64,000 bases of DNA from Aquimixticola soesokkakensis (GTDB taxonomy: Bacteria; Pseudomonadota; Alphaproteobacteria; Rhodobacterales; Rhodobacteraceae): NCBI RefSeq assembly GCF_900172375.1, contig NZ_FWFS01000005.1, positions 124,001 through 188,000 on the forward strand. Reading direction: 5' to 3'. The translations under genes were made by a program, and so were the position numbers. The notes below the pieces were generated by a model. It did not search any database and was not told the origin of the DNA. It was given only the letters and a program-made list of their open reading frames with translations. This document shows positions 1 to 64,000 of this stretch, in pieces (position 1 is the first letter of the stretch; the number at the start of each line of letters is the position of its first letter).

Positions 1-1817
<1,817 letters not shown>

Positions 1818-1937
1818 TTATGTCCTTTTCAGAGCCTGAGCCATACCGCGCGCGCGCATGAAACTCAATGAGGCTTTACGAGCGCCCGCCAGACAGCTCT
1901 AAAAAGGAAACCGTGGCGGGCTGACCCGCGCGCCGGA

Positions 1938-2519
1938 TCAGTCGAATTTACGCAGATAGGTCCATGTAGGCACTTTCGCCCCCCGCGCCACGCAAAAGGC
2001 TTCGGCGTCGCCGAGATAGGTAAAGCCTGCATTGGTGACCACCCGCGCCGAGGCCGCATTGTCCTGAAAGACCTCCGCGAAGATGGTTTTGCACTTTTGC
2101 GGATTGGCCGCGACGATGGCCTGTAGGGCCTCTGACGCAAGGCCCGTGTTCCAGAACATCGGCGCCACCCAATAGCCGACTTCGGATTGGTTGCGATCCA
2201 GCGGTTTGAGCGAGATCACCCCAAGCACCTCGGAAAGCCCCTGCGCGGATCCATCCAGCACCCAGGCTTCCTTGGCGTTGCCGTGATCGAGGGAGCGGGC
2301 GATGAAGGCTTCGGTCGCGCCGGGGGGCAGCGGATGGGGAATCGAGCGGGTCGATTGGGCCACGCGCTTGTCACCGGCATACATCGCCAAAAGCCCTGCA
2401 TCCGAGCGGCGCGGCGGGCGCAGCACAAAGCGCTCGGCCTGAATGATAAGCTGCGTGTCCGCCGCAAGCCCCTGGGGCGCGGTGGATGTGACATGATTGA
2501 GCACGTTATCCATGACCAT
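1938..2519 (-). CDS. GNAT-family N-acetyltransferase (RimJ/RimL type)
   Basis: A 193-aa protein of the RimJ-like acetyltransferase class (Acetyltransf_3), which moves acetyl from acetyl-CoA to an amine; the substrate cannot be told. Family features seen are RFVLRPPRRSDA near residue 30, EVLGVISLKP, EVGYWVAPMFWNTGLASEAL and NAASARVVTNAGFTYLG, the usual strand, acetyl-CoA-loop and C-terminal helix order. GAGGAGGAG sits about 8 nt before the ATG at 2519; the ATG two codons later is equally possible. It lies between rpmA and obgE on the same strand but after the rpmA terminator, so it probably has its own promoter. Confidence 0.85.
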   Translation of the reverse strand: MVMDNVLNHVTSTAPQGLAADTQLIIQAERFVLRPPRRSDAGLLAMYAGDKRVAQSTRSIPHPLPPGATEAFIARSLDHGNAKEAWVLDGSAQGLSEVLGVISLKPLDRNQSEVGYWVAPMFWNTGLASEALQAIVAANPQKCKTIFAEVFQDNAASARVVTNAGFTYLGDAEAFCVARGAKVPTWTYLRKFD

Positions 2520-2662
2520 TTTACTCTCCTCCTCGAAAAGCCTGTTCTGCTTTTACCCGAGCGCGCATTTAGCACGCCGATCGTTACCGAACCGTGAACC
2601 CGTCCAAAGCCCCCTGTGCGCAGCGTCTCTCTCCCGCGGCGCTGTGGTCTGTTCAAACGAGA

Positions 2663-2694
2663 AAGGGGAGCGGCATGTGCGCCGCTCCCCTTGA
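2663..2694 (-). terminator. Rho-independent terminator of rplU-rpmA
   Basis: Perfect 12-bp stem: AAGGGGAGCGGC at 2663-2674 pairs with GCCGCTCCCCTT at 2681-2692 around a 6-nt loop. Read on the minus strand, T-rich sequence follows. It lies just past the rpmA stop. Confidence 0.85.
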
Positions 2695-2716
2695 TGTCTC
2701 ACCAATTCGAAGTGGC

Positions 2717-2986
2717 TTATTCAGCGGCTTCCGCTTCGGGCAGAACGGACACGAAGGTCCGGCCTTTGAGGCCCTTGTGGAATGTCACTTTGCCGTCGGT
2801 TTTGGCGAAGATCGTGTGATCACGGCCAAGGCCAACGCCCTCACCCGGGAACATACGCGTGCCGCGCTGACGCACGATGATGTTGCCTGCGATCGCCGCT
2901 TGGCCACCGTAGAGTTTCACACCAAGGCGACGACCCGCAGAGTCGCGACCGTTACGGGATGAACCACCAGCTTTTTTATGTGCCAT
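2717..2986 (-). CDS. rpmA: 50S ribosomal protein L27
   Basis: Large-subunit protein whose N-terminus reaches the peptidyl-transferase centre. At 89 aa it is normal in length and begins [16 protein letters not shown] followed by GRRLGVK, a near-diagnostic L27 start with no N-terminal extension needing cleavage. The core [13 protein letters not shown] is present and the tail is acidic and alanine-rich. It is transcribed with rplU (14 bp gap) and ends at the hairpin at 2663-2694. Confidence 0.98.
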
Positions 2987-3000
2987 CTCTCAGGTCTCCT

Positions 3001-3366
3001 TTACTGTGCTGCGACTGCCGGCGCTTTGCCAGTAGCCACTTTGACGCCGGATTTGTCGGCGCCGGTTTCGAGGATCGAGGTCACGCGCACCAGCGTCAGT
3101 TTCTGACGGTGGCCACGGGTCCGCTTCGAGGAGTGTTTCCGACGACGTTTCACGAAGGAAATGACTTTCTCGCCTTTGATCTGGTCGATCACTTCGGCCT
3201 GCACCGCAGCGCCTTCAATGAAGGGCGCGCCGATGGTCGAACCGAGCATCAGAATGTCGTTGAACTGGATGGTTTCACCAGCTTCAGCTGCCAGCTTTTC
3301 GACGCGAAGCACGTCGCCAGCTTGCACGCGGTATTGTTTACCGCCAGTTTTCAGAACCGCAAACAT
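3001..3366 (-). CDS. rplU: 50S ribosomal protein L21
   Basis: Large-subunit protein that binds 23S rRNA. I start it at the ATG at 3366, giving 121 aa beginning MFAVLKTGGKQYRVQAGD, the canonical L21 start; AGAAAAGGAT lies just upstream. The longer frame to 3417 adds 17 residues with no family support. The basic block KRRRKHSSKRTRGHRQ at about 84-99 is typical, and an alanine-rich tail extends past the usual ~103 residues. It heads the rplU-rpmA pair. Confidence 0.97.
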   Translation of the reverse strand: MFAVLKTGGKQYRVQAGDVLRVEKLAAEAGETIQFNDILMLGSTIGAPFIEGAAVQAEVIDQIKGEKVISFVKRRRKHSSKRTRGHRQKLTLVRVTSILETGADKSGVKVATGKAPAVAAQ

Positions 3367-3819
3367 GCAGTTATCCTTTTCTTTCCGCATTCTGTGGCCT
3401 CTCTGCGCCCGGTTCAAACCGGTGGCAAAGATGTTGCGGCAGACGGATCTGCCAGCCTCGAACAGCGCGCCCCTCGCGGGACTGATTGCAAATGAAGCCT
3501 GCGCATGCAGGTCTTCGTCTCACTTCCATCGCGCGTCAGCACAGGTTTCCCTGATAGACAGGTTTTCCTAGTCTTAGGATTTCCTAGTCTTAGGTTTCCC
3601 CAGGCTTAGGTTCCCCTGGTCGTCAGGTTTCCCCGAAACAGGTCTCCCATGGCTTGCGCCCAATAGAAAACCCCGGCGAGTCAAACAGAGACGCCGAGAT
3701 GGCGCCTTATCGAGAAAACACCCCCGCCTGTCAAGGCCCGCGTGACCCAAGCTGCTTTTACAGCCGTCGCCCTGGCCACCCTGCCCGCCAGCCCTGCCCG
3801 CACGGACTGCCCGCACGCG
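3367..3819. other. Intergenic region upstream of rplU
   Basis: About 450 bp between the DUF2059 gene and rplU. It must hold the rplU-rpmA promoter and leader. Most of its middle is taken up by the degenerate repeat listed separately. No convincing gene was seen: the frame at 3574-3816 on the minus strand is low-complexity and reads through the repeats. Confidence 0.6.
3542..3655. repeat. Degenerate 15-18 bp tandem repeat
   Basis: About seven imperfect units resembling GGTTTCCCTAGTCTTA start at about 3542, 3559, 3577, 3593, 3609, 3626 and 3641. Two neighbouring units share the exact core TTTCCTAGTCTTAGG. The block lies in the leader/promoter region of rplU. Confidence 0.7.
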
Positions 3820-4761
3820 CTACAGGTCTTCACCGGCCATGAAAATCGCCACGCCGCGCCCCAGACCTTTGGACAGCTCAAGGTACATGTCGTCAAAGGC
3901 GGCAAAGAGCGCAAGGTTCAACTTCTGCCCTGCCGGGGTCTGCGAAAACGCCAGATATTGCGCAAGTTCGTCGTCGCTGAGCGGTTGGTAGGCCAGCGAC
4001 AGATATGCGTGCGACCAGTCAATGGTTTCCGCCCGCACATCCTCCTCCTGGGACCAGACATCGGCAAGCATGTCATCCTCGGAGACCGCAGCGCCCAGAG
4101 CACCGCCCTCGGCCATGCCTGAATAAAACGCGTAATTCGCGTTCAACGCGCCGATCACATTCAGGTCGATCACATCGTTGACCTCGATAAACGTGTCGAT
4201 CTGCGCGGCGCGGCTGTCTTGCATCGCGCGCGACGCCCAACTGTCCAGCGCCGCGGCTTCGACGGCGTCATCCATCATCGCCTCGCGCGCGGAGACTTCG
4301 AGCGTTGTGATCTTCTGCCCCAGCGCGCTGTCGAAAAACGCAACGCTTTCGTCAATTGCTTCGGCTTTCAGGCTGGTTTCAAGTGCGGCCACCACCGTCG
4401 CGCGCATCCGCTCGGGGTCATAGAGTTCCGCGACCAGTTGATCCCACGCCGCGCCACCGCCGCTGGTAAACATCTGATCCTCGATATCCTGCCCGTATTT
4501 GACGCCTTCCAGCGCCATGATGTCGATGACGGTCTCCAGCTGCATCGCCTGCGCAAGATCGGCCACGCTTGCGGCTTGCGCTGAGCCTGTCGCACCAAAA
4601 GCGGGAAGAACGGCCAAAAACGCGCCCGCCAAAACGCCAGAAAGAACGCGGCCAGAGAAAATTCGGCCAGAGAGAGTACGGGAGGACACCATATCAGGCC
4701 CCGCGTCACGCCCCTGTTGTGTAAATTGCCAAGCGCGTTGCATCGTATCGTTCAAGATCAC
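3820..4761 (-). CDS. Exported DUF2059-family protein
   Basis: A predicted periplasmic protein of unknown function with the DUF2059 look: helical, with a late conserved stretch LSDDELAQYLAFSQTPAGQKLN near residue 265. An N-terminal hydrophobic segment (VLAGAFLAVLPAFGATGSAQA) is a probable Sec signal or anchor, but about 40 residues precede it. AAAGGAC favours the second GTG at 4761 (spacing about 7) over the GTG at 4767; the ATG at 4743 is another option. Two imperfect helical halves are visible. It stands alone between rplU and tRNA-Ser. Confidence 0.75.
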   Translation of the reverse strand: MILNDTMQRAWQFTQQGRDAGPDMVSSRTLSGRIFSGRVLSGVLAGAFLAVLPAFGATGSAQAASVADLAQAMQLETVIDIMALEGVKYGQDIEDQMFTSGGGAAWDQLVAELYDPERMRATVVAALETSLKAEAIDESVAFFDSALGQKITTLEVSAREAMMDDAVEAAALDSWASRAMQDSRAAQIDTFIEVNDVIDLNVIGALNANYAFYSGMAEGGALGAAVSEDDMLADVWSQEEDVRAETIDWSHAYLSLAYQPLSDDELAQYLAFSQTPAGQKLNLALFAAFDDMYLELSKGLGRGVAIFMAGEDL

Positions 4762-5032
4762 CGGCACCGTCCTTTTATCGTGGTCTGACCTAAGCTAGGC
4801 TGCGCCCCGCCCCCTTTCAAGCAAGCATATTTGACAAATGCGTCAGAACGCGCGGCGCATCGATGCGCGCGACAGGCGGCCCTGACCGGTAGCCCAACCG
4901 ATGCCCCTGCGATGCGCCACAGACCGCCCCTCCAACCGCGCCAGCCTGCGCCGCGGGGAAAATCCGCAGCGGGCGAAAATTTCCCTTGCACCCACCCCGC
5001 GCATTCCTTAAACGGCCCCTCACCAAGACCGC

Positions 5033-5122
5033 GGAGAGGTGCCGGAGTGGTCGAACGGGGCGGTCTCGAAAACCGTTGAGCCTGTGAGGGTTCCCAGGGT
5101 TCGAATCCCTGTCTCTCCGCCA
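5033..5122 (+). tRNA. tRNA-Ser (anticodon CGA)
   Basis: A 90-nt class II tRNA with encoded CCA. The acceptor GGAGAGG pairs with TCTCTCC before G-CCA. The anticodon loop CTCGAAA (anticodon CGA, reading UCG) sits on the GCGGT/ACCGT stem. There is a long variable arm and a T arm CAGGG-TTCGAAT-CCCTG. Confidence 0.97.
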
Positions 5123-5225
5123 TAATCCCCCTAAGGCATTATTTTTATACGTAAAAATTGTGGTCTGGGGATGGATTTGGCGATCATGCGACCGTGTTTG
5201 AACGGCTGTTTCATGCGACTTCCCT

Positions 5226-5297
5226 TATCTGTATCTGTATCTGTATCTGTTCTGTCTCTGGGCCCCTGCTTTTTGGGCCCCTGCTTTTTGGGTCCCT
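5226..5297. repeat. Simple-sequence repeats: TATCTG x4, then a 15-bp unit x2
   Basis: Four perfect TATCTG hexamers run from 5226 to 5249. After a short link, GGGCCCCTGCTTTTT occurs at 5260-5274 and 5275-5289, with a third partial copy starting at 5290. The tract lies between tRNA-Ser and the chemoreceptor gene. Nothing in it looks coding. Confidence 0.9.
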
Positions 5298-5358
5298 TCA
5301 CGACAAGATTTATGAAATCGCGCATCGCCGCGATTTTTTTTCGATTGCCGGCCCAAGG

Positions 5359-5373
5359 TTAAATCGACCTTAA
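5359..5373 (+). promoter_or_regulatory. CtrA-type binding site upstream of the chemoreceptor
   Basis: TTAA-ATCGACC-TTAA matches the full CtrA consensus TTAA-N7-TTAA and lies 42 bp before the chemoreceptor start codon. CtrA is known to control motility and chemotaxis genes in Rhodobacterales. Its assignment here is inferred from the motif and position. Confidence 0.55.
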
Positions 5374-5415
5374 GACATTTTCTGCACTGTGCTCCTAACA
5401 AGCAACGGGTGACAC

Positions 5416-7503
5416 ATGTTTTTAAAACGACTTACAAAACGCAATGATTTGAATGCGCGTATGGCGGCAGATGATCTTGCGGCGATTAAGGACGCTTTTG
5501 CCACGGTGATCACCACGCCGGACGGGACGATCACCGCCGTGAACGACCTGTTTTCCAAAAGCTGCGGGTACAGTTGCGCAGATTTGTTGGGGCGGAATTT
5601 TTCCGATCTTGTCCGTGACAAGGACAAGCAGGAATTTGCCCGGATCTGGCAGGCGCTTGATCTTGGCAAGCCCAACGCGCGTATCATGCCCCTGCTTGAT
5701 CGCAAGACTGAAGAATTCTGGGTCGATCAGAAAATTATCCCCGTGTCGCGCGACGGTACAAATATCGATCACATCTACATCTGCGCACATGATATCACGC
5801 ACTACCATCTGTCACGGCGCGACAATCGCGGCAAAGTCGATGCCGTCGCCCGCTCGATGGCCGTCATCGAATTCGACCAGGACGGCATAATCCTGGCTGC
5901 AAACGATATTTTCTGCCGCACCGTTGGCTACTCGGTTGACGAACTTGTCGGCAAACATCACCGCATCCTAATGCTGGAGGGCGAGGCAAACACCGCCGAA
6001 TATTCCGCGTTCTGGTCGCGTCTTGCAAAAGGATCCTCCGAGAAAGGCCAAATCAAACGCCGCAATAAAAAGGGCGATATCATTTGGCTCGAAGCGACCT
6101 ACGAGACCATTCTGGATCCCGAAGTGCGCCCCTTCAAGGTGGTGAAATACGCGTTTGACATCACCGACTCCAAAAACGCAGCCGCCGATGCCGAGGGTCA
6201 GATTACGGCAATCGGCAAATCTCAGGCGGTCATCGAATTCAAACCCGACGGAACGATTGTGCGCGCCAATGACCTGTTTTGCCAGGCGATGGGCTATGAT
6301 CTGTCGGAGATTGCCAACAAACATCATAGTATGTTCGTGCGCGATACCGAAGTATCCAGCGCAGACTACAAGGAATTCTGGCACCGCTTGCGCGCGGGCG
6401 AGCGCTTTGCAGATGAATTTACACGGATCGGAAAGGGCGGGCGCGAGGTCACGATCAGGGCCAGCTACAACCCGATCTACGATGCCGCAGGCAATGTTGT
6501 GAAGGTTGTGAAATTTGCCGTCGACACAACGATCTATCGGCAAGCGACCGACGCCCTCAGCCGCAGCCTGTCCGCCCTTGCCGAGGGCGATCTGACGGCG
6601 CGCGTCACCGTGGATCTTGGTGAATTCGACCAGCTTCGCGTGAATTTTAATGCCGCGATCACAAAACTGTCGCAGACCATGTCGCGCGTGGTCGACAGTA
6701 CGCTCACGATCCGTGGCGAATCCGCCGCCATCGGTCAGGCCACGACCGATCTTGCGCGCCGCACCGAAATCCAGGCCTCGACCCTGGCACAAAGTGCCGC
6801 CGCGCTCGAGACGCTGCTTTCGTCCGTGAAAAGCGTTGCGGGAACGGCCGAAACGGTCAAATCCCAGTCAGAAGACGCGCAAAACTACTCCGATGATGCG
6901 ACCGCCGTTGTCGAGAAAGCCGTCCACGCGATGGACGAGATCGAAACCTCGGCCAAACAAGTGGCCTCTATCACCTCGGTGATCGACGATATCGCCTTTC
7001 AGACCAACCTGCTGGCGCTCAACGCCGGGGTTGAGGCCGCGCGGGCAGGTGAAGCAGGACGCGGGTTTGCGGTCGTGGCCTCAGAGGTGCGCGCCCTGGC
7101 GCAACGCTCCTCCGAAGCCGCACGCGAAATTGCAACATTGATCAGCACTTCGGGAAAGCAGGTCAGCACCGGTGTAAATCTGGTGCGCGAAGCGGGCGGT
7201 GCGCTGACCCAGATCAAGCAGGTCGTCGAAAGCATTCACAGCGGAATCGTGCAAGTGGCCCAATCGACCAAGGAACAGGCCTCGGGTCTGGGCGAGCTGA
7301 ACACGGCGGTGACCGATCTGGATCAGACGACGCAGCACAATGCGGCCATGTCCGAAGAAACCAACGCGGCCTCGGTAAGCTTGCTGGGCAATATCAAATC
7401 CATGGAGGCGGAGGTGGGGTTCTTTTCGCTCATGCCGATGACCGACGAGGATGCGCAGAGCTTTCACCCCGCCAAACCCTCTGCGGGCCGCAACGTCGCC
7501 TAG
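5416..7503 (+). CDS. Cytoplasmic methyl-accepting chemotaxis protein with three PAS domains
   Basis: A 695-aa chemoreceptor with no transmembrane segment or signal peptide, so a soluble receptor expected to sense internal redox, energy or ligand state. Three PAS domains run at about 20-130, 145-253 and 265-375 (each with an [12 protein letters not shown]-like start and an FW..L....F motif). A HAMP-like linker ([11 protein letters not shown]) lies near 390 and an MCP signalling domain at about 440-670. The hairpin tip [20 protein letters not shown] is intact and is the CheA/CheW contact. The PAS domains resemble Aer/BdlA-type sensors; haem, FAD or another ligand cannot be told. The ribosome site is weak (GGGTGA). 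A CtrA-like box lies upstream. Confidence 0.93.
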
Positions 7504-7557
7504 CAAAGCCGCCGCCCCGCGCGGCGATGGCGCGGGTTGCTGGCGGCGGCTGGCGGA

Positions 7558-7589
7558 TGTTTCGGCGGGCGGGTGTTTCGGCGGGCGGG
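7558..7589. repeat. Two tandem 16-bp GC-rich repeats
   Basis: TGTTTCGGCGGGCGGG occurs twice in direct succession (7558-7573 and 7574-7589), in the gap between the convergent chemoreceptor and HAD genes. No clear terminator was seen here. Confidence 0.85.
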
Positions 7590-7626
7590 GCGCAAGGGCC
7601 GCCTGCCCTGATGCAGCTACGCTCTG

Positions 7627-8073
7627 CTAAAAATCCCCCGGCGCGCATTGCAGGCAGGTCAGACCCGAAGCCCGCCAGAAATCGACCACAGCGCTGCGGT
7701 CATCGACCACAAGCCAAGGGCGAAACCCGTCGGATTTGATCCGCGAAAGGGCGCTTCGTTTGACCTCGGGATCGCTTGCGTGGTCTTCGTCTCGCCGGCG
7801 CAGATACAGCGCGTCATGCGGGATGTCTGCCTGCGCCAGCCACGCCTGCGTCTGCGCGCGCCAGCCCTCGGGGCGTCCGGTGCACAGCACCACGGCTTCG
7901 CCCTGTGCCTTGAGACTGCGCAACAAACGCGCGACAGGGGCGATCACAGCCGCCGCCGCCATTTCATCGTGAAACTCCTGCCACCGCTTGGTCGTGCCAT
8001 GCACAAGATGCCCAAGGCGCGGCGCGTCGAATTCGGCGAGGGTTCCGTCGATGTCAAAAATTACACAATCCAT
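7627..8073 (-). CDS. HAD phosphatase, polynucleotide-kinase 3'-phosphatase type
   Basis: A 148-aa HAD hydrolase: FDIDGTLAEF near the start gives the Asp nucleophile and acid, VVLCTGRPEGWR the second motif, and LVVDDRSAVVDFWR with the tail GLTCLQCAPGDF the last. This tail and the RRRDEDHASDPEVKR segment closely resemble the phosphatase half of T4-type polynucleotide kinase/phosphatase; the kinase half is absent. The start at 8073 is set by the conserved MDCVIFDIDGT and overlaps the upstream gene by 13 nt. It is the last gene of the operon from the binding protein at 13566. I infer it removes phosphate from an imported or released phosphoester. Confidence 0.82.
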   Translation of the reverse strand: MDCVIFDIDGTLAEFDAPRLGHLVHGTTKRWQEFHDEMAAAAVIAPVARLLRSLKAQGEAVVLCTGRPEGWRAQTQAWLAQADIPHDALYLRRRDEDHASDPEVKRSALSRIKSDGFRPWLVVDDRSAVVDFWRASGLTCLQCAPGDF

Positions 8074-8630
8074 GTTTTGTCTTTCTTGTCGGGCCTGTGT
8101 TCGTGCCAGCCTGTGGCGTGGCGCACGAAGAGATAGGGGGTCGTATTGTGCGGCGAGGGACCATGGGGACTGGCGCCGCACAGAAGGCGCAGCGCCCGGA
8201 TGACGCCGGAATGCGCCACAAGCACCGCAAGCGCCTGATCGGCGGCACTTTGATCAAGTGCCACGCCAAGCGCCGCATCAACGCGCGCCACCATATCCGC
8301 CCAGGGCTCGCCGTCGCGTGGGGTCGCCTCGCGGGGGGGGAGATTGCCCACCGGTTGGCCTTCGAACACGCCCCAGTCCCGTTCGCGCAGACCGGAAAGC
8401 ACCTGCGCGCTATGGTCGGGAAACGCCAGAGCGGCCGTGTCGGCGGCGCGCTGTTGCGGGCTGACAAACAGTCGTAGCGGCACCGGCCAGTGCCACTGCG
8501 CCAGCGCGCGCGCGGCGCTGCGCCCTGCCGGTGTCAACTGCGCCTCGCTGCGTCCGGCAATGATCCGGTCGCGATTGGCATCGGTCTCCCCGTGGCGCAG
8601 GACGACAAAGGCTTGGCGGGGCGGGATCAC
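8061..8630 (-). CDS. Histidine phosphatase family protein (phosphoglycerate-mutase-like)
   Basis: A 189-aa enzyme with the catalytic RHGETDAN motif near residue 12 and the second histidine in LVAHSGVIRAL, as in branch-1 histidine phosphatases. RERDWGVFEGQ is the usual acid-bearing segment. It probably dephosphorylates a small molecule; the substrate is unknown. The GTG start at 8630 overlaps the stop of the MBL-fold gene by 4 nt and its own stop overlaps the HAD gene, so the three are translationally coupled. Two phosphatases side by side behind an ABC importer suggest stepwise phosphate removal. Confidence 0.88.
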   Translation of the reverse strand: MIPPRQAFVVLRHGETDANRDRIIAGRSEAQLTPAGRSAARALAQWHWPVPLRLFVSPQQRAADTAALAFPDHSAQVLSGLRERDWGVFEGQPVGNLPPREATPRDGEPWADMVARVDAALGVALDQSAADQALAVLVAHSGVIRALRLLCGASPHGPSPHNTTPYLFVRHATGWHEHRPDKKDKTWIV

Positions 8631-9796
8631 AGCGGCGTTCTTTCATGCAAGACCAGACGCGCCGTGATGCGCGGCTCCAGCGCGTAGTCCTCGGGCAGAC
8701 AGCAAAACAGCGGCGCATAGCGCGAGGCGCCCAGATGATCGAGCAGCGCGATCTGGGCGCTGAGGGGCGGGTGGACATTCCAGCGCGCAAAGCAGCCGCC
8801 CTGCGCGGCAATGGCGCGGGCATGGGCGGTCATATGGCCGGTGAAAACCACCAGTGTTTCGGTACCCAACCGGCCGCTGTCGCGCCAGTTTTGCACGATC
8901 TCCCATGCCAGTCCCCCATCGGCATTCGGGGTGTCGCAGATCAAAAAACGAGCGTTAGGGTCGAAAGACTGCCCCAAAAGCGGCACAACAGCCTGCGCGC
9001 CCGCCCAAAGCCCCCCGCTCTCGAGTGCGCGGGCGACAGCCCTTTGGCAGCTGTCATCCAGCGTAACAGTGCCAAGGCGCATCAGGTGCAAGGCCAGCGC
9101 GCCCGCGCGCCCCGAGGGCGGCACGGGAAACAGGATCTGGCGGTGCGCATTTTGGGCCAGCATCCCGTCAAGAGCGGCTTTGCGCGCCGCCTGGGGCACA
9201 TCGTCAAGGTGGTAGGAGGCGTCAATCAGCGCCGTTGCCGCGCGCGGCGGTGCATCAAAGGCGAACCAGTCGCTTTCTTGCGACCAATCGCCGGAGAAAA
9301 ACAGCCCCTGCCCCAGAGCGATGTGAAACCAGACCCCGCCCAAGGCATGGCCATTGCGCCCCGTGGTGACGCATACGCCCGCCACATCGCTTTGTCCCCT
9401 GTCGGGCAGCAGGGTGACCTGCGCGCCGATGGGCAGAGCACGGGCCGTCAGCGCCGTGCAATGGATCGGCAGGCCAGCCGCAACCGCATGGGCTGCCCCC
9501 CCGATGTGGTCGATGTGATCATGGGTGATCAACACGCGATCCGCGCCGACCAGCCAGTCGGGGTTGAAGGGCGATGTGGCTTCGGGGCCGACGCCCACGT
9601 CAAGCAGCCAGACCTCGCGCCCTGTCCACAGGCGGATGCAGGCCGGACCTTTTTCGCCCAGTCCCGAGAGCACCTCGACCCAAGGGGCGACGACCTGCGC
9701 TGCGGCGCGCGTCCTGCGGGTCGCGTCGCGCAGGGTATTGGGGGCGGCTTCGGGCGCGGTTTGAGGCGCGCAACACCTTTGTGCAGGTTCAAACAT
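8627..9796 (-). CDS. Metallo-beta-lactamase-fold hydrolase
   Basis: A 389-aa protein with the metal-binding motif THDHIDHIGG (HxHxDH) near residue 92, a mid-protein FSGDWSQES segment carrying the bridging Asp, and a second half with FPVPPSGRAGALALHL and FTGHMTAHARA, resembling the insert and exchange motifs of nuclease-type (beta-CASP-like) members. Hydrolysis of a phosphodiester is therefore plausible but unproven; lactonase or sulfatase roles remain possible. The first ~35 residues look disordered. It overlaps the ATPase gene by 8 nt and the histidine phosphatase gene by 4 nt. No signal peptide was seen, so it is probably cytoplasmic. Confidence 0.82.
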   Translation of the reverse strand: MFEPAQRCCAPQTAPEAAPNTLRDATRRTRAAAQVVAPWVEVLSGLGEKGPACIRLWTGREVWLLDVGVGPEATSPFNPDWLVGADRVLITHDHIDHIGGAAHAVAAGLPIHCTALTARALPIGAQVTLLPDRGQSDVAGVCVTTGRNGHALGGVWFHIALGQGLFFSGDWSQESDWFAFDAPPRAATALIDASYHLDDVPQAARKAALDGMLAQNAHRQILFPVPPSGRAGALALHLMRLGTVTLDDSCQRAVARALESGGLWAGAQAVVPLLGQSFDPNARFLICDTPNADGGLAWEIVQNWRDSGRLGTETLVVFTGHMTAHARAIAAQGGCFARWNVHPPLSAQIALLDHLGASRYAPLFCCLPEDYALEPRITARLVLHERTPL

Positions 9797-10904
9797 GGGC
9801 GAGTGCCCGCTGCATCAGCACATCGCTGCGGGCGGCTTTGGGGTCGTGAAACGCCCAGAGATCGTGCAATTCCACCCCCAGCGTTTCCCCGATCGCGGCG
9901 CGCCGGGGTGCAAAGGCCACAAGCGTTTCGCCGCCGGTATCAAGGCTCAGGCGAAACCGCCCCCCCTGATAGGTGCAGCCGATCACCCGCGCCCGAACGG
10001 CACCGTCTTGTGACAGGCGCAGGGACTCGGGGCGAATGCTGACGTGGGTCGGGGAGTCTTGGGTGCTGCGCGCGCGCAGGGTCTGGCCGAAAACCGTGAC
10101 ATCGCACTGCGCGCCGTCGCGCGCGCCAAAGGCATTGGAAACCGGACCTGCGGCCTGCAGCGCCACGACCGCCCCCTCGCCCACAAACCCCGCCACAAAG
10201 CAGTCCAGCGGCGCGCGGTAAAGCGTTTCGGGGCTGGCGAACTGGCGGATTTTGCCCGCCGCCATCACCGCCACGCGATCCGCAAGCGCCAGCGCTTCGC
10301 TTTGGTCGTGGGTCACATAGAGCATCGTGGCCTTGGTGCGGCGGTGAAACATCGAAAACACCTCGTGCATCGAGGCGCGCAGCGCGAGGTCCAGATTTGC
10401 CAGTGGCTCGTCGAGCAGGACAGCACGCGGATCAAACACCAGACAGCGCGCCAGAGCGACCCGCTGGCGTTGCCCGCCCGAAAGCTGCGCGGGGCTGCGA
10501 TCGGCAAGGCCGCTCAGCCCTGTGAGCGCCAGCGCCTCTTCGACGCGCGCTGCGCGCTGGGCGCGTGGCACCCGGCGTACCTCCAGCGGATAGGAGACAT
10601 TCTGCGCCACGCTTTTATGCGGCCACAGCGCATAGGATTGAAAGACAATGCCTATCTCGCGCGCCTCGGGTGGCACAAAACTCCCCGCCCGCGCGGCATC
10701 CGCCACGGTCTGTCCACCCAGCGAAATCGCCCCTGCGCTGGGCTGTTCAAACCCGGCTGTCAGGCGCAACAGCGTGGTCTTGCCACAGCCCGAGGGTCCC
10801 AACAGGGCGACAAATTCCCCCGATTTGATCTGGGCGTTGATGTCTTGCAACGCCGCAGCGCCGTCGAATGTCTTGGAAAGATTGCGAAAGCCTAGCTCTG
10901 CCAC
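9789..10904 (-). CDS. ABC transporter ATP-binding protein (FbpC/AfuC type)
   Basis: Energising subunit of the importer encoded with it. The start is placed at the GTG at 10904 (VAELGFRNLSKTFDG), giving 371 aa; the open frame extends upstream but without family support. Walker A GPSGCGKTT, signature LSGGQRQRVALAR, Walker B VLLDEP and the H-loop in YVTHDQSEALALADR are all present. A C-terminal TOBE-like regulatory region follows (SIRPESLRLSQDG). This subgroup serves iron(III), phosphonate and sugar-phosphate importers. The start overlaps the permease gene by 13 nt. Confidence 0.93.
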   Translation of the reverse strand: MAELGFRNLSKTFDGAAALQDINAQIKSGEFVALLGPSGCGKTTLLRLTAGFEQPSAGAISLGGQTVADAARAGSFVPPEAREIGIVFQSYALWPHKSVAQNVSYPLEVRRVPRAQRAARVEEALALTGLSGLADRSPAQLSGGQRQRVALARCLVFDPRAVLLDEPLANLDLALRASMHEVFSMFHRRTKATMLYVTHDQSEALALADRVAVMAAGKIRQFASPETLYRAPLDCFVAGFVGEGAVVALQAAGPVSNAFGARDGAQCDVTVFGQTLRARSTQDSPTHVSIRPESLRLSQDGAVRARVIGCTYQGGRFRLSLDTGGETLVAFAPRRAAIGETLGVELHDLWAFHDPKAARSDVLMQRALAHV

Positions 10905-12598
10905 GGGATCACCCCTTTTGGAAACCGATGGGCGCCGGCTTGGACCAGCCCCATCAAAACGACGATGAGAAGCACGATGGACATCGCCAGAGCCGAGGCC
11001 ATGACCGTGTCGCCGCTGTCTTCGAGATTGTAGATGACCACGCCCAATGTTTCGGTGCCCGAGGACCACAGCAGCGCCGAGACGGTCAGCTCGTTGACCG
11101 CCGTCAGGAACACAAGGATTGCCCCCGCCGCCGCCGAAGGGGCTGCCAGCGGCAAAACGATATCGCGCAACCGCCGCCCCACCCGCGCCCCGACGCTCGC
11201 TGCCGCTTCTTCCATTGCAGGATCAAGCTGGGCGATGCTCGCCTGGATCGGGCGCAGCATGACCACGAAAAACCGCGCAAGATAGGCCATCAGGATGATC
11301 CAGATCGTTCCGTAAAGCGTCAGATCGGTGAACGGCAGGTTGAGGAAGGTCAGGATGCAGGCAATCGACAGCACAACCCCCGGCAGCGCATAGGGCAGGT
11401 CAATGAGTGCGTCGAGCAGGCGGCTGAACCGGCTTGCGCGCCGCTCCATCAGCCAGGCCAGCGGCAGGCAGAGCGCCAAAAGCACCGCCGCTGCAGAGGT
11501 CGCCAGCATCAGCGAGTTGCCATAGGCGCGGCGCGTGACGGGCTGGGTGACCAACACCTCGCGCCAGGCGTCGAAGGTGGCGTTGCCAAAGGTCAGCGTG
11601 ACGCCGTAGGCCGGAATAAGCGAGGTCGCAAGCAGCGCCAGAAGCGGCAGCGCAAGGATGACAAAAATGAACGCCCACAGGGTGATTTCAACCGGACGGC
11701 GCGCCGCACCGAGGCTCAGCGCCAGCGGCGTGCCCGACAGCCCCACAAGGCCAAAGCGGCGGCGCGTCAGCACAGAGCGGCTGACCAGCACCCCGAGGAT
11801 CGCGACGCCCCCGATGAGCAGCGCCAGCACCGCCACTTCGGGCAAAACCGAGGGCCCCATCCCCACAAGCCGTTGGTAAATCAGCGTTGGAAGGGTGGCA
11901 TAGCCCGCAGGGATGCCCAGCATCGCCGGAATGCCGAAGTTGCCCAGGGCGGTGACAAAGGCCATCGCGCCACCGGCGATCAGCGCCGGCAGGGACAGGG
12001 GCAGAACGGTCTGGGTCCAGACCCGCAACGGCCCTGCCCCCGACATGCGCGCGGCCTCCACCAGATCCGCCGGAATCATCCGCAACCCCGCGCGCAGGGT
12101 CAAAAACACCAGCGAGGCGTGCTGAATCCCCAGCAGCAGGATAATCCCGCCGGGCGAATGCAGCGGTTGCGGGCTGCCAAGGGGCGGCGCAAGGCCCAGA
12201 ATTTTCAACAGCGTCGAAGACGGACCCGCCATCTGCATCCAGGCCAGCGCGGTGATCTGGGGCGGGATCATCATCGGCACCATCAGACAGAACACCAAGC
12301 CCCCCTTGCCCCGCAGATCGGTGAGCGCCACGAGATAGGCAAAGGCCCCGCCGATCAGGATCGACAGCACCGTGCCCCCGCCCGCGGTGACCAGCGAATG
12401 GGTCAGCGCGCTGCCCGTCGAGGGGCGTGTCAGCACCGTTGTGAGGTGGCGGGTGGTAAAGCCATCCCCGAACCCGATGCCCTCAAGCAACAGGCGGGCC
12501 ACCGGCCCAAGGGCGATCAGCGCCACCGGCAACAGCAAGAGCGGCAACAGCCGGTCCAAAGACCGGCTGTTGGGGGCATGTGGTGCGTGCAGGCTCAT
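10892..12598 (-). CDS. ABC transporter permease with two fused permease domains (FbpB/AfuB type)
   Basis: A 568-aa inner-membrane protein with two BPD_transp_1 modules in one chain, roughly residues 60-270 and 330-550. EAA-type loops are seen as EAARMSGAGPLRVWTQTVLP and EEAAASVGARVGRRLRDIVL, which dock the ATPase. About 12 hydrophobic segments are visible. The two-in-one layout is typical of FbpB, AfuB and the 2-aminoethylphosphonate permeases. It overlaps the binding-protein stop by 4 nt (ATGA). Confidence 0.94.
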   Translation of the reverse strand: MSLHAPHAPNSRSLDRLLPLLLLPVALIALGPVARLLLEGIGFGDGFTTRHLTTVLTRPSTGSALTHSLVTAGGGTVLSILIGGAFAYLVALTDLRGKGGLVFCLMVPMMIPPQITALAWMQMAGPSSTLLKILGLAPPLGSPQPLHSPGGIILLLGIQHASLVFLTLRAGLRMIPADLVEAARMSGAGPLRVWTQTVLPLSLPALIAGGAMAFVTALGNFGIPAMLGIPAGYATLPTLIYQRLVGMGPSVLPEVAVLALLIGGVAILGVLVSRSVLTRRRFGLVGLSGTPLALSLGAARRPVEITLWAFIFVILALPLLALLATSLIPAYGVTLTFGNATFDAWREVLVTQPVTRRAYGNSLMLATSAAAVLLALCLPLAWLMERRASRFSRLLDALIDLPYALPGVVLSIACILTFLNLPFTDLTLYGTIWIILMAYLARFFVVMLRPIQASIAQLDPAMEEAAASVGARVGRRLRDIVLPLAAPSAAAGAILVFLTAVNELTVSALLWSSGTETLGVVIYNLEDSGDTVMASALAMSIVLLIVVLMGLVQAGAHRFPKGVIPWQS

Positions 12599-13566
12599 TG
12601 AACGCCAAAGACCTCGGCAAAGCGCGCCTTGTTGGCCTCGGAGTCTGCCAGCGCCTGGGCTGGATCAAAGGCCATCAGCTTGATTTCGTCGCGTGCGGGA
12701 AAGCCCTCGGGGCTGGCCACGCCGGTGCGGGCGGGAATATAGCCCATGTCGACGACCAGATCCTGACCCTGCGCACTCAGCAGGAAATCCACAAAGGTCT
12801 GCGCCGCTTCCAGATGGGCGGTGCTGGCCATGATCGCCACCGGTTCGGTCACATAGGAGACGCCTTCCTCGGGGATGACGAAGCCCACGGGCGAGCCTTC
12901 GGCCTGTGCGCGCAGGGCCATGTAGTCCACGAGCACGCCATAGGGTTTTTCGCCCGAGGCCACCGCCTTGAACGTGCCGCCATTGCCGCCTTCGGCGCGG
13001 GCATTATTGGCTGCAAGCGCGTCGTAATAGTCCCAGCCAAGGCTGTCGTCGCCCGTCAGTGTCGCAAGATGGATGAGAGCCGCGCCCGAATAAAGCGGCG
13101 ACGGCATGGCGACAAGATTGGCCATGTCGGGGGAAACCAGATCCGCCCAGGAGGTCGGCACCATCTCGGCGCCGGTGTTGTAAACGATGCCGGTCGTGAT
13201 CAGCTTGGTGGAATGGTAGTAGCCCTGCGCGCTGTAAAGCGAGGCATCATAGGCGGCGTCCTCGGGCGACACATAGGCGACCAGCTGACCCTCTTGCGCC
13301 ATGCCTTCCAGCGTGACCATATCCGAGATCAACAGAACATCGGCCTGCGGCTGGCCGGCCTCGGATTCGGCGGCGATGCGCGACATCAGTTTGGTGGTGC
13401 CATCGCGCACCCATTCGACCTCGATTTCGGGATGGGCCGCTTCAAAGGCGTCGACCGTTTTCTGCGCATCCTCATTGGGCTGGGAGGTGTACAAAGTCAG
13501 AGTTTCGGCCTGAGCCAAAGCGGGAAGCGCCAGCACGAGGGTGGCAGCCAGAAGGGAACGCGACAT
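12595..13566 (-). CDS. Periplasmic substrate-binding protein of the ABC importer
   Basis: A 323-aa family-1 binding protein (FbpA/AfuA/phosphonate subgroup). The signal peptide MSRSLLAATLVLALPALAQA ends at AQA. The mature part starts ETLTLYTSQPNED, followed by FEAAHPEIEVEWVRDGTTKLMSRI and PQADVLLISD, as in this subgroup. The paired tyrosines typical of ferric-binding FbpA are not obvious, so an organophosphate such as a sugar phosphate or phosphonate is at least as likely as iron. Phosphatases downstream and a DeoR regulator opposite support that reading. GGAGACA lies upstream of the ATG. First gene of a six-gene operon. Confidence 0.88.
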   Translation of the reverse strand: MSRSLLAATLVLALPALAQAETLTLYTSQPNEDAQKTVDAFEAAHPEIEVEWVRDGTTKLMSRIAAESEAGQPQADVLLISDMVTLEGMAQEGQLVAYVSPEDAAYDASLYSAQGYYHSTKLITTGIVYNTGAEMVPTSWADLVSPDMANLVAMPSPLYSGAALIHLATLTGDDSLGWDYYDALAANNARAEGGNGGTFKAVASGEKPYGVLVDYMALRAQAEGSPVGFVIPEEGVSYVTEPVAIMASTAHLEAAQTFVDFLLSAQGQDLVVDMGYIPARTGVASPEGFPARDEIKLMAFDPAQALADSEANKARFAEVFGVQ

Positions 13567-13587
13567 CAGTGTCTCCTGATATTTGAG

Positions 13588-13601
13588 CTTTCGTTCGAAA
13601 G
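13588..13601. promoter_or_regulatory. Operator-like site, binding-protein side
   Basis: CTTTCGTTCGAAAG contains TTCGTTCGAA at 13590-13599, lying 22-35 bp before the binding-protein start codon. Its reverse complement TTCGAACGAA recurs at the regulator start. TTCG/CGAA half-sites are characteristic of DeoR-family operators, so this is probably where the divergent DeoR protein represses the transport operon. Confidence 0.6.
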
Positions 13602-13742
13602 GAAGTCTACGGGGCGACCTCTCGCGGGCTGCTTTAGGGGCTGGATATTACAGCTCTGTGACAATTCGAAAAATATATGAAAAATTGCAGATTGCGTTTC
13701 ACGCGCTGGGCGGAAACTATTGTACGGCAATGAGGATCATAG

Positions 13743-13754
13743 GTTCGAACGAAC
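13743..13754. promoter_or_regulatory. Operator-like site abutting the DeoR start codon
   Basis: GTTCGAACGAAC ends directly at the ATG of the DeoR gene and holds TTCGAACGAA, the exact reverse complement of the site at 13590-13599. It occupies the place where a ribosome site would be, suggesting autorepression. A further TTCGAA lies near 13665 between the two. Confidence 0.58.
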
Positions 13755-14522
13755 ATGAGTATCACGGAAACCGCCCGCCGCCGCGACCGTATCGTAAACC
13801 TGCTGTCAAGCTACGGCGAACTTTCAACGACCGCTCTGTCGGATATGCTGGATGTCACGGTGCAAACCCTGCGCGCCGATCTGCGCGCTTTGGACGAGGC
13901 GCGCATGGTGCGGCGGCGTCATGGTGGCGTGACCCTTGCAACGGCCAGCGAAAACATCGACTACCAGCCCCGCCTCACCGCCTCACGCGATGAAAAGGCC
14001 CGCATCGGTCTCAAGATGGCACAGATTATTCCCCACGGGGCCACTGTCGCCATGGGCACCGGCACCACCGTCGAGGCCGTGGCCCGCGCTTTGGTGGGCC
14101 ACAAAGACCTGACCGTGGCCACAAACAACATCCATGTGGTCATGGCGCTGCGACTGGCGGCAGGCATCAAGATCACGCTTGCGGGGGGCAATGTGCGCCT
14201 GCGCGATATGGATTTCATCGGCGCGGAAAGCGCGGAATTCTTTGCGGGTTTGCGGTTCGAACACGCGATATTTTCCGTGGGGGGGATTTCGGCGCAGGGC
14301 GACTTGCTGGACTTCAATCTTGATGAAATCCGCGCTCGAAAAGCGATTTTTGCATGTGCGCAGGAACGGACCCTGGTGATGGATCACGCAAAAATCGGCC
14401 GCGACGCGCCGCATCGCTGGGGGCAGCTGCATGAGGTGGAGCGGGTGATTTGCGGGGGAACCCTGTCGGGCGCGCTGCAGGAGGCCGCGCTGAAAAACAC
14501 CTGCACCATTCTCGAAGTGTAA
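13755..14522 (+). CDS. DeoR/GlpR-family transcriptional regulator
   Basis: A 255-aa repressor of the DeoR class. An N-terminal winged helix-turn-helix covers about residues 5-60 (LSSYGELSTTALSDMLDVTVQTLRADL contains the helix pair), followed by the family hinge RRRHGGV and a C-terminal sugar-phosphate isomerase-like sensor fold (MGTGTTVEAVARAL, VATNNIHVVMAL, LAGGNVRLRDMDFIGAE). Members usually sense phosphorylated sugars or related metabolites. It is divergent from the ABC/phosphatase operon and is expected to control it through the mirrored operators. No strong ribosome site is seen because the operator occupies that position. Confidence 0.93.
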   Translation: MSITETARRRDRIVNLLSSYGELSTTALSDMLDVTVQTLRADLRALDEARMVRRRHGGVTLATASENIDYQPRLTASRDEKARIGLKMAQIIPHGATVAMGTGTTVEAVARALVGHKDLTVATNNIHVVMALRLAAGIKITLAGGNVRLRDMDFIGAESAEFFAGLRFEHAIFSVGGISAQGDLLDFNLDEIRARKAIFACAQERTLVMDHAKIGRDAPHRWGQLHEVERVICGGTLSGALQEAALKNTCTILEV

Positions 14523-14573
14523 CCTATTGGCCCGTAACCTGTTTTTTGGCGTATTTGCCGGGTGCGGCACGCA

Positions 14574-14602
14574 AAAAGGCCGCGCAATCGCGCGGCCTTT
14601 TG
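14574..14602. terminator. Bidirectional terminator between the DeoR gene and DUF1328
   Basis: GGCCGCGC at 14578-14585 pairs with GCGCGGCC at 14590-14597 across AATC. It is flanked by A5 on the left and T4 on the right, so it works in both directions. Confidence 0.85.
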
Positions 14603-14639
14603 TCACTCAAGCAGCGTCATGCTGCGCAGAACGGATCGT

Positions 14640-14813
14640 TTAGACCGGCGGGCGTCCGCGAACAGCGCGCGCAATCATGGCGACCACAAAGAGGATCAGG
14701 AACACGACAAAGAGAATCTGTGCGATCCCAGCGGATGCACCGGCAATACCACCAAAACCAAGAGCGGCTGCAATCAGTGCGACGACGAGAAAAGTAAGTG
14801 CCCAACCAAGCAT
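14640..14813 (-). CDS. DUF1328 small membrane protein (YtjA-like)
   Basis: A 57-aa protein beginning [20 protein letters not shown]. It has two hydrophobic helices (about residues 4-25 and 30-50) joined by [12 protein letters not shown] and a short basic tail RAVRGRPPV. This matches DUF1328/YtjA, small inner-membrane proteins often induced by stress and of unknown role. AGGAGG is 6 nt before the ATG. It ends at the shared hairpin at 14574-14602. Confidence 0.93.
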
Positions 14814-14943
14814 GGTAAGCCTCCTAGAGTTGAATTGTGAACCATATCGGCTCGTTGCAAGGACAACCCGCAGGGCGTGCTAAAGTTCCGACCCCTGTCA
14901 CAAAAATGAAAAATGAAGGATAGTAAGGGTTTGATCAGACAAG

Positions 14944-14977
14944 AAAAACCCCGAAGCCGGGACAGACTTCGGGGTTT
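14944..14977 (-). terminator. Rho-independent terminator (minus strand)
   Basis: AAACCCCGAAG at 14946-14956 pairs with CTTCGGGGTTT at 14967-14977. On the minus strand the stem runs into TTTTTCTT. It is 284 nt beyond the nearest upstream stop codon on that strand (15261). Confidence 0.75.
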
Positions 14978-15143
14978 GTGTCTTTGGGCGGGACAGCCCG
15001 TTGACGCGAAAGGATCCTTGGCGGGGACGCGCCTTGGACCACAGGTGGCCGACCAAAGTCGACCGAACAGATCGATCCTTGCAGACCGGCCCATCAAGGA
15101 CTCACGGGGATAACAAACGCCCCTGCTTTGGGCGACGACGCAA

Positions 15144-15167
15144 CTTGGTTTCCAATTGGTTTCCAAG
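15144..15167. repeat. Tandem TTGGTTTCCAA element with dyad symmetry
   Basis: TTGGTTTCCAA occurs twice back to back (15145-15155 and 15156-15166), creating a central CCAATTGG and outer CTTGG/CCAAG arms. It is operator-like in form but has no identified partner gene. Confidence 0.6.
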
Positions 15168-15260
15168 TCATCGCCGCGCAGCACGCGCGTTGCTGTGTTC
15201 CTTTTGGTATGGATAAAACGTCTGACGAGGGTCCGGGTTCCCGAAAAAATCGCCGCGCCG

Positions 15261-16328
15261 CTAAAAACTCAGGAATTCGCGCATGAACGGCAGCGTGATC
15301 TGCGCCCCCGTGACCTCGCTCAGGATCAGCTTGTCCGCCTCGAGCGCAATGTCAGCGATCTGTTTCCAGCCCGCAGGTTTGGCAATGCGGCCAATCGCGT
15401 GACGAAAATCAAACCGCGTGTCGGGGTCCAGAACCAAACCGCCCGCCAACCCCAGATCGGCCAGCGGCGTCTCGCCCGCTTGCGCCTGCGCCTGCGTGTA
15501 GCCGCCTGCAGCATGGCCATCCTCGATGCCCAGAACGCCCTCGTGCCGCCCGTCCCAGGGGCTGGAAAACCGCCCGCCGTTGGACAGCCACAGCATGGTC
15601 ACAGGCGCAAGCCGCGCGTCTTTCAGAAAGAACACGATGTCCTCCTCGGCGCTGCGCACCACCGCCGTCCATCCCCAGCTGCGCCCTTGCGCCTCGACCA
15701 GCGTGACGAAATCCTCATGGCCCGTGCCGGAGGAAAACCGCGTCAGATCGACAGAGCCGTCAAGCGCGGGAAAGGCCGTAATATCCGTGGATTGGGCAGG
15801 ATACTTCAACCGCTCTGCATCCCCGATGGGCTGGGGGGGCGTAAAGGCCAACCGCTTGGGCGAAGTGGAAATCCGCCCGCCCGCGCGCATCCGGATCATC
15901 GGATGCGCCGCAAAGGGCAAAAGCCCCCGCCCGCCGCTGATCCGGTGGGTCTGATAGAGGGTCGGATGATGCGCGCGCAGCTTGATTTCCTTGGCAATGC
16001 GCGCCCCCATCACCTCGCGCTGCAACTCCAGTCGCAAAATCGCCCGCTCGGCAGAATGGGCGCGGGTGACGGCAGCCCAGTCGCTGTTGGCACTCCAGCC
16101 ATGCGGGGGCACGCCCGCCATCCCATGTGCCCCGAAGGGCGCACAAAAGAAATCACCGGCAAGATGGGCATCAACGGGCGCGGCGCAGTCTTTGGCCGCT
16201 TCGGTGCCAACCCAATGGGCGGTGTGCAGCAACGGCCCGCCACCCAGCACCAATTCGCGGATATTTCCCAATTGCGGGTCGAGCGCGACACGCGCGCCCG
16301 GCACCTCTGCCATGATCCAATCACTCAT
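15261..16328 (-). CDS. Galactose-mutarotase-like (aldose epimerase fold) protein
   Basis: A 355-aa cytoplasmic protein. The pattern of beta-rich segments, LYQTHRISGGRGLLPFAAHPMIRM in the middle (histidine-containing, like the catalytic HPYF segment of aldose 1-epimerases) and a late GHEDFVTLVEA followed by VTMLWLSNGGRFSSPWDGRH point to the mutarotase-like fold. The substrate is unknown and conversion of a sugar anomer is inference. No operon partner was found: rlmE lies upstream on the same strand with about 140 bp between. The ATG at 16328 is followed by MSDWIMAEVPGA. Confidence 0.6.
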   Translation of the reverse strand: MSDWIMAEVPGARVALDPQLGNIRELVLGGGPLLHTAHWVGTEAAKDCAAPVDAHLAGDFFCAPFGAHGMAGVPPHGWSANSDWAAVTRAHSAERAILRLELQREVMGARIAKEIKLRAHHPTLYQTHRISGGRGLLPFAAHPMIRMRAGGRISTSPKRLAFTPPQPIGDAERLKYPAQSTDITAFPALDGSVDLTRFSSGTGHEDFVTLVEAQGRSWGWTAVVRSAEEDIVFFLKDARLAPVTMLWLSNGGRFSSPWDGRHEGVLGIEDGHAAGGYTQAQAQAGETPLADLGLAGGLVLDPDTRFDFRHAIGRIAKPAGWKQIADIALEADKLILSEVTGAQITLPFMREFLSF

Positions 16329-16466
16329 CTGCCCGTCCCAAGGAAGATGCCCAAAGCCCCCAAGAAAGGCTCCCCAATCCGGTTACCCGATCACAGTGTT
16401 AAAAATTAATCAAGCACAACGCTGCACGCGCAGCACGAAACGCCCCCGCATCGCAAGATCACGTGC

Positions 16467-17174
16467 CTAGCCGCGATAACCCGTGGCAACCACGAATTTC
16501 TCGGAACTGTCAGAGCGCGAGGCAGGCGGTTTTACATTCACAACCTTGGTGAACTTCTGTTTGAGCAGCTTTTGCAAATCGCCCTCAGCCCCCCCCGCAA
16601 GCACTTTGGCCACGAATGTACCGCCCGGTACCAGCACATCAAAGGCAAAATAGGCCGCCGCCTCGCAGAGCGTCATGATCCGCAAGTGGTCCGTCTGCTG
16701 GTGCCCCGAGGCCGAGGCCGCCATATCCGACATCACCACATCCGCAGGCCCGCCCAGCCAGTCCTTGACCAGCTCTTCCGCGCCCTCGTCCAGAAAATCA
16801 AGCGTATGCGTCTGGGCACCGGCAATCGGTTCGATATCTTGCAAATCGACGCCCAAAACCGTCCCGACCTTCTTGTCGCTGCGCTCGCCAAGCGCATTCA
16901 CCCGCTTGACGGCCACCTGACACCAGCCCCCGGGCGCACAGCCCAGATCGACAACGCGCGCGCCGGGCACCAAAAAGCGGTATTTATCATCCAGTTCCAG
17001 AATCTTGAACGCCGCGCGCCCCCGATACCCCTCCGCGCGTGCACGCCGCACATAGGGATCGTTCAACTGGCGCTCGAGCCAGAGTGTCGAGGACAGCTTG
17101 CGCCCGCGTGCGGATTTCACTTTGACCCGCAAATCACGCGCACCGCGCCCGCTATTGTTCTTCTTCTCGACCAT
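16467..17174 (-). CDS. rlmE: 23S rRNA (uridine-2'-O)-methyltransferase RlmE (FtsJ/RrmJ)
   Basis: Methylates the ribose of U2552 (E. coli numbering) in the 50S A-loop using SAM. It is 235 aa, slightly longer than E. coli RrmJ through a basic N-terminus. The SAM site [10 protein letters not shown] is at 75-84. Catalytic tetrad members are visible as Lys57 (RAAFK), the Asp of [11 protein letters not shown] and the Lys of FVAKVL, with a late [16 protein letters not shown]. The gene stands alone between the mutarotase-like gene and the L,D-transpeptidase gene. Confidence 0.96.
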
Positions 17175-17232
17175 GGCTCATCTCCGGCTTTGAAAAACGC
17201 ATACCCCAGAACGTCCAGAAGCGCAATTTGGC

Positions 17233-17253
17233 TTCTTTCGGACCCAAATACCC
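17233..17253. repeat. Copy of a dispersed motif TTCTTTCGGA-N3-AAATACCC
   Basis: TTCTTTCGGA at 17233-17242, three bases, then AAATACCC at 17246-17253. The same motif with the same spacing occurs at 63250-63270 and, inverted, at 63302-63322. It lies between the L,D-transpeptidase and rlmE genes. Confidence 0.7.
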
Positions 17254-17287
17254 CGGCCACAGCCCCCAAAGCGCGCACCCCGCACCG

Positions 17288-17319
17288 AAAAAGGGCCGCC
17301 CTTTTCAGGCAGCCCTTTT
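17288..17319 (-). terminator. Terminator of the L,D-transpeptidase gene
   Basis: On the minus strand AAAAGGGCTGCC (17319-17308) pairs imperfectly with GGGCGGCCCTTTT, followed by T-rich sequence, about 30 nt past the stop codon at 17352. Confidence 0.7.
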
Positions 17320-17351
17320 CAAACGTCTTTCTTTGCCCTCTGTATCCGGGA

Positions 17352-19061
17352 TCAGCCGCCCACAGCGCGCAGCTGCACACCGGCGTTTTGCAAGGCCGCC
17401 CAGATCGCGGCGTCGCGCCCGTAGACATCGGTGCGGTATTCCATCCCGCCCTTGGGCATGCTGATGGCAGTGCGATAAACCAGATGCACCGGAACTTCGG
17501 TCTGCAACGCAATCACCGATTCCTGACCGGTGCGCAGATGGGACTGGAATTCTCCCACCGGATCGCTGGATTGCTTGGCCAGCAACGCATAGGCGAAATC
17601 AAAGGGGTCGTTCAGGCGCACACAGCCATGCGAAAAAGCACGGCTCTCGCGCGCAAACAATGATTTCGACGGCGTATCATGCAGATAGATGTTGTACTTG
17701 TTGGGGAACATGAACTTCACCAACCCCAGCGCATTGCCGTCCGACGGCGGCTGGCGCATCCGGTAGGGAAAGTTGCTGGCCGTATAGGCGTTGAAATTGA
17801 TGGCCGAGCGCGGCACGACCCGCCCGTTATTGTCCACGATATCAAGCTGCCCCGCCGCATTGGGGTTCTTTTGCATCAGGGGCAGATATTCCTTCGTGGT
17901 GATCGAGCGCGGAACGTTCCACGAGGGGTTGATCACCATATGCTCCATCATGTCGGAAAATTCCGGCGTGCGGCGATCGCGATCATTGGCCCCCACAACC
18001 GAGCGCGTTTCAAACGTCAGCTTGTCGTCGTCATAGATCTTGGCCGTGAAATCCGTGATATTGACCCAGATGTAGCGCCCCGTGCGCGGGATGTTCATCC
18101 AGCGCTCGCGCTCCATGGCCACCACGATCGACGCCAGACGCTGCGCGGGTTCGATATTTATCGCCGCCAAAGTCCCGGCGCCAACCACCCCGTCCGCGGC
18201 CAAACCGTGGCGCATCTGGAAAATCTGGACCGCTTTCTGAATTTGCGCATCATAGGTTGCAGTATTGGTCCGTCCCAGATCCCCCATCGCCATCAAACGG
18301 TTGCGCAGCGCGACCACGCCTGCGCCGCTCGCCCCCGGCTCGAGTTTTCCATTGGGCACCTGCGGCCCCCAACCGCCCTGGCCGATGACCTTTTCCATCG
18401 TCAGCTTTTCGCGCATCAGCCGCGTGTATTCGGGCGAGCTGGGCGCAAGGCCGCGCAGGAAGGCGGCGGGCGAGGATTTGGTGAAATTGATCAGGGTCTG
18501 GGTGCCATCACGCAGCGGCACGACCCGTTTGATATCCGACACGACCTGCGAGGGTGTCAGAATGCCGGTCTGCAGATCGCGCGCATAGGTCAAAAACAAT
18601 TTGGACAGGGCGACTTCAACCTGCCCCTGCTCGCGCTCGGATGTGATGGCGCGCATGTTGGCACTGAGCAGCGTGGTGTCAAATGCGGGCAATCCCTGAT
18701 CGGGCGCCGCCTGCACCGCCGCCAGCAAAGCGCGCCGCCGCGACGCATCGCGCGCGCTGTTGGAGGTCCAGATCGGCTGGTAATTCGTTGCGCGGTAAAA
18801 GGCGGCAATCTCGCTGTCATCCGAGGCCGCTTCGGCCACGGCCTGCATGAAGGCCGTCACTTGCACCGCCTGGCCCGCGCCGCTTTGACCTGTCGCGTTT
18901 TGCGCCGCCACCGGCGTTGCAAGGGGCGCGCCAAGCGCCATCGCCGCCACGCCAAGCGCCAGAGCCGTCCGCAGAGCCACCGCGCGCAGTTTGTCACCTG
19001 TCAGCGCGCGCGCGGCGCAATCGTTGAGCACATCATCAATGCGCGAAATAACTTTGGTCAT
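17352..19061 (-). CDS. L,D-transpeptidase (YkuD domain) with peptidoglycan-binding domain
   Basis: An exported 569-aa enzyme that makes L,D-crosslinks in peptidoglycan or attaches proteins to it. A Sec signal (LRTALALGVAAMALGAPLATPVAAQ) precedes a long scaffold-like region. A PG_binding_1 domain lies at about 245-300 (NRLMAMGDLG through HGLAADGVVGAGTLAAI). The YkuD domain at about 320-500 carries the catalytic SHGCVRLNDP with Cys480. The overall layout is that of the E. coli YcbB/LdtD type. AAGGAGG sits before the ATG. It faces the YcbK-like peptidase gene across 551 bp, and both act on the cell wall. Confidence 0.93.
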   Translation of the reverse strand: MTKVISRIDDVLNDCAARALTGDKLRAVALRTALALGVAAMALGAPLATPVAAQNATGQSGAGQAVQVTAFMQAVAEAASDDSEIAAFYRATNYQPIWTSNSARDASRRRALLAAVQAAPDQGLPAFDTTLLSANMRAITSEREQGQVEVALSKLFLTYARDLQTGILTPSQVVSDIKRVVPLRDGTQTLINFTKSSPAAFLRGLAPSSPEYTRLMREKLTMEKVIGQGGWGPQVPNGKLEPGASGAGVVALRNRLMAMGDLGRTNTATYDAQIQKAVQIFQMRHGLAADGVVGAGTLAAINIEPAQRLASIVVAMERERWMNIPRTGRYIWVNITDFTAKIYDDDKLTFETRSVVGANDRDRRTPEFSDMMEHMVINPSWNVPRSITTKEYLPLMQKNPNAAGQLDIVDNNGRVVPRSAINFNAYTASNFPYRMRQPPSDGNALGLVKFMFPNKYNIYLHDTPSKSLFARESRAFSHGCVRLNDPFDFAYALLAKQSSDPVGEFQSHLRTGQESVIALQTEVPVHLVYRTAISMPKGGMEYRTDVYGRDAAIWAALQNAGVQLRAVGG

Positions 19062-19612
19062 GAATGGCCTCCTTGGCGCAGTCCTTGCCGATCTTCATAG
19101 GCTATAATCGGCGCGCGATGCATTGCCTATGACGCTGTTGTCAAAATTTGTGACGGCAGCGTCACACCCAAACACCCGTAAATCGGCGTTCGTTCCGCCA
19201 ATCCGACCCGCGCCCGCCCCTCGCCCGGCGCGCGCTAAACGGCATACGGCGGGAAATTACATCGCGAACTGCGGCATTCTTGTGCAAAATCAACCATGCC
19301 AGCGCCCGTGGCAAGGTATGGTTAACCGGACTTGCGCAAAAATCTGCCGATTTCACGCCTTGGTAAGGATTCGTCGGGAACCCCCTCTTGGTCCGTGAAT
19401 AGTCCTGTGTCATAACGGGTCCACACCTTGGGGATAGGGTGAGGCAGTGCCCGAACAGGCAGTGCCGGACCACGCAGGGGCTGCCACCCGACGCGAGACT
19501 GGTCCGAAACTGTGACGAGTTGTTCGGTTACTCGGTCGCCGTAAAAGACCGATCCGGCCGCCATAAGGCCGGGCACATGAAAACAGGCAAGCGAACGGGA
19601 CGCTTTGGACAG
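19062..19612. other. Divergent promoter region between the L,D-transpeptidase and YcbK-like genes
   Basis: About 550 bp that must drive both cell-wall genes. A short direct repeat AGGCAGTGCC occurs at about 19442 and 19460. No RNA gene or convincing small gene was seen. Plus-strand frames from 19439 or 19577 run into the YcbK-like gene without family support. Confidence 0.5.
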
Positions 19613-20182
19613 ATGACAGACACGAGCTCAACGGGCTTTTCGCGGCGCGGACTTTTGCGCGCCTTCGCGGCAACGACACTTGTGGCCGCCCCCTCTTATG
19701 CCAATGCCGCCGGCTTTTTGCGCGGCGCGGGCGATATCCGCCGGATTTCGATGTATTCGGGCCGTACCGGCGAAAGCATCGACACGATCTACTGGATCGA
19801 AGGTGAATACATCCAGGAAGCCCTGAAAGAGATCACCTATTTCATGCGCGACTGGCGCAATTCCAAAATGATCGGCATGGACCCGCGCACCGTGGACATT
19901 ATGGCCGCTTCCAAAAGCCTGATGGACACGGACGAGCCCTATATGCTGCTCTCGGGCTACCGTTCGCCGGAAACCAACAACATGCTGCGCTCGCGCTCTT
20001 CGGGTGTTGCGAAGAATTCGCTGCACATGAAGGGCGAAGCGGCCGATTTGCGTCTCAAATCGCGCTCGGTTGCGCAGATGGCAGGCGCGGCGAAAACCTG
20101 CAACGCAGGCGGCGTTGGCACCTATCGCGGTTCGAACTTTGTTCATATGGATTGCGGTCCGATCCGCACCTGGAACGGTTGA
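19613..20182 (+). CDS. Tat-exported YcbK-like (DUF882, peptidase M15 fold) protein
   Basis: A 189-aa predicted periplasmic murein peptidase of the M15/DUF882 group. The start at 19613 gives a Tat signal with twin arginine in FSRRGLLRAF, a hydrophobic stretch and a cut near SYANA. Zinc-ligand motifs are SLHMKGEAADLR (HxxxxxxxD type) and FVHMDCG (HxD); LLSGYRSPETN is the typical family segment. An in-frame ATG at 19577 would add 12 residues. It lies opposite the L,D-transpeptidase gene, as in many alphaproteobacteria, consistent with shared work on the cell wall. Confidence 0.9.
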   Translation: MTDTSSTGFSRRGLLRAFAATTLVAAPSYANAAGFLRGAGDIRRISMYSGRTGESIDTIYWIEGEYIQEALKEITYFMRDWRNSKMIGMDPRTVDIMAASKSLMDTDEPYMLLSGYRSPETNNMLRSRSSGVAKNSLHMKGEAADLRLKSRSVAQMAGAAKTCNAGGVGTYRGSNFVHMDCGPIRTWNG

Positions 20183-20237
20183 TCGCCCACCCGTTATCTT
20201 CGGGTCAGTGATTGCTGAGCCGGTAGCAAGACTTCAG

Positions 20238-20308
20238 CGGCGTTTGGCGTCACCTCAAAGCTTCGGGTCCCGTCCGAGCTTTTGGAAGGTGACGCCAAGC
20301 GCCGTTTT
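20238..20308 (+). terminator. Very long stem-loop downstream of the YcbK-like gene
   Basis: CGGCGTTTGGCGTCACCT (20238-20255) pairs with AGGTGACGCCAAGCGCCG (20287-20304) with a single G-T wobble. The loop holds an inner stem AAAGCT/AGCTTT (20257-20262 with 20277-20282). TTTT follows. It may be an oversized terminator or a structured RNA. Confidence 0.7.
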
Positions 20309-20395
20309 GTTTGCCTGTCGTTTTGGTGAAGACCCTTGAGGGGCGTGCCACCCTGCTCTCAAACGACACTCCGACCAAACACCCCCAAAAACGAC

Positions 20396-20426
20396 AAAAG
20401 GCGCAGGATCTCCCCTGCGCCTTTTT
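20396..20426. terminator. Bidirectional terminator between the YcbK-like and DUF1127 genes
   Basis: GGCGCAGG (20400-20407) pairs with CCTGCGCC (20414-20421), with A4 before and T5 after, placed between convergent genes. Confidence 0.88.
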
Positions 20427-20448
20427 GATCTTGGAAAGCGGGTTGCGC

Positions 20449-20667
20449 TTAGTTGAGCGACCCGAAAACGTGGTGGACCAGCATGTTGCGGGTCAGGCCC
20501 AGTTCGGCAAGTTCCGCATCCGACAGCGCGTCGAGTTCTTTGTAGCGCATCATATGCGAATTTGCGTTTGCGAGGCTGTCAAAGAAAGCACCGACCTGTG
20601 CTGCAGCGGCGGCAAAGAAGCCAAGGATCGGTTGGGCGAATTTGGTGTTTTGAGCGAGAGTAGCCAT
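20449..20667 (-). CDS. DUF1127 (YjiS-like) small protein
   Basis: A 72-aa protein. The C-terminal half has the DUF1127 pattern (YKELDALSDAELAELGLTRN, like the family's L-SD-EL-DIGL-R), preceded by an alanine-rich helix. Related small proteins in Rhodobacter (for example CcaF1) bind RNA and sit with stress-induced small RNAs; a similar role is inference, since the basic patches are weak here. The start at 20667 has AAGGGGAA upstream. The track to 20730 is an overextension. Confidence 0.85.
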   Translation of the reverse strand: MATLAQNTKFAQPILGFFAAAAAQVGAFFDSLANANSHMMRYKELDALSDAELAELGLTRNMLVHHVFGSLN

Positions 20668-20803
20668 GGTGTTCCCCTTTTTGGGTTTGGGAGAATTTCG
20701 ATGTGTTCTTGTGTTGTCCTTTTCTAGCATGCGGCAGCGCAGAATTAGAAATGCTCTTTGTGCAAGGCGGCTGCCCAGAAAATGCGCGTCTGCCTTACTG
20801 AGG

Positions 20804-20848
20804 TCTTAACGCGCGCGGCTTTCCCCGCGCGCGTTAAGATTTTTATTT
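20804..20848 (+). terminator. Strong plus-strand terminator without an upstream gene
   Basis: Perfect 15-bp stem: TCTTAACGCGCGCGG (20804-20818) with CCGCGCGCGTTAAGA (20825-20839), a 6-nt loop, then TTTTTATTT. No plus-strand gene ends in the preceding 370 bp, and another terminator lies at 20396-20426. It may end a small RNA divergent from DUF1127. Confidence 0.85.
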
Positions 20849-20938
20849 ACCAAGCGGTAAAATGCGCGATAGTCGGCAAAGCCGCCCCCGGGGCCTCCTG
20901 TGGGCTTCATACTGACCCCGCCATTTTGGACCACCGCC

Positions 20939-22255
20939 ATGCATGATCATAAAGCCAACGACCTTGATGCCTTCTGGATGCCGTTCACGGCGAACCGCCA
21001 GTTCAAGGCCAACCCCCGCATGCTGGTCGCCGCCAAGGACATGCATTACACCACCTCCGAAGGGCGTCAGATCCTGGACGGCACCGCCGGTTTGTGGTGC
21101 TGTAACGCGGGCCATTGCCGCCCCAAAATCGTCGAAGCGGTGCAAAAGCAAGTCGCACAGATGGACTATGCGCCTGCCTTCCAGATGGGCCACCCGATTG
21201 CCTTCGAACTGGCCAACCGTCTGGTCGATATCGCGCCCGAGGGCATGGACCATGTGTTCTACACCAACTCCGGCTCTGAATCGGTCGAGACAGCGCTCAA
21301 GATCGCGCTGGCCTACCACCGTGCGCGCGGCGAAGGTCAGCGCACCCGCCTGATCGGGCGCGAGCGCGGCTATCACGGGGTGAACTTTGGCGGCATTTCC
21401 GTGGGCGGGATCGTCACCAACCGCAAGAATTTCGGCACGCTTCTGGCGGGCGTTGATCACCTGCCCCACACCCATCTGCCCGAAAACCGCTTTTCCAAGG
21501 GCCAGCCCGAGCATGGCGCGCATCTGGCCGACGAGCTGGAGCGCATCGTGACCCTGCACGGGGGCGACACGATCGCTGCCGTGATCGTCGAGCCGATGGC
21601 AGGTTCCACCGGCGTGCTGTTGCCGCCCAAGGGCTATCTGCAACGCCTGCGCGACATCACGGCCAAACACGGCATTCTTTTGATTTTCGACGAGGTGATC
21701 ACCGGCTTTGGCCGCCTTGGCGCGCCCTTTGCCGCCCAGCACTACGGCGTCACGCCCGACCTGATGACCACGGCCAAGGGGCTGACCAATGGCACCATCC
21801 CCATGGGCGCGGTGCTGGCCAGCGGCGCGGTGCATGATGCCTTCATGAACGGTCCCGAGCATATGATCGAGCTGTTCCACGGCTATACCTATTCGGGCAA
21901 TCCGATTGCCTGCGCGGCCGGGATCGCCACACTCGATACCTACGCCGAGGAAGGATTGTTCGAAAACGCCGCCAGCCTTGCCCCCTATTGGCAAGAGGCG
22001 CTGCACAGCCTGCGCGATGCGCGCCATGTCATCGACATCCGCAACGAAGGGCTGATCGGCGCGATTGAACTTGACCCCATCGCGGGCGAGCCGACCAAAC
22101 GTGCCTTTACCGCTTTCCTCAAAGCCTATGAGGCAGGAATCCTGATCCGCACCACCGGCGACATCATCGCCATGTCCCCGCCGCTGATGATCACCAAAGA
22201 TCAGATCGACACGCTGGTGGGCACGCTGCGCGATGTGCTGGGCAAGCTTGACTAG
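20939..22255 (+). CDS. Omega-amino acid (beta-alanine):pyruvate aminotransferase
   Basis: A class III PLP aminotransferase of 438 aa, moving the amino group of beta-alanine or a related omega-amine to pyruvate. MHDHKANDLDAFWMPFTANRQFK is the typical start of this subgroup. NSGSESVETALK, the PLP-phosphate segment, FDEVITGFGRLG and the Schiff-base Lys280 in TTAKGLTNGTIPMGAV are intact. A GTG at 20900 would add 13 unconserved residues; GGACCACCGCC upstream supports the ATG at 20939. Its stop shares the bases CTAG with the stop of the convergent dioxygenase gene. Confidence 0.92.
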   Translation: MHDHKANDLDAFWMPFTANRQFKANPRMLVAAKDMHYTTSEGRQILDGTAGLWCCNAGHCRPKIVEAVQKQVAQMDYAPAFQMGHPIAFELANRLVDIAPEGMDHVFYTNSGSESVETALKIALAYHRARGEGQRTRLIGRERGYHGVNFGGISVGGIVTNRKNFGTLLAGVDHLPHTHLPENRFSKGQPEHGAHLADELERIVTLHGGDTIAAVIVEPMAGSTGVLLPPKGYLQRLRDITAKHGILLIFDEVITGFGRLGAPFAAQHYGVTPDLMTTAKGLTNGTIPMGAVLASGAVHDAFMNGPEHMIELFHGYTYSGNPIACAAGIATLDTYAEEGLFENAASLAPYWQEALHSLRDARHVIDIRNEGLIGAIELDPIAGEPTKRAFTAFLKAYEAGILIRTTGDIIAMSPPLMITKDQIDTLVGTLRDVLGKLD

Positions 22256-23070
22256 GCAGCGTGAAACACGAACGAGCGCATCGAAAGCGACCCCATGTCG
22301 ATGCTCTCGGTCATGAAGGTCAGATTATCGCGGGCGTCGGATGCGCCCGCGATGGTCAGCGCCGGTAGATAATGATCCACCGACGGGTGCGCCTGGGCAA
22401 ACACCGCCCCCATGCGCGCGCGATCGCCCAAAGCGGCGAAATCGCGCGCCGCCAGCCGGTCGGCAAACTGCGCATCAAATGCGAGCGCGAAATCCTGCGG
22501 ACGACTGCTGAGCCTGCGCAGGTTGTGAACGATATTGCCGGACCCCAAAATCAGCACCCCGCGGTCGCGCAGGGCCGAAAGCGTCGCACCGATCTCAAGC
22601 TGGTAGGCAAGGTCTTTGGACATATCGATAGAGATCTGGAACACCGGCACATCGGCCTCGGGGTACAGAAACTTCAGCACCGTCCACGCGCCGTGATCCA
22701 GACCCCAGGTGTCATCTTCCTGAGCGTGGTGGCTGGCCAGCAGGGACACCACATCGCGCGCCAGTTCCGGCGCGCCGGCGGCGGGATATTGCTGGGCAAA
22801 AAGCGCCTCGGGAAAGCCGCCGAAATCATGGATCGTGCGCGGCAAGGCCGAGACATCGACAAGGGTGGTGCCCTGGGTCATCCAATGGGCCGACACCACA
22901 AGAATGGCCTGCGGGCGCGGCAGGCTTTGGCCCAGGGCGCTCCACGCACGGCTGAACCCCGTGTCGTTGATCGCATTCATCGGGGTGCCATGGCCCAGAA
23001 AAACCACGGGCATACGGGCACTCAAAGGAAGGCTGTCGCGCAATTTGCGCAGGGCGTCGGCGGTACTCAT
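22252..23070 (-). CDS. DODA-type extradiol aromatic ring-opening dioxygenase (YgiD-like)
   Basis: A 272-aa member of the class III LigB-like dioxygenases, similar to 4,5-DOPA extradiol dioxygenase YgiD. Metal-ligand histidines are seen in FLGHGTPMN (His27), VVSAHW, WGLDHGAWTVL and GSGNIVHNL. Such enzymes open catechol rings with iron or zinc; the natural substrate in bacteria is usually unknown. AAAGGAA favours the ATG at 23070 over the GTG one codon before. The LLM oxidoreductase gene is upstream on the same strand, 67 bp away, so the two may be cotranscribed. Confidence 0.9.
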   Translation of the reverse strand: MSTADALRKLRDSLPLSARMPVVFLGHGTPMNAINDTGFSRAWSALGQSLPRPQAILVVSAHWMTQGTTLVDVSALPRTIHDFGGFPEALFAQQYPAAGAPELARDVVSLLASHHAQEDDTWGLDHGAWTVLKFLYPEADVPVFQISIDMSKDLAYQLEIGATLSALRDRGVLILGSGNIVHNLRRLSSRPQDFALAFDAQFADRLAARDFAALGDRARMGAVFAQAHPSVDHYLPALTIAGASDARDNLTFMTESIDMGSLSMRSFVFHAA

Positions 23071-23137
23071 CACATATTCCTTTCAGTCAGGCGGAGGGCC
23101 TGCAGGAAGCCTGTGCCACGCGCAGGCCAGTCAGGGG

Positions 23138-24157
23138 TTAACGCCAGCCGAGAGCGGGCGCGACATGGGTCAGAAGGCTTTCGATCACATGGGCATTGTA
23201 ATCGACGCCCAGCATGTTTGGCACCGTCAGCAACAGCGTGTCGGCCGCGGCAATCGCCTCGTCGCCCTTGAGCTGGTCAATCAACTTGTCCGGCTCGGCG
23301 GCATAGCCCCGCCCGAATACGGCACGCATATTGTCGATCACCCCGATCTGGTCTGCCGATTTCGACCCGTTGCCGAAATACATCCGGTCGTCGTCATTCA
23401 TCAGCGCAAAGATCGAGCGGCTGACCGACACGCGCGGCTGGCGCGTGTGGCCCGCCTTGGCCCAGGCCGCGCGGTAGATGCGGATTTGCTCGGCTTGCTG
23501 GATATGGAACGGCGCGCCGCCTTCGTCCTCTTTCAGGGTCGAGCTTTGCAGGTTCATCCCCTTTTCTGCGGCCCAGATCGCGGTGGCATTGGACGCCGAT
23601 CCCCACCAGATCCGCTCGCGCAACCCGGCAGATTGCGGCTCGAGGCGCAGCAACCCGGGGGGATTGGGGAACATCGGGCGCGGGTTGGGTTTGGCAAATC
23701 CGCGCCCCTCGATCTGATCCAGAAAGACCTCCGTATGGCGGCGGGCCATATCGGCAGAGGTTTCGCCCTCGCCGGGCTGATAGCCGAAATACTTCCACCC
23801 GTCGACGACCTGTTCGGGGCTGCCGCGCGAAATGCCAAGCTGCAAGCGCCCGCCCGAAATCAGATCCGCCGCACCCGCGTCCTCGACCATATACAACGGG
23901 TTTTCATAGCGCATATCGATCACGCCTGTGCCAATCTCGATGCGCTGCGTGCGCGCCCCGATGGCCGCCAGAAGCGGAAATGGCGCGGCGAGCTGTTGCG
24001 CATAGTGGTGGACGCGAAAATACGCCCCATCAAGGCCCAAGTCCTCGGCCACCTGTGCCAGATCAATGGATTGCAAAAGCACATCCGACGCTGATTTCAC
24101 CTGCGATCCACGCTCGTTCGCCCAATGCCCGAAGGACAGAAAACCGATATTTTTCAT
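23138..24157 (-). CDS. LLM-class flavin-dependent oxidoreductase
   Basis: A 339-aa luciferase-like monooxygenase-fold enzyme using reduced FMN or F420. The start MKNIGFLSFGHW leads into a TIM-barrel pattern: AEDLGLDGAYFRVHHY, RTQRIEIGTGVIDMRYENPLYMVEDA, and LISGGRLQLGISRGSPEQV, the flavin-phosphate segment. WWGSASNATAIWAAEKG is the usual late motif. The substrate is unknown. It may be cotranscribed with the DODA dioxygenase, which would fit an aromatic or xenobiotic oxidation role, but this is inference. Confidence 0.88.
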   Translation of the reverse strand: MKNIGFLSFGHWANERGSQVKSASDVLLQSIDLAQVAEDLGLDGAYFRVHHYAQQLAAPFPLLAAIGARTQRIEIGTGVIDMRYENPLYMVEDAGAADLISGGRLQLGISRGSPEQVVDGWKYFGYQPGEGETSADMARRHTEVFLDQIEGRGFAKPNPRPMFPNPPGLLRLEPQSAGLRERIWWGSASNATAIWAAEKGMNLQSSTLKEDEGGAPFHIQQAEQIRIYRAAWAKAGHTRQPRVSVSRSIFALMNDDDRMYFGNGSKSADQIGVIDNMRAVFGRGYAAEPDKLIDQLKGDEAIAAADTLLLTVPNMLGVDYNAHVIESLLTHVAPALGWR

Positions 24158-24441
24158 GACAGTATCCTTGTGACGGCAGGTGGCGCCCTCTTGGTGCCCT
24201 GCCCTGTTGCCATCTATCTAAGGGCGCACAGCCAATCGCTGCAAGTGGGCGCAAGGTTCGAAAAAGCGCAGATACTGTGCAGATCGCGCGCGGGCAGACA
24301 CGCAAGTTTGCGCCAGAGGCGTGGATTTTTGCGGCAGCCCGCTGGCGAGCAAGCTATAGGAAGGCCAGGCAGAGGACGCCGAGCGCGCCCTCGACACACC
24401 AGCGCGCCTTTTGCCGCGCGCCAGCCCTGCGGAGCGGATCG

Positions 24442-25452
24442 ATGAAAACTGCACTTGTGACCGGATCTGCCGGATTTATCGGCTATTTTTTGTGCCGCCG
24501 TTTGCTGGATGAGGGATTTCGGGTCATCGGCGTCGATGCGCTAAGCGACTATTACGACGTTGCCCTCAAGCAGCGGCGCGAAGCCATGTTGAAGGAGTCC
24601 CCCCACTACCGTTGCGTGCATGACAAGGTCGAAACCCCTGGTCTGCTGATGGGGTTGTTTGCCGAGGAAACGCCCGAAGTGGTGATCCATCTTGCGGGTC
24701 AGGCGGGGGTGCGTCACTCGCTGGAGGATCCGCGCAGCTATCTGGAAAGCAACATCATCGGCACCTTTGAATTGCTCGAAGCGGCGCGGGCCCATCCGCC
24801 TCGGCATCTGCTGATCGCCTCCACCTCCTCGGCCTATGGGGCGAATGACGTGATGCCCTATGTGGAAACTGACCGCGCGGATCACCAGATTTCCTTTTAC
24901 GCCGCGACGAAAAAGTCCACCGAAGCCATGGCGCATTCCTATGCCCATCTCTACGGCCTTCCGGTGACCATGTTCCGGTTCTTTACGGTCTACGGCCCGT
25001 GGGGCCGCCCAGATATGGCCTTGTTCAAATTTACCAAGGCGATCCTGAACGGTGATCCGATCGACGTCTACAACTACGGCGATATGAAGCGTGATTTTAC
25101 CTATGTCGTCGATCTGGTAGAGGGCATTCGCCTGTTGATGGACGCCATCCCCGAACGCCCAGCCAACAGGGAGGTGCCCGAAGGCGACAGCCTTTCGCCC
25201 GTCGCGCCCTGGCGGGTGGTGAATCTGGGCAACTCGGACTGCGTGCAACTGGTGGATTTCATCAAGGCGATCGAGGCGGCCACGGGGTGCCGCGCGAAAC
25301 AAAACCTGATGCCGATGCAAGCGGGCGATGTTCCCGCCACATGGGCCAACGCGGATTTGTTGAAAACCCTGACCGGCTATCGCCCCAAAACCCGCGTCAC
25401 CGAAGGGGTGAAGGCTTTTGTTGCCTGGTATCGCGACTACTACAAGGTGTGA
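24442..25452 (+). CDS. NAD-dependent epimerase, UDP-glucuronate 4-epimerase type
   Basis: A 336-aa short-chain dehydrogenase-type sugar-nucleotide epimerase, probably interconverting UDP-glucuronate and UDP-galacturonate for surface polysaccharide. The Rossmann motif GSAGFIG is at 8-14, IASTSSAYG supplies the Ser/Thr, and catalytic Tyr153 and Lys157 are in YAATK. FRFFTVYGPWGRPDMALFKF and the DVYNYGDMKRDFTYV segment are strongly typical of UDP-glucuronate epimerases. GGAG lies 7-10 nt before the ATG. No other polysaccharide gene is in the window, and what follows is a patch of different composition. Confidence 0.9.
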   Translation: MKTALVTGSAGFIGYFLCRRLLDEGFRVIGVDALSDYYDVALKQRREAMLKESPHYRCVHDKVETPGLLMGLFAEETPEVVIHLAGQAGVRHSLEDPRSYLESNIIGTFELLEAARAHPPRHLLIASTSSAYGANDVMPYVETDRADHQISFYAATKKSTEAMAHSYAHLYGLPVTMFRFFTVYGPWGRPDMALFKFTKAILNGDPIDVYNYGDMKRDFTYVVDLVEGIRLLMDAIPERPANREVPEGDSLSPVAPWRVVNLGNSDCVQLVDFIKAIEAATGCRAKQNLMPMQAGDVPATWANADLLKTLTGYRPKTRVTEGVKAFVAWYRDYYKV

Positions 25453-25598
25453 CGCGGCCTGATCTGTTGTGAAGATCGCGCTTTTGCCAATGCACCATAA
25501 GTTTTCACACCCAGATAAGTCGGCGTTGCTGTAGATTGGAATTTTATATTCAATTTCAGTAAGCTATTTGGCAGAATTTCTCGCCGCAAGGCATAAGC

Positions 25599-26594
25599 AT
25601 GCACAGAGGCCGACGAGGCCTTTCAAGCTGGCAGTCCACCTTTCAACGGCGCAATGTCTACTCTGAAATGAATTCTGATCCGACCCGCCAGATTATTGAG
25701 AACTATCGTCAGACTCGCTATCTTCGACGGGCTAGCGACGCGGAGCTTGAGCAGCGGCTTGCGGACATTGTGAACAATACTGTGCGGGTCAGCGTTGACG
25801 CGCTGATTGTCCTCGTGAAAGGGCAGACCCTCGCGGAGTTATGCGTTCGGTTGACAGAATGTGCAGAAGAGCTTCGCTTACGGCATGGGTCCTACTCGGC
25901 CAAATTCACCGGAAAGCCATTCAAGGAGATGCTGCCATTCGATGAACCACGTCGGGCAAGGATCAAACGAGCCGGACAGCCGTTCTCGGCTGCCTCCCCC
26001 CGCTGCCTGCTACGGTTCGGACGGCTTGACCATATGCAGGGCCTCTTTAACGAAGGTGCGCTGATGATCCAACCGGCGAAACGGTTCACGGACTCGGACA
26101 TCTTCGCCGTTCAGGACGACGAATGTTCGATAGAGGTCAAGGGCATCCTTTCCACAGAGGAAGTCCGTCGTGTGGTTGCCAACCCGCAAGATGTGCCCGA
26201 CGAAGAGCGTGACCATGTTTTCGCCATACGCTTGAGCATCGACGCATACGGCCTGTACTGCTTGGGGAAGACACCAGAGCTTCGCATGATTGCAGACTGG
26301 GGTGCGACGGGCGCGGTGATCATCAACCATCCTGCGGAGTTCGAGAAACGGTTGCTCTGCGCCGTTGAACAGCAGCTTCCCGGCGCACGTTCCTACTTCG
26401 CAGATGTGACTTATCTGGACCCATATTTCCCGCCTTCTGGAGTCCCTAACGTGGCCACAACGAAGCACTTTCGGTACGCATACCAAGACGAGCGCCGACT
26501 TGTCGTGCAGGGGGCTGATGTGGGGGGCGGGAAGCTCATTCGCATGGGGCCACTGGACGACATTGCCACCATGATTCATTTAGATATTTTTTGA
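25599..26594 (+). CDS. Orphan protein, weakly DUF2971-like
   Basis: A 331-aa protein I do not firmly recognise. An N-terminal helical part (about 1-110) is followed by segments reminiscent of DUF2971 proteins: LLRFGRLDHMQGLFNEGAL near 140-160, MIADWGATGAVIINHPAEF near 225-245 and KHFRYAYQDERRLVV near 290-305, resembling that family's opening, MW-HYA and EYRLV motifs. No signal or membrane segment. AAGG lies 7 nt before the ATG at 25599; an ATG at 25668 is an alternative. Codon use is more mixed and less GC-rich than in its neighbours, and it lies beside a tRNA and a repeat array, so transfer is likely. Function unknown. Confidence 0.6.
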   Translation: MHRGRRGLSSWQSTFQRRNVYSEMNSDPTRQIIENYRQTRYLRRASDAELEQRLADIVNNTVRVSVDALIVLVKGQTLAELCVRLTECAEELRLRHGSYSAKFTGKPFKEMLPFDEPRRARIKRAGQPFSAASPRCLLRFGRLDHMQGLFNEGALMIQPAKRFTDSDIFAVQDDECSIEVKGILSTEEVRRVVANPQDVPDEERDHVFAIRLSIDAYGLYCLGKTPELRMIADWGATGAVIINHPAEFEKRLLCAVEQQLPGARSYFADVTYLDPYFPPSGVPNVATTKHFRYAYQDERRLVVQGADVGGGKLIRMGPLDDIATMIHLDIF

Positions 26595-26965
26595 GCTGAG
26601 TTGACGATGGTCCTGCGTTTTGCAGGCCCCGCCGATTTTCATCTCAGCCTCCCCGCACCCCTTTCGAGGTACCCGTTGTCGCGAGTAGGCTGCATGTCCG
26701 CTTCCGAAGTGTATCCGGGATGAGTGCGTACCTGCGGCGAAATCCGCCTTCCTGCCTTTCCTGTCAGTGCCTGGCATTTGGACCGGTGACCATTTCGCTT
26801 TGCCTGACTGGTGACCATTTCGCTTTGCCTGACCGGTGACCATTTCGCTTTGCCTGACTGGCGGCTCAGTGATTAGCCGGAATACCTCTTGACAAGGGAT
26901 GTGCATGAAAACCGCACGAAACGTGCAAGCTTATGCTTCATTGGCAGGCATCTTTTGGGATGTTG
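26595..26965. other. Non-coding patch between the orphan gene and tRNA-Arg
   Basis: About 370 bp with a small stem near 26616-26630 (CCTGC-GTTTT-GCAGG), possibly terminating the orphan gene, and the three 25-bp repeats at 26781-26861. No reliable gene: the minus-strand frame 26580-26906 merely reads through the repeats. No second copy of the tRNA 3' end was seen. Confidence 0.55.
26781..26861. repeat. Three tandem 25-bp repeats
   Basis: The unit is GACYGGTGACCATTTCGCTT followed by TGCCT. Copies lie at 26781-26805, 26806-26830 and 26831-26855, differing only at the C/T fourth base, with a partial GACTGG after. Head-to-tail repeats of this size are known at the ends of IS21-family elements, but no transposase is present. 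Confidence 0.9.
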
Positions 26966-27042
26966 TGGTGCACCCAGCAGGATTCGAACCTGCGGCCTCT
27001 GCCTTCGGAGGGCAGCGCTCTATCCAGCTGAGCTATGGGTGC
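26966..27042 (-). tRNA. tRNA-Arg (anticodon CCG)
   Basis: A 77-nt gene on the minus strand with encoded CCA. The acceptor GCACCCA pairs with TGGGTGC. The anticodon loop CTCCGAA (anticodon CCG, reading CGG) is on the CTGCC/GGCAG stem, and the T arm is GCAGG-TTCGAAT-CCTGC. Its 3' end faces the atypical patch at 25453-26965. Confidence 0.97.
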
Positions 27043-27102
27043 CTTGGGCGGCGGTATAGGGCAAAGATTTGGCCCCTGCAATCGCCTTGCGCCGCGCGGG
27101 GT

Positions 27103-27154
27103 CATTTTCTTCGTCGAAGAAAATGCCGTGGCAAAATCTTCGACGAAGATTTTG
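27103..27154 (-). terminator. Twin near-perfect palindromes after sufS
   Basis: Two 23-bp hairpins, each with 11-bp arms and a single central base: CATTTTCTTCG/CGAAGAAAATG (27103-27125) and CAAAATCTTCG/CGAAGATTTTG (27132-27154). The second begins 2 nt beyond the sufS stop, so the pair probably ends the iscR-suf transcript. Confidence 0.7.
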
Positions 27155-27156
27155 GT

Positions 27157-28374
27157 CTAGCCGAAAAGATCGCGACAGAGTTCCAGTGCGGAGACCAGCG
27201 TGTCGACCTCGTCGCGGGTATTGTACATCGCAAAGGACGCCCGGCAGGTCGCGCTCTGGCCCAGATGCTCCATCAAAGGCATGGCGCAGTGGCTACCGGC
27301 GCGCACGGCAACGCCGCGTTTGTCGAGCACAGTGGAAATGTCATGCGCATGTGCCCCTTCCATCGTGAAGGAAAAGATCGCGCCTTTGTCAGCGGTCGTC
27401 CCTTGCACCGACAGCCAGTTCAGGGTGGCGAGCCGCTCGGTGGCATAGGCGGCAAGCCCGGCCTCATAGGCGGCGATCTGGTCCATACCCAGCCCCATCA
27501 GGTAGTCGAGCGCCACGCCAAACCCGATGGTTTGCACAATACCGGGCGTGCCCGCTTCGAACTTGAGCGGTGGTTTGGCCCAGGTGATGGTCTCGCGCCC
27601 CACTGTGTCGATCATGTCGCCCCCGCCCATGAAGGGGCGCATTTGCGCCTGGCGTTCGGCACGGATGTAAATCGCGCCCGATCCCGAGGGCCCGTAAAGT
27701 TTATGGCCGGTGATCGGGTAGAAATCGCACCCGATGTCCTGCACATCCACAGGTCCGTGCACCGCCGCCTGCGAGCCGTCGACCAGCGTCGCGATGCCCC
27801 GTTCGCGCGCGGCGTGACAGATGGTTTTGACATCCACCCGCGTGCCCGTGACATTCGACATCTGGGTGACGGCGACCAGTTTGGTCTTTGCGCCCATGGC
27901 GTCGATCACCGCCTGTGGGTCGAGGCTGCCATCGGGGGCACAATCGACCCAGGTCAGCACCACCCCCAGCCGTTCGCGCAAAAAATGCCACGGGACGATG
28001 TTGGCGTGATGCTCGAGGATGGACAGAACGATCTCGTCGCCCGCGCGCAAGTTTTCCATGCCCCAGGCGTAAGACACCAGATTGATGCCCTCCGTCGTGC
28101 CGCTGGTATAGAGGATCTCATCCTCGTGACCCGCATTCAAAAACCGCGCCACTTTGGCCCGCGTGCTTTCGTAATGGTCGGTCGCAAGGTTCGATAAATA
28201 ATGCAAGCCGCGGTGCACATTGGCATATTCATGGGAATAGGCCCGGGTGATTGCATCGATCACCACCTGCGGCTTTTGTGCCGAAGCGCCGTTGTCGAGA
28301 TAGGTCAGCGGCTTGCCGTTGACTTCGCGCGACAGGATCGGAAAATCGGCGCGGATCTTTTGGACGTCAAACAT
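27157..28374 (-). CDS. sufS: SUF-system cysteine desulfurase SufS
   Basis: Class V PLP enzyme that strips sulfur from L-cysteine for Fe-S cluster assembly. It is 405 aa, starting MFDVQKIRADFPIL. PLP Lys225 is in ITGHKLYGPSGSG and the persulfide Cys363 is in RAGSHCAMPLMEHLG, the group II (SufS/CsdA) context. The start at 28374 overlaps the stop of the upstream membrane-protein gene by one base (TGATG). It is the last gene of the operon, followed by the twin hairpins; no SufE or SufU partner gene follows. Confidence 0.96.
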   Translation of the reverse strand: MFDVQKIRADFPILSREVNGKPLTYLDNGASAQKPQVVIDAITRAYSHEYANVHRGLHYLSNLATDHYESTRAKVARFLNAGHEDEILYTSGTTEGINLVSYAWGMENLRAGDEIVLSILEHHANIVPWHFLRERLGVVLTWVDCAPDGSLDPQAVIDAMGAKTKLVAVTQMSNVTGTRVDVKTICHAARERGIATLVDGSQAAVHGPVDVQDIGCDFYPITGHKLYGPSGSGAIYIRAERQAQMRPFMGGGDMIDTVGRETITWAKPPLKFEAGTPGIVQTIGFGVALDYLMGLGMDQIAAYEAGLAAYATERLATLNWLSVQGTTADKGAIFSFTMEGAHAHDISTVLDKRGVAVRAGSHCAMPLMEHLGQSATCRASFAMYNTRDEVDTLVSALELCRDLFG

Positions 28375-28880
28375 CAGGCGGTGCCTCTCGGATGGACGGG
28401 GGAGCGTTCGACATGGATGAGGCCGATCAGCCAGAAGGCCATGAAGACCGCAAACGCAATCAGGGAAATCGCCTGCGCGGCGGGATGGGCGGCCCCGGCA
28501 AAGCCAACCGCCAGCCCCCAAAGAAGCCACACGGGCGAGGCGGCGAGCAAGGCCCAAAACAGGGCAAATCGCGCGTCAAAATACAGGCACGCGCCGCCAA
28601 ACAGCCGCGCCACCAGATGCGACAGCGTGGCCAAAGCGTAGAGCAGGATCGGGCCGATCATCATCCACGCAACCCCTGCCCCCGTCAGTCGCCCGCCCAG
28701 TGGAATGCTGGGATCAAGGTAGGCTGCACGGGCGTTCACGGGCCACTGCGCCACGAAGATCATCAGGCAGGCCAGGATCAGGATGCCGATCGCGTGGCGC
28801 TCGTCGGCATGGGACAACCGGCGCCGCAAGACCTCTCGCGGCGCGCGGTAGCTGCGCAGGATATCGGGAATGAGGGACAC
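28374..28880 (-). CDS. YIP1-family membrane protein in the suf operon
   Basis: About 168 aa with four to five hydrophobic segments (for example AIGILILACLMIFVAQWP, GVAWMMIGPILLYALATL, FALFWALLAASPVWLLWGL, AISLIAFAVFMAFWLIGLI), typical of YIP1-like proteins that occupy this place in Rhodobacterales suf operons. Its role is unknown. I prefer the GTG at 28880 (VSLIPDILRSYRAPREVLRR), which has GAGG 8 nt upstream; an ATG at 28904 overlapping sufD is the alternative. It is coupled to sufS by TGATG. Confidence 0.75.
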   Translation of the reverse strand: MSLIPDILRSYRAPREVLRRRLSHADERHAIGILILACLMIFVAQWPVNARAAYLDPSIPLGGRLTGAGVAWMMIGPILLYALATLSHLVARLFGGACLYFDARFALFWALLAASPVWLLWGLAVGFAGAAHPAAQAISLIAFAVFMAFWLIGLIHVERSPVHPRGTA

Positions 28881-28890
28881 GCGGGTCGCC

Positions 28891-30195
28891 TCAGCCCTTG
28901 CCATGGCCGCGACGGGCCAGCCATGCCACCAGCCGGTCGTTGATGTCCGCGGCAATCGCTTCGTCTTCGATTTCGGCGATGGCTTCAGCGAGGAACGAGA
29001 GCGTCAGCAGGTTCTCGGCCTCGGTCTTGGGCACACCGCGCGAGCGCATGTAGTAGAGCGCCTGCTCGTCAATCGCGCCCGTGGTCGAACCGTGGGAACA
29101 AACCACGTCATCGGCATAGATTTCCAGCTCGGGCTTGGCTAGAAACTGGCTGTCATCATCCAGCAAAAGCGACTGGCTGATCTGGTAGCCATCGGTTTTC
29201 TGCGCGTCTTTCTTGACGAGAATCTTGCCCTGGAACACGCCCGTTGCCCCGTTGCGCAGCACCTTTTTGAACACCTGACGGCTTTCGCAGCGCTCGGCGT
29301 CATGGGTGATGAACACGGTGTCGTCGTGGTGAAAATCGCCGTCCCCCAAAGCCGCACCGGCGACATGGGCCATGCTGTCATTGCCAACCAGCTCCAGCAC
29401 CACCTCGTTGCGCGTCAGCACGCCGTTGGCGGTCAGCGTGAAGCTTTTGAAGGCCGCATTCGACCCCAGACGCGCGTAGAGATGCGTCACCGCACGGCGT
29501 TCGTGATCGCGCCCCTGGGTGCGCACGTGGTTGAACTTGGCACCATCGGGAATTTCAACCTCGATGCATTTGTTGAACCGCGCAGCAGCAGGACCGTTTT
29601 CCAGCAGCGTCAACGCCGCGCCCTCTTCCAGTTTGACCACGTGATGCAGCACCGCATCCGAGGTTTCGCTGGCGTGCAGATAGGTGATGTTGACCGGACG
29701 GGTCACAACGCCACTGACACGGATGCAAATCCCGTCGCTCGCAAAGGCCGTGTTCAGCGCGCCAAGCGGGCGCTCCACCGGCGTCTGCCCCCGTTCCTCA
29801 AGCACGCCGTACACGCTGGACGCCCAGTGGATATCGGCCTGTGTGGCCTCGGCCAGACGGGTAATTTCAAGGTTTTCCCCCGCAAGCTCATCCGACGCCT
29901 CAGCGTCAAACACCCCGTCGACAAAGACGATTTTCAGCGCGTCGATGTCGGTAAAGGGGCGTGGCTCGCCCGCATCAAACACCGCCGCACGACGGTCGTC
30001 GGGGGAAATCAGGCTGCTGGGATCGGTCCAGCGCCAGTATTCGTCGCGTTTGGTTGGCAGGCCCATGCCCGTAAGGCGCAGCAAAGCCGCCTCGCGGGCT
30101 TCCCGGGCCCATTTGCCCCCCGCAGGCATGGCGAAATCGCGCAGCCGCTCGGTGGTGGCGTCGAGTTTGCGTTGTTTCAGATCAGCGCGCGCCAT
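28891..30195 (-). CDS. sufD: Fe-S cluster assembly protein SufD
   Basis: Scaffold partner in the SufBC2D complex. It is 434 aa from MARADLKQRKLDA, with the SufBD beta-helix core. EIYADDVVCSHGSTTGAIDEQALYYMRSRGV is the family's signature end region and carries the conserved Cys-Ser-His that contributes to the SufB-SufD interface. FQGKILVKKDAQKTDGYQ is another family segment. The start lies 2 nt after the sufC stop. The longer frame to 30450 covers sufC antiphase and is rejected. Confidence 0.96.
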   Translation of the reverse strand: MARADLKQRKLDATTERLRDFAMPAGGKWAREAREAALLRLTGMGLPTKRDEYWRWTDPSSLISPDDRRAAVFDAGEPRPFTDIDALKIVFVDGVFDAEASDELAGENLEITRLAEATQADIHWASSVYGVLEERGQTPVERPLGALNTAFASDGICIRVSGVVTRPVNITYLHASETSDAVLHHVVKLEEGAALTLLENGPAAARFNKCIEVEIPDGAKFNHVRTQGRDHERRAVTHLYARLGSNAAFKSFTLTANGVLTRNEVVLELVGNDSMAHVAGAALGDGDFHHDDTVFITHDAERCESRQVFKKVLRNGATGVFQGKILVKKDAQKTDGYQISQSLLLDDDSQFLAKPELEIYADDVVCSHGSTTGAIDEQALYYMRSRGVPKTEAENLLTLSFLAEAIAEIEDEAIAADINDRLVAWLARRGHGKG

Positions 30196-30197
30196 GA

Positions 30198-30953
30198 TTA
30201 TTCGGCCTCCGCAAGCAGGTCCGCATAGCCGTTGTGTTCGACTTCGAGTGCCAGTTCGGGACCCCCGCTTTTGATGATTTTCCCGTCCGACATGATGTGG
30301 ACAACATCCGGTTTGATGTAGTCGAGCAGACGCTGGTAGTGCGTGATCACAAGGAAGGACCGCTTGCCATCGCGCAGGGCGTTCACGCCGTCCGACACAA
30401 GTCTCATCGCATCGACATCCAGACCTGAATCGGTTTCGTCGAGGATGCACATTTTCGGCTCAAGCATGGCCATCTGCAGGATTTCGTTGCGCTTTTTCTC
30501 GCCGCCCGAAAAGCCGACATTGACGGGGCGCTTGAGCATATCCGCGTCGATTTTCAGCGTTTTGGCTTTGGCGCGGACCTCTTTGAGGAATTCGGCCGCC
30601 GACAATTCGTCTTCTCCGCGCGCTTTGCGCTGCGCGTTCACGGCGGTGCGCAGGAAGGTCATATTGCCCACGCCGGGGATTTCGACGGGATACTGGAAGG
30701 CCAGGAACAGGCCCGCAGCGGCGCGGTCTTCGGGGTCCATGTCCAGCAATTCCTCGCCGTTGAGCGTTGCCGAACCTTCGGTGACTTCATAGCCGTCACG
30801 GCCCGACAGCACATAGGAGGTCGTCGATTTTCCCGAGCCGTTGGGCCCCATGATGGCGTGCACTTCGCCCTCACCGATCTTGAGCGACATGCCTTTGAGG
30901 ATTTGCTTGTCCTCTTCTTCAAGTTTCACATGCAGGTTTTTGATTTCCAACAT
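30198..30953 (-). CDS. sufC: Fe-S cluster assembly ATPase SufC
   Basis: Soluble ABC-type ATPase that drives conformational change of SufB-SufD. It is 251 aa. Walker A GPNGSGKST is at 36-44, the signature FSGGEKKRNEILQ near 145, and the Walker B region ends ILDETDSGLDVDA, the SufC-specific form. AAAGG precedes the ATG at 30953. It sits in the operon between the small membrane protein and sufD. Confidence 0.98.
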   Translation of the reverse strand: MLEIKNLHVKLEEEDKQILKGMSLKIGEGEVHAIMGPNGSGKSTTSYVLSGRDGYEVTEGSATLNGEELLDMDPEDRAAAGLFLAFQYPVEIPGVGNMTFLRTAVNAQRKARGEDELSAAEFLKEVRAKAKTLKIDADMLKRPVNVGFSGGEKKRNEILQMAMLEPKMCILDETDSGLDVDAMRLVSDGVNALRDGKRSFLVITHYQRLLDYIKPDVVHIMSDGKIIKSGGPELALEVEHNGYADLLAEAE

Positions 30954-31068
30954 TTTTTGGCCTTTCAATTGGACAGCACAACAGCCCCGCACGGATGCGA
31001 TCCGGCGAGGGTGTCGTACATTTGTACGGTCTGATTTCGTGTGTTTTCTGTGTGGCGGGTGGCGCGCG

Positions 31069-31362
31069 CTAGAAACGCGCTGCCACTTGTTTGACATTGC
31101 TCAACAAATCGCTGAGCGGCATCTGTTGGGTCCATCCCAGCCCCACCGACATGCCAAGCGCAAGCCCGAGCCCAAGCACGGACAGCGCCTTGGCAAAGCT
31201 GCGCTGCGCGGGGGAACTCTTGCCCTTGGGTGTGGCGGTCATCAAGGTCGAGATGCGTTTGTTGCGCTCGCTTGCGAGAGTCGATGTGCTCAACGCGGGG
31301 CCGGTGACAGTCTTGCCGGTTCGCAACAGGCGATCCTGAAAATTCTGCTTTTGTTGGTCCAT
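31069..31362 (-). CDS. Small membrane-anchored protein in the suf operon
   Basis: About 97 aa starting MDQQKQNFQDRLLRTGK. A single hydrophobic segment SVLGLGLALGMSVGLGW lies near residue 65-81, so the basic N-terminus is probably cytoplasmic. AGAGGAG is about 9 nt before this ATG; an ATG at 31386 adds 8 residues. I do not recognise the family. It is placed between the methyltransferase-like gene and sufC on the same strand, so it is probably cotranscribed. Confidence 0.65.
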   Translation of the reverse strand: MDQQKQNFQDRLLRTGKTVTGPALSTSTLASERNKRISTLMTATPKGKSSPAQRSFAKALSVLGLGLALGMSVGLGWTQQMPLSDLLSNVKQVAARF

Positions 31363-31482
31363 AACCTTGGACTCCTCTGGGTACATTACGCCCGAAGGAT
31401 CGCAAGAATTTGCGGCGAATTTTAGGCAAATTGCCCCTGTCGCGCGATGGCAGTGCGATTTTTTTCATGTCACTGATCCCCA

Positions 31483-32139
31483 TCACAACGCCCTCTGAAA
31501 GGCTTTGATCACCTCAAGCAGCCGCCCGCGCGGCAGGCTTTGGGGGCTCAATTCGAATTTCACCATATCGCCACGGCGCTCGACGATCGGCGCAAAACTT
31601 TCGCAGATCGCATATTCCTCTGCCCGTTTGGCGTAATCATCAAAGAGCACCGTCACGGGCCGCGGGCTTTCCAGCAAAACCGCCAGAAAACATCCCGCAC
31701 GAAACCGCCCGTCGATAAGCACCAGATCGGGCGCTTTGAAATCCTCGCGCCCCCAAACCCCCAGCGGATACTCGCAAAAACTGCGCCATTTGGCGGTCGT
31801 TTCGGGAAAGCCCCAGTCTTTGGTGGGGCCAATGGGGGCAAGATGCAGGTGCAGATCGGCGGCGGGCGGGTGGCGCTCGAAATGCTTGCGCATCATGTTG
31901 TGCCACTTGCGCGCGTTTTCCACCGAGAAGACGGTCTTGCCGGCCATCCCTGCCGCCAGCGCGGTCGAACCGCCAGACCCGTATTCCAAAATCACCGAAG
32001 CGCGCTCGTAATGCGCGCGCACCCATTGCGCAACCTCCGGCACAAAGGTCAACGGCGGCCCCTCTGGCGGGATCTTGGCGATCGCGCGCAGCGGCTTGGC
32101 GGCTTTGGGACCGGCGTTGAGGGAGGGGGTGACGGACAT
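31483..32139 (-). CDS. SAM-methyltransferase-fold protein in the suf operon
   Basis: A 218-aa protein with a class I methyltransferase-like Rossmann core: VILEYGSGGSTALAA (motif I) near residue 50, FSVENARKWHNMM after it, and PDLVLIDGRFRAGCF (motif IV/V-like) near 138. Neither substrate nor activity is clear, and some such proteins are not methyltransferases. It lies between two small membrane-protein genes inside the suf operon on the same strand, so it is coexpressed with Fe-S assembly. Confidence 0.7.
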   Translation of the reverse strand: MSVTPSLNAGPKAAKPLRAIAKIPPEGPPLTFVPEVAQWVRAHYERASVILEYGSGGSTALAAGMAGKTVFSVENARKWHNMMRKHFERHPPAADLHLHLAPIGPTKDWGFPETTAKWRSFCEYPLGVWGREDFKAPDLVLIDGRFRAGCFLAVLLESPRPVTVLFDDYAKRAEEYAICESFAPIVERRGDMVKFELSPQSLPRGRLLEVIKAFQRAL

Positions 32140-32148
32140 GGGACTCGC

Positions 32149-32352
32149 TTAAAAGAAGATGCGGATGACGACGGAGGCAAAGAATGCCAAAGCCGAGGCG
32201 ATGAAGGCGGTGGCATAAACCGAGCCGCGAAACAGCCCGTCGGTGCCCGCGCTGCGCGCACGAAAACTCAGCCCGATGACCGCGCCGAGGAAAATCCCCA
32301 CCGCCACACCGCCAGAGCCCAGCAGCACCTGTTGCAGTTGCAGATAGCTCAT
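32149..32352 (-). CDS. Small two-helix membrane protein in the suf operon
   Basis: A 67-aa protein beginning MSYLQLQQVLLGSGGVAVG. Two membrane helices are predicted at about 9-28 (glycine-rich) and 46-66, with a short basic loop SFRARSAG between. Such a protein is a regular member of Rhodobacterales suf operons downstream of sufB, but its job is unknown. It is 12 bp after sufB and 9 bp before the next gene. Confidence 0.72.
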   Translation of the reverse strand: MSYLQLQQVLLGSGGVAVGIFLGAVIGLSFRARSAGTDGLFRGSVYATAFIASALAFFASVVIRIFF

Positions 32353-32364
32353 GCCACGCCTCCC

Positions 32365-33891
<1,527 letters not shown>

Positions 33892-33959
33892 CGGGATGCT
33901 CCTTCATGTGCGTTGCGGGGCAGTTGTGCCCTCTTGTCTCGTTGATTGCGCGCACCGCC

Positions 33960-35006
33960 TCACGCGGCGCGGGCCTTGTATCTTTTATGCGCCTGCGCCC
34001 ATGCGTCCGCAAAACGGTCCACATCGTTGCGCGTCACGCCCGGCCCGATCGAGACCCTGAGCGCGCTTGACGCCTGACTATCGTTCAGGCCCATCGCCCG
34101 CAAGACACGGCTTGCCCGCACCTTGCCCGACGAACAGGCCGATCCTGCCGAAACCGCAAAACCGGCAAGGTCCATCTGCATGACCTGCGTTTCGCCCTTC
34201 CAGCCTTGGGTCACGAAATTCACCGTGCCTGCCAGCCGCTTTTGTCCCTGCCCGACCACGATCCCCTCGGGCGCGGCCTCCAACAGCCGTGCCTCCAGAT
34301 GGTCGCGAATCTCGGCCACCGCGTCCCAAACGCCCTGCGCCTGGGCCTGGGCCGCCGCCTCTGCCGCAGCACCAAAGCCTGCGATCCCGATCAGGTTTTC
34401 GGTGCCCGAGCGGCGTCCCATTTCCTGACCGCCGCCCATGATCTGCGCAGTGACATCCAAACCCTGCTTGAGGACCAGCGCCCCGACGCCTTTGGGCCCG
34501 CCCAGTTTATGCGCCGACACCAGCGCCATGTCGCAGCCCAGCCAGTTGAAGGCGATTGGCAATTTGCCAAAGGCCTGCGTGGCATCACAAACCGCCAGCC
34601 CCTGCGGCAGGTCCTGCACGATCCCCGTTTCCGAATTGGCCAGTTGAAGCGCCGCGCGGGCCGGATCAGCCACGCAGACCTGCCCCGCAGCATCGACCGG
34701 CGCATCCACGACGCACCACGAAGACACCGCTTCGTGTTCGACATGCGAACAGTGCAGGTCCCGCCCCGCCAGCGCCAATCCGGCAGCTTCGGTCGCGCCC
34801 GAGGTGAAGACGATGTCAGCCCCCTCTGCCCCGAAGGCCTGCGCCACCTGCGTGCGCGCGCGTTCCAAAAGCGCCTTGGCCGCGCGCCCTTCGCTGTGCA
34901 CGCTTGAGGGATTGCCGAGCACATCCATGGCCGCGATCATGGCCGCGCGCGCCGCATCGTGCAGCGGCGCTGTGGCATTCCAGTCAAGGTATGGGCGATT
35001 GCTCAC
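33960..35006 (-). CDS. Cysteine desulfurase, IscS/NifS type
   Basis: Class V PLP enzyme, 348 aa, shorter than E. coli IscS (404), as is usual for the second gene of Rhodobacterales isc-suf operons. PLP Lys167 is in VSAHKLGGPKGVG and the sulfur-accepting Cys291 is on a flexible loop (SAGSACSSGKV), the group I pattern. LDWNATAPLHDAAR and GNPSSVHSEGR are typical starts. The operon thus has two desulfurases, this one and SufS at its end. Confidence 0.93.
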   Translation of the reverse strand: MSNRPYLDWNATAPLHDAARAAMIAAMDVLGNPSSVHSEGRAAKALLERARTQVAQAFGAEGADIVFTSGATEAAGLALAGRDLHCSHVEHEAVSSWCVVDAPVDAAGQVCVADPARAALQLANSETGIVQDLPQGLAVCDATQAFGKLPIAFNWLGCDMALVSAHKLGGPKGVGALVLKQGLDVTAQIMGGGQEMGRRSGTENLIGIAGFGAAAEAAAQAQAQGVWDAVAEIRDHLEARLLEAAPEGIVVGQGQKRLAGTVNFVTQGWKGETQVMQMDLAGFAVSAGSACSSGKVRASRVLRAMGLNDSQASSALRVSIGPGVTRNDVDRFADAWAQAHKRYKARAA

Positions 35007-35048
35007 GTCAGACTCTTTTCGTTTGTCACTCGGTGTTCGACGACGGCT

Positions 35049-35507
35049 CTATTCGTCCACGACCACAAACAGGTTGGGCACGGCTGGACAGGGGCTTAGT
35101 TCGTTGGTCACCACATCCGAGAGGCGCGATTGGTGCAAAAAGACATAGACCTGCGCCGAAAGCCCTTCCCACAGGCGGTTGGTCATCGATTGCGCGCGGC
35201 TGCCCGACACGCCGCCCGATGCCCCTGCGCCGGTGTGCATCGCCGACACGGTTTCATCGACCGCCTCCAGAATGTCGCTCACCCGAATCTCCGACGGGAT
35301 CTTGGCAAGGCGATAGCCCCCGCCCGGTCCGCGCACCGAATCCACCAGACCCGCGCGGCGCAGCTTGACGAAAAGCTGTTCGAGATAGGGCAGCGAAATA
35401 TCCTGTCGCTTGGAAATCTCCGCCAAAGACAACAGCTTGCCCTCTTTTTGCAGCGCCAGATCAGCCAGAGCGACCATCGCATAGCGCCCCTTTGTACTCA
35501 GTTTCAT
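35049..35507 (-). CDS. iscR: IscR-type Rrf2 regulator with a single cysteine
   Basis: A 152-aa Rrf2 regulator heading the Fe-S operon. The winged helix covers about residues 1-65 (MKLSTKGRYAMVALADLAL, LPYLEQLFVKLRRAGLV, SVRGPGGGYRLA). The three cluster-binding cysteines of E. coli IscR (92, 98, 104) are replaced by the Gly/Ser-rich stretch AMHTGAGASGGVSGSR. The only cysteine is Cys140 in ELSPCPAVPN. Rhodobacter sphaeroides IscR is known to be of this unusual type and still to bind a cluster and repress iron-sulfur genes. Expected to autoregulate through the promoter near 35920. Confidence 0.92.
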   Translation of the reverse strand: MKLSTKGRYAMVALADLALQKEGKLLSLAEISKRQDISLPYLEQLFVKLRRAGLVDSVRGPGGGYRLAKIPSEIRVSDILEAVDETVSAMHTGAGASGGVSGSRAQSMTNRLWEGLSAQVYVFLHQSRLSDVVTNELSPCPAVPNLFVVVDE

Positions 35508-35884
35508 CGCCCGTTCTCCAACCCGTCGTTACAAGGCATCTCCTGCCACAGGCAGGCGCCCCCGTTTTCTGGCACATTCCTAGCGCGCAGGGCGCGGTTA
35601 GGAAACACACAGCACCCACACACAGCGTACCGACACAGTCCCGTTGCCCGCCCGTCGGCAGCCCGTTTGCAGCCTGCCCGCAGCCCGCCTGAACCTCGCC
35701 CGTTCAGCCAACCAGCACCGCCTGAGCGCGAAATACTGCCCGCTTTGGGCCTAATACCCGTCAGCGACAGCAAAAAACCGCCCCCAACCGCGCGAGAATC
35801 CCCATCCATCATTGACGCAGAGGCCTTTGACGCTTACCTCCGTGTCACCCGTGCGCGGCCACCGACTGTGGGTCGTTGCCACTG

Positions 35885-35901
35885 TTTAGAATTGTTCTAA
35901 G
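35885..35901. promoter_or_regulatory. Irr box (iron control element)
   Basis: TTTAGAATTGTTCTAAG: perfect TTAGAA/TTCTAA arms around 3 bp, matching the alphaproteobacterial Irr/ICE consensus of TTTAGAA-N3-TTCTAAA type. It covers the -10 of the presumed iscR promoter on the minus strand. Confidence 0.72.
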
Positions 35902-35922
35902 GTGCCTGACCGAATTCGTCAA
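35894..35922 (-). promoter_or_regulatory. Predicted promoter of the iscR-suf operon
   Basis: On the minus strand, TTGACG (35922-35917), 17 bp, then TAGAAC (35899-35894). The -35 lies in a dyad TTGACGAATTCGGTCA that could be the IscR site; the -10 lies in the Irr box. Start of transcription would be about 380 nt before the iscR ATG. Confidence 0.6.
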
Positions 35923-36157
35923 GAATGAAGGTCGCGGAATTCCCCCAGCGAATTCCACCACCCCCCTAGAGCTGTGCTGGACAGACGCAACCGTTGCCAG
36001 CCCCGCGTTGTCGGGGCCCCTGCGCCCCCGTCAAAGCGGCCACGACAAAGCGCGGACAAGACACTGCGGCCTCGCGCCGTTCAACGAAGATCGTTGCAGG
36101 CCCCGCGCCTGCGCGAAACCAGACCAAGCGCACCGCGCTGCAGGAGACAGGGACCCG

Positions 36158-36811
36158 ATGCCCGAAGTGATTTTTCCCGGCCCCGAAGGCCGGCTTGAAG
36201 GCCGTTATCACCCCCAGCGCGAGCGCGACGCCCCCATCGCCATCATCTTGCACCCGCATCCGCAGTTTGGCGGCACGATGAACAACCGCGTCGTCTACAA
36301 CCTGCATTATGCCTTCCACAACATGGGCTTTACCGTGTTGCGGTTCAATTTCCGGGGGGTGGGCCGCTCGCAGGGCGAATATGATCAGGGCATTGGTGAA
36401 TTGTCCGATGCGGCCTCGGCGCTGGATTACCTGCAATCGCAAAACCCCAATGCCAAACATTGCTGGGTTGCGGGCTTTTCCTTCGGGGCATGGATCGGCA
36501 TGCAATTGCTGATGCGCCGCCCCGAAATCACCGGCTTTATTTCCGTGGCTCCGCCCGCGAATATGTACGATTTTTCGTTCCTGGCGCCCTGCCCGTCTTC
36601 GGGTTTGATCATCAACGGCACCGCCGACCGTGTGGCCCCGCCCAAGGACACCGAAACGCTGGTGAACAAGCTGCACGAGCAAAAAGGCATCACCATCACC
36701 CACGAACAAGTCGAGGGTGCGGGGCATTTCTTTGAAGACCCGCATATGGAAACCATGATCGGATCGGTGGATGGCTATGTGCGCCGTCGCCTGACCGAAA
36801 ACAGCCGCTAA
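36158..36811 (+). CDS. Alpha/beta hydrolase (dienelactone-hydrolase-like serine esterase)
   Basis: A 217-aa soluble hydrolase. The oxyanion segment IILHPHPQFGGTMNN lies at 29-43 and FNFRGVGRSQG follows. The nucleophile is Ser108 in AGFSFGAW; the acid is probably the Asp of NGTADRVAPP and the histidine that of GAGHFF. This variant with HPHP...GGTM is a widely conserved group with no settled substrate. The ATG at 36158 has AGGGAC upstream. It starts a three-gene run with the 86-aa and tandem-HD proteins. Confidence 0.9.
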   Translation: MPEVIFPGPEGRLEGRYHPQRERDAPIAIILHPHPQFGGTMNNRVVYNLHYAFHNMGFTVLRFNFRGVGRSQGEYDQGIGELSDAASALDYLQSQNPNAKHCWVAGFSFGAWIGMQLLMRRPEITGFISVAPPANMYDFSFLAPCPSSGLIINGTADRVAPPKDTETLVNKLHEQKGITITHEQVEGAGHFFEDPHMETMIGSVDGYVRRRLTENSR

Positions 36812-36820
36812 GGACCCATC

Positions 36821-37081
36821 ATGAGTGCGACGAACGACCTAGCCGATGCGCTGGCGCGCGACACGATCGAGGCCATGGCCGAAACCGGCGACGACCAGCT
36901 CGTGGCCGAAGTCGCACGGGTGATCGGTGCCACCTCGACCACCACGCAGGAGGCGTTTCTGACCGCCGCCCGCGTGCGCATGGCCGAACAGCGCGGGCGG
37001 GCTTTTCTCGAGGCGCGCATCCGCGAAATCAGGACCGGCAGTGCGCGCACCGAGGCCCCGCAGGACAGCGGCAACGACTAG
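36821..37081 (+). CDS. Small helical protein, family not recognised
   Basis: An 86-aa, mostly helical, acidic protein (DLADALARDTIEAMAETGDD; RVRMAEQRGRAFLEARIREIR), with no membrane segment and no cysteine. It starts 9 bp after the hydrolase gene and ends 2 bp before the tandem-HD gene, so all three are surely cotranscribed. The tight packing supports it being real; function unknown. Confidence 0.75.
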   Translation: MSATNDLADALARDTIEAMAETGDDQLVAEVARVIGATSTTTQEAFLTAARVRMAEQRGRAFLEARIREIRTGSARTEAPQDSGND

Positions 37082-37083
37082 AA

Positions 37084-38277
37084 ATGACGCTGACACAGTC
37101 TTTCGAGGCGGGATCAACCGCCCGCCTCGACGCCCAATTTGCCTTTCTGATGGAAGCCGACCGCCTGAAAACGGTCGAGCGCGCCAATCAGACGATGGAC
37201 CGCGCAAGGTTCGAAAACTCCGCCGAACATAGCTGGCATGCCGCCCTTGCGGCTGCTGTTTTCGCCCCCCTTGCGCAGACGGGCGTCGATGTCGACCGCG
37301 CCATCACCATGCTGTTGCTGCATGATATCGTCGAAATCGATGCAGGCGACCACCCGATCCATATTTTCCACAACCCCGTCGAGGTGGCCGAGGCCGAAGC
37401 CCGCGCCGCCACGCGCATTTACGGGCTTTTGCCCGAGGATCTGCGCGCGCGCTTTCTGGCGCTGTGGCAGGAATTCGAAGCGATGCAGACGCCCACCGCG
37501 CGCTATGCCAAGGCGGTGGATTTCCTGACACCTGTGCTGCAATCCGTTGGCGCGCCAGAGCAGAGCGATGAGGAACGCGAGATCGTCTGGCGCAACCTGA
37601 CCGCGGGGCGCGCAACGAAAACCGCCGCCATTGTGCCCGCGCTCTACCGGTTTTGCATCGACCGCTTCGAAGAGCGCCCCGGGGAGGAGGATCTGGCCGC
37701 GCGCTTTGCCTTCTGGTGCGAGGCCGACAAGCTCAAATCCGTGCTGCGCGCCACGCCCATTGCGGACGGCTCGCGCCCCGAAAACACGGGCGAACATAGC
37801 TGGCATGTGATGCTCTATGCGCTCACGCTTGGCGATCTGGCCGCCCCGCAGGTTGATCTTGCGCTGGCGCTGAGGATGCTTTTGTTGCACGACATCGTCG
37901 AAGTGGACGCGGGGGACACCCCGATCCACGGTGCGGTGGACCCCGCCGCCCAAGCCGCCCAGGCGCGCGCCGAACTCAAAGCGGCGCACCGTTTGTTCGG
38001 GCTGCTGCCCCGGGCCACAGCCACAGAGTTTCGCGCCACGTGGGACGCTTTCGAGGCGGCCCAAAGTCCGACGGCAATTTTTGCCAAATCCATCGACCGC
38101 GCCCAGCCGGTGCTGCACAATCTGGCCAGTGACGGCGGGTCCTGGCGGACCTATGACGTGACTTTGGCCCAGCTTGACACCCGCGTGGGCGACAAGATCG
38201 CGCGCGGCGCGCCCGCGCTTTGGCCCTTTATCCGGGCACGGGTTTTTCCGTGGTTTGCCGCCATGGGCCGCGCGTGA
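37084..38277 (+). CDS. Tandem HD-domain phosphohydrolase (two YfbR-like domains fused)
   Basis: A 397-aa protein made of two copies of an HD_3-type domain. Copy 1 (about 13-200) has EHSW with His49 and HDIVEIDAGD with His80-Asp81. Copy 2 (about 205-385) has EHSW with His238 and HDIVEVDAGD with His269-Asp270. Both metal sites appear intact. Single-domain relatives such as YfbR and HDDC2 remove phosphate from deoxynucleoside monophosphates; the same activity is inferred. FAFLMEADRLKTV and FAFWCEADKLKSV show the duplication plainly. Confidence 0.9.
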   Translation: MTLTQSFEAGSTARLDAQFAFLMEADRLKTVERANQTMDRARFENSAEHSWHAALAAAVFAPLAQTGVDVDRAITMLLLHDIVEIDAGDHPIHIFHNPVEVAEAEARAATRIYGLLPEDLRARFLALWQEFEAMQTPTARYAKAVDFLTPVLQSVGAPEQSDEEREIVWRNLTAGRATKTAAIVPALYRFCIDRFEERPGEEDLAARFAFWCEADKLKSVLRATPIADGSRPENTGEHSWHVMLYALTLGDLAAPQVDLALALRMLLLHDIVEVDAGDTPIHGAVDPAAQAAQARAELKAAHRLFGLLPRATATEFRATWDAFEAAQSPTAIFAKSIDRAQPVLHNLASDGGSWRTYDVTLAQLDTRVGDKIARGAPALWPFIRARVFPWFAAMGRA

Positions 38278-38432
38278 TGTCAAAACACCAAAGGACGCGC
38301 GCGCGAGGTCCCGCTGATCTATCGCAAAAGACGCATCTGCGGGTGACAAACCGGCAGGATTGGCGCTAATCTGTGCACAATCAAAGGATCAATCATAGGT
38401 TCCGTGCCAAGCGGACGAAAGAGAGCAGTGAC

Positions 38433-39020
38433 ATGAGCGATATTTCCACCCAGCAGGCGGTGCACCTGCCCCCGACCCGGCGGCGGTTTCTGGCGCTTGG
38501 CGCCTCTGCCCTTGGCCTTGCGGCCTGCAACAATTCCATCAGCTCGAACGGCGGCGCGACGATCGACGCGCGCGTCGATGCCACGCTGAACTACCTTTAT
38601 AACGACTTTCCCGGCACGCAGCAGTTGCGCGACAAATCGGTGGGCATTCTGGTCATGCCGCTGATCACCGAAGCGGGGTTTGGCCTTGGCGGCGCTTACG
38701 GGCGCGGCGCGCTTCGGGTGGGCAACACAACGGTGGATTACTATAATTCCGCCCAAGCGAGCTTTGGCTTGCAGATCGGCGCACAGCAATACGCCCATGT
38801 TTTGTTCTTCATGACCAACGCGGCCCTGTCGGAATTCCGCTCCTCGGCGGGTTGGGCGGCAGGCGCGGATGTGGAATATGCCATCGCCAATCGCGGCGAG
38901 AACCTGACGGCGGAAACCACCACATCGCGCGCACCTGTGATTGCGGTTGTCTTCGGTCAGGCGGGTCTGATCGCGGGCGCAACCGTGCGCGGCACCAAAT
39001 ACACGCGCATCATCCCCTAA
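38433..39020 (+). CDS. Tat-type lipoprotein of the YSC84/SYLF lipid-binding family
   Basis: A 195-aa predicted lipoprotein. The start at 38433 gives TRRRFLALGASALGLAAC, combining a twin-arginine signal with a lipobox cysteine at about residue 31. The rest matches SYLF/YSC84 proteins: KSVGILVMPLITEAGFGLGGAYGRGAL and an end of IAGATVRGTKYTRI. The family binds phosphoinositides in eukaryotes; the bacterial role is unclear. Single gene, with a terminator after it. Confidence 0.88.
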   Translation: MSDISTQQAVHLPPTRRRFLALGASALGLAACNNSISSNGGATIDARVDATLNYLYNDFPGTQQLRDKSVGILVMPLITEAGFGLGGAYGRGALRVGNTTVDYYNSAQASFGLQIGAQQYAHVLFFMTNAALSEFRSSAGWAAGADVEYAIANRGENLTAETTTSRAPVIAVVFGQAGLIAGATVRGTKYTRIIP

Positions 39021-39050
39021 AAACGCCGAGAACGCGCCAGAAATACCAGA

Positions 39051-39077
39051 AAAGCGCCCGCATTTGCGGGCGCTTTC
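39051..39077. terminator. Bidirectional terminator between the YSC84 and TerB-like genes
   Basis: AAAGCGCCCGC (39051-39061) pairs with GCGGGCGCTTT (39066-39076) across ATTT, between convergent genes. Confidence 0.85.
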
Positions 39078-39108
39078 GACCATGGCAGGCGGCGCTATTC
39101 CTGCAGCG

Positions 39109-40149
39109 CTATTCCTCTTGAGTGCCTTTTAACTTGAGCCGGCGCGACAGAGCGCTCCCCAAACCGCTCCCCAGCCGGCCTGCAACGCCGCGCGACAGGC
39201 GTTCGGTCGCATCTGACACTTGCGCGGTCGCTTTTCGCGCACTGTACAACAAAGACCCGGCCCGCGTAGAGACATTGCGCGCGCCCGTGCCAAGCCCCTG
39301 CGCAACCGCCTCCGCGCCTTTGGCCACCTGTCCTGCGGCAGTGCCCGCACCTTCGGACACGCCCTTGCCGACAAAGTTGAGGGTCCGGCTGATCGACATA
39401 TTGATTTCGGTGCGCAAAATCTCGTCGATCTTTTCCAACGCAAGCTCTTCGCGCTCGTCCAGCTTGCCATCGGCAAGCGCAATCTCGTGCAAGAGCGCCA
39501 TCAAGTCCTTGCGCATCACCTCGGCGTTGCAATCTTCGGCGTCGCGCACAAAGGCCCCAAGCGCCGTCGCGCTTTCGCGCAGGGAAATTTTGGCGTCATT
39601 TTCGGCGATCAGGTTGATGGCACGCGACGCATAGCGCGCATCAATGCCCCACTCCTCGACGAAATAGTCTTTGATGACCTGCAATTCCCGCTCATCCGCA
39701 TGGCCGTCGATTTCACTCATCTTGACTGCAAGCGTGCCGATCATGTCGACAAGGGTCACGCCCAAAATGTCCACGGGCGTGTTGATGAAAACCGGCACCG
39801 AGACGACGCGCGTACCGGCATAACTTCCCGCCAGCCGCGTCACGCCGAAATAGGCGCTTGCAGTGACCAGGCCGGCCGCGATCGTCCAGCCAACCGGTGT
39901 TGCCGCCGTTGCCACCCCAAGGGTCGCCATTATGCCAGAGCCTCCGAAAAAACCGCCGAGCGTGGTCGATGTCGCGGCGAAATTGGCGTCGGCCATCGCC
40001 ACCCCGCCGACATCCCATAGCTCCATCACCCGCCTGGAGTAGCGCAAAGACCGATAGGCATCCGCGCCGATCCCCAGTTTCATGCGAAACCGCAAATCAT
40101 CCGCGACGACACCGTCGATGCCCTCGAAATCTTCCAGTGTGGTTGTCAT
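39109..40149 (-). CDS. TerB-like domain protein with membrane segment
   Basis: A 346-aa protein. A glycine-rich hydrophobic region (about 60-110: TTLGGFFGGSGIMATLGV, VGWTIAAGLVTASAYFGV) is followed by two acidic helices of TerB type, MSEIDGHADERELQVIKDYF and IALADGKLDEREELALEKI, placed as in tellurite-resistance TerB/DjlA N-terminal domains. The C-terminal 80 residues are glycine/alanine/arginine-rich (KGVSEGAGTAAGQVAKGAEA). Function unknown. One base separates it from the upstream membrane-protein gene, so they form a pair. Confidence 0.72.
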   Translation of the reverse strand: MTTTLEDFEGIDGVVADDLRFRMKLGIGADAYRSLRYSRRVMELWDVGGVAMADANFAATSTTLGGFFGGSGIMATLGVATAATPVGWTIAAGLVTASAYFGVTRLAGSYAGTRVVSVPVFINTPVDILGVTLVDMIGTLAVKMSEIDGHADERELQVIKDYFVEEWGIDARYASRAINLIAENDAKISLRESATALGAFVRDAEDCNAEVMRKDLMALLHEIALADGKLDEREELALEKIDEILRTEINMSISRTLNFVGKGVSEGAGTAAGQVAKGAEAVAQGLGTGARNVSTRAGSLLYSARKATAQVSDATERLSRGVAGRLGSGLGSALSRRLKLKGTQEE

Positions 40150-40150
40150 C

Positions 40151-40594
40151 TTATGCCTGTGCCACCGTCATTTCCAGCGCGTCGCAAAACGCTGTCATGC
40201 CTGCCCCGACACGCCCCTGCATGATATCGGCCAAGGCCCCGGCGCCGATACCAACCGCCAGCATCAACGGCGTCAGCAAAACGCTAAGCGCGGGCCCCAG
40301 AAGCGGAACGGCGCCAATCACAAGGCTCATCAAGGCCGCGACCATCGCCCCGAACATCAGATTGGGAAAGCTGCGCAGCAGGACCAGGCAGATTTCGACA
40401 ATCTTGCGCCCGATGGCGAGGGTTTTACCGCCGATCACACAGGTGACATCGGCAAGCTTCAACAACAGAGATTTGGCATCTGCTGACATATTCATCCGCA
40501 TCAGGGCGGCGCGGATGTCGCGCAGCGGCATCACGCGCTGTGGATCCAAAGCCTCCTGCGTCAGGGGGAGCGCACCGTCGCTTTGTGGGTTCAT
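40151..40594 (-). CDS. Membrane protein paired with the TerB-like protein
   Basis: A 147-aa protein with two or three hydrophobic segments (CLVLLRSFPNLMFGAMVAALMSLVIGAVPLLG and LSVLLTPLMLAVGIGAGALADI) after a 60-residue soluble N-terminus. I do not recognise the family. The stop lies one base before the TerB-like gene, implying joint translation and perhaps a membrane complex. The start at 40594 gives MNPQSDGALPLTQ. Confidence 0.65.
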   Translation of the reverse strand: MNPQSDGALPLTQEALDPQRVMPLRDIRAALMRMNMSADAKSLLLKLADVTCVIGGKTLAIGRKIVEICLVLLRSFPNLMFGAMVAALMSLVIGAVPLLGPALSVLLTPLMLAVGIGAGALADIMQGRVGAGMTAFCDALEMTVAQA

Positions 40595-40700
40595 GCCATG
40601 CCTCGCATCAAATTATTCTGCAACAGAACGAATGTTCACCCGCGCTTGCACCCTGTCAAGGCCTACACCCCCGCGCGCGCCGCACCCCCAGTGCTGCAGT

Positions 40701-41573
40701 CTAGCCCAGTGCCTTGAGGCGCTTGAACAGCGCAGAGGTGTCCCAGCGTCCGCCCCCCATCAGCTGCACCTCTTTGTAGAACTGGTCGACCAGCGCGGTG
40801 ACAGGCAGGCTTGCGCCGACCTCATCGCCCGCTTCCAGACAGATTTTCAGATCCTTGCGCATCCAATCCACCGCAAACCCGTGCTCGAACGCGTCGGCCA
40901 GCATGGTTTTGTGACGGTTGGCCATCTGCCAGCTGCCGGCCGCGCCTTGAGAAATCACCTCGACCACCGCTTCGCCGTCAAGGCCGGATTTCTCCGCCAT
41001 CAGCAGGGCTTCCGACAGGCCCTGGACCAATCCTGCGATGGCGATCTGGTTGCACATTTTGGTCACCTGCCCTGCGCCGACCTCGCCCAGACGGCGACAG
41101 ATTTTGGCATAGGCCTCCATGATTGGCGCGGCGCGGTCAAAATCGGCCTGTGCGCCGCCGCACATCACCGACAGCGCACCGTTTTCGGCCCCCGCCTGCC
41201 CGCCAGAGACCGGTGCATCCACATAGCCGATCCCCTGCGCCTGCGCCTGCGCTGCAAGGTCGCGGGTCACTTTGGGTGAGACTGTTGTGTGATCGACGTA
41301 AATCGCCCCCGATGCCATGCCCGCCAAAGCGCCGTTTTCCCCCAGCACCACCGAACGCAGGTCGTCGTCATTGCCCACACAGGAAAACACGATGTCAGCC
41401 CCGCGCGCCGCTTGTGCCGGTGTCGGCGCGAACCGGCCGCCATGCTCTTTGGCCCAGGCCTCGGCTTTGGCGGCCGTGCGGTTGTAGACACAAACGTCAT
41501 GTCCCATGGCGGCCAGATGCCCCGCCATCGGGTAGCCCATGACGCCAAGGCCCAGAAAGGTAAGTGTTGCCAT
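40701..41573 (-). CDS. Beta-hydroxyacid dehydrogenase (3-hydroxyisobutyrate dehydrogenase / tartronate semialdehyde reductase family)
   Basis: A 290-aa NAD(P)-dependent oxidoreductase. The nucleotide motif FLGLGVMGYPMAGHL is at 5-19, the substrate segment DAPVSGGQAGAENG near 120 and the catalytic Lys in GAGQVTKMCNQ near 168, which continues into the usual helix. The specific hydroxyacid is uncertain. AAGGATAT before the ATG at 41573 sets the start; the extra upstream frame has no support. A single gene. Confidence 0.9.
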   Translation of the reverse strand: MATLTFLGLGVMGYPMAGHLAAMGHDVCVYNRTAAKAEAWAKEHGGRFAPTPAQAARGADIVFSCVGNDDDLRSVVLGENGALAGMASGAIYVDHTTVSPKVTRDLAAQAQAQGIGYVDAPVSGGQAGAENGALSVMCGGAQADFDRAAPIMEAYAKICRRLGEVGAGQVTKMCNQIAIAGLVQGLSEALLMAEKSGLDGEAVVEVISQGAAGSWQMANRHKTMLADAFEHGFAVDWMRKDLKICLEAGDEVGASLPVTALVDQFYKEVQLMGGGRWDTSALFKRLKALG

Positions 41574-41790
41574 CGTGATATCCTTTGTGTTGCCCCAAAC
41601 GCCGCGATCCGCGCCCGGGCGTGCTGGTCGGCCAGGGCGCGGATCGAAAGACCGTGAGGGGCCTTTTACCGCGTGCCGCATTGGCTTAAAGATGCACGAA
41701 ACGTAAACGCCGCGGCGCGCGCGTCAACAGGCATTCCCGCAAGACGGCCCTGCACGTGCACCCCTTAGCTTCTTCGAAGGTAGCTCCCCT

Positions 41791-44268
41791 ATGGCCAAAT
41801 TCTTTCGCTGGCTTTTGCGTCTCCTTGTGGCGGCCGCGGTCTTGTCGCTGGCGGCCCTGTGGATGGGCTATTGGCTCGCGGCGCGCTCCCTGCCCGATTA
41901 CGATGCGACCTACCGTGTCAGCGATCCCGTCGACCAGATCGAAATCGTGCGCGACAATGCCGATGTGCCCCATATTTTCGGCGTCTCGGATCGCGAAGTC
42001 TACTACGGCCTCGGCTTTGCCCATGCGCAGGACCGCTTGTGGCAAATGATGATGATGCGCCGCACCGCGCAGGGCAAATTGTCCGAAGTTTTCGGACGCA
42101 CAACGCTCGCCTCGGACGAATTGATGCGCCGCCTGGATATCTACCGCCTCGCGCAGGCCTCCCTCTCGGCCCAAAGCCCCCAAACCCAAGCCGCCCTTCA
42201 GGCCTATAGCGACGGGGTGAACGCGTGGCTGCGCGAAGTGAACGCGGGCGCGCGCGGGCGCGGCGCACCGGAGTTTTTCTTTTACCCCTTTGAAATTGCC
42301 CCCTGGCAACCGAGCGATTCCATCGCCCTGTTGAAACTTGTGGCCGTGCAGAACGCCTATCACCTCAAGGATGAGGTGCTGCGCGCGCGGGTGTCGTTGA
42401 CGCTGTCGCAGGACCGTGTGCGCGACATCCTGCCCGACACGCCCGGTGCCGGGACGATGGACCTGCCCCGCTATGGCGCGCTGTTTCCCCAACTGCACAA
42501 CGCCACGACCGAGGTCGCGCAGGCCGATCTGGCCTTCCTGCATTTCGCCGCCAGCCCCTTTGGCGCGGCCTCCAACGTCTGGGCGGCAGGCCCTGCGCGC
42601 TCGGCCTCGGGGGGCACCTTGCTGGCCAATGATCCGCATATGGATCTGACCGCGCCCGCGCCGATGTATCTGGCGCGCCTGGAACTGTCCTCGGGCGGGG
42701 TGATCGGCGCGACGATGCCCGGCGTTCCGGCCATCCTGTCGGGGCGCTCGGCGGCTTTGGGCTGGGGGATTGCGGCGGCGTTTACCGACGACATGGACCT
42801 GCATATCGAACAGGTAAACCCCGACAATCCGCGCGAAGTGCAAACCCCGACCGGATATGCGCCCCTGACCACCCGCCCCTCGATCATCCGCATCAAGGAC
42901 GCAGAGCCCATCACGCTGCAACGCCAATGGTCGCAAAACGGCCCGATCCTGCCGCCATCCGTCTTTGATCTGGGCACCATCACGCCGCCGGGCTACGTGG
43001 TGTCGCTCTCTGCGACGGTGCTCTCGGAGGCCGACACCTCGATCACGGCGGCGCTGGACATCATGGGGGCGCAAACCGTCGATGAGGGCATCACCGCCAG
43101 CCACAGTCTGGTTGCCCCCGCGATGAATATCGTCTTTGCCGATGCAAGGAACATCGCGATGGTCAGCGCAGGCGCCGTGCCCTTGCGCGATCCGGCCAAC
43201 CAGTCCCTCGGGCGCCTGCCGACTCCGGGATGGGCCGACATCAACCGCTGGCACGGCTGGATGGATGTGGCCGACTGGCCCGTCAGCCGCAATCCTGCGG
43301 GCGGGCTGATCGGCAATACCAACAACAAAACCGTCAACCGCCCCTTTCCCGAGCACATGTCCTATCTGTGGGGCGACACGCAGCGGATTTTACGCTGGTC
43401 GCGCCTGATGCAAAGTCGCGAGGTCCACACGCGCGAAAGCTTTATCGAAGCGCAAAATGACACGGTTTCCAACGCCGCGCGCGCGCTCTTGCCGCTGGTG
43501 GCCGCCGATCTGTGGTACACCGGCGAAGCCGCCCCCGAGGGCACGCTTGAGGAGCGGCGCAAACAGGCGCTCGATATGCTGGCCGCATGGAACGGCGAGA
43601 TGAGCGAGCATCTGCCCGAGCCGCTGATCTATTCGGCCTGGATGCGCGCGCTGCAACAGCGCCTGATCCAGGACGAATTGGGGCCGCTTGCGGCGAAATT
43701 TACCCATGTCGATCCCGTGTTTATCGAGCGCGTCTACCGCAATGCCCAAGGGGCGGCGATCTGGTGCGATGTGCTGCAATCGGCGGCGGATGAAACCTGC
43801 ACCGACATTGCGCGCCTTGCGCTGGATGATGCGCTTTTGTGGATCGACCAGACCTATGGCGGCGCGCTTGAAAGCCTGCAATGGGGGACGGCCCATGAGG
43901 CCCAGCAAAACCACGGCGTTCTGGGGCGCATGCCGGTCCTGCGCTGGTTTGTGAACCTGCGCCAGCCGACCTCGGGCGGCGACAACACCCTGCAACGCGG
44001 CGTGACGCGCGGCACGGGGCGCGATCCGTTTGTGAATGTCCACGCGGCCGTCTATCGCGGCGTTTATGATTTTGCCGATCCCGACAGCTCTGTCTTTGTT
44101 CTCTCGAGCGGGCAATCGGGCCATTTCCTCAGCCGGCATTACGACGATCTGGGCGAGCAGTGGCGGCGCGGGGAATATGTGCCCATGTCGCTTGATCCCG
44201 AACTGGCGCGCGCGGCGGCCACTGGCGTGACGGTGATCCGGTCCCAAGGGGAAAGCGGCGCGCGCTAA
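41791..44268 (+). CDS. Penicillin acylase family Ntn hydrolase, membrane-anchored
   Basis: An 825-aa precursor of the penicillin G acylase/AHL acylase family, normally self-cleaved into alpha and beta chains that hydrolyse an amide bond. An N-terminal hydrophobic segment (LLVAAAVLSLAALWMGYWL) anchors or exports it. The nucleophile is Ser261 in GAASNVWAAG, preceded by a spacer peptide. GLGFAHAQDRLWQM in the alpha part and GLIGNTNNKTVNRPFPEH in the beta part are family marks. The substrate may be an acyl-homoserine lactone or another acyl amide. An inverted repeat follows directly at the stop. Confidence 0.92.
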   Translation: MAKFFRWLLRLLVAAAVLSLAALWMGYWLAARSLPDYDATYRVSDPVDQIEIVRDNADVPHIFGVSDREVYYGLGFAHAQDRLWQMMMMRRTAQGKLSEVFGRTTLASDELMRRLDIYRLAQASLSAQSPQTQAALQAYSDGVNAWLREVNAGARGRGAPEFFFYPFEIAPWQPSDSIALLKLVAVQNAYHLKDEVLRARVSLTLSQDRVRDILPDTPGAGTMDLPRYGALFPQLHNATTEVAQADLAFLHFAASPFGAASNVWAAGPARSASGGTLLANDPHMDLTAPAPMYLARLELSSGGVIGATMPGVPAILSGRSAALGWGIAAAFTDDMDLHIEQVNPDNPREVQTPTGYAPLTTRPSIIRIKDAEPITLQRQWSQNGPILPPSVFDLGTITPPGYVVSLSATVLSEADTSITAALDIMGAQTVDEGITASHSLVAPAMNIVFADARNIAMVSAGAVPLRDPANQSLGRLPTPGWADINRWHGWMDVADWPVSRNPAGGLIGNTNNKTVNRPFPEHMSYLWGDTQRILRWSRLMQSREVHTRESFIEAQNDTVSNAARALLPLVAADLWYTGEAAPEGTLEERRKQALDMLAAWNGEMSEHLPEPLIYSAWMRALQQRLIQDELGPLAAKFTHVDPVFIERVYRNAQGAAIWCDVLQSAADETCTDIARLALDDALLWIDQTYGGALESLQWGTAHEAQQNHGVLGRMPVLRWFVNLRQPTSGGDNTLQRGVTRGTGRDPFVNVHAAVYRGVYDFADPDSSVFVLSSGQSGHFLSRHYDDLGEQWRRGEYVPMSLDPELARAAATGVTVIRSQGESGAR

Positions 44269-44309
44269 ACTGTATGGGTGACTGTGTCGATACAGTTTCC
44301 ATACAGTTT
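44267..44309. repeat. Nested inverted repeat with three ATACAGTTT half-sites
   Basis: AAACTGTATGG (44267-44277) and CCATACAGTTT (44299-44309) are exact inverses. ACTGT/ACAGT arms (44281-44285 and 44292-44296) are nested inside. It starts at the acylase stop codon and lies 115 bp before the aldo/keto reductase. It is either a terminator without a T tract or an operator. Confidence 0.75.
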
Positions 44310-44423
44310 GCAGCAACGCGCCGGGCACCCTGCGCCAGCCTTCCTACCTGCCTTCCTGCCCCTTGGCGCAAGGCCCCCCGCGCCCTAAGTGAATGGGAAC
44401 CGGAGTGACGCAGGAGTTTCGAG

Positions 44424-45365
44424 ATGGAAAAACGCACCCTTGGCCGTAGCGGCCTTTCAATCGCCCCGCTGGTTTTTGGCGGCAACGTCTTTGGCTGGAC
44501 CGCCGATGAAACAACCTCTTTCAAGTTGCTCGACGGGTTCGTCGATGCGGGACTGGACGCGATCGACACCGCCGATGTCTACTCTGCCTGGGCCGATGGC
44601 AACACGGGCGGCGAAAGCGAGACCGTGATCGGCAACTGGCTGGCCGCAAACCCCGCCAAGCGCGACAAGATCACCCTGATCACCAAAGTGGGCTCGCAGA
44701 TGCCCGATGGCGCGGGGCTGAGCGCGCGCTGGATCGAACGCGCGGTGGAAGACAGCCTCTCGCGCCTCAAGACCGACTACATCGATCTCTACCTGAGCCA
44801 CTTTCCCGATCCCGATACGCCCTATGCGGAAACGCTGGCCGCCTATGACAAGCTGATCCAGGCCGGAAAAGTTCGCGCCGTTGGCGGCTCCAATCTGGAC
44901 GCCGCGCAGTTGGAGGCCGCACAGGGTGCCGCCAAGCAGGCCAATCTGCCGCGCTACGAGGTTCTGCAACCCGAATACAATCTTTACGATCGCGCAGGGT
45001 TCGAAGGCCCCTTGGCGCGATACTGCGTGGACAACGAAATCGGGGTGATCACCTATTTCTCCCTCGCCGCCGGATTTCTGACGGGCAAATACCGCCGCCC
45101 CGAAGATGTCAGCGGGCAGCGTGCGCGGATGGTGGGCAAATACCTCGACGACAAAGGTCTGCGCCTGCTCGACGCGCTGGACACGGTCGCGCAAGACACA
45201 GGTGCCTCGCATGCGGAAATCGCGCTGGCCTGGTTGATGCGCAAGGAGGGCGTCACGGCACCGATCGCCTCGGCGTCAAAGCCAAGCCAGTTGGAAACGC
45301 TGGTCAAAGCGGTGGATCTGGACCTCTCCGAGGCCGCGATGACCCTGTTGAACGACGCAGGCTAG
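44424..45365 (+). CDS. Aldo/keto reductase
   Basis: A 313-aa NADPH-dependent oxidoreductase of the (alpha/beta)8 AKR type. MEKRTLGRSGLSIAPLVFGGN opens it. DTADVYSAW carries the catalytic Asp and Tyr, the Lys lies in ITKVG, and YLSHFPDP has the active-site histidine. It resembles the YajO/YdhF-like general AKRs; the substrate is unknown. GGAG lies 7 nt before the ATG. The inverted repeat at 44267-44309 may control it. Confidence 0.9.
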   Translation: MEKRTLGRSGLSIAPLVFGGNVFGWTADETTSFKLLDGFVDAGLDAIDTADVYSAWADGNTGGESETVIGNWLAANPAKRDKITLITKVGSQMPDGAGLSARWIERAVEDSLSRLKTDYIDLYLSHFPDPDTPYAETLAAYDKLIQAGKVRAVGGSNLDAAQLEAAQGAAKQANLPRYEVLQPEYNLYDRAGFEGPLARYCVDNEIGVITYFSLAAGFLTGKYRRPEDVSGQRARMVGKYLDDKGLRLLDALDTVAQDTGASHAEIALAWLMRKEGVTAPIASASKPSQLETLVKAVDLDLSEAAMTLLNDAG

Positions 45366-45458
45366 ACTTTGCCCGCAGGCGTGCGATGCGCTGAAAACAC
45401 TTGGATCACAGCCGCCCGGGTTTTATGCCTGTCCGCAGATAGGAAATGAGGTTCAACG

Positions 45459-45746
45459 ATGCGAAAATGTGCCATTTTGACGGGGCTTGCGGTGCTTGCC
45501 CTGACCGGCTGCGGCGCCATTGGCGGGACGGCCGTCGTGGTCAGCGGCACCGGCCCCGATGACCTGCTCAAGCTGCGCGCGGGTCCGGGGCTGGGCTATT
45601 CGATCCTGATGGGCCTGCCCGATGGCACAGCGCTGACGCGGCGCGATTGCGTCACCGAGGTCGGGCAGCTCTGGTGCCGCGTGTCCCTGACAGACACGCC
45701 TGACGTCACCGGTTACGTTGCCGGCGACTACCTTGCGACGCGCTAG
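45459..45746 (+). CDS. SH3-domain lipoprotein
   Basis: A 95-aa predicted lipoprotein. The signal MRKCAILTGLAVLALTGCG ends in a lipobox with the lipidated Cys18. A bacterial SH3 (SH3_3) fold fills 35-93: LLKLRAGPGLGYSILMGLPDGTAL, then LWCRVSLTD and VTGYVAGDYLA, the classic cell-wall-binding SH3b pattern. It stands alone 93 bp after the aldo/keto reductase and is followed by a strong terminator. Confidence 0.88.
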   Translation: MRKCAILTGLAVLALTGCGAIGGTAVVVSGTGPDDLLKLRAGPGLGYSILMGLPDGTALTRRDCVTEVGQLWCRVSLTDTPDVTGYVAGDYLATR

Positions 45747-45765
45747 TCACCCGGACAGGCTCGGA

Positions 45766-45792
45766 AAAAAGGCCCCTCACCGGGGCCTTTTT
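45766..45792. terminator. Bidirectional terminator between the SH3 lipoprotein gene and hflX
   Basis: AAAAAGGCCCC (45766-45776) pairs with GGGGCCTTTTT (45782-45792) over TCACC. It ends the convergent lipoprotein and hflX transcripts; the last base touches the hflX stop. Confidence 0.9.
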
Positions 45793-47081
45793 CAAATCTC
45801 GCGAAAGTTCTTTTCCTGACGCGGCGTCCAGAGGACCTCAAGGCGATAGCCGTCTTCCTCGATGGTTTCGCCTTCCACCACGCCCTCCTCGAACAGCCAG
45901 GCCCGTTTGCGCCCCTCCGAAAAAGGCAAAACGACCTCGCGGGCGATTTTTTCTTCTTCGAACCAGCCGGAAATCGCTCCGAGCAACTCCTCGACCCCCT
46001 CGCCTGTATGCGCCGAGATGGCAAAGATATTGTCGTGATGGGCTGCGCGGGTGCGCATGGCCTCATGGGCGCCCGGCTCCATCAGGTCGATCTTGTTCCA
46101 GACCTCCAGAAGCGGCGCGTTTTCCTTGACGCCAAGCTTGGTTAGAATGTCGCGCACATCATCGGCCTGCTCTTCGGAATTGGGGCTGGCGATGTCGCGC
46201 ACATGCACGATCAGATCAGCATCCAGCACCTCTTCAAGCGTGGCGCGAAAGGCCGCGACAAGCTGGGTGGGCAGGTTGGAAATGAACCCCACGGTATCGG
46301 ACAGGATGATCTCGCGCTCGGTGCCGCCTTGGGGGGCGGGCAAGCTGACGCCGCGCATCGTGGGATCGAGCGTGGCAAAAAGCATATCCTTGGCAAAGAC
46401 ATCCGCCCCGGTCACGCGGTTGAACAGCGTCGATTTTCCGGCGTTGGTATAGCCCACCAGCGCCACAATCGGAAAGGGCACCTTGGCGCGCGAGGCGCGG
46501 TGCAATTCGCGGGTCTTGACCACTTTGGCAAGCTGTTTGCGCAGCCGCACAAGCTGGTCGTCAATCGCGCGTCTGTCCGCCTCGATCTGCGTCTCGCCCG
46601 GACCGCCCACGAACCCAAGCCCGCCGCGCTGGCGTTCAAGGTGGGTCCAGGCCCGCACCAGCCGCGTGCGCTGATAGGACAGCGCGGCCATTTCGACCTG
46701 CAACACGCCCTCACGGGTGCGCGCGCGATCCGAGAAGATTTCAAGGATCAGGCCCGTGCGATCGAGCAGCTTCACCTTCCACTGTTTTTCAAGATTGCGC
46801 TGTTGAACCGGCGTCACATGCCCGTCAACCAGCACAAGGTCGACCTCGGCCTGCGACAAACGAAAGGCCAGTTCTTCGAGTTTTCCCTTGCCAAACAACG
46901 TGCCGGGCTCGGGTTTGCGCACGGGAACGATTTCGGAGCCTACGACCTCAAGATGCGGCAAAGCGGCGGCCAGAGACACAGCTTCTTCAAGCGCGACTTC
47001 GGCTTCACGCCGGTCGCGGTCGTTTTTCACATCGGGGTGCAGAACCCAAGCCCGTGTCGGCTTGCTTGCGTGTTCTTCCAA
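45792..47081 (-). CDS. hflX: GTPase HflX
   Basis: A 429-aa ribosome-associated GTPase that splits stalled ribosomes under stress. The N-terminal HflX domain (residues 10-200) includes GTLFGKGKLEEL and GLGFVGGPGETQIEADRR. The G domain starts at VGYTNAGKSTLFN near 209, then DTVGFISNLP and NKID. The start is a TTG directly after the hfq stop (TAATTG), so the two are translated together. The hfq-hflX order is conserved in many proteobacteria. Ends at the hairpin at 45766-45792. Confidence 0.96.
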   Translation of the reverse strand: MEEHASKPTRAWVLHPDVKNDRDRREAEVALEEAVSLAAALPHLEVVGSEIVPVRKPEPGTLFGKGKLEELAFRLSQAEVDLVLVDGHVTPVQQRNLEKQWKVKLLDRTGLILEIFSDRARTREGVLQVEMAALSYQRTRLVRAWTHLERQRGGLGFVGGPGETQIEADRRAIDDQLVRLRKQLAKVVKTRELHRASRAKVPFPIVALVGYTNAGKSTLFNRVTGADVFAKDMLFATLDPTMRGVSLPAPQGGTEREIILSDTVGFISNLPTQLVAAFRATLEEVLDADLIVHVRDIASPNSEEQADDVRDILTKLGVKENAPLLEVWNKIDLMEPGAHEAMRTRAAHHDNIFAISAHTGEGVEELLGAISGWFEEEKIAREVVLPFSEGRKRAWLFEEGVVEGETIEEDGYRLEVLWTPRQEKNFREI

Positions 47082-47318
47082 TTAGCTCTCTTCACCATCA
47101 TACAGGTTGATCGGCTGTGCGGGCATGATGGTCGAAATAGCGTGCTTGTAGACAAGCTGGGATTGGCCATCGCGACGCAGCAACACACAGAAGTTGTCAA
47201 ACCATGTAATCACGCCTTGGAGTTTTACACCGTTGATGAGGAAAATAGTTACGGGAACCTTGGTCTTGCGGACATGATTTAGGAACGCATCCTGAAGGTT
47301 CTGTTTATCGCCAGCCAT
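47082..47318 (-). CDS. hfq: RNA chaperone Hfq
   Basis: A hexameric RNA-binding protein that pairs small RNAs with mRNAs. It is 78 aa from [18 protein letters not shown]. Sm1 is in [25 protein letters not shown] and Sm2 in [13 protein letters not shown], with the conserved YKHA. The C-terminal tail is very short, as in other alphaproteobacteria. The start at 47318 is the family start; the frame extends further upstream without support. hflX follows immediately. Confidence 0.98.
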
Positions 47319-47500
47319 TATAAATTGCCTTGTTTTCTTGCGCTTATGTTGCGGACTGCCCCTCGGGCGGCAGCACTTCAGGCAAGTATGACAATTAATT
47401 TCAGGGTTTCCAGCCCCTAAAGCGCGTGACCTGCGTGCATTTGCGCACATGCGGCAAAAATGTAGCGCTTGCGCGACGCCCAGCAGCGCGCGCGTTTTGC

Positions 47501-49066
47501 CTAGCGCCAGAACTCGGGATTGAGGATGGCCACAAAGGCCAGCGTTTCCAGCCGCCCCACGATCATCGCAAAGGCCAAGATGACCCGCACCGGATCAGAG
47601 AGGCTGGCATAGATCACAGGGGTTGCAGGGGCGATCTGCGCAAGCGGCCCCGTGGTGGTCAGCGCCGCCACAGAAAGGGCCACCGCCTGATCAAACCCCA
47701 CGCCAAAGAGCGACAGCGCCAGCATGACCCCCGAAACGGCACTGGCAAAGAGGATGAAAAACACCCACGCCACATAGGCCCCCTGACGGCGGATGCGGCG
47801 CGCCTGCGCACCGGCGCCGCCCACGGAATGGGGCATCACCATTTTCTCGAGTTCGCGCTCGCCGTGGCGGATCAGCGCATAGACGCGCAGCAATTTCATG
47901 CCCCCCGCCGTGGTCGCCACCCCGCCCCCCATCATCGCCAGCCCGACCAGCAACAAGCCCGGCGCCGTGAGGTCGGACCACAGGCGCGAGGCCTCCCAGC
48001 TTGCGCTTTCAAAGCCGGTGGTGGTCAAAAAGGACAGCACCATGAATACGCCGCCCCACAGCGCAGAAAGGGCAGAAAGCACCGTCGAGCCGCCCTCGAC
48101 TTCGACCACGCCGATGAAGTGACGCACAAAGAGCAACAGCGGCAGCACGGTGATCACCAGCAAGGCCATCTTCATTTCCGGATCGGCCGAAAGCGGCACT
48201 TTATAGGCCGTGGGATGGTCGGAGGTGAAGGTCTTGCGCGAAATGGCGAGCCACATGAAGGCAAAGATCAGCGCCTCCGCAAAAAAGCCGCCGCGGGTTT
48301 CCGTCAGGCCGCCTGCGGGCGAGATCCCCGAGGTCGCAAGGGTGGAGGCCGCGTGGCAAAAGGCAACGAAGGGGGCGGTGCCCGTGACCGCAAGTGCAAG
48401 CCAGAGCACCAGCGTCAACCCCGTGTAGATCGGAAACAACCGCCCCGTGTAACGCAACAAGCGCTCGGAGGTATCGGCCACGCGGGTGATCTGGCTGAAG
48501 CCACCGCTGCTGCCCTGCATGGCGCTGTCGATGCGTTTCGTCGTGGTCGAGCGGATGGTCTGGCCCGTACCCCCGTCCGACAGCACCTCGAATCCGCCCA
48601 GGTTGAGCGGCGCGAGAATGGCGATGGCGGTGACCCAGGCGAAAAAGCCCCCCGCCCAGCCCACCAGCGCACGCCACAGATACTGGGTGTCGGTGACCGC
48701 GCCGGGATCGGGCGCAAGCGACGCCCCGGTGGTGGTAAAGGCCGACACCATTTCCCACCAGGCATCAAACAGCGGCACCGGCACAAAGCCCTCCACCACC
48801 GGCACCGCGAGGATCAGCGGCAAGACGGTATAGGCCGCAAGCAGGGTCAGCAGATGCGCGCGCGACTGGCGTTTGACCACCCGATTGGCAGAGGCGATGC
48901 CGACAAAGCTGGCCAGAATGAGGAAAATCACCCCGCCGTAGAAAAACGCCCGCGCATCCGCGAATTCTTCGTTGATCAGCCCGAAAAGCGCCGGCACGAA
49001 CATCAGCGCCGCCCCCATTCCCATGAGGATCACAAACAGCGGCAAGGTGACGAGGCGCGCGAGCAT
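47501..49066 (-). CDS. trkH: Trk potassium uptake membrane subunit TrkH
   Basis: A 521-aa inner-membrane K+ channel subunit. About ten to twelve hydrophobic segments are visible, with the four pore-loop regions near [34 protein letters not shown] and [13 protein letters not shown]. TrkA gates it from the cytoplasm. It begins 2 bp after the trkA stop. trkAH downstream of ntrX is a long-known arrangement in Rhodobacter and Azospirillum relatives. Confidence 0.95.
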
Positions 49067-49068
49067 GT

Positions 49069-50445
49069 CTAGAAAAAGTCGATGGAGACTTGCAACAGGC
49101 GCTCGACTTCGCGCACATCGCTGGCCATGGCGAAGAGGACGATCACATCGCCCTCCTCGATGCGGGTTGCGGCGGTGGGTTTGACGTATTTCGCCCCCTT
49201 CATGACCGCGCCCACGAGAACGCCTTCGGGGAAATCGATGTCGCGGATTTGCTGGCCTGACAGCGGCGAGGTTGACAGAACCTGGGCTTCGATCACCTCG
49301 GCCTCGTTATCGCCCACAGAATAGACACCGCGCACGCGCCCGTGGCGGATATGGCGCAAAATCGAGGACACGGTGGTGGCGCGCGGGTTGATATAGGCGT
49401 CGATGTCCAGCCCGTTCAGGATCGGCACCAGCGAGGGGTCGTTGACCAGAACAATCGCCAGCTGGCAGCCCGCCTGTTTGGCGCGCACCGCCGCCAGAAT
49501 GTTGGTTTTGTCGTCATCGGTGACGCAGAGCACGGCGTTGGCTTTGGAAATGCCCGCCTCGCCCAGCAATTCCACGTCCAGCGCATCGCCGTGCAACACA
49601 ATCGTGCGCTCCAGCGAGTCGGCGGCGCGTTCAGCCACCACGCGGTCGCGGTCGATCAGTTTGGCGCGCACCCGTTCGGTGCTCGCCTCCAGCGCGCGGG
49701 CGACACCAAGCCCCACGTTGCCTGCGCCCAAAATCACCACACGCTCTTGTTTCTTTTGGGTTTTGCCAAAGATTTCCAGCGTGCGCGCCAGATCTTCGGA
49801 TTTGAGCATGACATAGACTTCATCGGTGCCAAACAGCTGGTCATCGGCTTCGGGGGCAAAAATGCGCCCGTCGCGCCGGATGCCCACGACCACCGCTTGC
49901 AGGGTCGAAAACAGATCGGTGAGCTGGCGTAGGGAGGTGTTGAGCACAGGACAGGACTCATCAAGCGTGATACCGACCAGCTGCGCCGCGCCGCCCAGAA
50001 AACTTTGCGTGTCAAAGGCCGCTGGCGCCGAAAGACGCCGCAAGGCCGCATCCGCGACTTCTTTTTCGGGGGAAATGACCACATCGATCGGCAGATGGTC
50101 GCGCCGGTACAGATCGGAATAGGCCGAGTTCAGATAGGAGGGCGCGCGCAAACGGGCGATCTTGCGCGGGATGGAAAAGATCGAATGCGCCACCTGACAG
50201 GTGACCATGTTGACCTCGTCCGAATAGGTCGCCGCGATCACCATATCCGCGTCGCGCGCGCCCGCCTGTTCCAGCACATCGGGATAGGAGGCAAAGCCCG
50301 TCACCCCCTGCACATCCAGCGTATCCGTGGCGCGGCGCACCAGTTCGGAGTTGCTATCGACCACCGTCACATCGTTGTGCTCGCCGGACAACTGGCGCGC
50401 GATTTGCCAGCCGACCTGCCCTGCCCCGCAAATGATGACTTTCAT
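49069..50445 (-). CDS. trkA: Trk potassium uptake regulatory subunit TrkA
   Basis: A 458-aa cytosolic NAD(H)-binding regulator of TrkH with two RCK units. The first Rossmann motif is MKVIICGAGQVGWQIA at 1-16 and the second RVVILGAGNVGLGVARAL near 232. TrkA_C domains follow each. The start at 50445 matches the family; upstream frame is discarded. It is 2 bp from trkH and about 130 bp after ntrX on the same strand. Confidence 0.96.
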   Translation of the reverse strand: MKVIICGAGQVGWQIARQLSGEHNDVTVVDSNSELVRRATDTLDVQGVTGFASYPDVLEQAGARDADMVIAATYSDEVNMVTCQVAHSIFSIPRKIARLRAPSYLNSAYSDLYRRDHLPIDVVISPEKEVADAALRRLSAPAAFDTQSFLGGAAQLVGITLDESCPVLNTSLRQLTDLFSTLQAVVVGIRRDGRIFAPEADDQLFGTDEVYVMLKSEDLARTLEIFGKTQKKQERVVILGAGNVGLGVARALEASTERVRAKLIDRDRVVAERAADSLERTIVLHGDALDVELLGEAGISKANAVLCVTDDDKTNILAAVRAKQAGCQLAIVLVNDPSLVPILNGLDIDAYINPRATTVSSILRHIRHGRVRGVYSVGDNEAEVIEAQVLSTSPLSGQQIRDIDFPEGVLVGAVMKGAKYVKPTAATRIEEGDVIVLFAMASDVREVERLLQVSIDFF

Positions 50446-50579
50446 CGCCTTGCCCTGACTTGTTGTGACATCCGCGCGCGGCCTGTCTGTTCTTGAAACA
50501 TGGCCCCGACATCGCACGCGTTTAAAAGCGGGTCAATGCCCGCGCAAGCGGCGCTGCGCAGGTGCAAAACCGCGCGCGC

Positions 50580-51986
50580 CTACTCTGCGGGTTCTTCCTC
50601 GACATAGGCCATGCGCCCGCCCGATTTCGCCCCCGTCACGACGCCCAAAGACTTGAGTTTGCGATGCAAGGCCGAGCGTTCCATGCCCACAAAGGTCGCT
50701 GTGCGCGAAATATTCCCGCCAAAGCGGTTGATCTGGGTCAAAAGATACTCGCGTTCGAACAATTCGCGCGCTTCGCGCAGCGGCATGGTCGCAATCGTCG
50801 AGGACAGGACCGCGCGGCCTTCGTCGCTGGGGGCGGTATCGTCGGAGGGCAATTCGGCCGCGGAGATTTCTCCCGCGCCATCGCCCAAAATCAACACCCG
50901 CTCGATGACATTCTTGAGCTGGCGCACATTGCCAGGCCAGGGCAGCGTTTGCAGCAAGGCCACCGCATCGGCCGAAAGCTTGCGCAGCGGCAGGCCCTGG
51001 GTCTCGTTGAAATGCGTGAGGAAAGCCTCAGCAAGTTCGGGAATATCCTCGCGCCGCTCTTCCAGCGACGGCACCGCAATCGGCACCACGTTCAGCCGGT
51101 GATAGAGTTCCTGACGAAAGGTGCCGGCAGCGATTTCGGCCTGCAAATCGCGGTTGGTCGAGGACACAACCCGCAGATCGACGCGCACTTTATCGCCGCC
51201 CCCGACCCGCACAAAGCTTTGATCCACCAGAACGCGCAGGATTTTGGACTGGGTGCCAAGGGGCATATCCGCCACCTCGTCAAAGAAAATCACCCCGTTG
51301 CTGGCCTGCTCGAGCAGCCCTTTTTCAACGCCGCGCTCGGGGGTTTCGCGCCCGAAGAGCACTTCTTCCATGCGGTCGGGTTCGATGGAGGCGGAATTGA
51401 CGGTGACAAAGGGGCCGCTGGCCCGGTTGGATTGCTGGTGGATATAGCGCGCGGCAAGTTCCTTGCCCACGCCCGCCGGGCCGCTCAGCATGACGCGCCC
51501 GTTGGATTTCGTCACCTTGTCGAGGTTGGATTTGAGCAGTTTGAACACCGCCGAAGAGCCGATCATATCGACCGCCGCATTGTCGCGCCGCCGCAGGCTG
51601 GCGTTTTCGCGCCGCAGCCGCGAGGCCTCCATCGCGCGCCCCATCACCACCAGCAACTGGTCGATGTTGAAAGGCTTCTCGATGAAATCATAGGCCCCTT
51701 GTTTGATCGCAGCGACAGCAATTTCGATGTTGCCATGACCCGAAATGATGATGATCGGAATTTCGGGGTGGTCGCGCTTGACGGTTTTGAGAATATCGAT
51801 CCCGTCCATGTCGCTGTCTTTGAGCCAGATATCGAGGATCATCAGCGCAGGCTTGGCCTCGGCAATCGCCGCCATACAGGCATCCGAATTATGCGCAAGC
51901 CGCGTCTCGTAGCCTTCGTCCTTCAGAATATCCGAGACGAGTTCGCGAATATCGCGCTCGTCATCCACAATCAAAATATCACCCAT
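50580..51986 (-). CDS. ntrX: Response regulator NtrX, lacking GAFTGA
   Basis: A 468-aa partner of NtrY in nitrogen, redox and envelope control. The receiver has the phospho-acceptor Asp52 in MILDIWLKD. The AAA+ domain has Walker A SGPAGVGKE and Walker B-like GVIFFDEVADMP. The place of the sigma-54 contact loop reads LFGRETPERGVEKG, with no GAFTGA. The C-terminal Fis helix-turn-helix (GGNISRTATFVGMERSALHR) is intact. It follows ntrY by 21 bp. GGGGG precedes the ATG at 51986. Confidence 0.95.
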   Translation of the reverse strand: MGDILIVDDERDIRELVSDILKDEGYETRLAHNSDACMAAIAEAKPALMILDIWLKDSDMDGIDILKTVKRDHPEIPIIIISGHGNIEIAVAAIKQGAYDFIEKPFNIDQLLVVMGRAMEASRLRRENASLRRRDNAAVDMIGSSAVFKLLKSNLDKVTKSNGRVMLSGPAGVGKELAARYIHQQSNRASGPFVTVNSASIEPDRMEEVLFGRETPERGVEKGLLEQASNGVIFFDEVADMPLGTQSKILRVLVDQSFVRVGGGDKVRVDLRVVSSTNRDLQAEIAAGTFRQELYHRLNVVPIAVPSLEERREDIPELAEAFLTHFNETQGLPLRKLSADAVALLQTLPWPGNVRQLKNVIERVLILGDGAGEISAAELPSDDTAPSDEGRAVLSSTIATMPLREARELFEREYLLTQINRFGGNISRTATFVGMERSALHRKLKSLGVVTGAKSGGRMAYVEEEPAE

Positions 51987-52007
51987 GGCTGAACCCCCAT
52001 CCAAACA

Positions 52008-54491
52008 TCATACTGCAAGCTCCTGTTTTTGCACACGCATTTCGGCTTGTTCTAACGAGAGGCGAATTTCCGCCCGCGCGCCGATTTGGGCTGTGCGATC
52101 AAGCGGCTGTGCATCCGACAGATGCAGCGTGCCGCCATGTTCCTCAATTATCTTCTTCACGATCGGCAGGCCAAGTCCCGTGCCCTTGTCGCGCGTCGTC
52201 ACATAGGGCTCGAACAGCCGCGAGCGATCTTGCGGCAGGCCGATGCCGTTGTCTTCAATCACCAACAGCACGCCCGGTTTGCGCAGGCTGTCGCCCTCTT
52301 CGGTGAACTCGCAGCGCTCAAGGCGCACGCGAATCCGCTTTTCATGCCCATCAGGAGCGCCCTTTTCATACAGGGTTTCAATGGCTTCTCCGGCGTTCTT
52401 GATCAGGTTTGTCAAGGCCTGCCCCATCATGGTCGCATCCACGCTCATCGGGTAGCGCGCCGCATCCGACGAAAACTCGATTTTGACATCGGGCTGGGCG
52501 TTTTGCTGCAACAACACCGCGCCCCGCGCCAGTTCGGCCAGATCGTGATCGCGCCGCTCCGGCTCGGGCATCCGGGCGAATTTGGAAAACTCGTCCACGA
52601 TCCGGCGCAGATCGCCTGTCTGGCGCACGATCACATCGGTCAGCTGTTCCAGCGCGATGGCCTCTTCTTCCCCCAGCTCGCGCCGGAACCGGCGCTTGAT
52701 CCGCTCGGCCGAAAGCTGGATCGGCGTCAGCGGGTTCTTGATCTCATGGGCAATGCGGCGCGCAACATCGCCCCAGGCCGCAGAGCGTTGCGCGCTGACC
52801 AGCGAGGTCACATCGTCGAACGCGACCACATAGCCCTCGGGGTCGCCGCTTTCGCCGCGCCGCAGCGCCATGCGCACCAGCAGGATTTCCTGATGGCCAC
52901 TGCGCGTCAGGCGCACTTCGTCCTGCGCGGTTTCACGCCCCGAGGCACGCAGCGCGTCAAACAACGGGGCAAATTCCGGCACGGCGACCGACAGGGGTTC
53001 GCCCTGCGCGCGGGTCTCGTCGATATCCACCAGCTTGAGCGCCGAGCGGTTTGCCAGCGTGACCTGCCCGGCCACATCCAGACCGATCACCCCCGAGGTG
53101 ACCGAGCCGAGCACCGAGTCAAACAGGCGACGCCGCGCGTCGATCTGATCGTTGCGCTCGAGCAGCGTCTCGCGCTGGCCTTTGAGCTGGCGTGTCATCT
53201 GGTTGAAAATCCGCCCCAGCATGGCGATTTCGTCGTTGCCCTCTTCCTCGATGACCTGCACGTCCAGATCGCCGCCCCCCACGCGTTGCGCCGCCCCCGT
53301 CAGACGCCCCACAGGGCGCGCAAGCCGTTCGGCAAACCACAGGCCCAGCCATGTCGCAGCCAAAATGAGGATCAGCGCAAAGCCCAGATAAATCAGCCCG
53401 AATTCGAACAGCAGCCGCCCCCGTTCGTTTTCAAGCTGGGTGTAGAGTTTGACCGTCTGTTGCGTGTCGTCCAGCAGGCTCAAAATCGCCCCGTCCACGT
53501 CGCGGGTGACGTAGAGATAGCGATCGGCAAATCCGGAAATTTTCATCAGGGCGCGAAATTCATTCACATCCCAATCGCGGATCACCACCACTTCGCCCGC
53601 ACCGGCGCGGGTGATGTCCGCCTCTGAAGGTTGTTCGTAATCAAAGAGATAGCTGCGTGTGCCGCGCGCGCGGATTTCGCCTTTGCTGTCGATCACATAG
53701 GCCTCGCGCAACCCGCGCTGGATCAGCCCCTGCCCCTGGTTGAGCACTTGGCGCAGCTCCCCGTCCGGCAGCAATGTCAGTTGGCGCCGCGCATCGGAAA
53801 TAAAATTGGACAGCCCGCGCGTGTCGGCCACAAGCGCGTCGCGGTGCTCGGCTTCATAGGCTTCAGCCGCCTGCATCGAGGTGCCCACTACATTGCGCAC
53901 CCGTTCCGAAAACCACCCCTCAAGCCCGAAGTTCAGCGTCGCCACCGCAAAGACCGCCACCGTCACCGTCGGGATCAGCGCCAAAAGCGCAAAGACCCCG
54001 GTAAGGCGCAGGTGCAAGCGCGACCCCGCCGACTGGTTGCGCCGCGCAATCACCATGCGCACAACGCGCTGCGCCACCAGCGAGGCAACGATCAAAACAT
54101 AGATGAAATCGGCCAGCAACGTGGCCCGCAGCGGCGTGGTCGCAGCCCCCTGATCGAGAGGCCCAAGCACCAGAAAGGTGGCCAGCGCAAGGATCGGTCC
54201 CAGCCCGACCACGGCAATGGTGAGAATGTTCTGAAACCGGCGCTGACGGCGCAGGCGGGCAAAGCGCATCATTGCTTCGGTGCGCATCCGCCGCCCCATG
54301 CGGGCGCGCGACGGGCTGCGCGCAGCCCCCTCGGCGCGCGCGGTGACATCGCTCTGCGTCGCGGGGAACGCCCCGGGGTCGCGCACGGCCGGATCACCCT
54401 GTGTGCCGTCATCCCCTGCCGTATCGGCTTGGTCCTGACCGGCTTTTGCGCGATCCGTCTTTATCCGTGAGGTGTTGACGAAAAGTCGCAC
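52008..54491 (-). CDS. ntrY: Sensor histidine kinase NtrY
   Basis: An 827-aa membrane kinase. Two hydrophobic stretches near 90-150 and two more bracket a periplasmic sensor region (about 185-350), followed by HAMP (WFAERLARPVGRLTGAAQRV), PAS, HisKA with the H-box RRIAHEIKNPLTPIQL and HATPase (EDNGIGLPQDRS, GTGLGLPIVKKI). AGGA lies 7 nt before the GTG at 54491, giving an unusual ~80-residue polar N-terminal extension; ATGs at 54299 or near 54270 would give the usual length. It phosphorylates NtrX. Confidence 0.92.
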   Translation of the reverse strand: MRLFVNTSRIKTDRAKAGQDQADTAGDDGTQGDPAVRDPGAFPATQSDVTARAEGAARSPSRARMGRRMRTEAMMRFARLRRQRRFQNILTIAVVGLGPILALATFLVLGPLDQGAATTPLRATLLADFIYVLIVASLVAQRVVRMVIARRNQSAGSRLHLRLTGVFALLALIPTVTVAVFAVATLNFGLEGWFSERVRNVVGTSMQAAEAYEAEHRDALVADTRGLSNFISDARRQLTLLPDGELRQVLNQGQGLIQRGLREAYVIDSKGEIRARGTRSYLFDYEQPSEADITRAGAGEVVVIRDWDVNEFRALMKISGFADRYLYVTRDVDGAILSLLDDTQQTVKLYTQLENERGRLLFEFGLIYLGFALILILAATWLGLWFAERLARPVGRLTGAAQRVGGGDLDVQVIEEEGNDEIAMLGRIFNQMTRQLKGQRETLLERNDQIDARRRLFDSVLGSVTSGVIGLDVAGQVTLANRSALKLVDIDETRAQGEPLSVAVPEFAPLFDALRASGRETAQDEVRLTRSGHQEILLVRMALRRGESGDPEGYVVAFDDVTSLVSAQRSAAWGDVARRIAHEIKNPLTPIQLSAERIKRRFRRELGEEEAIALEQLTDVIVRQTGDLRRIVDEFSKFARMPEPERRDHDLAELARGAVLLQQNAQPDVKIEFSSDAARYPMSVDATMMGQALTNLIKNAGEAIETLYEKGAPDGHEKRIRVRLERCEFTEEGDSLRKPGVLLVIEDNGIGLPQDRSRLFEPYVTTRDKGTGLGLPIVKKIIEEHGGTLHLSDAQPLDRTAQIGARAEIRLSLEQAEMRVQKQELAV

Positions 54492-54629
54492 CGCAAATTC
54501 CTGTTTAACCGCCTGCGAGGCCTCTGGCGTGCCTCTTTTGATCAGGGCCGTGGCGCGCGGGCTGACAAATCTGCCGCACCTGCGACGAATTTCTCACTGC
54601 GCCCGAAAAACCACGGCCTTGTTGCGGTT

Positions 54630-56003
54630 TTACATCAATTTGCGGCGGCGTGTCACCTGAATATCGAGGTCGGTGATCTTTTTGCGCAAGGTATTGCGGT
54701 TGATGCCAAGCAGATCAGCACATTTTGCCTGATTTCCGCCAACCGCATCCAGCGCGATCTCGATCAAAGGCGCCTCGACTTCGCGCAAAATGCGCTGGTA
54801 CAGGCCGGGCGGCGGCAACATGCCCCCGTGCAGGTCGAAATAGCGGCGCAGGTGTTTGGCCACCGAAGAGGTCAACTGTTCGCCCTCGCCCCCGCCCTTG
54901 AGCGGCTCCATTGCCGGTTGATTCCCCAGCACGGCCTCGGTTTCGGTGCGGGTAATTTCTTCCTCGGGGGCGGTCACCACCAGACGGCGGATGGTGTTTT
55001 CCAACTGGCGCACGTTTCCGGGCCAGCTGTAGGCGCGCACGAGGTCGAGCGCCTCGGGGCTAAAGCGGCGCGGGCTCAGCCCGTCGCGTTCGGCGCGGCC
55101 CAGAAAATGCTCTGCCAGCAGCGGGATGTCATCCACCCGCTCGCGCAAGGAGGGCACGTTGATCGTCACCCCGCCCAGCCGGTAAAACAGGTCCTGACGA
55201 AAGGCGCCGCTTTCCATTTTGGCACTCAGGTTGGCCTGGGAGGTCGCCATGATGCGCGGCGCGTTATCGGTGAAACTGTCGAGCATCCGCACGATGCGCG
55301 CCTGCGCCTCCTCGTCGACATCGCCCACCTCGTCAAACAGGATCGAACCGTTCTTGGCCTTGGAAATGACCGTTGCAGGCCCTTCCATCGTCTGCAAATC
55401 GGCAGCAGACACCACGACAAACGGCAGGGTGCGGCGGTCGGAAAAATCGTGGATCGCGCGGGCAATCAGGGATTTTCCCGTGCCGCTTTCGCCCGTGATC
55501 AACACCGGAAGATCGGTGTTCATCACCCGCGCCACAAGGCGATAGAGCGCCTGCATCGCCGGGGTGCGCCCCACCAGCGGCAGGTCTTCCTTGGGTTGGA
55601 CGGGCGCTTTGGCGGTTGAGGGCGCGGGATTGGCGCGGCGTTTGACCTCAAGCGCGCGCGCTGCCCGTTTCATCAAATCCGGCAGATCAAAGGGCTTGGG
55701 CAGATAGTCAAAGGCTTCGGCCTCGGCGGCCTGAATGGCCGTCATGATCGTGTTTTGGGCCGAGATGACGATCACGGGCAGGCCGGGGCGTTCCTGTGCG
55801 ATTTTGGGCAAGGCTTCAAGCCCGTTGCCATCGGGCATGATCACATCGGAGATCACCAGATCGCCTTTGCCCTCTTCGACCCAGCGCATCAGCGTCACAA
55901 GCGACGAGGTCGCATGAACCTTGCAGCCCGCGCGGGTCAGCGCTTGGGTCAGGACGGTGCGAATGGTGCGGTCGTCGTCGGCAACAAGAACGGTTCCGTC
56001 CAT
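54630..56003 (-). CDS. ntrC: Nitrogen response regulator NtrC, GAFTGA-less type
   Basis: A 457-aa regulator. The receiver has Asp53 in [12 protein letters not shown]. The AAA+ domain starts with Walker [17 protein letters not shown], but the stretch that should hold ESELFGHE and GAFTGA is deleted: [19 protein letters not shown] passes straight to [10 protein letters not shown]. The C-terminal Fis domain ([21 protein letters not shown]) is intact. Rhodobacter capsulatus NtrC lacks the same loop and activates the housekeeping sigma-70 polymerase; the same is expected here. AAGGAGATC precedes the ATG. Confidence 0.95.
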
Positions 56004-56124
56004 GTTCAGATCTCCTTGGTCACGGCGCGCTGGCAACAGGGCATTTGCGCGAAAGTCTTTAAATACGGGTCACTTGCAGAGGGTTTATCCCCAAAGTGAG
56101 ACAGTTTTCTGTCAGGCTGTCGGG

Positions 56125-57198
56125 TCATTTTGCACTGTCCTTGGGCGCAACGGGCAGCGAGATGCGAAAGGCGGTCCGCCCGGGGACACTGTCAACGGAA
56201 ATCCAGCCCTCATGGTCGGATATGATCTTGGACACCAGCGCCAGACCCAGCCCCGTGCCATTCTCGCGCCCCGACACGAAGGGCTCGAAAATATCGGCGG
56301 CGATATCGGGCGGGATACCGGGGCCATCGTCGATGATTTCAACTTGCAACGGCAAGGCGCCGCCCGTCCCGTCCTTGCGCCGCAGCCGCAGCGACAGGTC
56401 ATAAAAACTGCGCAAGCGGATGGTGCCGCCATTCTGGCCCGCCGCTTGGGCGGCATTCTTGAGCAGGTTCAAAAACACCTGCAAAATCTGGTCGCCATCG
56501 ACATAGGTTGCGGGCAAGGAGGGGTCGAAATCCTCGACGAAATGCATATTGGCCGCGTAGCCCACTTCGGCGGATTTGCGCGCACGGTCCAGCAGATCGT
56601 GGATATTTACCGCGCGCCGTTCGGGCGGACGCAGGTTGCCAAATTGCTCAACCTGATCGAGCAGCGCGACGATCCGGCGGCTTTCGGCCACGATCAGATC
56701 GGTAAGTTCCTGATCCTCGGGCGTCAGGCTCATGGACAACAGTTGCGCCGCACCGGTGATGCCGGCCAGCGGGTTCTTGATTTCATGGGCCAGCATTTCG
56801 GCCATGCCGATGGCCGAGCGGGCGGAGGATTTGACCGAATGCGCGCGCCCGAGGCGATCTGCAATCTGGCGCGGCTCCATCAAAATGAGGATCGCCCCCG
56901 GCAGGCCAAGCAGCGGCGCAAGCTGGATATTGCATTGCACCGGCGCGCTCTGGCCCGAGGAGACATCCACATTGTTGATGAACAAGGGCGCGTTGTCGCG
57001 GCGCACCCGCAGAAAGGATTCCTCAAGCGGTGCATCGATTGCCAAACGGTCCAGCACCGGCGTTTCGCGCATGGATTTGGCGGAGGCATTGAGGAAATTT
57101 TCCGCCGCCGCATTGAGATCGGCCACCAGATCGGCTGCGTCGATAATCAGCGCAGGGATCGGCAAGGAAGGCCAAAGAGTATCGAAACTGGGAATCAT
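56125..57198 (-). CDS. ntrB: Nitrogen sensor kinase NtrB
   Basis: A 357-aa soluble PII-controlled histidine kinase/phosphatase. The PAS domain is at about 12-115. The H-box AEMLAHEIKNPLAGITGAAQ has the phospho-accepting His138. The HATPase motifs are NLLKNAAQA (N box), DDGPGIPPDI (G1) and GTGLGLALVSKI (G2). The ATG overlaps the dusB stop by 4 nt, as in the classic nifR3-ntrB-ntrC operon of rhodobacters. Confidence 0.96.
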   Translation of the reverse strand: MIPSFDTLWPSLPIPALIIDAADLVADLNAAAENFLNASAKSMRETPVLDRLAIDAPLEESFLRVRRDNAPLFINNVDVSSGQSAPVQCNIQLAPLLGLPGAILILMEPRQIADRLGRAHSVKSSARSAIGMAEMLAHEIKNPLAGITGAAQLLSMSLTPEDQELTDLIVAESRRIVALLDQVEQFGNLRPPERRAVNIHDLLDRARKSAEVGYAANMHFVEDFDPSLPATYVDGDQILQVFLNLLKNAAQAAGQNGGTIRLRSFYDLSLRLRRKDGTGGALPLQVEIIDDGPGIPPDIAADIFEPFVSGRENGTGLGLALVSKIISDHEGWISVDSVPGRTAFRISLPVAPKDSAK

Positions 57199-58253
57199 GC
57201 GGCAGGCTCGCGATCAGGGGAGGAGGTCGAAGAATCCGCACGCCGTGCGGGTGCGCGCAGATCCGCACCAAGCGCGTCGGGTTGCGAAGACGCGCCAAGC
57301 GCGTCGGGGATCAACGCAAAGACTTCGGCGGGGGATTTTGCCGTCAACAGGCGCTTGCGCAGATCGCCACTGGTCGCGGCGGTGTCCATGTACCACCCCA
57401 GATGCTTGCGCAGCACTTTGAGGCCCAAATCCTTGCCGTAAAACGACAGCCCCGCCTCATAGTGACCCGCCACCATGTCGGCAAAAGCGCGCCCCTGGGG
57501 GATGCGCGGGGCGGGCGCGCCGGTCAGATTTGCAGCGACCTCGGCCAAAAGCCACGGACGCCCCTGCGCGCCGCGCCCGATCATCACCCCATCCGCACCC
57601 GATTGGCGCAGCGCGTCGCGCGCCCGCCCGGGCGAGGTGATATCGCCATTGGCCACAACGGGAATGGTGACGGCCTCTTTGATGGCACGGATCGCGGCCC
57701 AATCGGCGCAGCCTTTGTAGAACTGACAGCGGGTGCGGCCGTGAATGGTCACAAGCTGAACCCCCGCATCCTGCGCGCGTCGCGCAAGCGTAGGCGCATT
57801 GCGCAAGGCATCGTCCCAGCCAAGGCGGGTTTTCAGCGTCACGGGAACCGACACCGCGCCCACCACCGCCTCGATCAGGGTCAGCGCGTGATCGAGGTCG
57901 CGCATCAGCGCCGAGCCCGAATAGCCGTTCACCACTTTTTTCGCAGGGCAGCCCATGTTGATGTCGATGATACGCGCCCCGTTGCCCGCAACGATCCGCG
58001 CGGCCTCGGCCATCCATTGGGCATCGCGTCCGGCGAGCTGCACGGCGGTGTTTTCCACCCCAAAGCCCAATTCGGCCTTTTCGCGCACGCCCGGTTTGGA
58101 TTGCACCATTTCCTGACTGGCCACCATTTCCGACACAACAAGGCCCGCGCCAAAAGACGCAACCAGATTGCGAAACGGAAGATCGGTAATTCCGGCCATG
58201 GGGGCCAGAAACACCGGAGGGTCCAACGTGAGATCAGCCAGAGAAAGCGGCAA
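57195..58253 (-). CDS. dusB: tRNA-dihydrouridine synthase DusB (NifR3)
   Basis: A 352-aa FMN enzyme reducing specific uridines in the D-loop of tRNA. FLAPMAGITDLPFR opens the TIM barrel. The catalytic Cys is in INMGCPAKKV. RLGWDD, QLVTIHGRTRCQFYKG and GADGVMIGRGAQGRPW are the substrate and FMN-phosphate segments. It appears to start with TTG at 58253, which has AAGGA about 8 nt upstream. It is first of the dusB-ntrBC string. A short serine/arginine-rich C-terminal tail is extra. Confidence 0.95.
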   Translation of the reverse strand: MPLSLADLTLDPPVFLAPMAGITDLPFRNLVASFGAGLVVSEMVASQEMVQSKPGVREKAELGFGVENTAVQLAGRDAQWMAEAARIVAGNGARIIDINMGCPAKKVVNGYSGSALMRDLDHALTLIEAVVGAVSVPVTLKTRLGWDDALRNAPTLARRAQDAGVQLVTIHGRTRCQFYKGCADWAAIRAIKEAVTIPVVANGDITSPGRARDALRQSGADGVMIGRGAQGRPWLLAEVAANLTGAPAPRIPQGRAFADMVAGHYEAGLSFYGKDLGLKVLRKHLGWYMDTAATSGDLRKRLLTAKSPAEVFALIPDALGASSQPDALGADLRAPARRADSSTSSPDREPAA

Positions 58254-58524
58254 GCGATTAATCCTTAAGCATTCCTTACAGGGCTACTCCGAGTTTTCGC
58301 GGAGTTCAAACCCGTTGGCCCAAATTTAAGGCCTCTATTCAGATATGCCTGTAATTTAGGCAGATATCGCGAATGTGCAGGAGGACGGCAAATTTGCGCG
58401 CGGCGCTTGTCTGGCGCGGGGCGTTTGCGCCCGCCCCGCCGGCGGGGAGCTTGGCATGGACAGCCCCGCCGCGAGCGCTTAGGAGTTTGGCAACCACCCT
58501 CTCACCCGCTTTGGACCGCGTTTC

Positions 58525-59784
58525 ATGACCGATGCCCCGCTTTCGCCCGACACGCCGCACAGGACGCCCGCGCCGCGGGAAACGCCGCTGCGGGCCGCGG
58601 TCGTCGTGGCCGCAGGACGGGGACTGCGGGCGGGCGGCGGCCTGGCCAAACAGTGGCGCATGATCGGCGCGCAGCGCGTCATCGACCACACGCTTGCGGC
58701 GCTCTCCCCCCATGTCGATCTGATCGTCGTTGTGACCCGCCCCGAAGATGCTGCGCGGATCGCACCGCTTTGTGACGGCGCGCGCGTGATTCAGGTCAAC
58801 GGCGGCAAGACCCGCGCCGCCTCCGTGCGCGCAGGGCTTGAGGCGCTGGTGGCGCGCAAGGTGGATCAGGTGCTTATCCACGATGCGGCCCGCGCCTGTG
58901 TTCCGGCAGTGGTGATCGAAACCGTGGTGCAGGCGCTGGATCACGCGCAGGGCGCGGCCCCTGCCCTTGCGGTGACAGATGCGCTGTGGCGCGGCACCCA
59001 GACCCCCGACGGCCCGCGCGTAAGCGGCACGCAGCAGCGCGACGGGCTGTGGCGCGCGCAAACCCCGCAGGGTTTCCATTTTACCGCCATCCTCGAGGCC
59101 CATCGACAGGTCGCTGATCTGGGCGCAGATTTGGCCCAAAGCAGCGCGGCAGATGATGTCGCCGTGGCCCGCGCCGCAGGTCTGGATGTGGCCATCGTCG
59201 CCGGTCACGAGGATAACTTCAAAATTACGCAGGCAAGCGATTTCGATCGAGCATACGCCCTTCTGGCGCGCTCCGCCCCTGCCACCCCCGCACAGGAGAC
59301 GGCGATGGATATGCGCGTTGGCACCGGATTTGACGTCCATAGTTTTGTCGAAGGCGACCATCTTTGGCTCTGCGGTCTCAAGATTGCGCATAGCCACGGG
59401 CTGAACGGCCATTCCGACAGCGATGTGGGCATGCATGCCCTCACGGATGCGATTTACGGAGCCTTGGCCCAAGGCGACATCGGCCAGCATTTTCCGCCCA
59501 GCGATATGCAGTGGAAAGGCGCGCCATCCGATATCTTCCTGCGCCACGCCGTCGATCTGGCGCAAGAGATGGGCTACCGGATTTCAAACTGCGATGTCAC
59601 GCTGATTTGCGAGCGCCCCAAGATCGGCCCGCATGCCCAAGCCATGCGCGCGCGCCTTGCCCAGATCATGGGGCTTGAGGTCGCGCGCGTCTCCGTCAAA
59701 GCCACCACATCGGAAAAGCTGGGATTTACGGGGCGCGGCGAAGGCATTGCCGCGCAGGCCAGCGCCCTGCTGATCAGCCTGTAA
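58525..59784 (+). CDS. ispDF: Bifunctional IspD/IspF isoprenoid enzyme
   Basis: A 419-aa fusion catalysing steps 3 and 5 of the MEP pathway. The IspD half (about 20-245) has [12 protein letters not shown] for CTP binding, [14 protein letters not shown] and [12 protein letters not shown] short linker leads to the IspF half from about 261 ([56 protein letters not shown]), with metal ligands Asp and His of DVH intact. Fusion is typical of alphaproteobacteria. Divergent from dusB and followed by pgpA. Confidence 0.97.
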
Positions 59785-59826
59785 GCAGCTGTTTATTCGC
59801 AATTTTCAGAACGCAAAGGACCAGTC

Positions 59827-60327
59827 ATGAACGGATTTGCCAAAATGATCGCGACCTTCTTTGGGGTCGGCAACCTGACCCCGGCTCCGGGCACCTGGGG
59901 CTCGTTTGTTGCCTTGCCCGTGCTCTATGCGCTGCACAGTCTGGGGGGATTTCCGCTGGTTCTGGTCGCCACTTTGGCGGTGACGCTTCTGGGCATCCGC
60001 GCCATCAGCCGATACCTCGAAACCTCGGCCTCCAAAGACCCCTCCGAAGTGGTGATCGACGAGGTGGCAGGCCAGTTCATCGCCCTGTGGCCCGTGTCTT
60101 TGGGCGCCACGATGATGGGGGCAGATGTCACCGCCCTGTGGCCCGGCTGGCTCGTCGCCTTTCTGGCCTTCCGCCTGTTTGACATCTGGAAACCGGGTCC
60201 TGTGGGCTGGGCGGACCGTCGCGGCGACGCGCTTGGCGTGATGCTTGACGACCTGATCGCCGGGGCCATGGCCGCCGTTGTGGTGATCATCGCCGCCGGG
60301 GCCGCGCATGGCCTGATGATGCGATGA
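59827..60327 (+). CDS. pgpA: Phosphatidylglycerophosphatase A
   Basis: A 166-aa inner-membrane phosphatase that makes phosphatidylglycerol from its phosphate. [21 protein letters not shown] is the hallmark start. [14 protein letters not shown] carries the acidic metal site and [17 protein letters not shown] the signature end. About four membrane segments. The stop overlaps the cinA-like start by 4 nt (ATGA). 42 bp after ispDF and probably in the same transcript. Confidence 0.95.
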
Positions 60328-60821
60328 GCGGCGCTGACGACATTCGGGCCGACATTCGGGCAGAGGTTTTGGCCCTGGCGCGGGCGGCGGGGGTGAAAAT
60401 CGCCACCGCCGAAAGCTGCACCGGCGGCCTCATCATCGCCGCCTTGACCGATGTGGCGGGCAGTTCGGATGTGGTGGATCGCGGGTTTGTCACCTATTCC
60501 AACGCCGCCAAAATCGACATGCTCGCGGTGTCCGCCGCCACCCTCGAGGCCCATGGGGCCGTCAGCGAATCCGTGGCGCGCGAGATGGCCTTGGGCGCCC
60601 TGGCGCGGGCGCAGGCCGATCTCTGCGTGGCCGTGACCGGCATCGCCGGTCCGGGTGGATCCGGGCACAAACCCGAAGGCCGCGTCTGCTTTGGCCTTGC
60701 GCGTCGCGGTCAGCCCGCGCAGGTCGAAACCGTTGATTTCGGCCCCTTGGGCCGCGCTCAGGTGCGCGCCGCCACCGTGGCCCATGCGCTGCAGCTTCTG
60801 GCACAAAACCTGCGCAGCTGA
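60324..60821 (+). CDS. pncC: CinA C-terminal domain nicotinamide-nucleotide amidohydrolase
   Basis: A 165-aa stand-alone PncC/CinA C-terminal domain that converts NMN to nicotinate mononucleotide. [21 protein letters not shown] holds the catalytic Ser and the conserved cysteine. [14 protein letters not shown] and [21 protein letters not shown] complete the family pattern. The N-terminal MoCF part found in full CinA is absent, which is normal for this class. It overlaps pgpA by 4 nt. Confidence 0.95.
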
Positions 60822-61020
60822 GCGACCTGTTCGATCGGCCTGCGCAATCAGACAGCGCGACTGGCAACGACAACAGGATGCCCAAAGCGGCGATTGCGCA
60901 CCGTTTGCATGGCATTTGACGCGCAATCTTGGCCAAAGAAATTAAATTTTGAATGATCTGCAACTGAATCACCACCGTGAAGCGTTACAGTCAAGACAGC
61001 AACTGTAGCGAGACCGTAGC

Positions 61021-61476
61021 ATGCCCCAGCCAGAGTCCCGATCAGCGCCCCAATTCACGTCCCTACCAATCCCGAGGCGATTGGCAGACCAGCCCTGCGC
61101 TCAGGATATCATCCCCTCAGAGCCACACAAAACCCGCATCGACGTGCCCGATCTCGCCCAGGCCACCGCGTTTTTCGCACAGGCTTTCGGCGCGCGGGTC
61201 ATGGGCGCGCAAAGCGTGACCTCGCCGGTTCTGGACCTGCCGCTGGGCCAGTCCGAGCGCGTTGAGTTGCGCGAATGCAGCGCCGGCACACGCGCAGGGT
61301 CGGCGTTTTCGACGCAGCTTGTCGTCAGCAACCTCTTTGCCGTGGTCGATCGGTTTCGCGCGGCAGGCGGTTATCTGTACCACGGCCCGATGCGCGAAGC
61401 CGACCACCACGATCGCCCCGTCTGGGTTGGCCGCTTTCCGTGGGGCGGGTTGGTGGAATTCGTCAGCCGCAGCTGA
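61021..61476 (+). CDS. VOC-fold (glyoxalase-like) protein
   Basis: About 151 aa. The C-terminal 110 residues resemble the vicinal-oxygen-chelate fold: RIDVPDLAQATAFFAQAFGARV, then QLVVSNLFAVVDRFRAAGGYL and PWGGLVEFVSRS. Metal ligands are not clear, so activity is uncertain. The first 38 residues are polar and may be overextended, but no internal ATG fits well. Its stop lies directly beside the stop of the convergent RatA-like gene. Confidence 0.6.
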   Translation: MPQPESRSAPQFTSLPIPRRLADQPCAQDIIPSEPHKTRIDVPDLAQATAFFAQAFGARVMGAQSVTSPVLDLPLGQSERVELRECSAGTRAGSAFSTQLVVSNLFAVVDRFRAAGGYLYHGPMREADHHDRPVWVGRFPWGGLVEFVSRS

Positions 61477-61950
61477 TCAGGCGTAAAGCGCGGCCGCGCG
61501 CCGTTCAAATGCACGCACGATACGCTGCATGGCGTCATTGAACACGACCCCGATCACCCCTTGCAAAATGGCGTTTTTGAACTCGAAATCGACGAAGAAT
61601 TCCACATCGCATCCGCCCCCCTGTGCGGGCGCGAATTGCCAATAGCTCTTGAGATAGCGAAACGGTCCGTCCAGATATTCTGTGTCGATGCGCTTCATGC
61701 CGGCCACGTCCCCCGCACCGCTAAACGCGGGCCACAAGGTGACGCGACTGCCGAATTTTTCGCGAAACACTTTGAACGAGATCACCAGATCCGCATCAAG
61801 CACACAGTGGTCCTCATGTGGCGTTTGCGAGCGGATGCGCGCGGCCGCGCACCACGGCAGGAACTCCGAATAGCGCGCCACATCCGCCACAAGATCATAC
61901 ATCTGTTCAACGCTGTAGGGCATATGACGGCGGTCGGTGTGGGTCGGCAT
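61477..61950 (-). CDS. RatA/Coq10-type START-domain protein
   Basis: A 157-aa SRPBCC (START-like) protein of the Coq10/RatA group, linked to ubiquinone handling in mitochondria and alphaproteobacteria and named a toxin in E. coli. MYDLVADVARYSEFLPWC is the diagnostic opening. FRYLKSYWQFAPA and DVEFFVDFEFKNAILQGVIG are the usual core. Lipid or quinone chaperone function is inferred. It is followed at once by the convergent VOC gene; lipA lies nearby, as in many alphaproteobacteria. Confidence 0.92.
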   Translation of the reverse strand: MPTHTDRRHMPYSVEQMYDLVADVARYSEFLPWCAAARIRSQTPHEDHCVLDADLVISFKVFREKFGSRVTLWPAFSGAGDVAGMKRIDTEYLDGPFRYLKSYWQFAPAQGGGCDVEFFVDFEFKNAILQGVIGVVFNDAMQRIVRAFERRAAALYA

Positions 61951-62080
61951 CGGGTCTCTTTCGGCTGTCGTCTGCGGCCTAGATGTGTCAATCTAACCGC
62001 CTGAATTCAAGCCAAGTTGTGCCCCAGCCCGCGCGATTGTGCCACCCAAAACAACCAAAACCGGATAGAAAGCCCCAGCT

Positions 62081-62263
62081 ATGAACCCCATGCACCTCCT
62101 GCGCGCCGCGCGTTGGGCGCGCAAACCGCCCTCGGCCAAACGGGTCAAACTGGTGCTCGGCGTGGTCGCGATCTGCCTGGTCCTGGTGGCGATAGAGCAT
62201 GTCGTCGGCTGGCCGGAGGCCTTGACGATAGAGTCCCCCCGCAAGCCGGTGCTGCCGCGCTGA
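62081..62263 (+). CDS. Small single-pass membrane protein
   Basis: A 60-aa protein. A very basic N-terminus (LRAARWARKPPSAKRVK) is followed by one hydrophobic helix (LVLGVVAICLVLVAIEHVVGW) and a short polar tail, so the N-terminus is probably inside. I do not recognise the family by function. It lies just before the diheme cytochrome gene (91 bp) on the same strand. The ribosome site is weak. Confidence 0.6.
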   Translation: MNPMHLLRAARWARKPPSAKRVKLVLGVVAICLVLVAIEHVVGWPEALTIESPRKPVLPR

Positions 62264-62354
62264 TCGGACCAATCACGAAAATGTCAAAACACGGTTGCGC
62301 GCCCCGCAGTCATTCCTGCTAACGTCCGGGAAACTGTTTGATGCAAGAGGTCCC

Positions 62355-63239
62355 ATGCGCCGTATCCTGTTTCCGCTTCTCGGACTTGCCGCTTTCGGCT
62401 TTGCCGTCTTTTGGCTTTTGACAATCCCGGCAGCGGAACCCGAAGGCAGTTTCGCAGGCGCGCCAGACCCTGATCTTGCGCGCGGGGAATGGGTCTTTCA
62501 TGCGGGGGGCTGCGCCTCGTGCCACATGAATAGCGACGATCCAGGCGGCGCGCTTTCGGGCGGAATGGCCCTGGCGTCGGATTTCGGCACATTCTACGCG
62601 CCCAACATATCCCCGTCCGTGGCCGGAATCGCCGGTTGGAGCGCGCGCGATCTGTACAACGCGATGCATCATGGCACCTCCCCCGATGGCACGCATTACT
62701 ACCCCGCCTTCCCCTATACGACCTACATCAACACCACCCCCGAAGACATCGTCTCCTTGCACGCCTATCTGATGACCCTGCCCGCATCCGACAGCCCCTC
62801 AAAGCCCCATGATGTCGGCTTCCCCTTCAACCAGCGCCGCCTTTTGGGTGGTTGGAAGCTGCTGTTCTTGCGTGAGGACTGGAGCGTAACGGGTAACCTC
62901 TCCGAGCAGGAAACCCGCGGCCGCTACATTGCCGAAGGCCTGAGCCATTGCGCCGAATGCCACACCCCGCGTGGCGCTCTGGGACAACTCAAGCGCGACG
63001 ACTGGCTGGCAGGTGGCCCCAACCCCGAAGGCGGCACCTACCCCGACATCACCCCAAGCGGGCTGGATTGGTCCCCCGAGGATATCGCCTATTACCTGAC
63101 ATCGGGCTTTACCCCCGATTTTGACAGCGCCGGTGGCCATATGGCCTATGTGATCGACAATCTCGCCCAGCTTCCCCCAGAAGATGTGGCCGATCTGGTT
63201 GCCTATCTCAAAGCAGTGCCACCGTCACAATCTGAGTAA
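62355..63239 (+). CDS. Membrane-anchored diheme cytochrome c
   Basis: A 294-aa periplasmic electron carrier held by an uncleaved N-terminal helix (LFPLLGLAAFGFAVFWLLTI). Heme 1 is bound by CASCH (Cys53, Cys56, His57) and heme 2 by CAECH (Cys199, Cys202, His203). Probable methionine ligands lie in SGGMALASDFG and GGHMAYVIDNL. It resembles the cytochrome subunit of membrane alcohol, aldehyde or sorbosone dehydrogenases, though no dehydrogenase gene is next to it. The start at 62355 has GAGG upstream. An inverted repeat follows. Confidence 0.9.
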   Translation: MRRILFPLLGLAAFGFAVFWLLTIPAAEPEGSFAGAPDPDLARGEWVFHAGGCASCHMNSDDPGGALSGGMALASDFGTFYAPNISPSVAGIAGWSARDLYNAMHHGTSPDGTHYYPAFPYTTYINTTPEDIVSLHAYLMTLPASDSPSKPHDVGFPFNQRRLLGGWKLLFLREDWSVTGNLSEQETRGRYIAEGLSHCAECHTPRGALGQLKRDDWLAGGPNPEGGTYPDITPSGLDWSPEDIAYYLTSGFTPDFDSAGGHMAYVIDNLAQLPPEDVADLVAYLKAVPPSQSE

Positions 63240-63247
63240 CGCCCCTT

Positions 63248-63324
63248 GTTTCTTTCGGATAAAAATACCCAAAATCCGCCCCTTGGAAACGAGAGCGCCA
63301 TGGGTATTTAGCTCCGAAAGAAAC
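63248..63324. repeat. Large inverted repeat between the cytochrome c gene and lipA
   Basis: GTTTCTTTCGGA (63248-63259) and AAATACCC (63263-63270) are mirrored by GGGTATTT (63302-63309) and TCCGAAAGAAAC (63313-63324), with 3-bp mismatched gaps in both arms. It is likely a terminator for both convergent genes. One arm recurs at 17233-17253. Confidence 0.75.
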
Positions 63325-63374
63325 CCCGCGCGGATCGCTCCGGCGGGGTGTGTTTTCTTGGCAATTTTACTCTT

Positions 63375-64000
63375 TCAAGCGCCGAGTTTTTTCAACCGTG
63401 CTTCGCGCAGGCGCGCAAAGTCGTCCCCTGCATGGTAGCTTGAGCGCGTGAGCGGCGTGGCCGAGACCATCAGGAAGCCTTTGTTATAGGCCGTGCGCTC
63501 ATAGGTGGCGAATTCATCTGGCGTGACGAAGCGGTCAACGCGGTGGTGTTTTGGGGTTGGCTGCAGGTACTGGCCGATGGTGAGAAAATCGATGTCGGCA
63601 GCGCGCATGTCTTCCATCACCTGGGTGACGGCTTGTTTGTCCTCGCCCAGCCCGACCATGATGCCCGATTTTGTGAACATTGTGGGGTCCAGTTCCTTGA
63701 CCCGTTGCAGCAGCCGCAGGCTGTGGAAATAGCGCGCGCCGGGGCGCACTTCGGGATAGAGGCCCGGCACGGTTTCAAGGTTGTGGTTGAACACATCGGG
63801 TTTGGCTTTGACCACAAGTTCCAGGACGGAAGGGTCGCAGCGGATGAAATCCGGTGTCAGGATTTCGATTGTCGTGCCCGGAGACTGGCGACGGATGGCG
63901 CGGATGGTCTGGGCAAAATGCTCGGCCCCGCCGTCCTCGATATCGTCGCGGTCCACAGAGGTGATAACCACGTGATTCAGGCCGAGCTTCTTGACGGCAT
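63375..64000 (-). CDS. lipA: Lipoyl synthase, 3' part
   Basis: Radical-SAM enzyme inserting sulfur into octanoyl groups to make lipoyl cofactor. The window holds the C-terminal ~208 residues: [54 protein letters not shown] and [17 protein letters not shown], with the usual C-terminal Arg-Ser-Ser-Tyr-His ([11 protein letters not shown]). The N-terminal cysteines of the SAM cluster and the auxiliary cluster lie beyond the window edge. It depends on the Fe-S machinery encoded at 27157-35507. Confidence 0.97.

Follow-up and report, generated by a model that had tools for sequence, protein, structure and literature searches.

We think it fairly probable that the iscR-suf promoter in the window, the whole 64 kb stretch of DNA analysed here, is controlled by two regulators, IscR and Irr. 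Control by IscR is well supported by homology, and control by Irr is probable but unproven. The promoter, from a member of the Rhodobacterales, is of the type called P2 in Rhodobacter sphaeroides. Its elements and the genes downstream are:

35917 to 35922, minus strand: -35 hexamer TTGACG of the P2-type iscR-suf promoter; TTGAC is kept in 63/63 box-bearing loci
35907 to 35922, minus strand: dyad resembling an IscR box or Iron-Rhodo-box, TTGACGAATTCGGTCA, with the symmetries TGA-N9-TCA and GAC-N7-GTC
35894 to 35899, minus strand: -10 hexamer TAGAAC; in relatives the TAGAA columns are kept in 57-59 of 59 and the C in 37/59
35885 to 35901, minus strand: candidate Irr box (ICE), CTTAGAACAATTCTAAA, over the -10 to about +1
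35049 to 35507, minus strand: iscR, Rrf2 family, with a single Cys at 140
33960 to 35006, minus strand: iscS-type cysteine desulfurase (aminotransferase class V)
32365 to 33891, minus strand: sufB

The sequence-only reading had placed TTGACG-N17-TAGAAC on the minus strand inside two dyads, and its sequence and coordinates (35922 to 35894, with a spacer of 17 nt between -35 and -10) were confirmed, as was the iscR-iscS-sufB order of the operon downstream. To call this a good promoter was a little strong: the hexamers are present, but TAGAAC agrees with TATAAT at 4/6 positions, lacks the final T and is a weak -10, and a generic sigma-70 scan of 34500-37000 reported no promoters, P2 included. From the hexamers alone, the start site would lie at about 35887. 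The -10 does fall within an Irr/ICE match, as had been claimed. We take the Irr box consensus to be the palindrome TTTAGAA-N3-TTCTAAA; CTTAGAACAATTCTAAA matches it at 13/14 positions, with 0 mismatches in the 12-base core.

A closely similar arrangement is known from R. sphaeroides. There the start of P2 was mapped by dRNA-seq, and relative to it an IscR box is predicted at -36 to -19 and an Irr box at -13 to +1 (PMC6956336, Nie et al. 2019); that paper credits the predictions to Rodionov et al. 2006. Compared by layout, the window promoter is alike, with an IscR-box-like dyad over the -35 and spacer and a candidate Irr box over the -10 and +1, upstream of iscR, and TTGACGAATTCGGTCA, which covers the -35 and spacer, occupies the position that the IscR box has in R. 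sphaeroides. The two-site architecture is therefore already in print, and the window adds a member with lineage-specific changes, namely a long leader and the lack of an internal box.

In R. sphaeroides, IscR binds and represses P2, and this control has been shown experimentally (PMC6956336, PMC4618611); P2 is the main iscRS promoter (PMC6956336). The window IscR has Cys 140 as its only cysteine, in a CP motif (SPCPAVPNL), as is characteristic of the single-Cys IscR proteins of Rhodobacteraceae. This residue and the proline after it are comparable to C142/P143 of R. sphaeroides IscR, whose C142 has been mutated in published work. The window protein scored 140.9 bits against the equivalog for E. 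coli-type IscR (TIGR02010), below the cut-off of 207.55.

The evidence on Irr is divided. In two studies, EMSA showed no binding of Irr in vitro to the iscR region of R. sphaeroides (PMC6956336, PMC3413700). Irr did bind the internal promoter P3, which has an Irr box (PMC6956336). In an irr mutant, P2 activity was about 2-fold lower under iron repletion (PMC6956336), so that the effect of Irr on P2 is small and activating in sign. Dual iron control by Irr plus IscR, as proposed in the sequence-only reading, thus stands for IscR at the R. sphaeroides homologue, but its Irr half is weakened by the failure to bind there. These observations favour an alternative in which IscR alone controls P2, the Irr-like palindrome being conserved to serve the promoter or a different regulator, and Irr acting elsewhere (for example at a box inside iscS) or indirectly. 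We judge this possible but rather unlikely, and the distribution of the palindrome among relatives bears directly on it.

To the window we added the best 80 of 562 confirmed relatives' iscR loci, giving a sample of 81, and searched the sequence upstream of iscR to a limit of 1000 nt, calling an Irr-type box at 10 or more of 14 matching positions. The sequence-only reading had looked to conservation upstream of iscR in relatives, and this is what was found: an Irr-like box was present in 62 of the 80 relatives (63/81 with the window). In every one of these 63 loci the distance from the start of TTGAC to the box is exactly 21 nt. Across 59 unique relatives the distal arm of the palindrome reads TTC in 59/59, then T in 49/59, then A in 59/59. 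This arm lies beyond what a -10 needs, yet it is nearly fixed, and over the start site its conservation is close to that of the -10 arm. Several loci that have no box retain TTGAC together with another -10 at a similar place. A conserved distal arm, and box-less loci with a different -10, indicate that the arm is not a core-promoter need, which argues against control by IscR alone. The box of Cereibacter changlensis (L063), a species that we take to lie near R. sphaeroides, has the arm TTCCAAA; the negative binding result in R. sphaeroides might likewise reflect a weak box. Three pattern searches for the R. sphaeroides P2 sequence, derived from a published primer, gave no match, one in 394 genomes and two in a single genome each.

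The composite TTGAC-N18-TAGAA-N3-TTCYAA was present in 299/394 family genomes, counted wherever it occurs in the genome and not by its place relative to iscR; its reversed control gave 0 among the results listed. In the right half of the TGA-N9-TCA dyad, the same 59 unique relatives have T in 49/59, C in 48/59 and A in 25/59, with G in that A column in another 25/59. The base before TC is C in 32/59 and G, the window's form (GTCA), in 20/59; the exact right half of the window therefore differs from the commonest form of the family.

The box was absent in 18 of the 80 relatives. Loss of irr was rejected as the cause: 49/49 genomes searched contain an Irr relative (58-75% identity), including all 17 of the box-less ones searched. 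The search took in 49 genomes of the 80 loci, 50 having been submitted and one (L019) left out. Because Irr is present in all box-less genomes searched, Irr control at P2 would be dispensable in those lineages.

In the window itself, TTAGAA-N3-TTCTAA at up to 2 mismatches has 1 match, the P2 box, which has 0 mismatches; 0.26 matches are expected per window, and 21 of 100 shuffles contained at least one. In the genome (3.49 Mb), 5 distinct sites match TTTAGAA-N3-TTCTAA with no more than 1 mismatch. At up to 2 mismatches there are 13+13 matches against 17+19 for the reversed control, so only near-perfect matches stand out; this control covers the class of up to 2 mismatches, the near-perfect class having no separate one. 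For the dyad, 35 exact genome matches to TTGAC-N7-GTCA were listed, 5 of them one place counted on both strands. In the window the -35 dyad is matched 15 times at up to 1 mismatch, with 9.5 expected. As lone matches are common in both genome and window, the IscR dyad was rejected as strong stand-alone evidence. The pair of dyads rises above chance because of its fixed register and its column conservation in relatives.

The genome encodes a clear Irr (L091, ORF 1375-1839), which scored 203 bits with NF045678 (cut-off 150) and 198 bits with NF045677 (cut-off 170); its neighbour is presumably fabA. Besides the P2 box, the near-perfect sites are:

L001, L004, L007 and L008, each at 1501 to 1516: other near-perfect Irr-type boxes, with at most 1 mismatch

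One falls between nfuA (Nfu_N/NifU) and a universal-stress-type ORF, and another immediately precedes an mbfA-type gene (rubrerythrin and VIT1 domains). A third is close to the start of lipA (Radical_SAM/LIAS_N) and to that of a peroxiredoxin-type gene running divergently, and the last comes shortly before a gene of glutathione-reductase type (Pyr_redox domains). For mbfA, the universal stress protein, the peroxiredoxin and the glutathione reductase, the naming follows our own reading of the proteins. By this reading all five boxes, that of P2 included, adjoin Fe-S, iron or redox genes, and the four others suggest a small Irr regulon with Fe-S and redox genes at its core. In R. sphaeroides mbfA the Irr box likewise lies at the transcription start, which fits repression by occlusion, and Irr binding was shown at mbfA and not at iscR (PMC3413700). 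The mbfA-type gene of the window genome is similar in having a box right before it; the iscR promoter differs from mbfA in carrying an additional IscR-type site.

Many relatives carry a second Irr-type box inside the operon. In 52/81 loci the sequence downstream of the iscR start contains a box with 10 or more of 12 positions matching, against 3/243 trials with shuffled sequence. It lies mostly 1.15-1.35 kb from the iscR start (for example 1155 nt in locus L017), with a few near 1.6 kb, and it was inside iscS in 7/7 box-bearing loci among the 10 listed of 15 examined. Over the 52 loci its commonest reading is L-R-N-I-L-E (25 loci), most often encoded by CTT AGA AAT ATT CTA GAA (19 loci). Among nearby codons, AGA accounts for 1.1% of those for Arg (1161 codons) and CTA for 1.7% of those for Leu (1838 codons). 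Both are rare, and the second box appears to be maintained by their use. A P3-type IscR core, defined by a pattern of our own making, accompanied it in 27/52 loci and occurred in 1/29 of the others. The corresponding segment of the window is:

34293 to 34313, minus strand: iscS segment that holds the second box in relatives; here GAGATTCGCGACCATCTGGAG, no box

The neighbouring P3-type IscR motif is also absent in the window (34248-34265). Unlike R. sphaeroides, the window therefore has neither the P3-type Irr box nor the P3-type IscR box inside iscS, and since the iscS segment has no box, P2 holds the only Irr-type box there at up to 2 mismatches. This again speaks against IscR acting alone at P2 with Irr working through another box. 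The claim that dual control of this one promoter explains the response of the whole operon was too strong in general, because in R. sphaeroides isc-suf is also driven from P1 and from the internal P3 (PMC6956336). It is more plausible here, as the P3-type boxes are missing.

In the 79 loci with enough sequence (two of 81, L031 and L035, were dropped because their downstream sequence was short), both boxes were present in 36, the P2 box only in 25, the internal box only in 15 and neither in 3, so that 76/79 carry one box or both. That one box compensates for loss of the other was considered and is a trend only (Fisher p = 0.09, with relatives that are not independent).

On the other side of the promoter, a gene divergent from iscR is faced by a second promoter-like site:

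35812 to 35839, plus strand: opposing P5-type promoter-like site TTGACG-N16-TTACCT, facing P2, which would transcribe the hydrolase gene
36158 to 36811, plus strand: alpha/beta hydrolase, at the position of R. sphaeroides RSP_0444, the presumed target of the opposing promoter

The hexamers of the opposing site are at 35812-35817 (TTGACG) and 35834-35839 (TTACCT), and its start would be at about 35846. In R. sphaeroides, P5 opposes P2, serves the hydrolase gene RSP_0444 and raises P2 activity (PMC6956336). The window is alike in having a promoter-like sequence directed toward the hydrolase gene, and on that basis the opposing site appears to match P5. The consensus common to the loci is CATTGAC-N17-TTAACT. 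Its -35 reads GTCAA on the sense strand and was present in 81/81 searched regions (75 nt in 63 loci, 150 nt in 18) against 18/648 background windows of 75 nt. In 37 of the 63 loci the first GTCAA match falls 55-60 nt past the box; a few of the first matches, including that of the window at offset 53, are decoys. The opposing promoter also served as an internal control for conservation at P2: over the 16 columns following TTGAC there are 9.8 bits at P2 and 4.5 at the opposing promoter, the latter from 46 unique sequences with a 16-nt spacer. With starts placed from the hexamers, the facing promoters of the 63 loci are 19-50 bp apart (median 30, window 41), a fitted geometry, since the best-scoring hexamer pair was picked for each locus.

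This arrangement allows a broader proposal, which we regard as speculative and unlikely in its entirety. The facing P2 and hydrolase promoters, about 30 bp apart family-wide, would form a compact switch with direct polymerase interference, in which Irr at the P2 start would both close P2 and block the opposing transcript. The iscS-internal Irr operator, held in rare codons, would serve as a backup, absent in lineages such as that of the window, which would rely on the P2 box alone. In a limited literature search we found no account of family-wide conservation of the opposing promoter pair or of the iscS-internal box.

The distance from the P2 box to iscR is a further difference from R. sphaeroides:

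35508 to 35884, minus strand: stretch between the box and iscR, 377 nt, the longest of the 63 box-bearing loci

The 377 nt to the ATG compare with 69-202 nt in the other 62 box-bearing loci. Two Celeribacter loci (L058 and L076) also combine a long leader with a box at P2 only. The leader length in the window, and the existence of a conserved opposing promoter-like site, could be taken to mean that the chief role of the Irr box is at the opposing promoter. Irr at 35885-35901 would then block hydrolase transcripts from near 35846, and iscR transcription would begin at an unrecognised promoter closer to the gene, within the leader. This is highly improbable, as in 63/63 box-bearing loci the box lies over the -10 of P2 and keeps a fixed register with the -35 of that promoter, and P2 is the main iscRS promoter in R. 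sphaeroides (PMC6956336). The generic promoter scan is of no help on this point, because it reported none at all, P2 included.

Two explanations of the leader itself were rejected. It is not a repeated element, with no other copy in the genome (the next match is 22 bases, E 0.175), and it shows no RNA structure beyond chance, its fold energy lying at the shuffle mean (z = -0.03). Much of the leader is taken up by a 102-aa ORF (35504-35812, minus strand) whose stop overlaps the iscR start codon (ATGA); it had zero Pfam matches, is probably due to chance and is not claimed as a gene. An inverted repeat, TTCCTAACCGCGCCCTGCGCGCTAGGAA, was spotted by eye at 35577-35604 on the minus strand, about 70 nt before iscR.

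If IscR and Irr both act at P2, as we favour, cluster-bound IscR on the dyad over the -35 and spacer would repress when Fe-S clusters are plentiful, as shown at the homologous promoter, and Irr on the palindrome over the -10 and start site would shut P2 when iron or haem is short. As the two would repress at opposite ends of the iron scale, the operon would be strongest with iron present but clusters being lost, for example under oxidative stress. The suf operon of rhizobia is regulated by RirA, an Rrf2-family repressor acting at high iron, together with Irr at low iron. The window promoter would be alike in pairing an Rrf2-family repressor at high iron with Irr at low iron, and different in that the Rrf2 partner is IscR, encoded inside the operon, rather than RirA. 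The accessible portion of PMC8300815 holds nothing on Irr as a suf regulator.

The counts presented here sharpen a conflict: the palindrome is kept on the P2 start in 62/80 relatives, yet Irr did not bind there in vitro in R. sphaeroides. A relative in which a near-perfect P2 box is the sole Irr-type box may test direct Irr control of Fe-S assembly more cleanly. The window has a near-perfect box and no other of the Irr type, so its arrangement may offer a cleaner test than R. sphaeroides, which has P3 as well.
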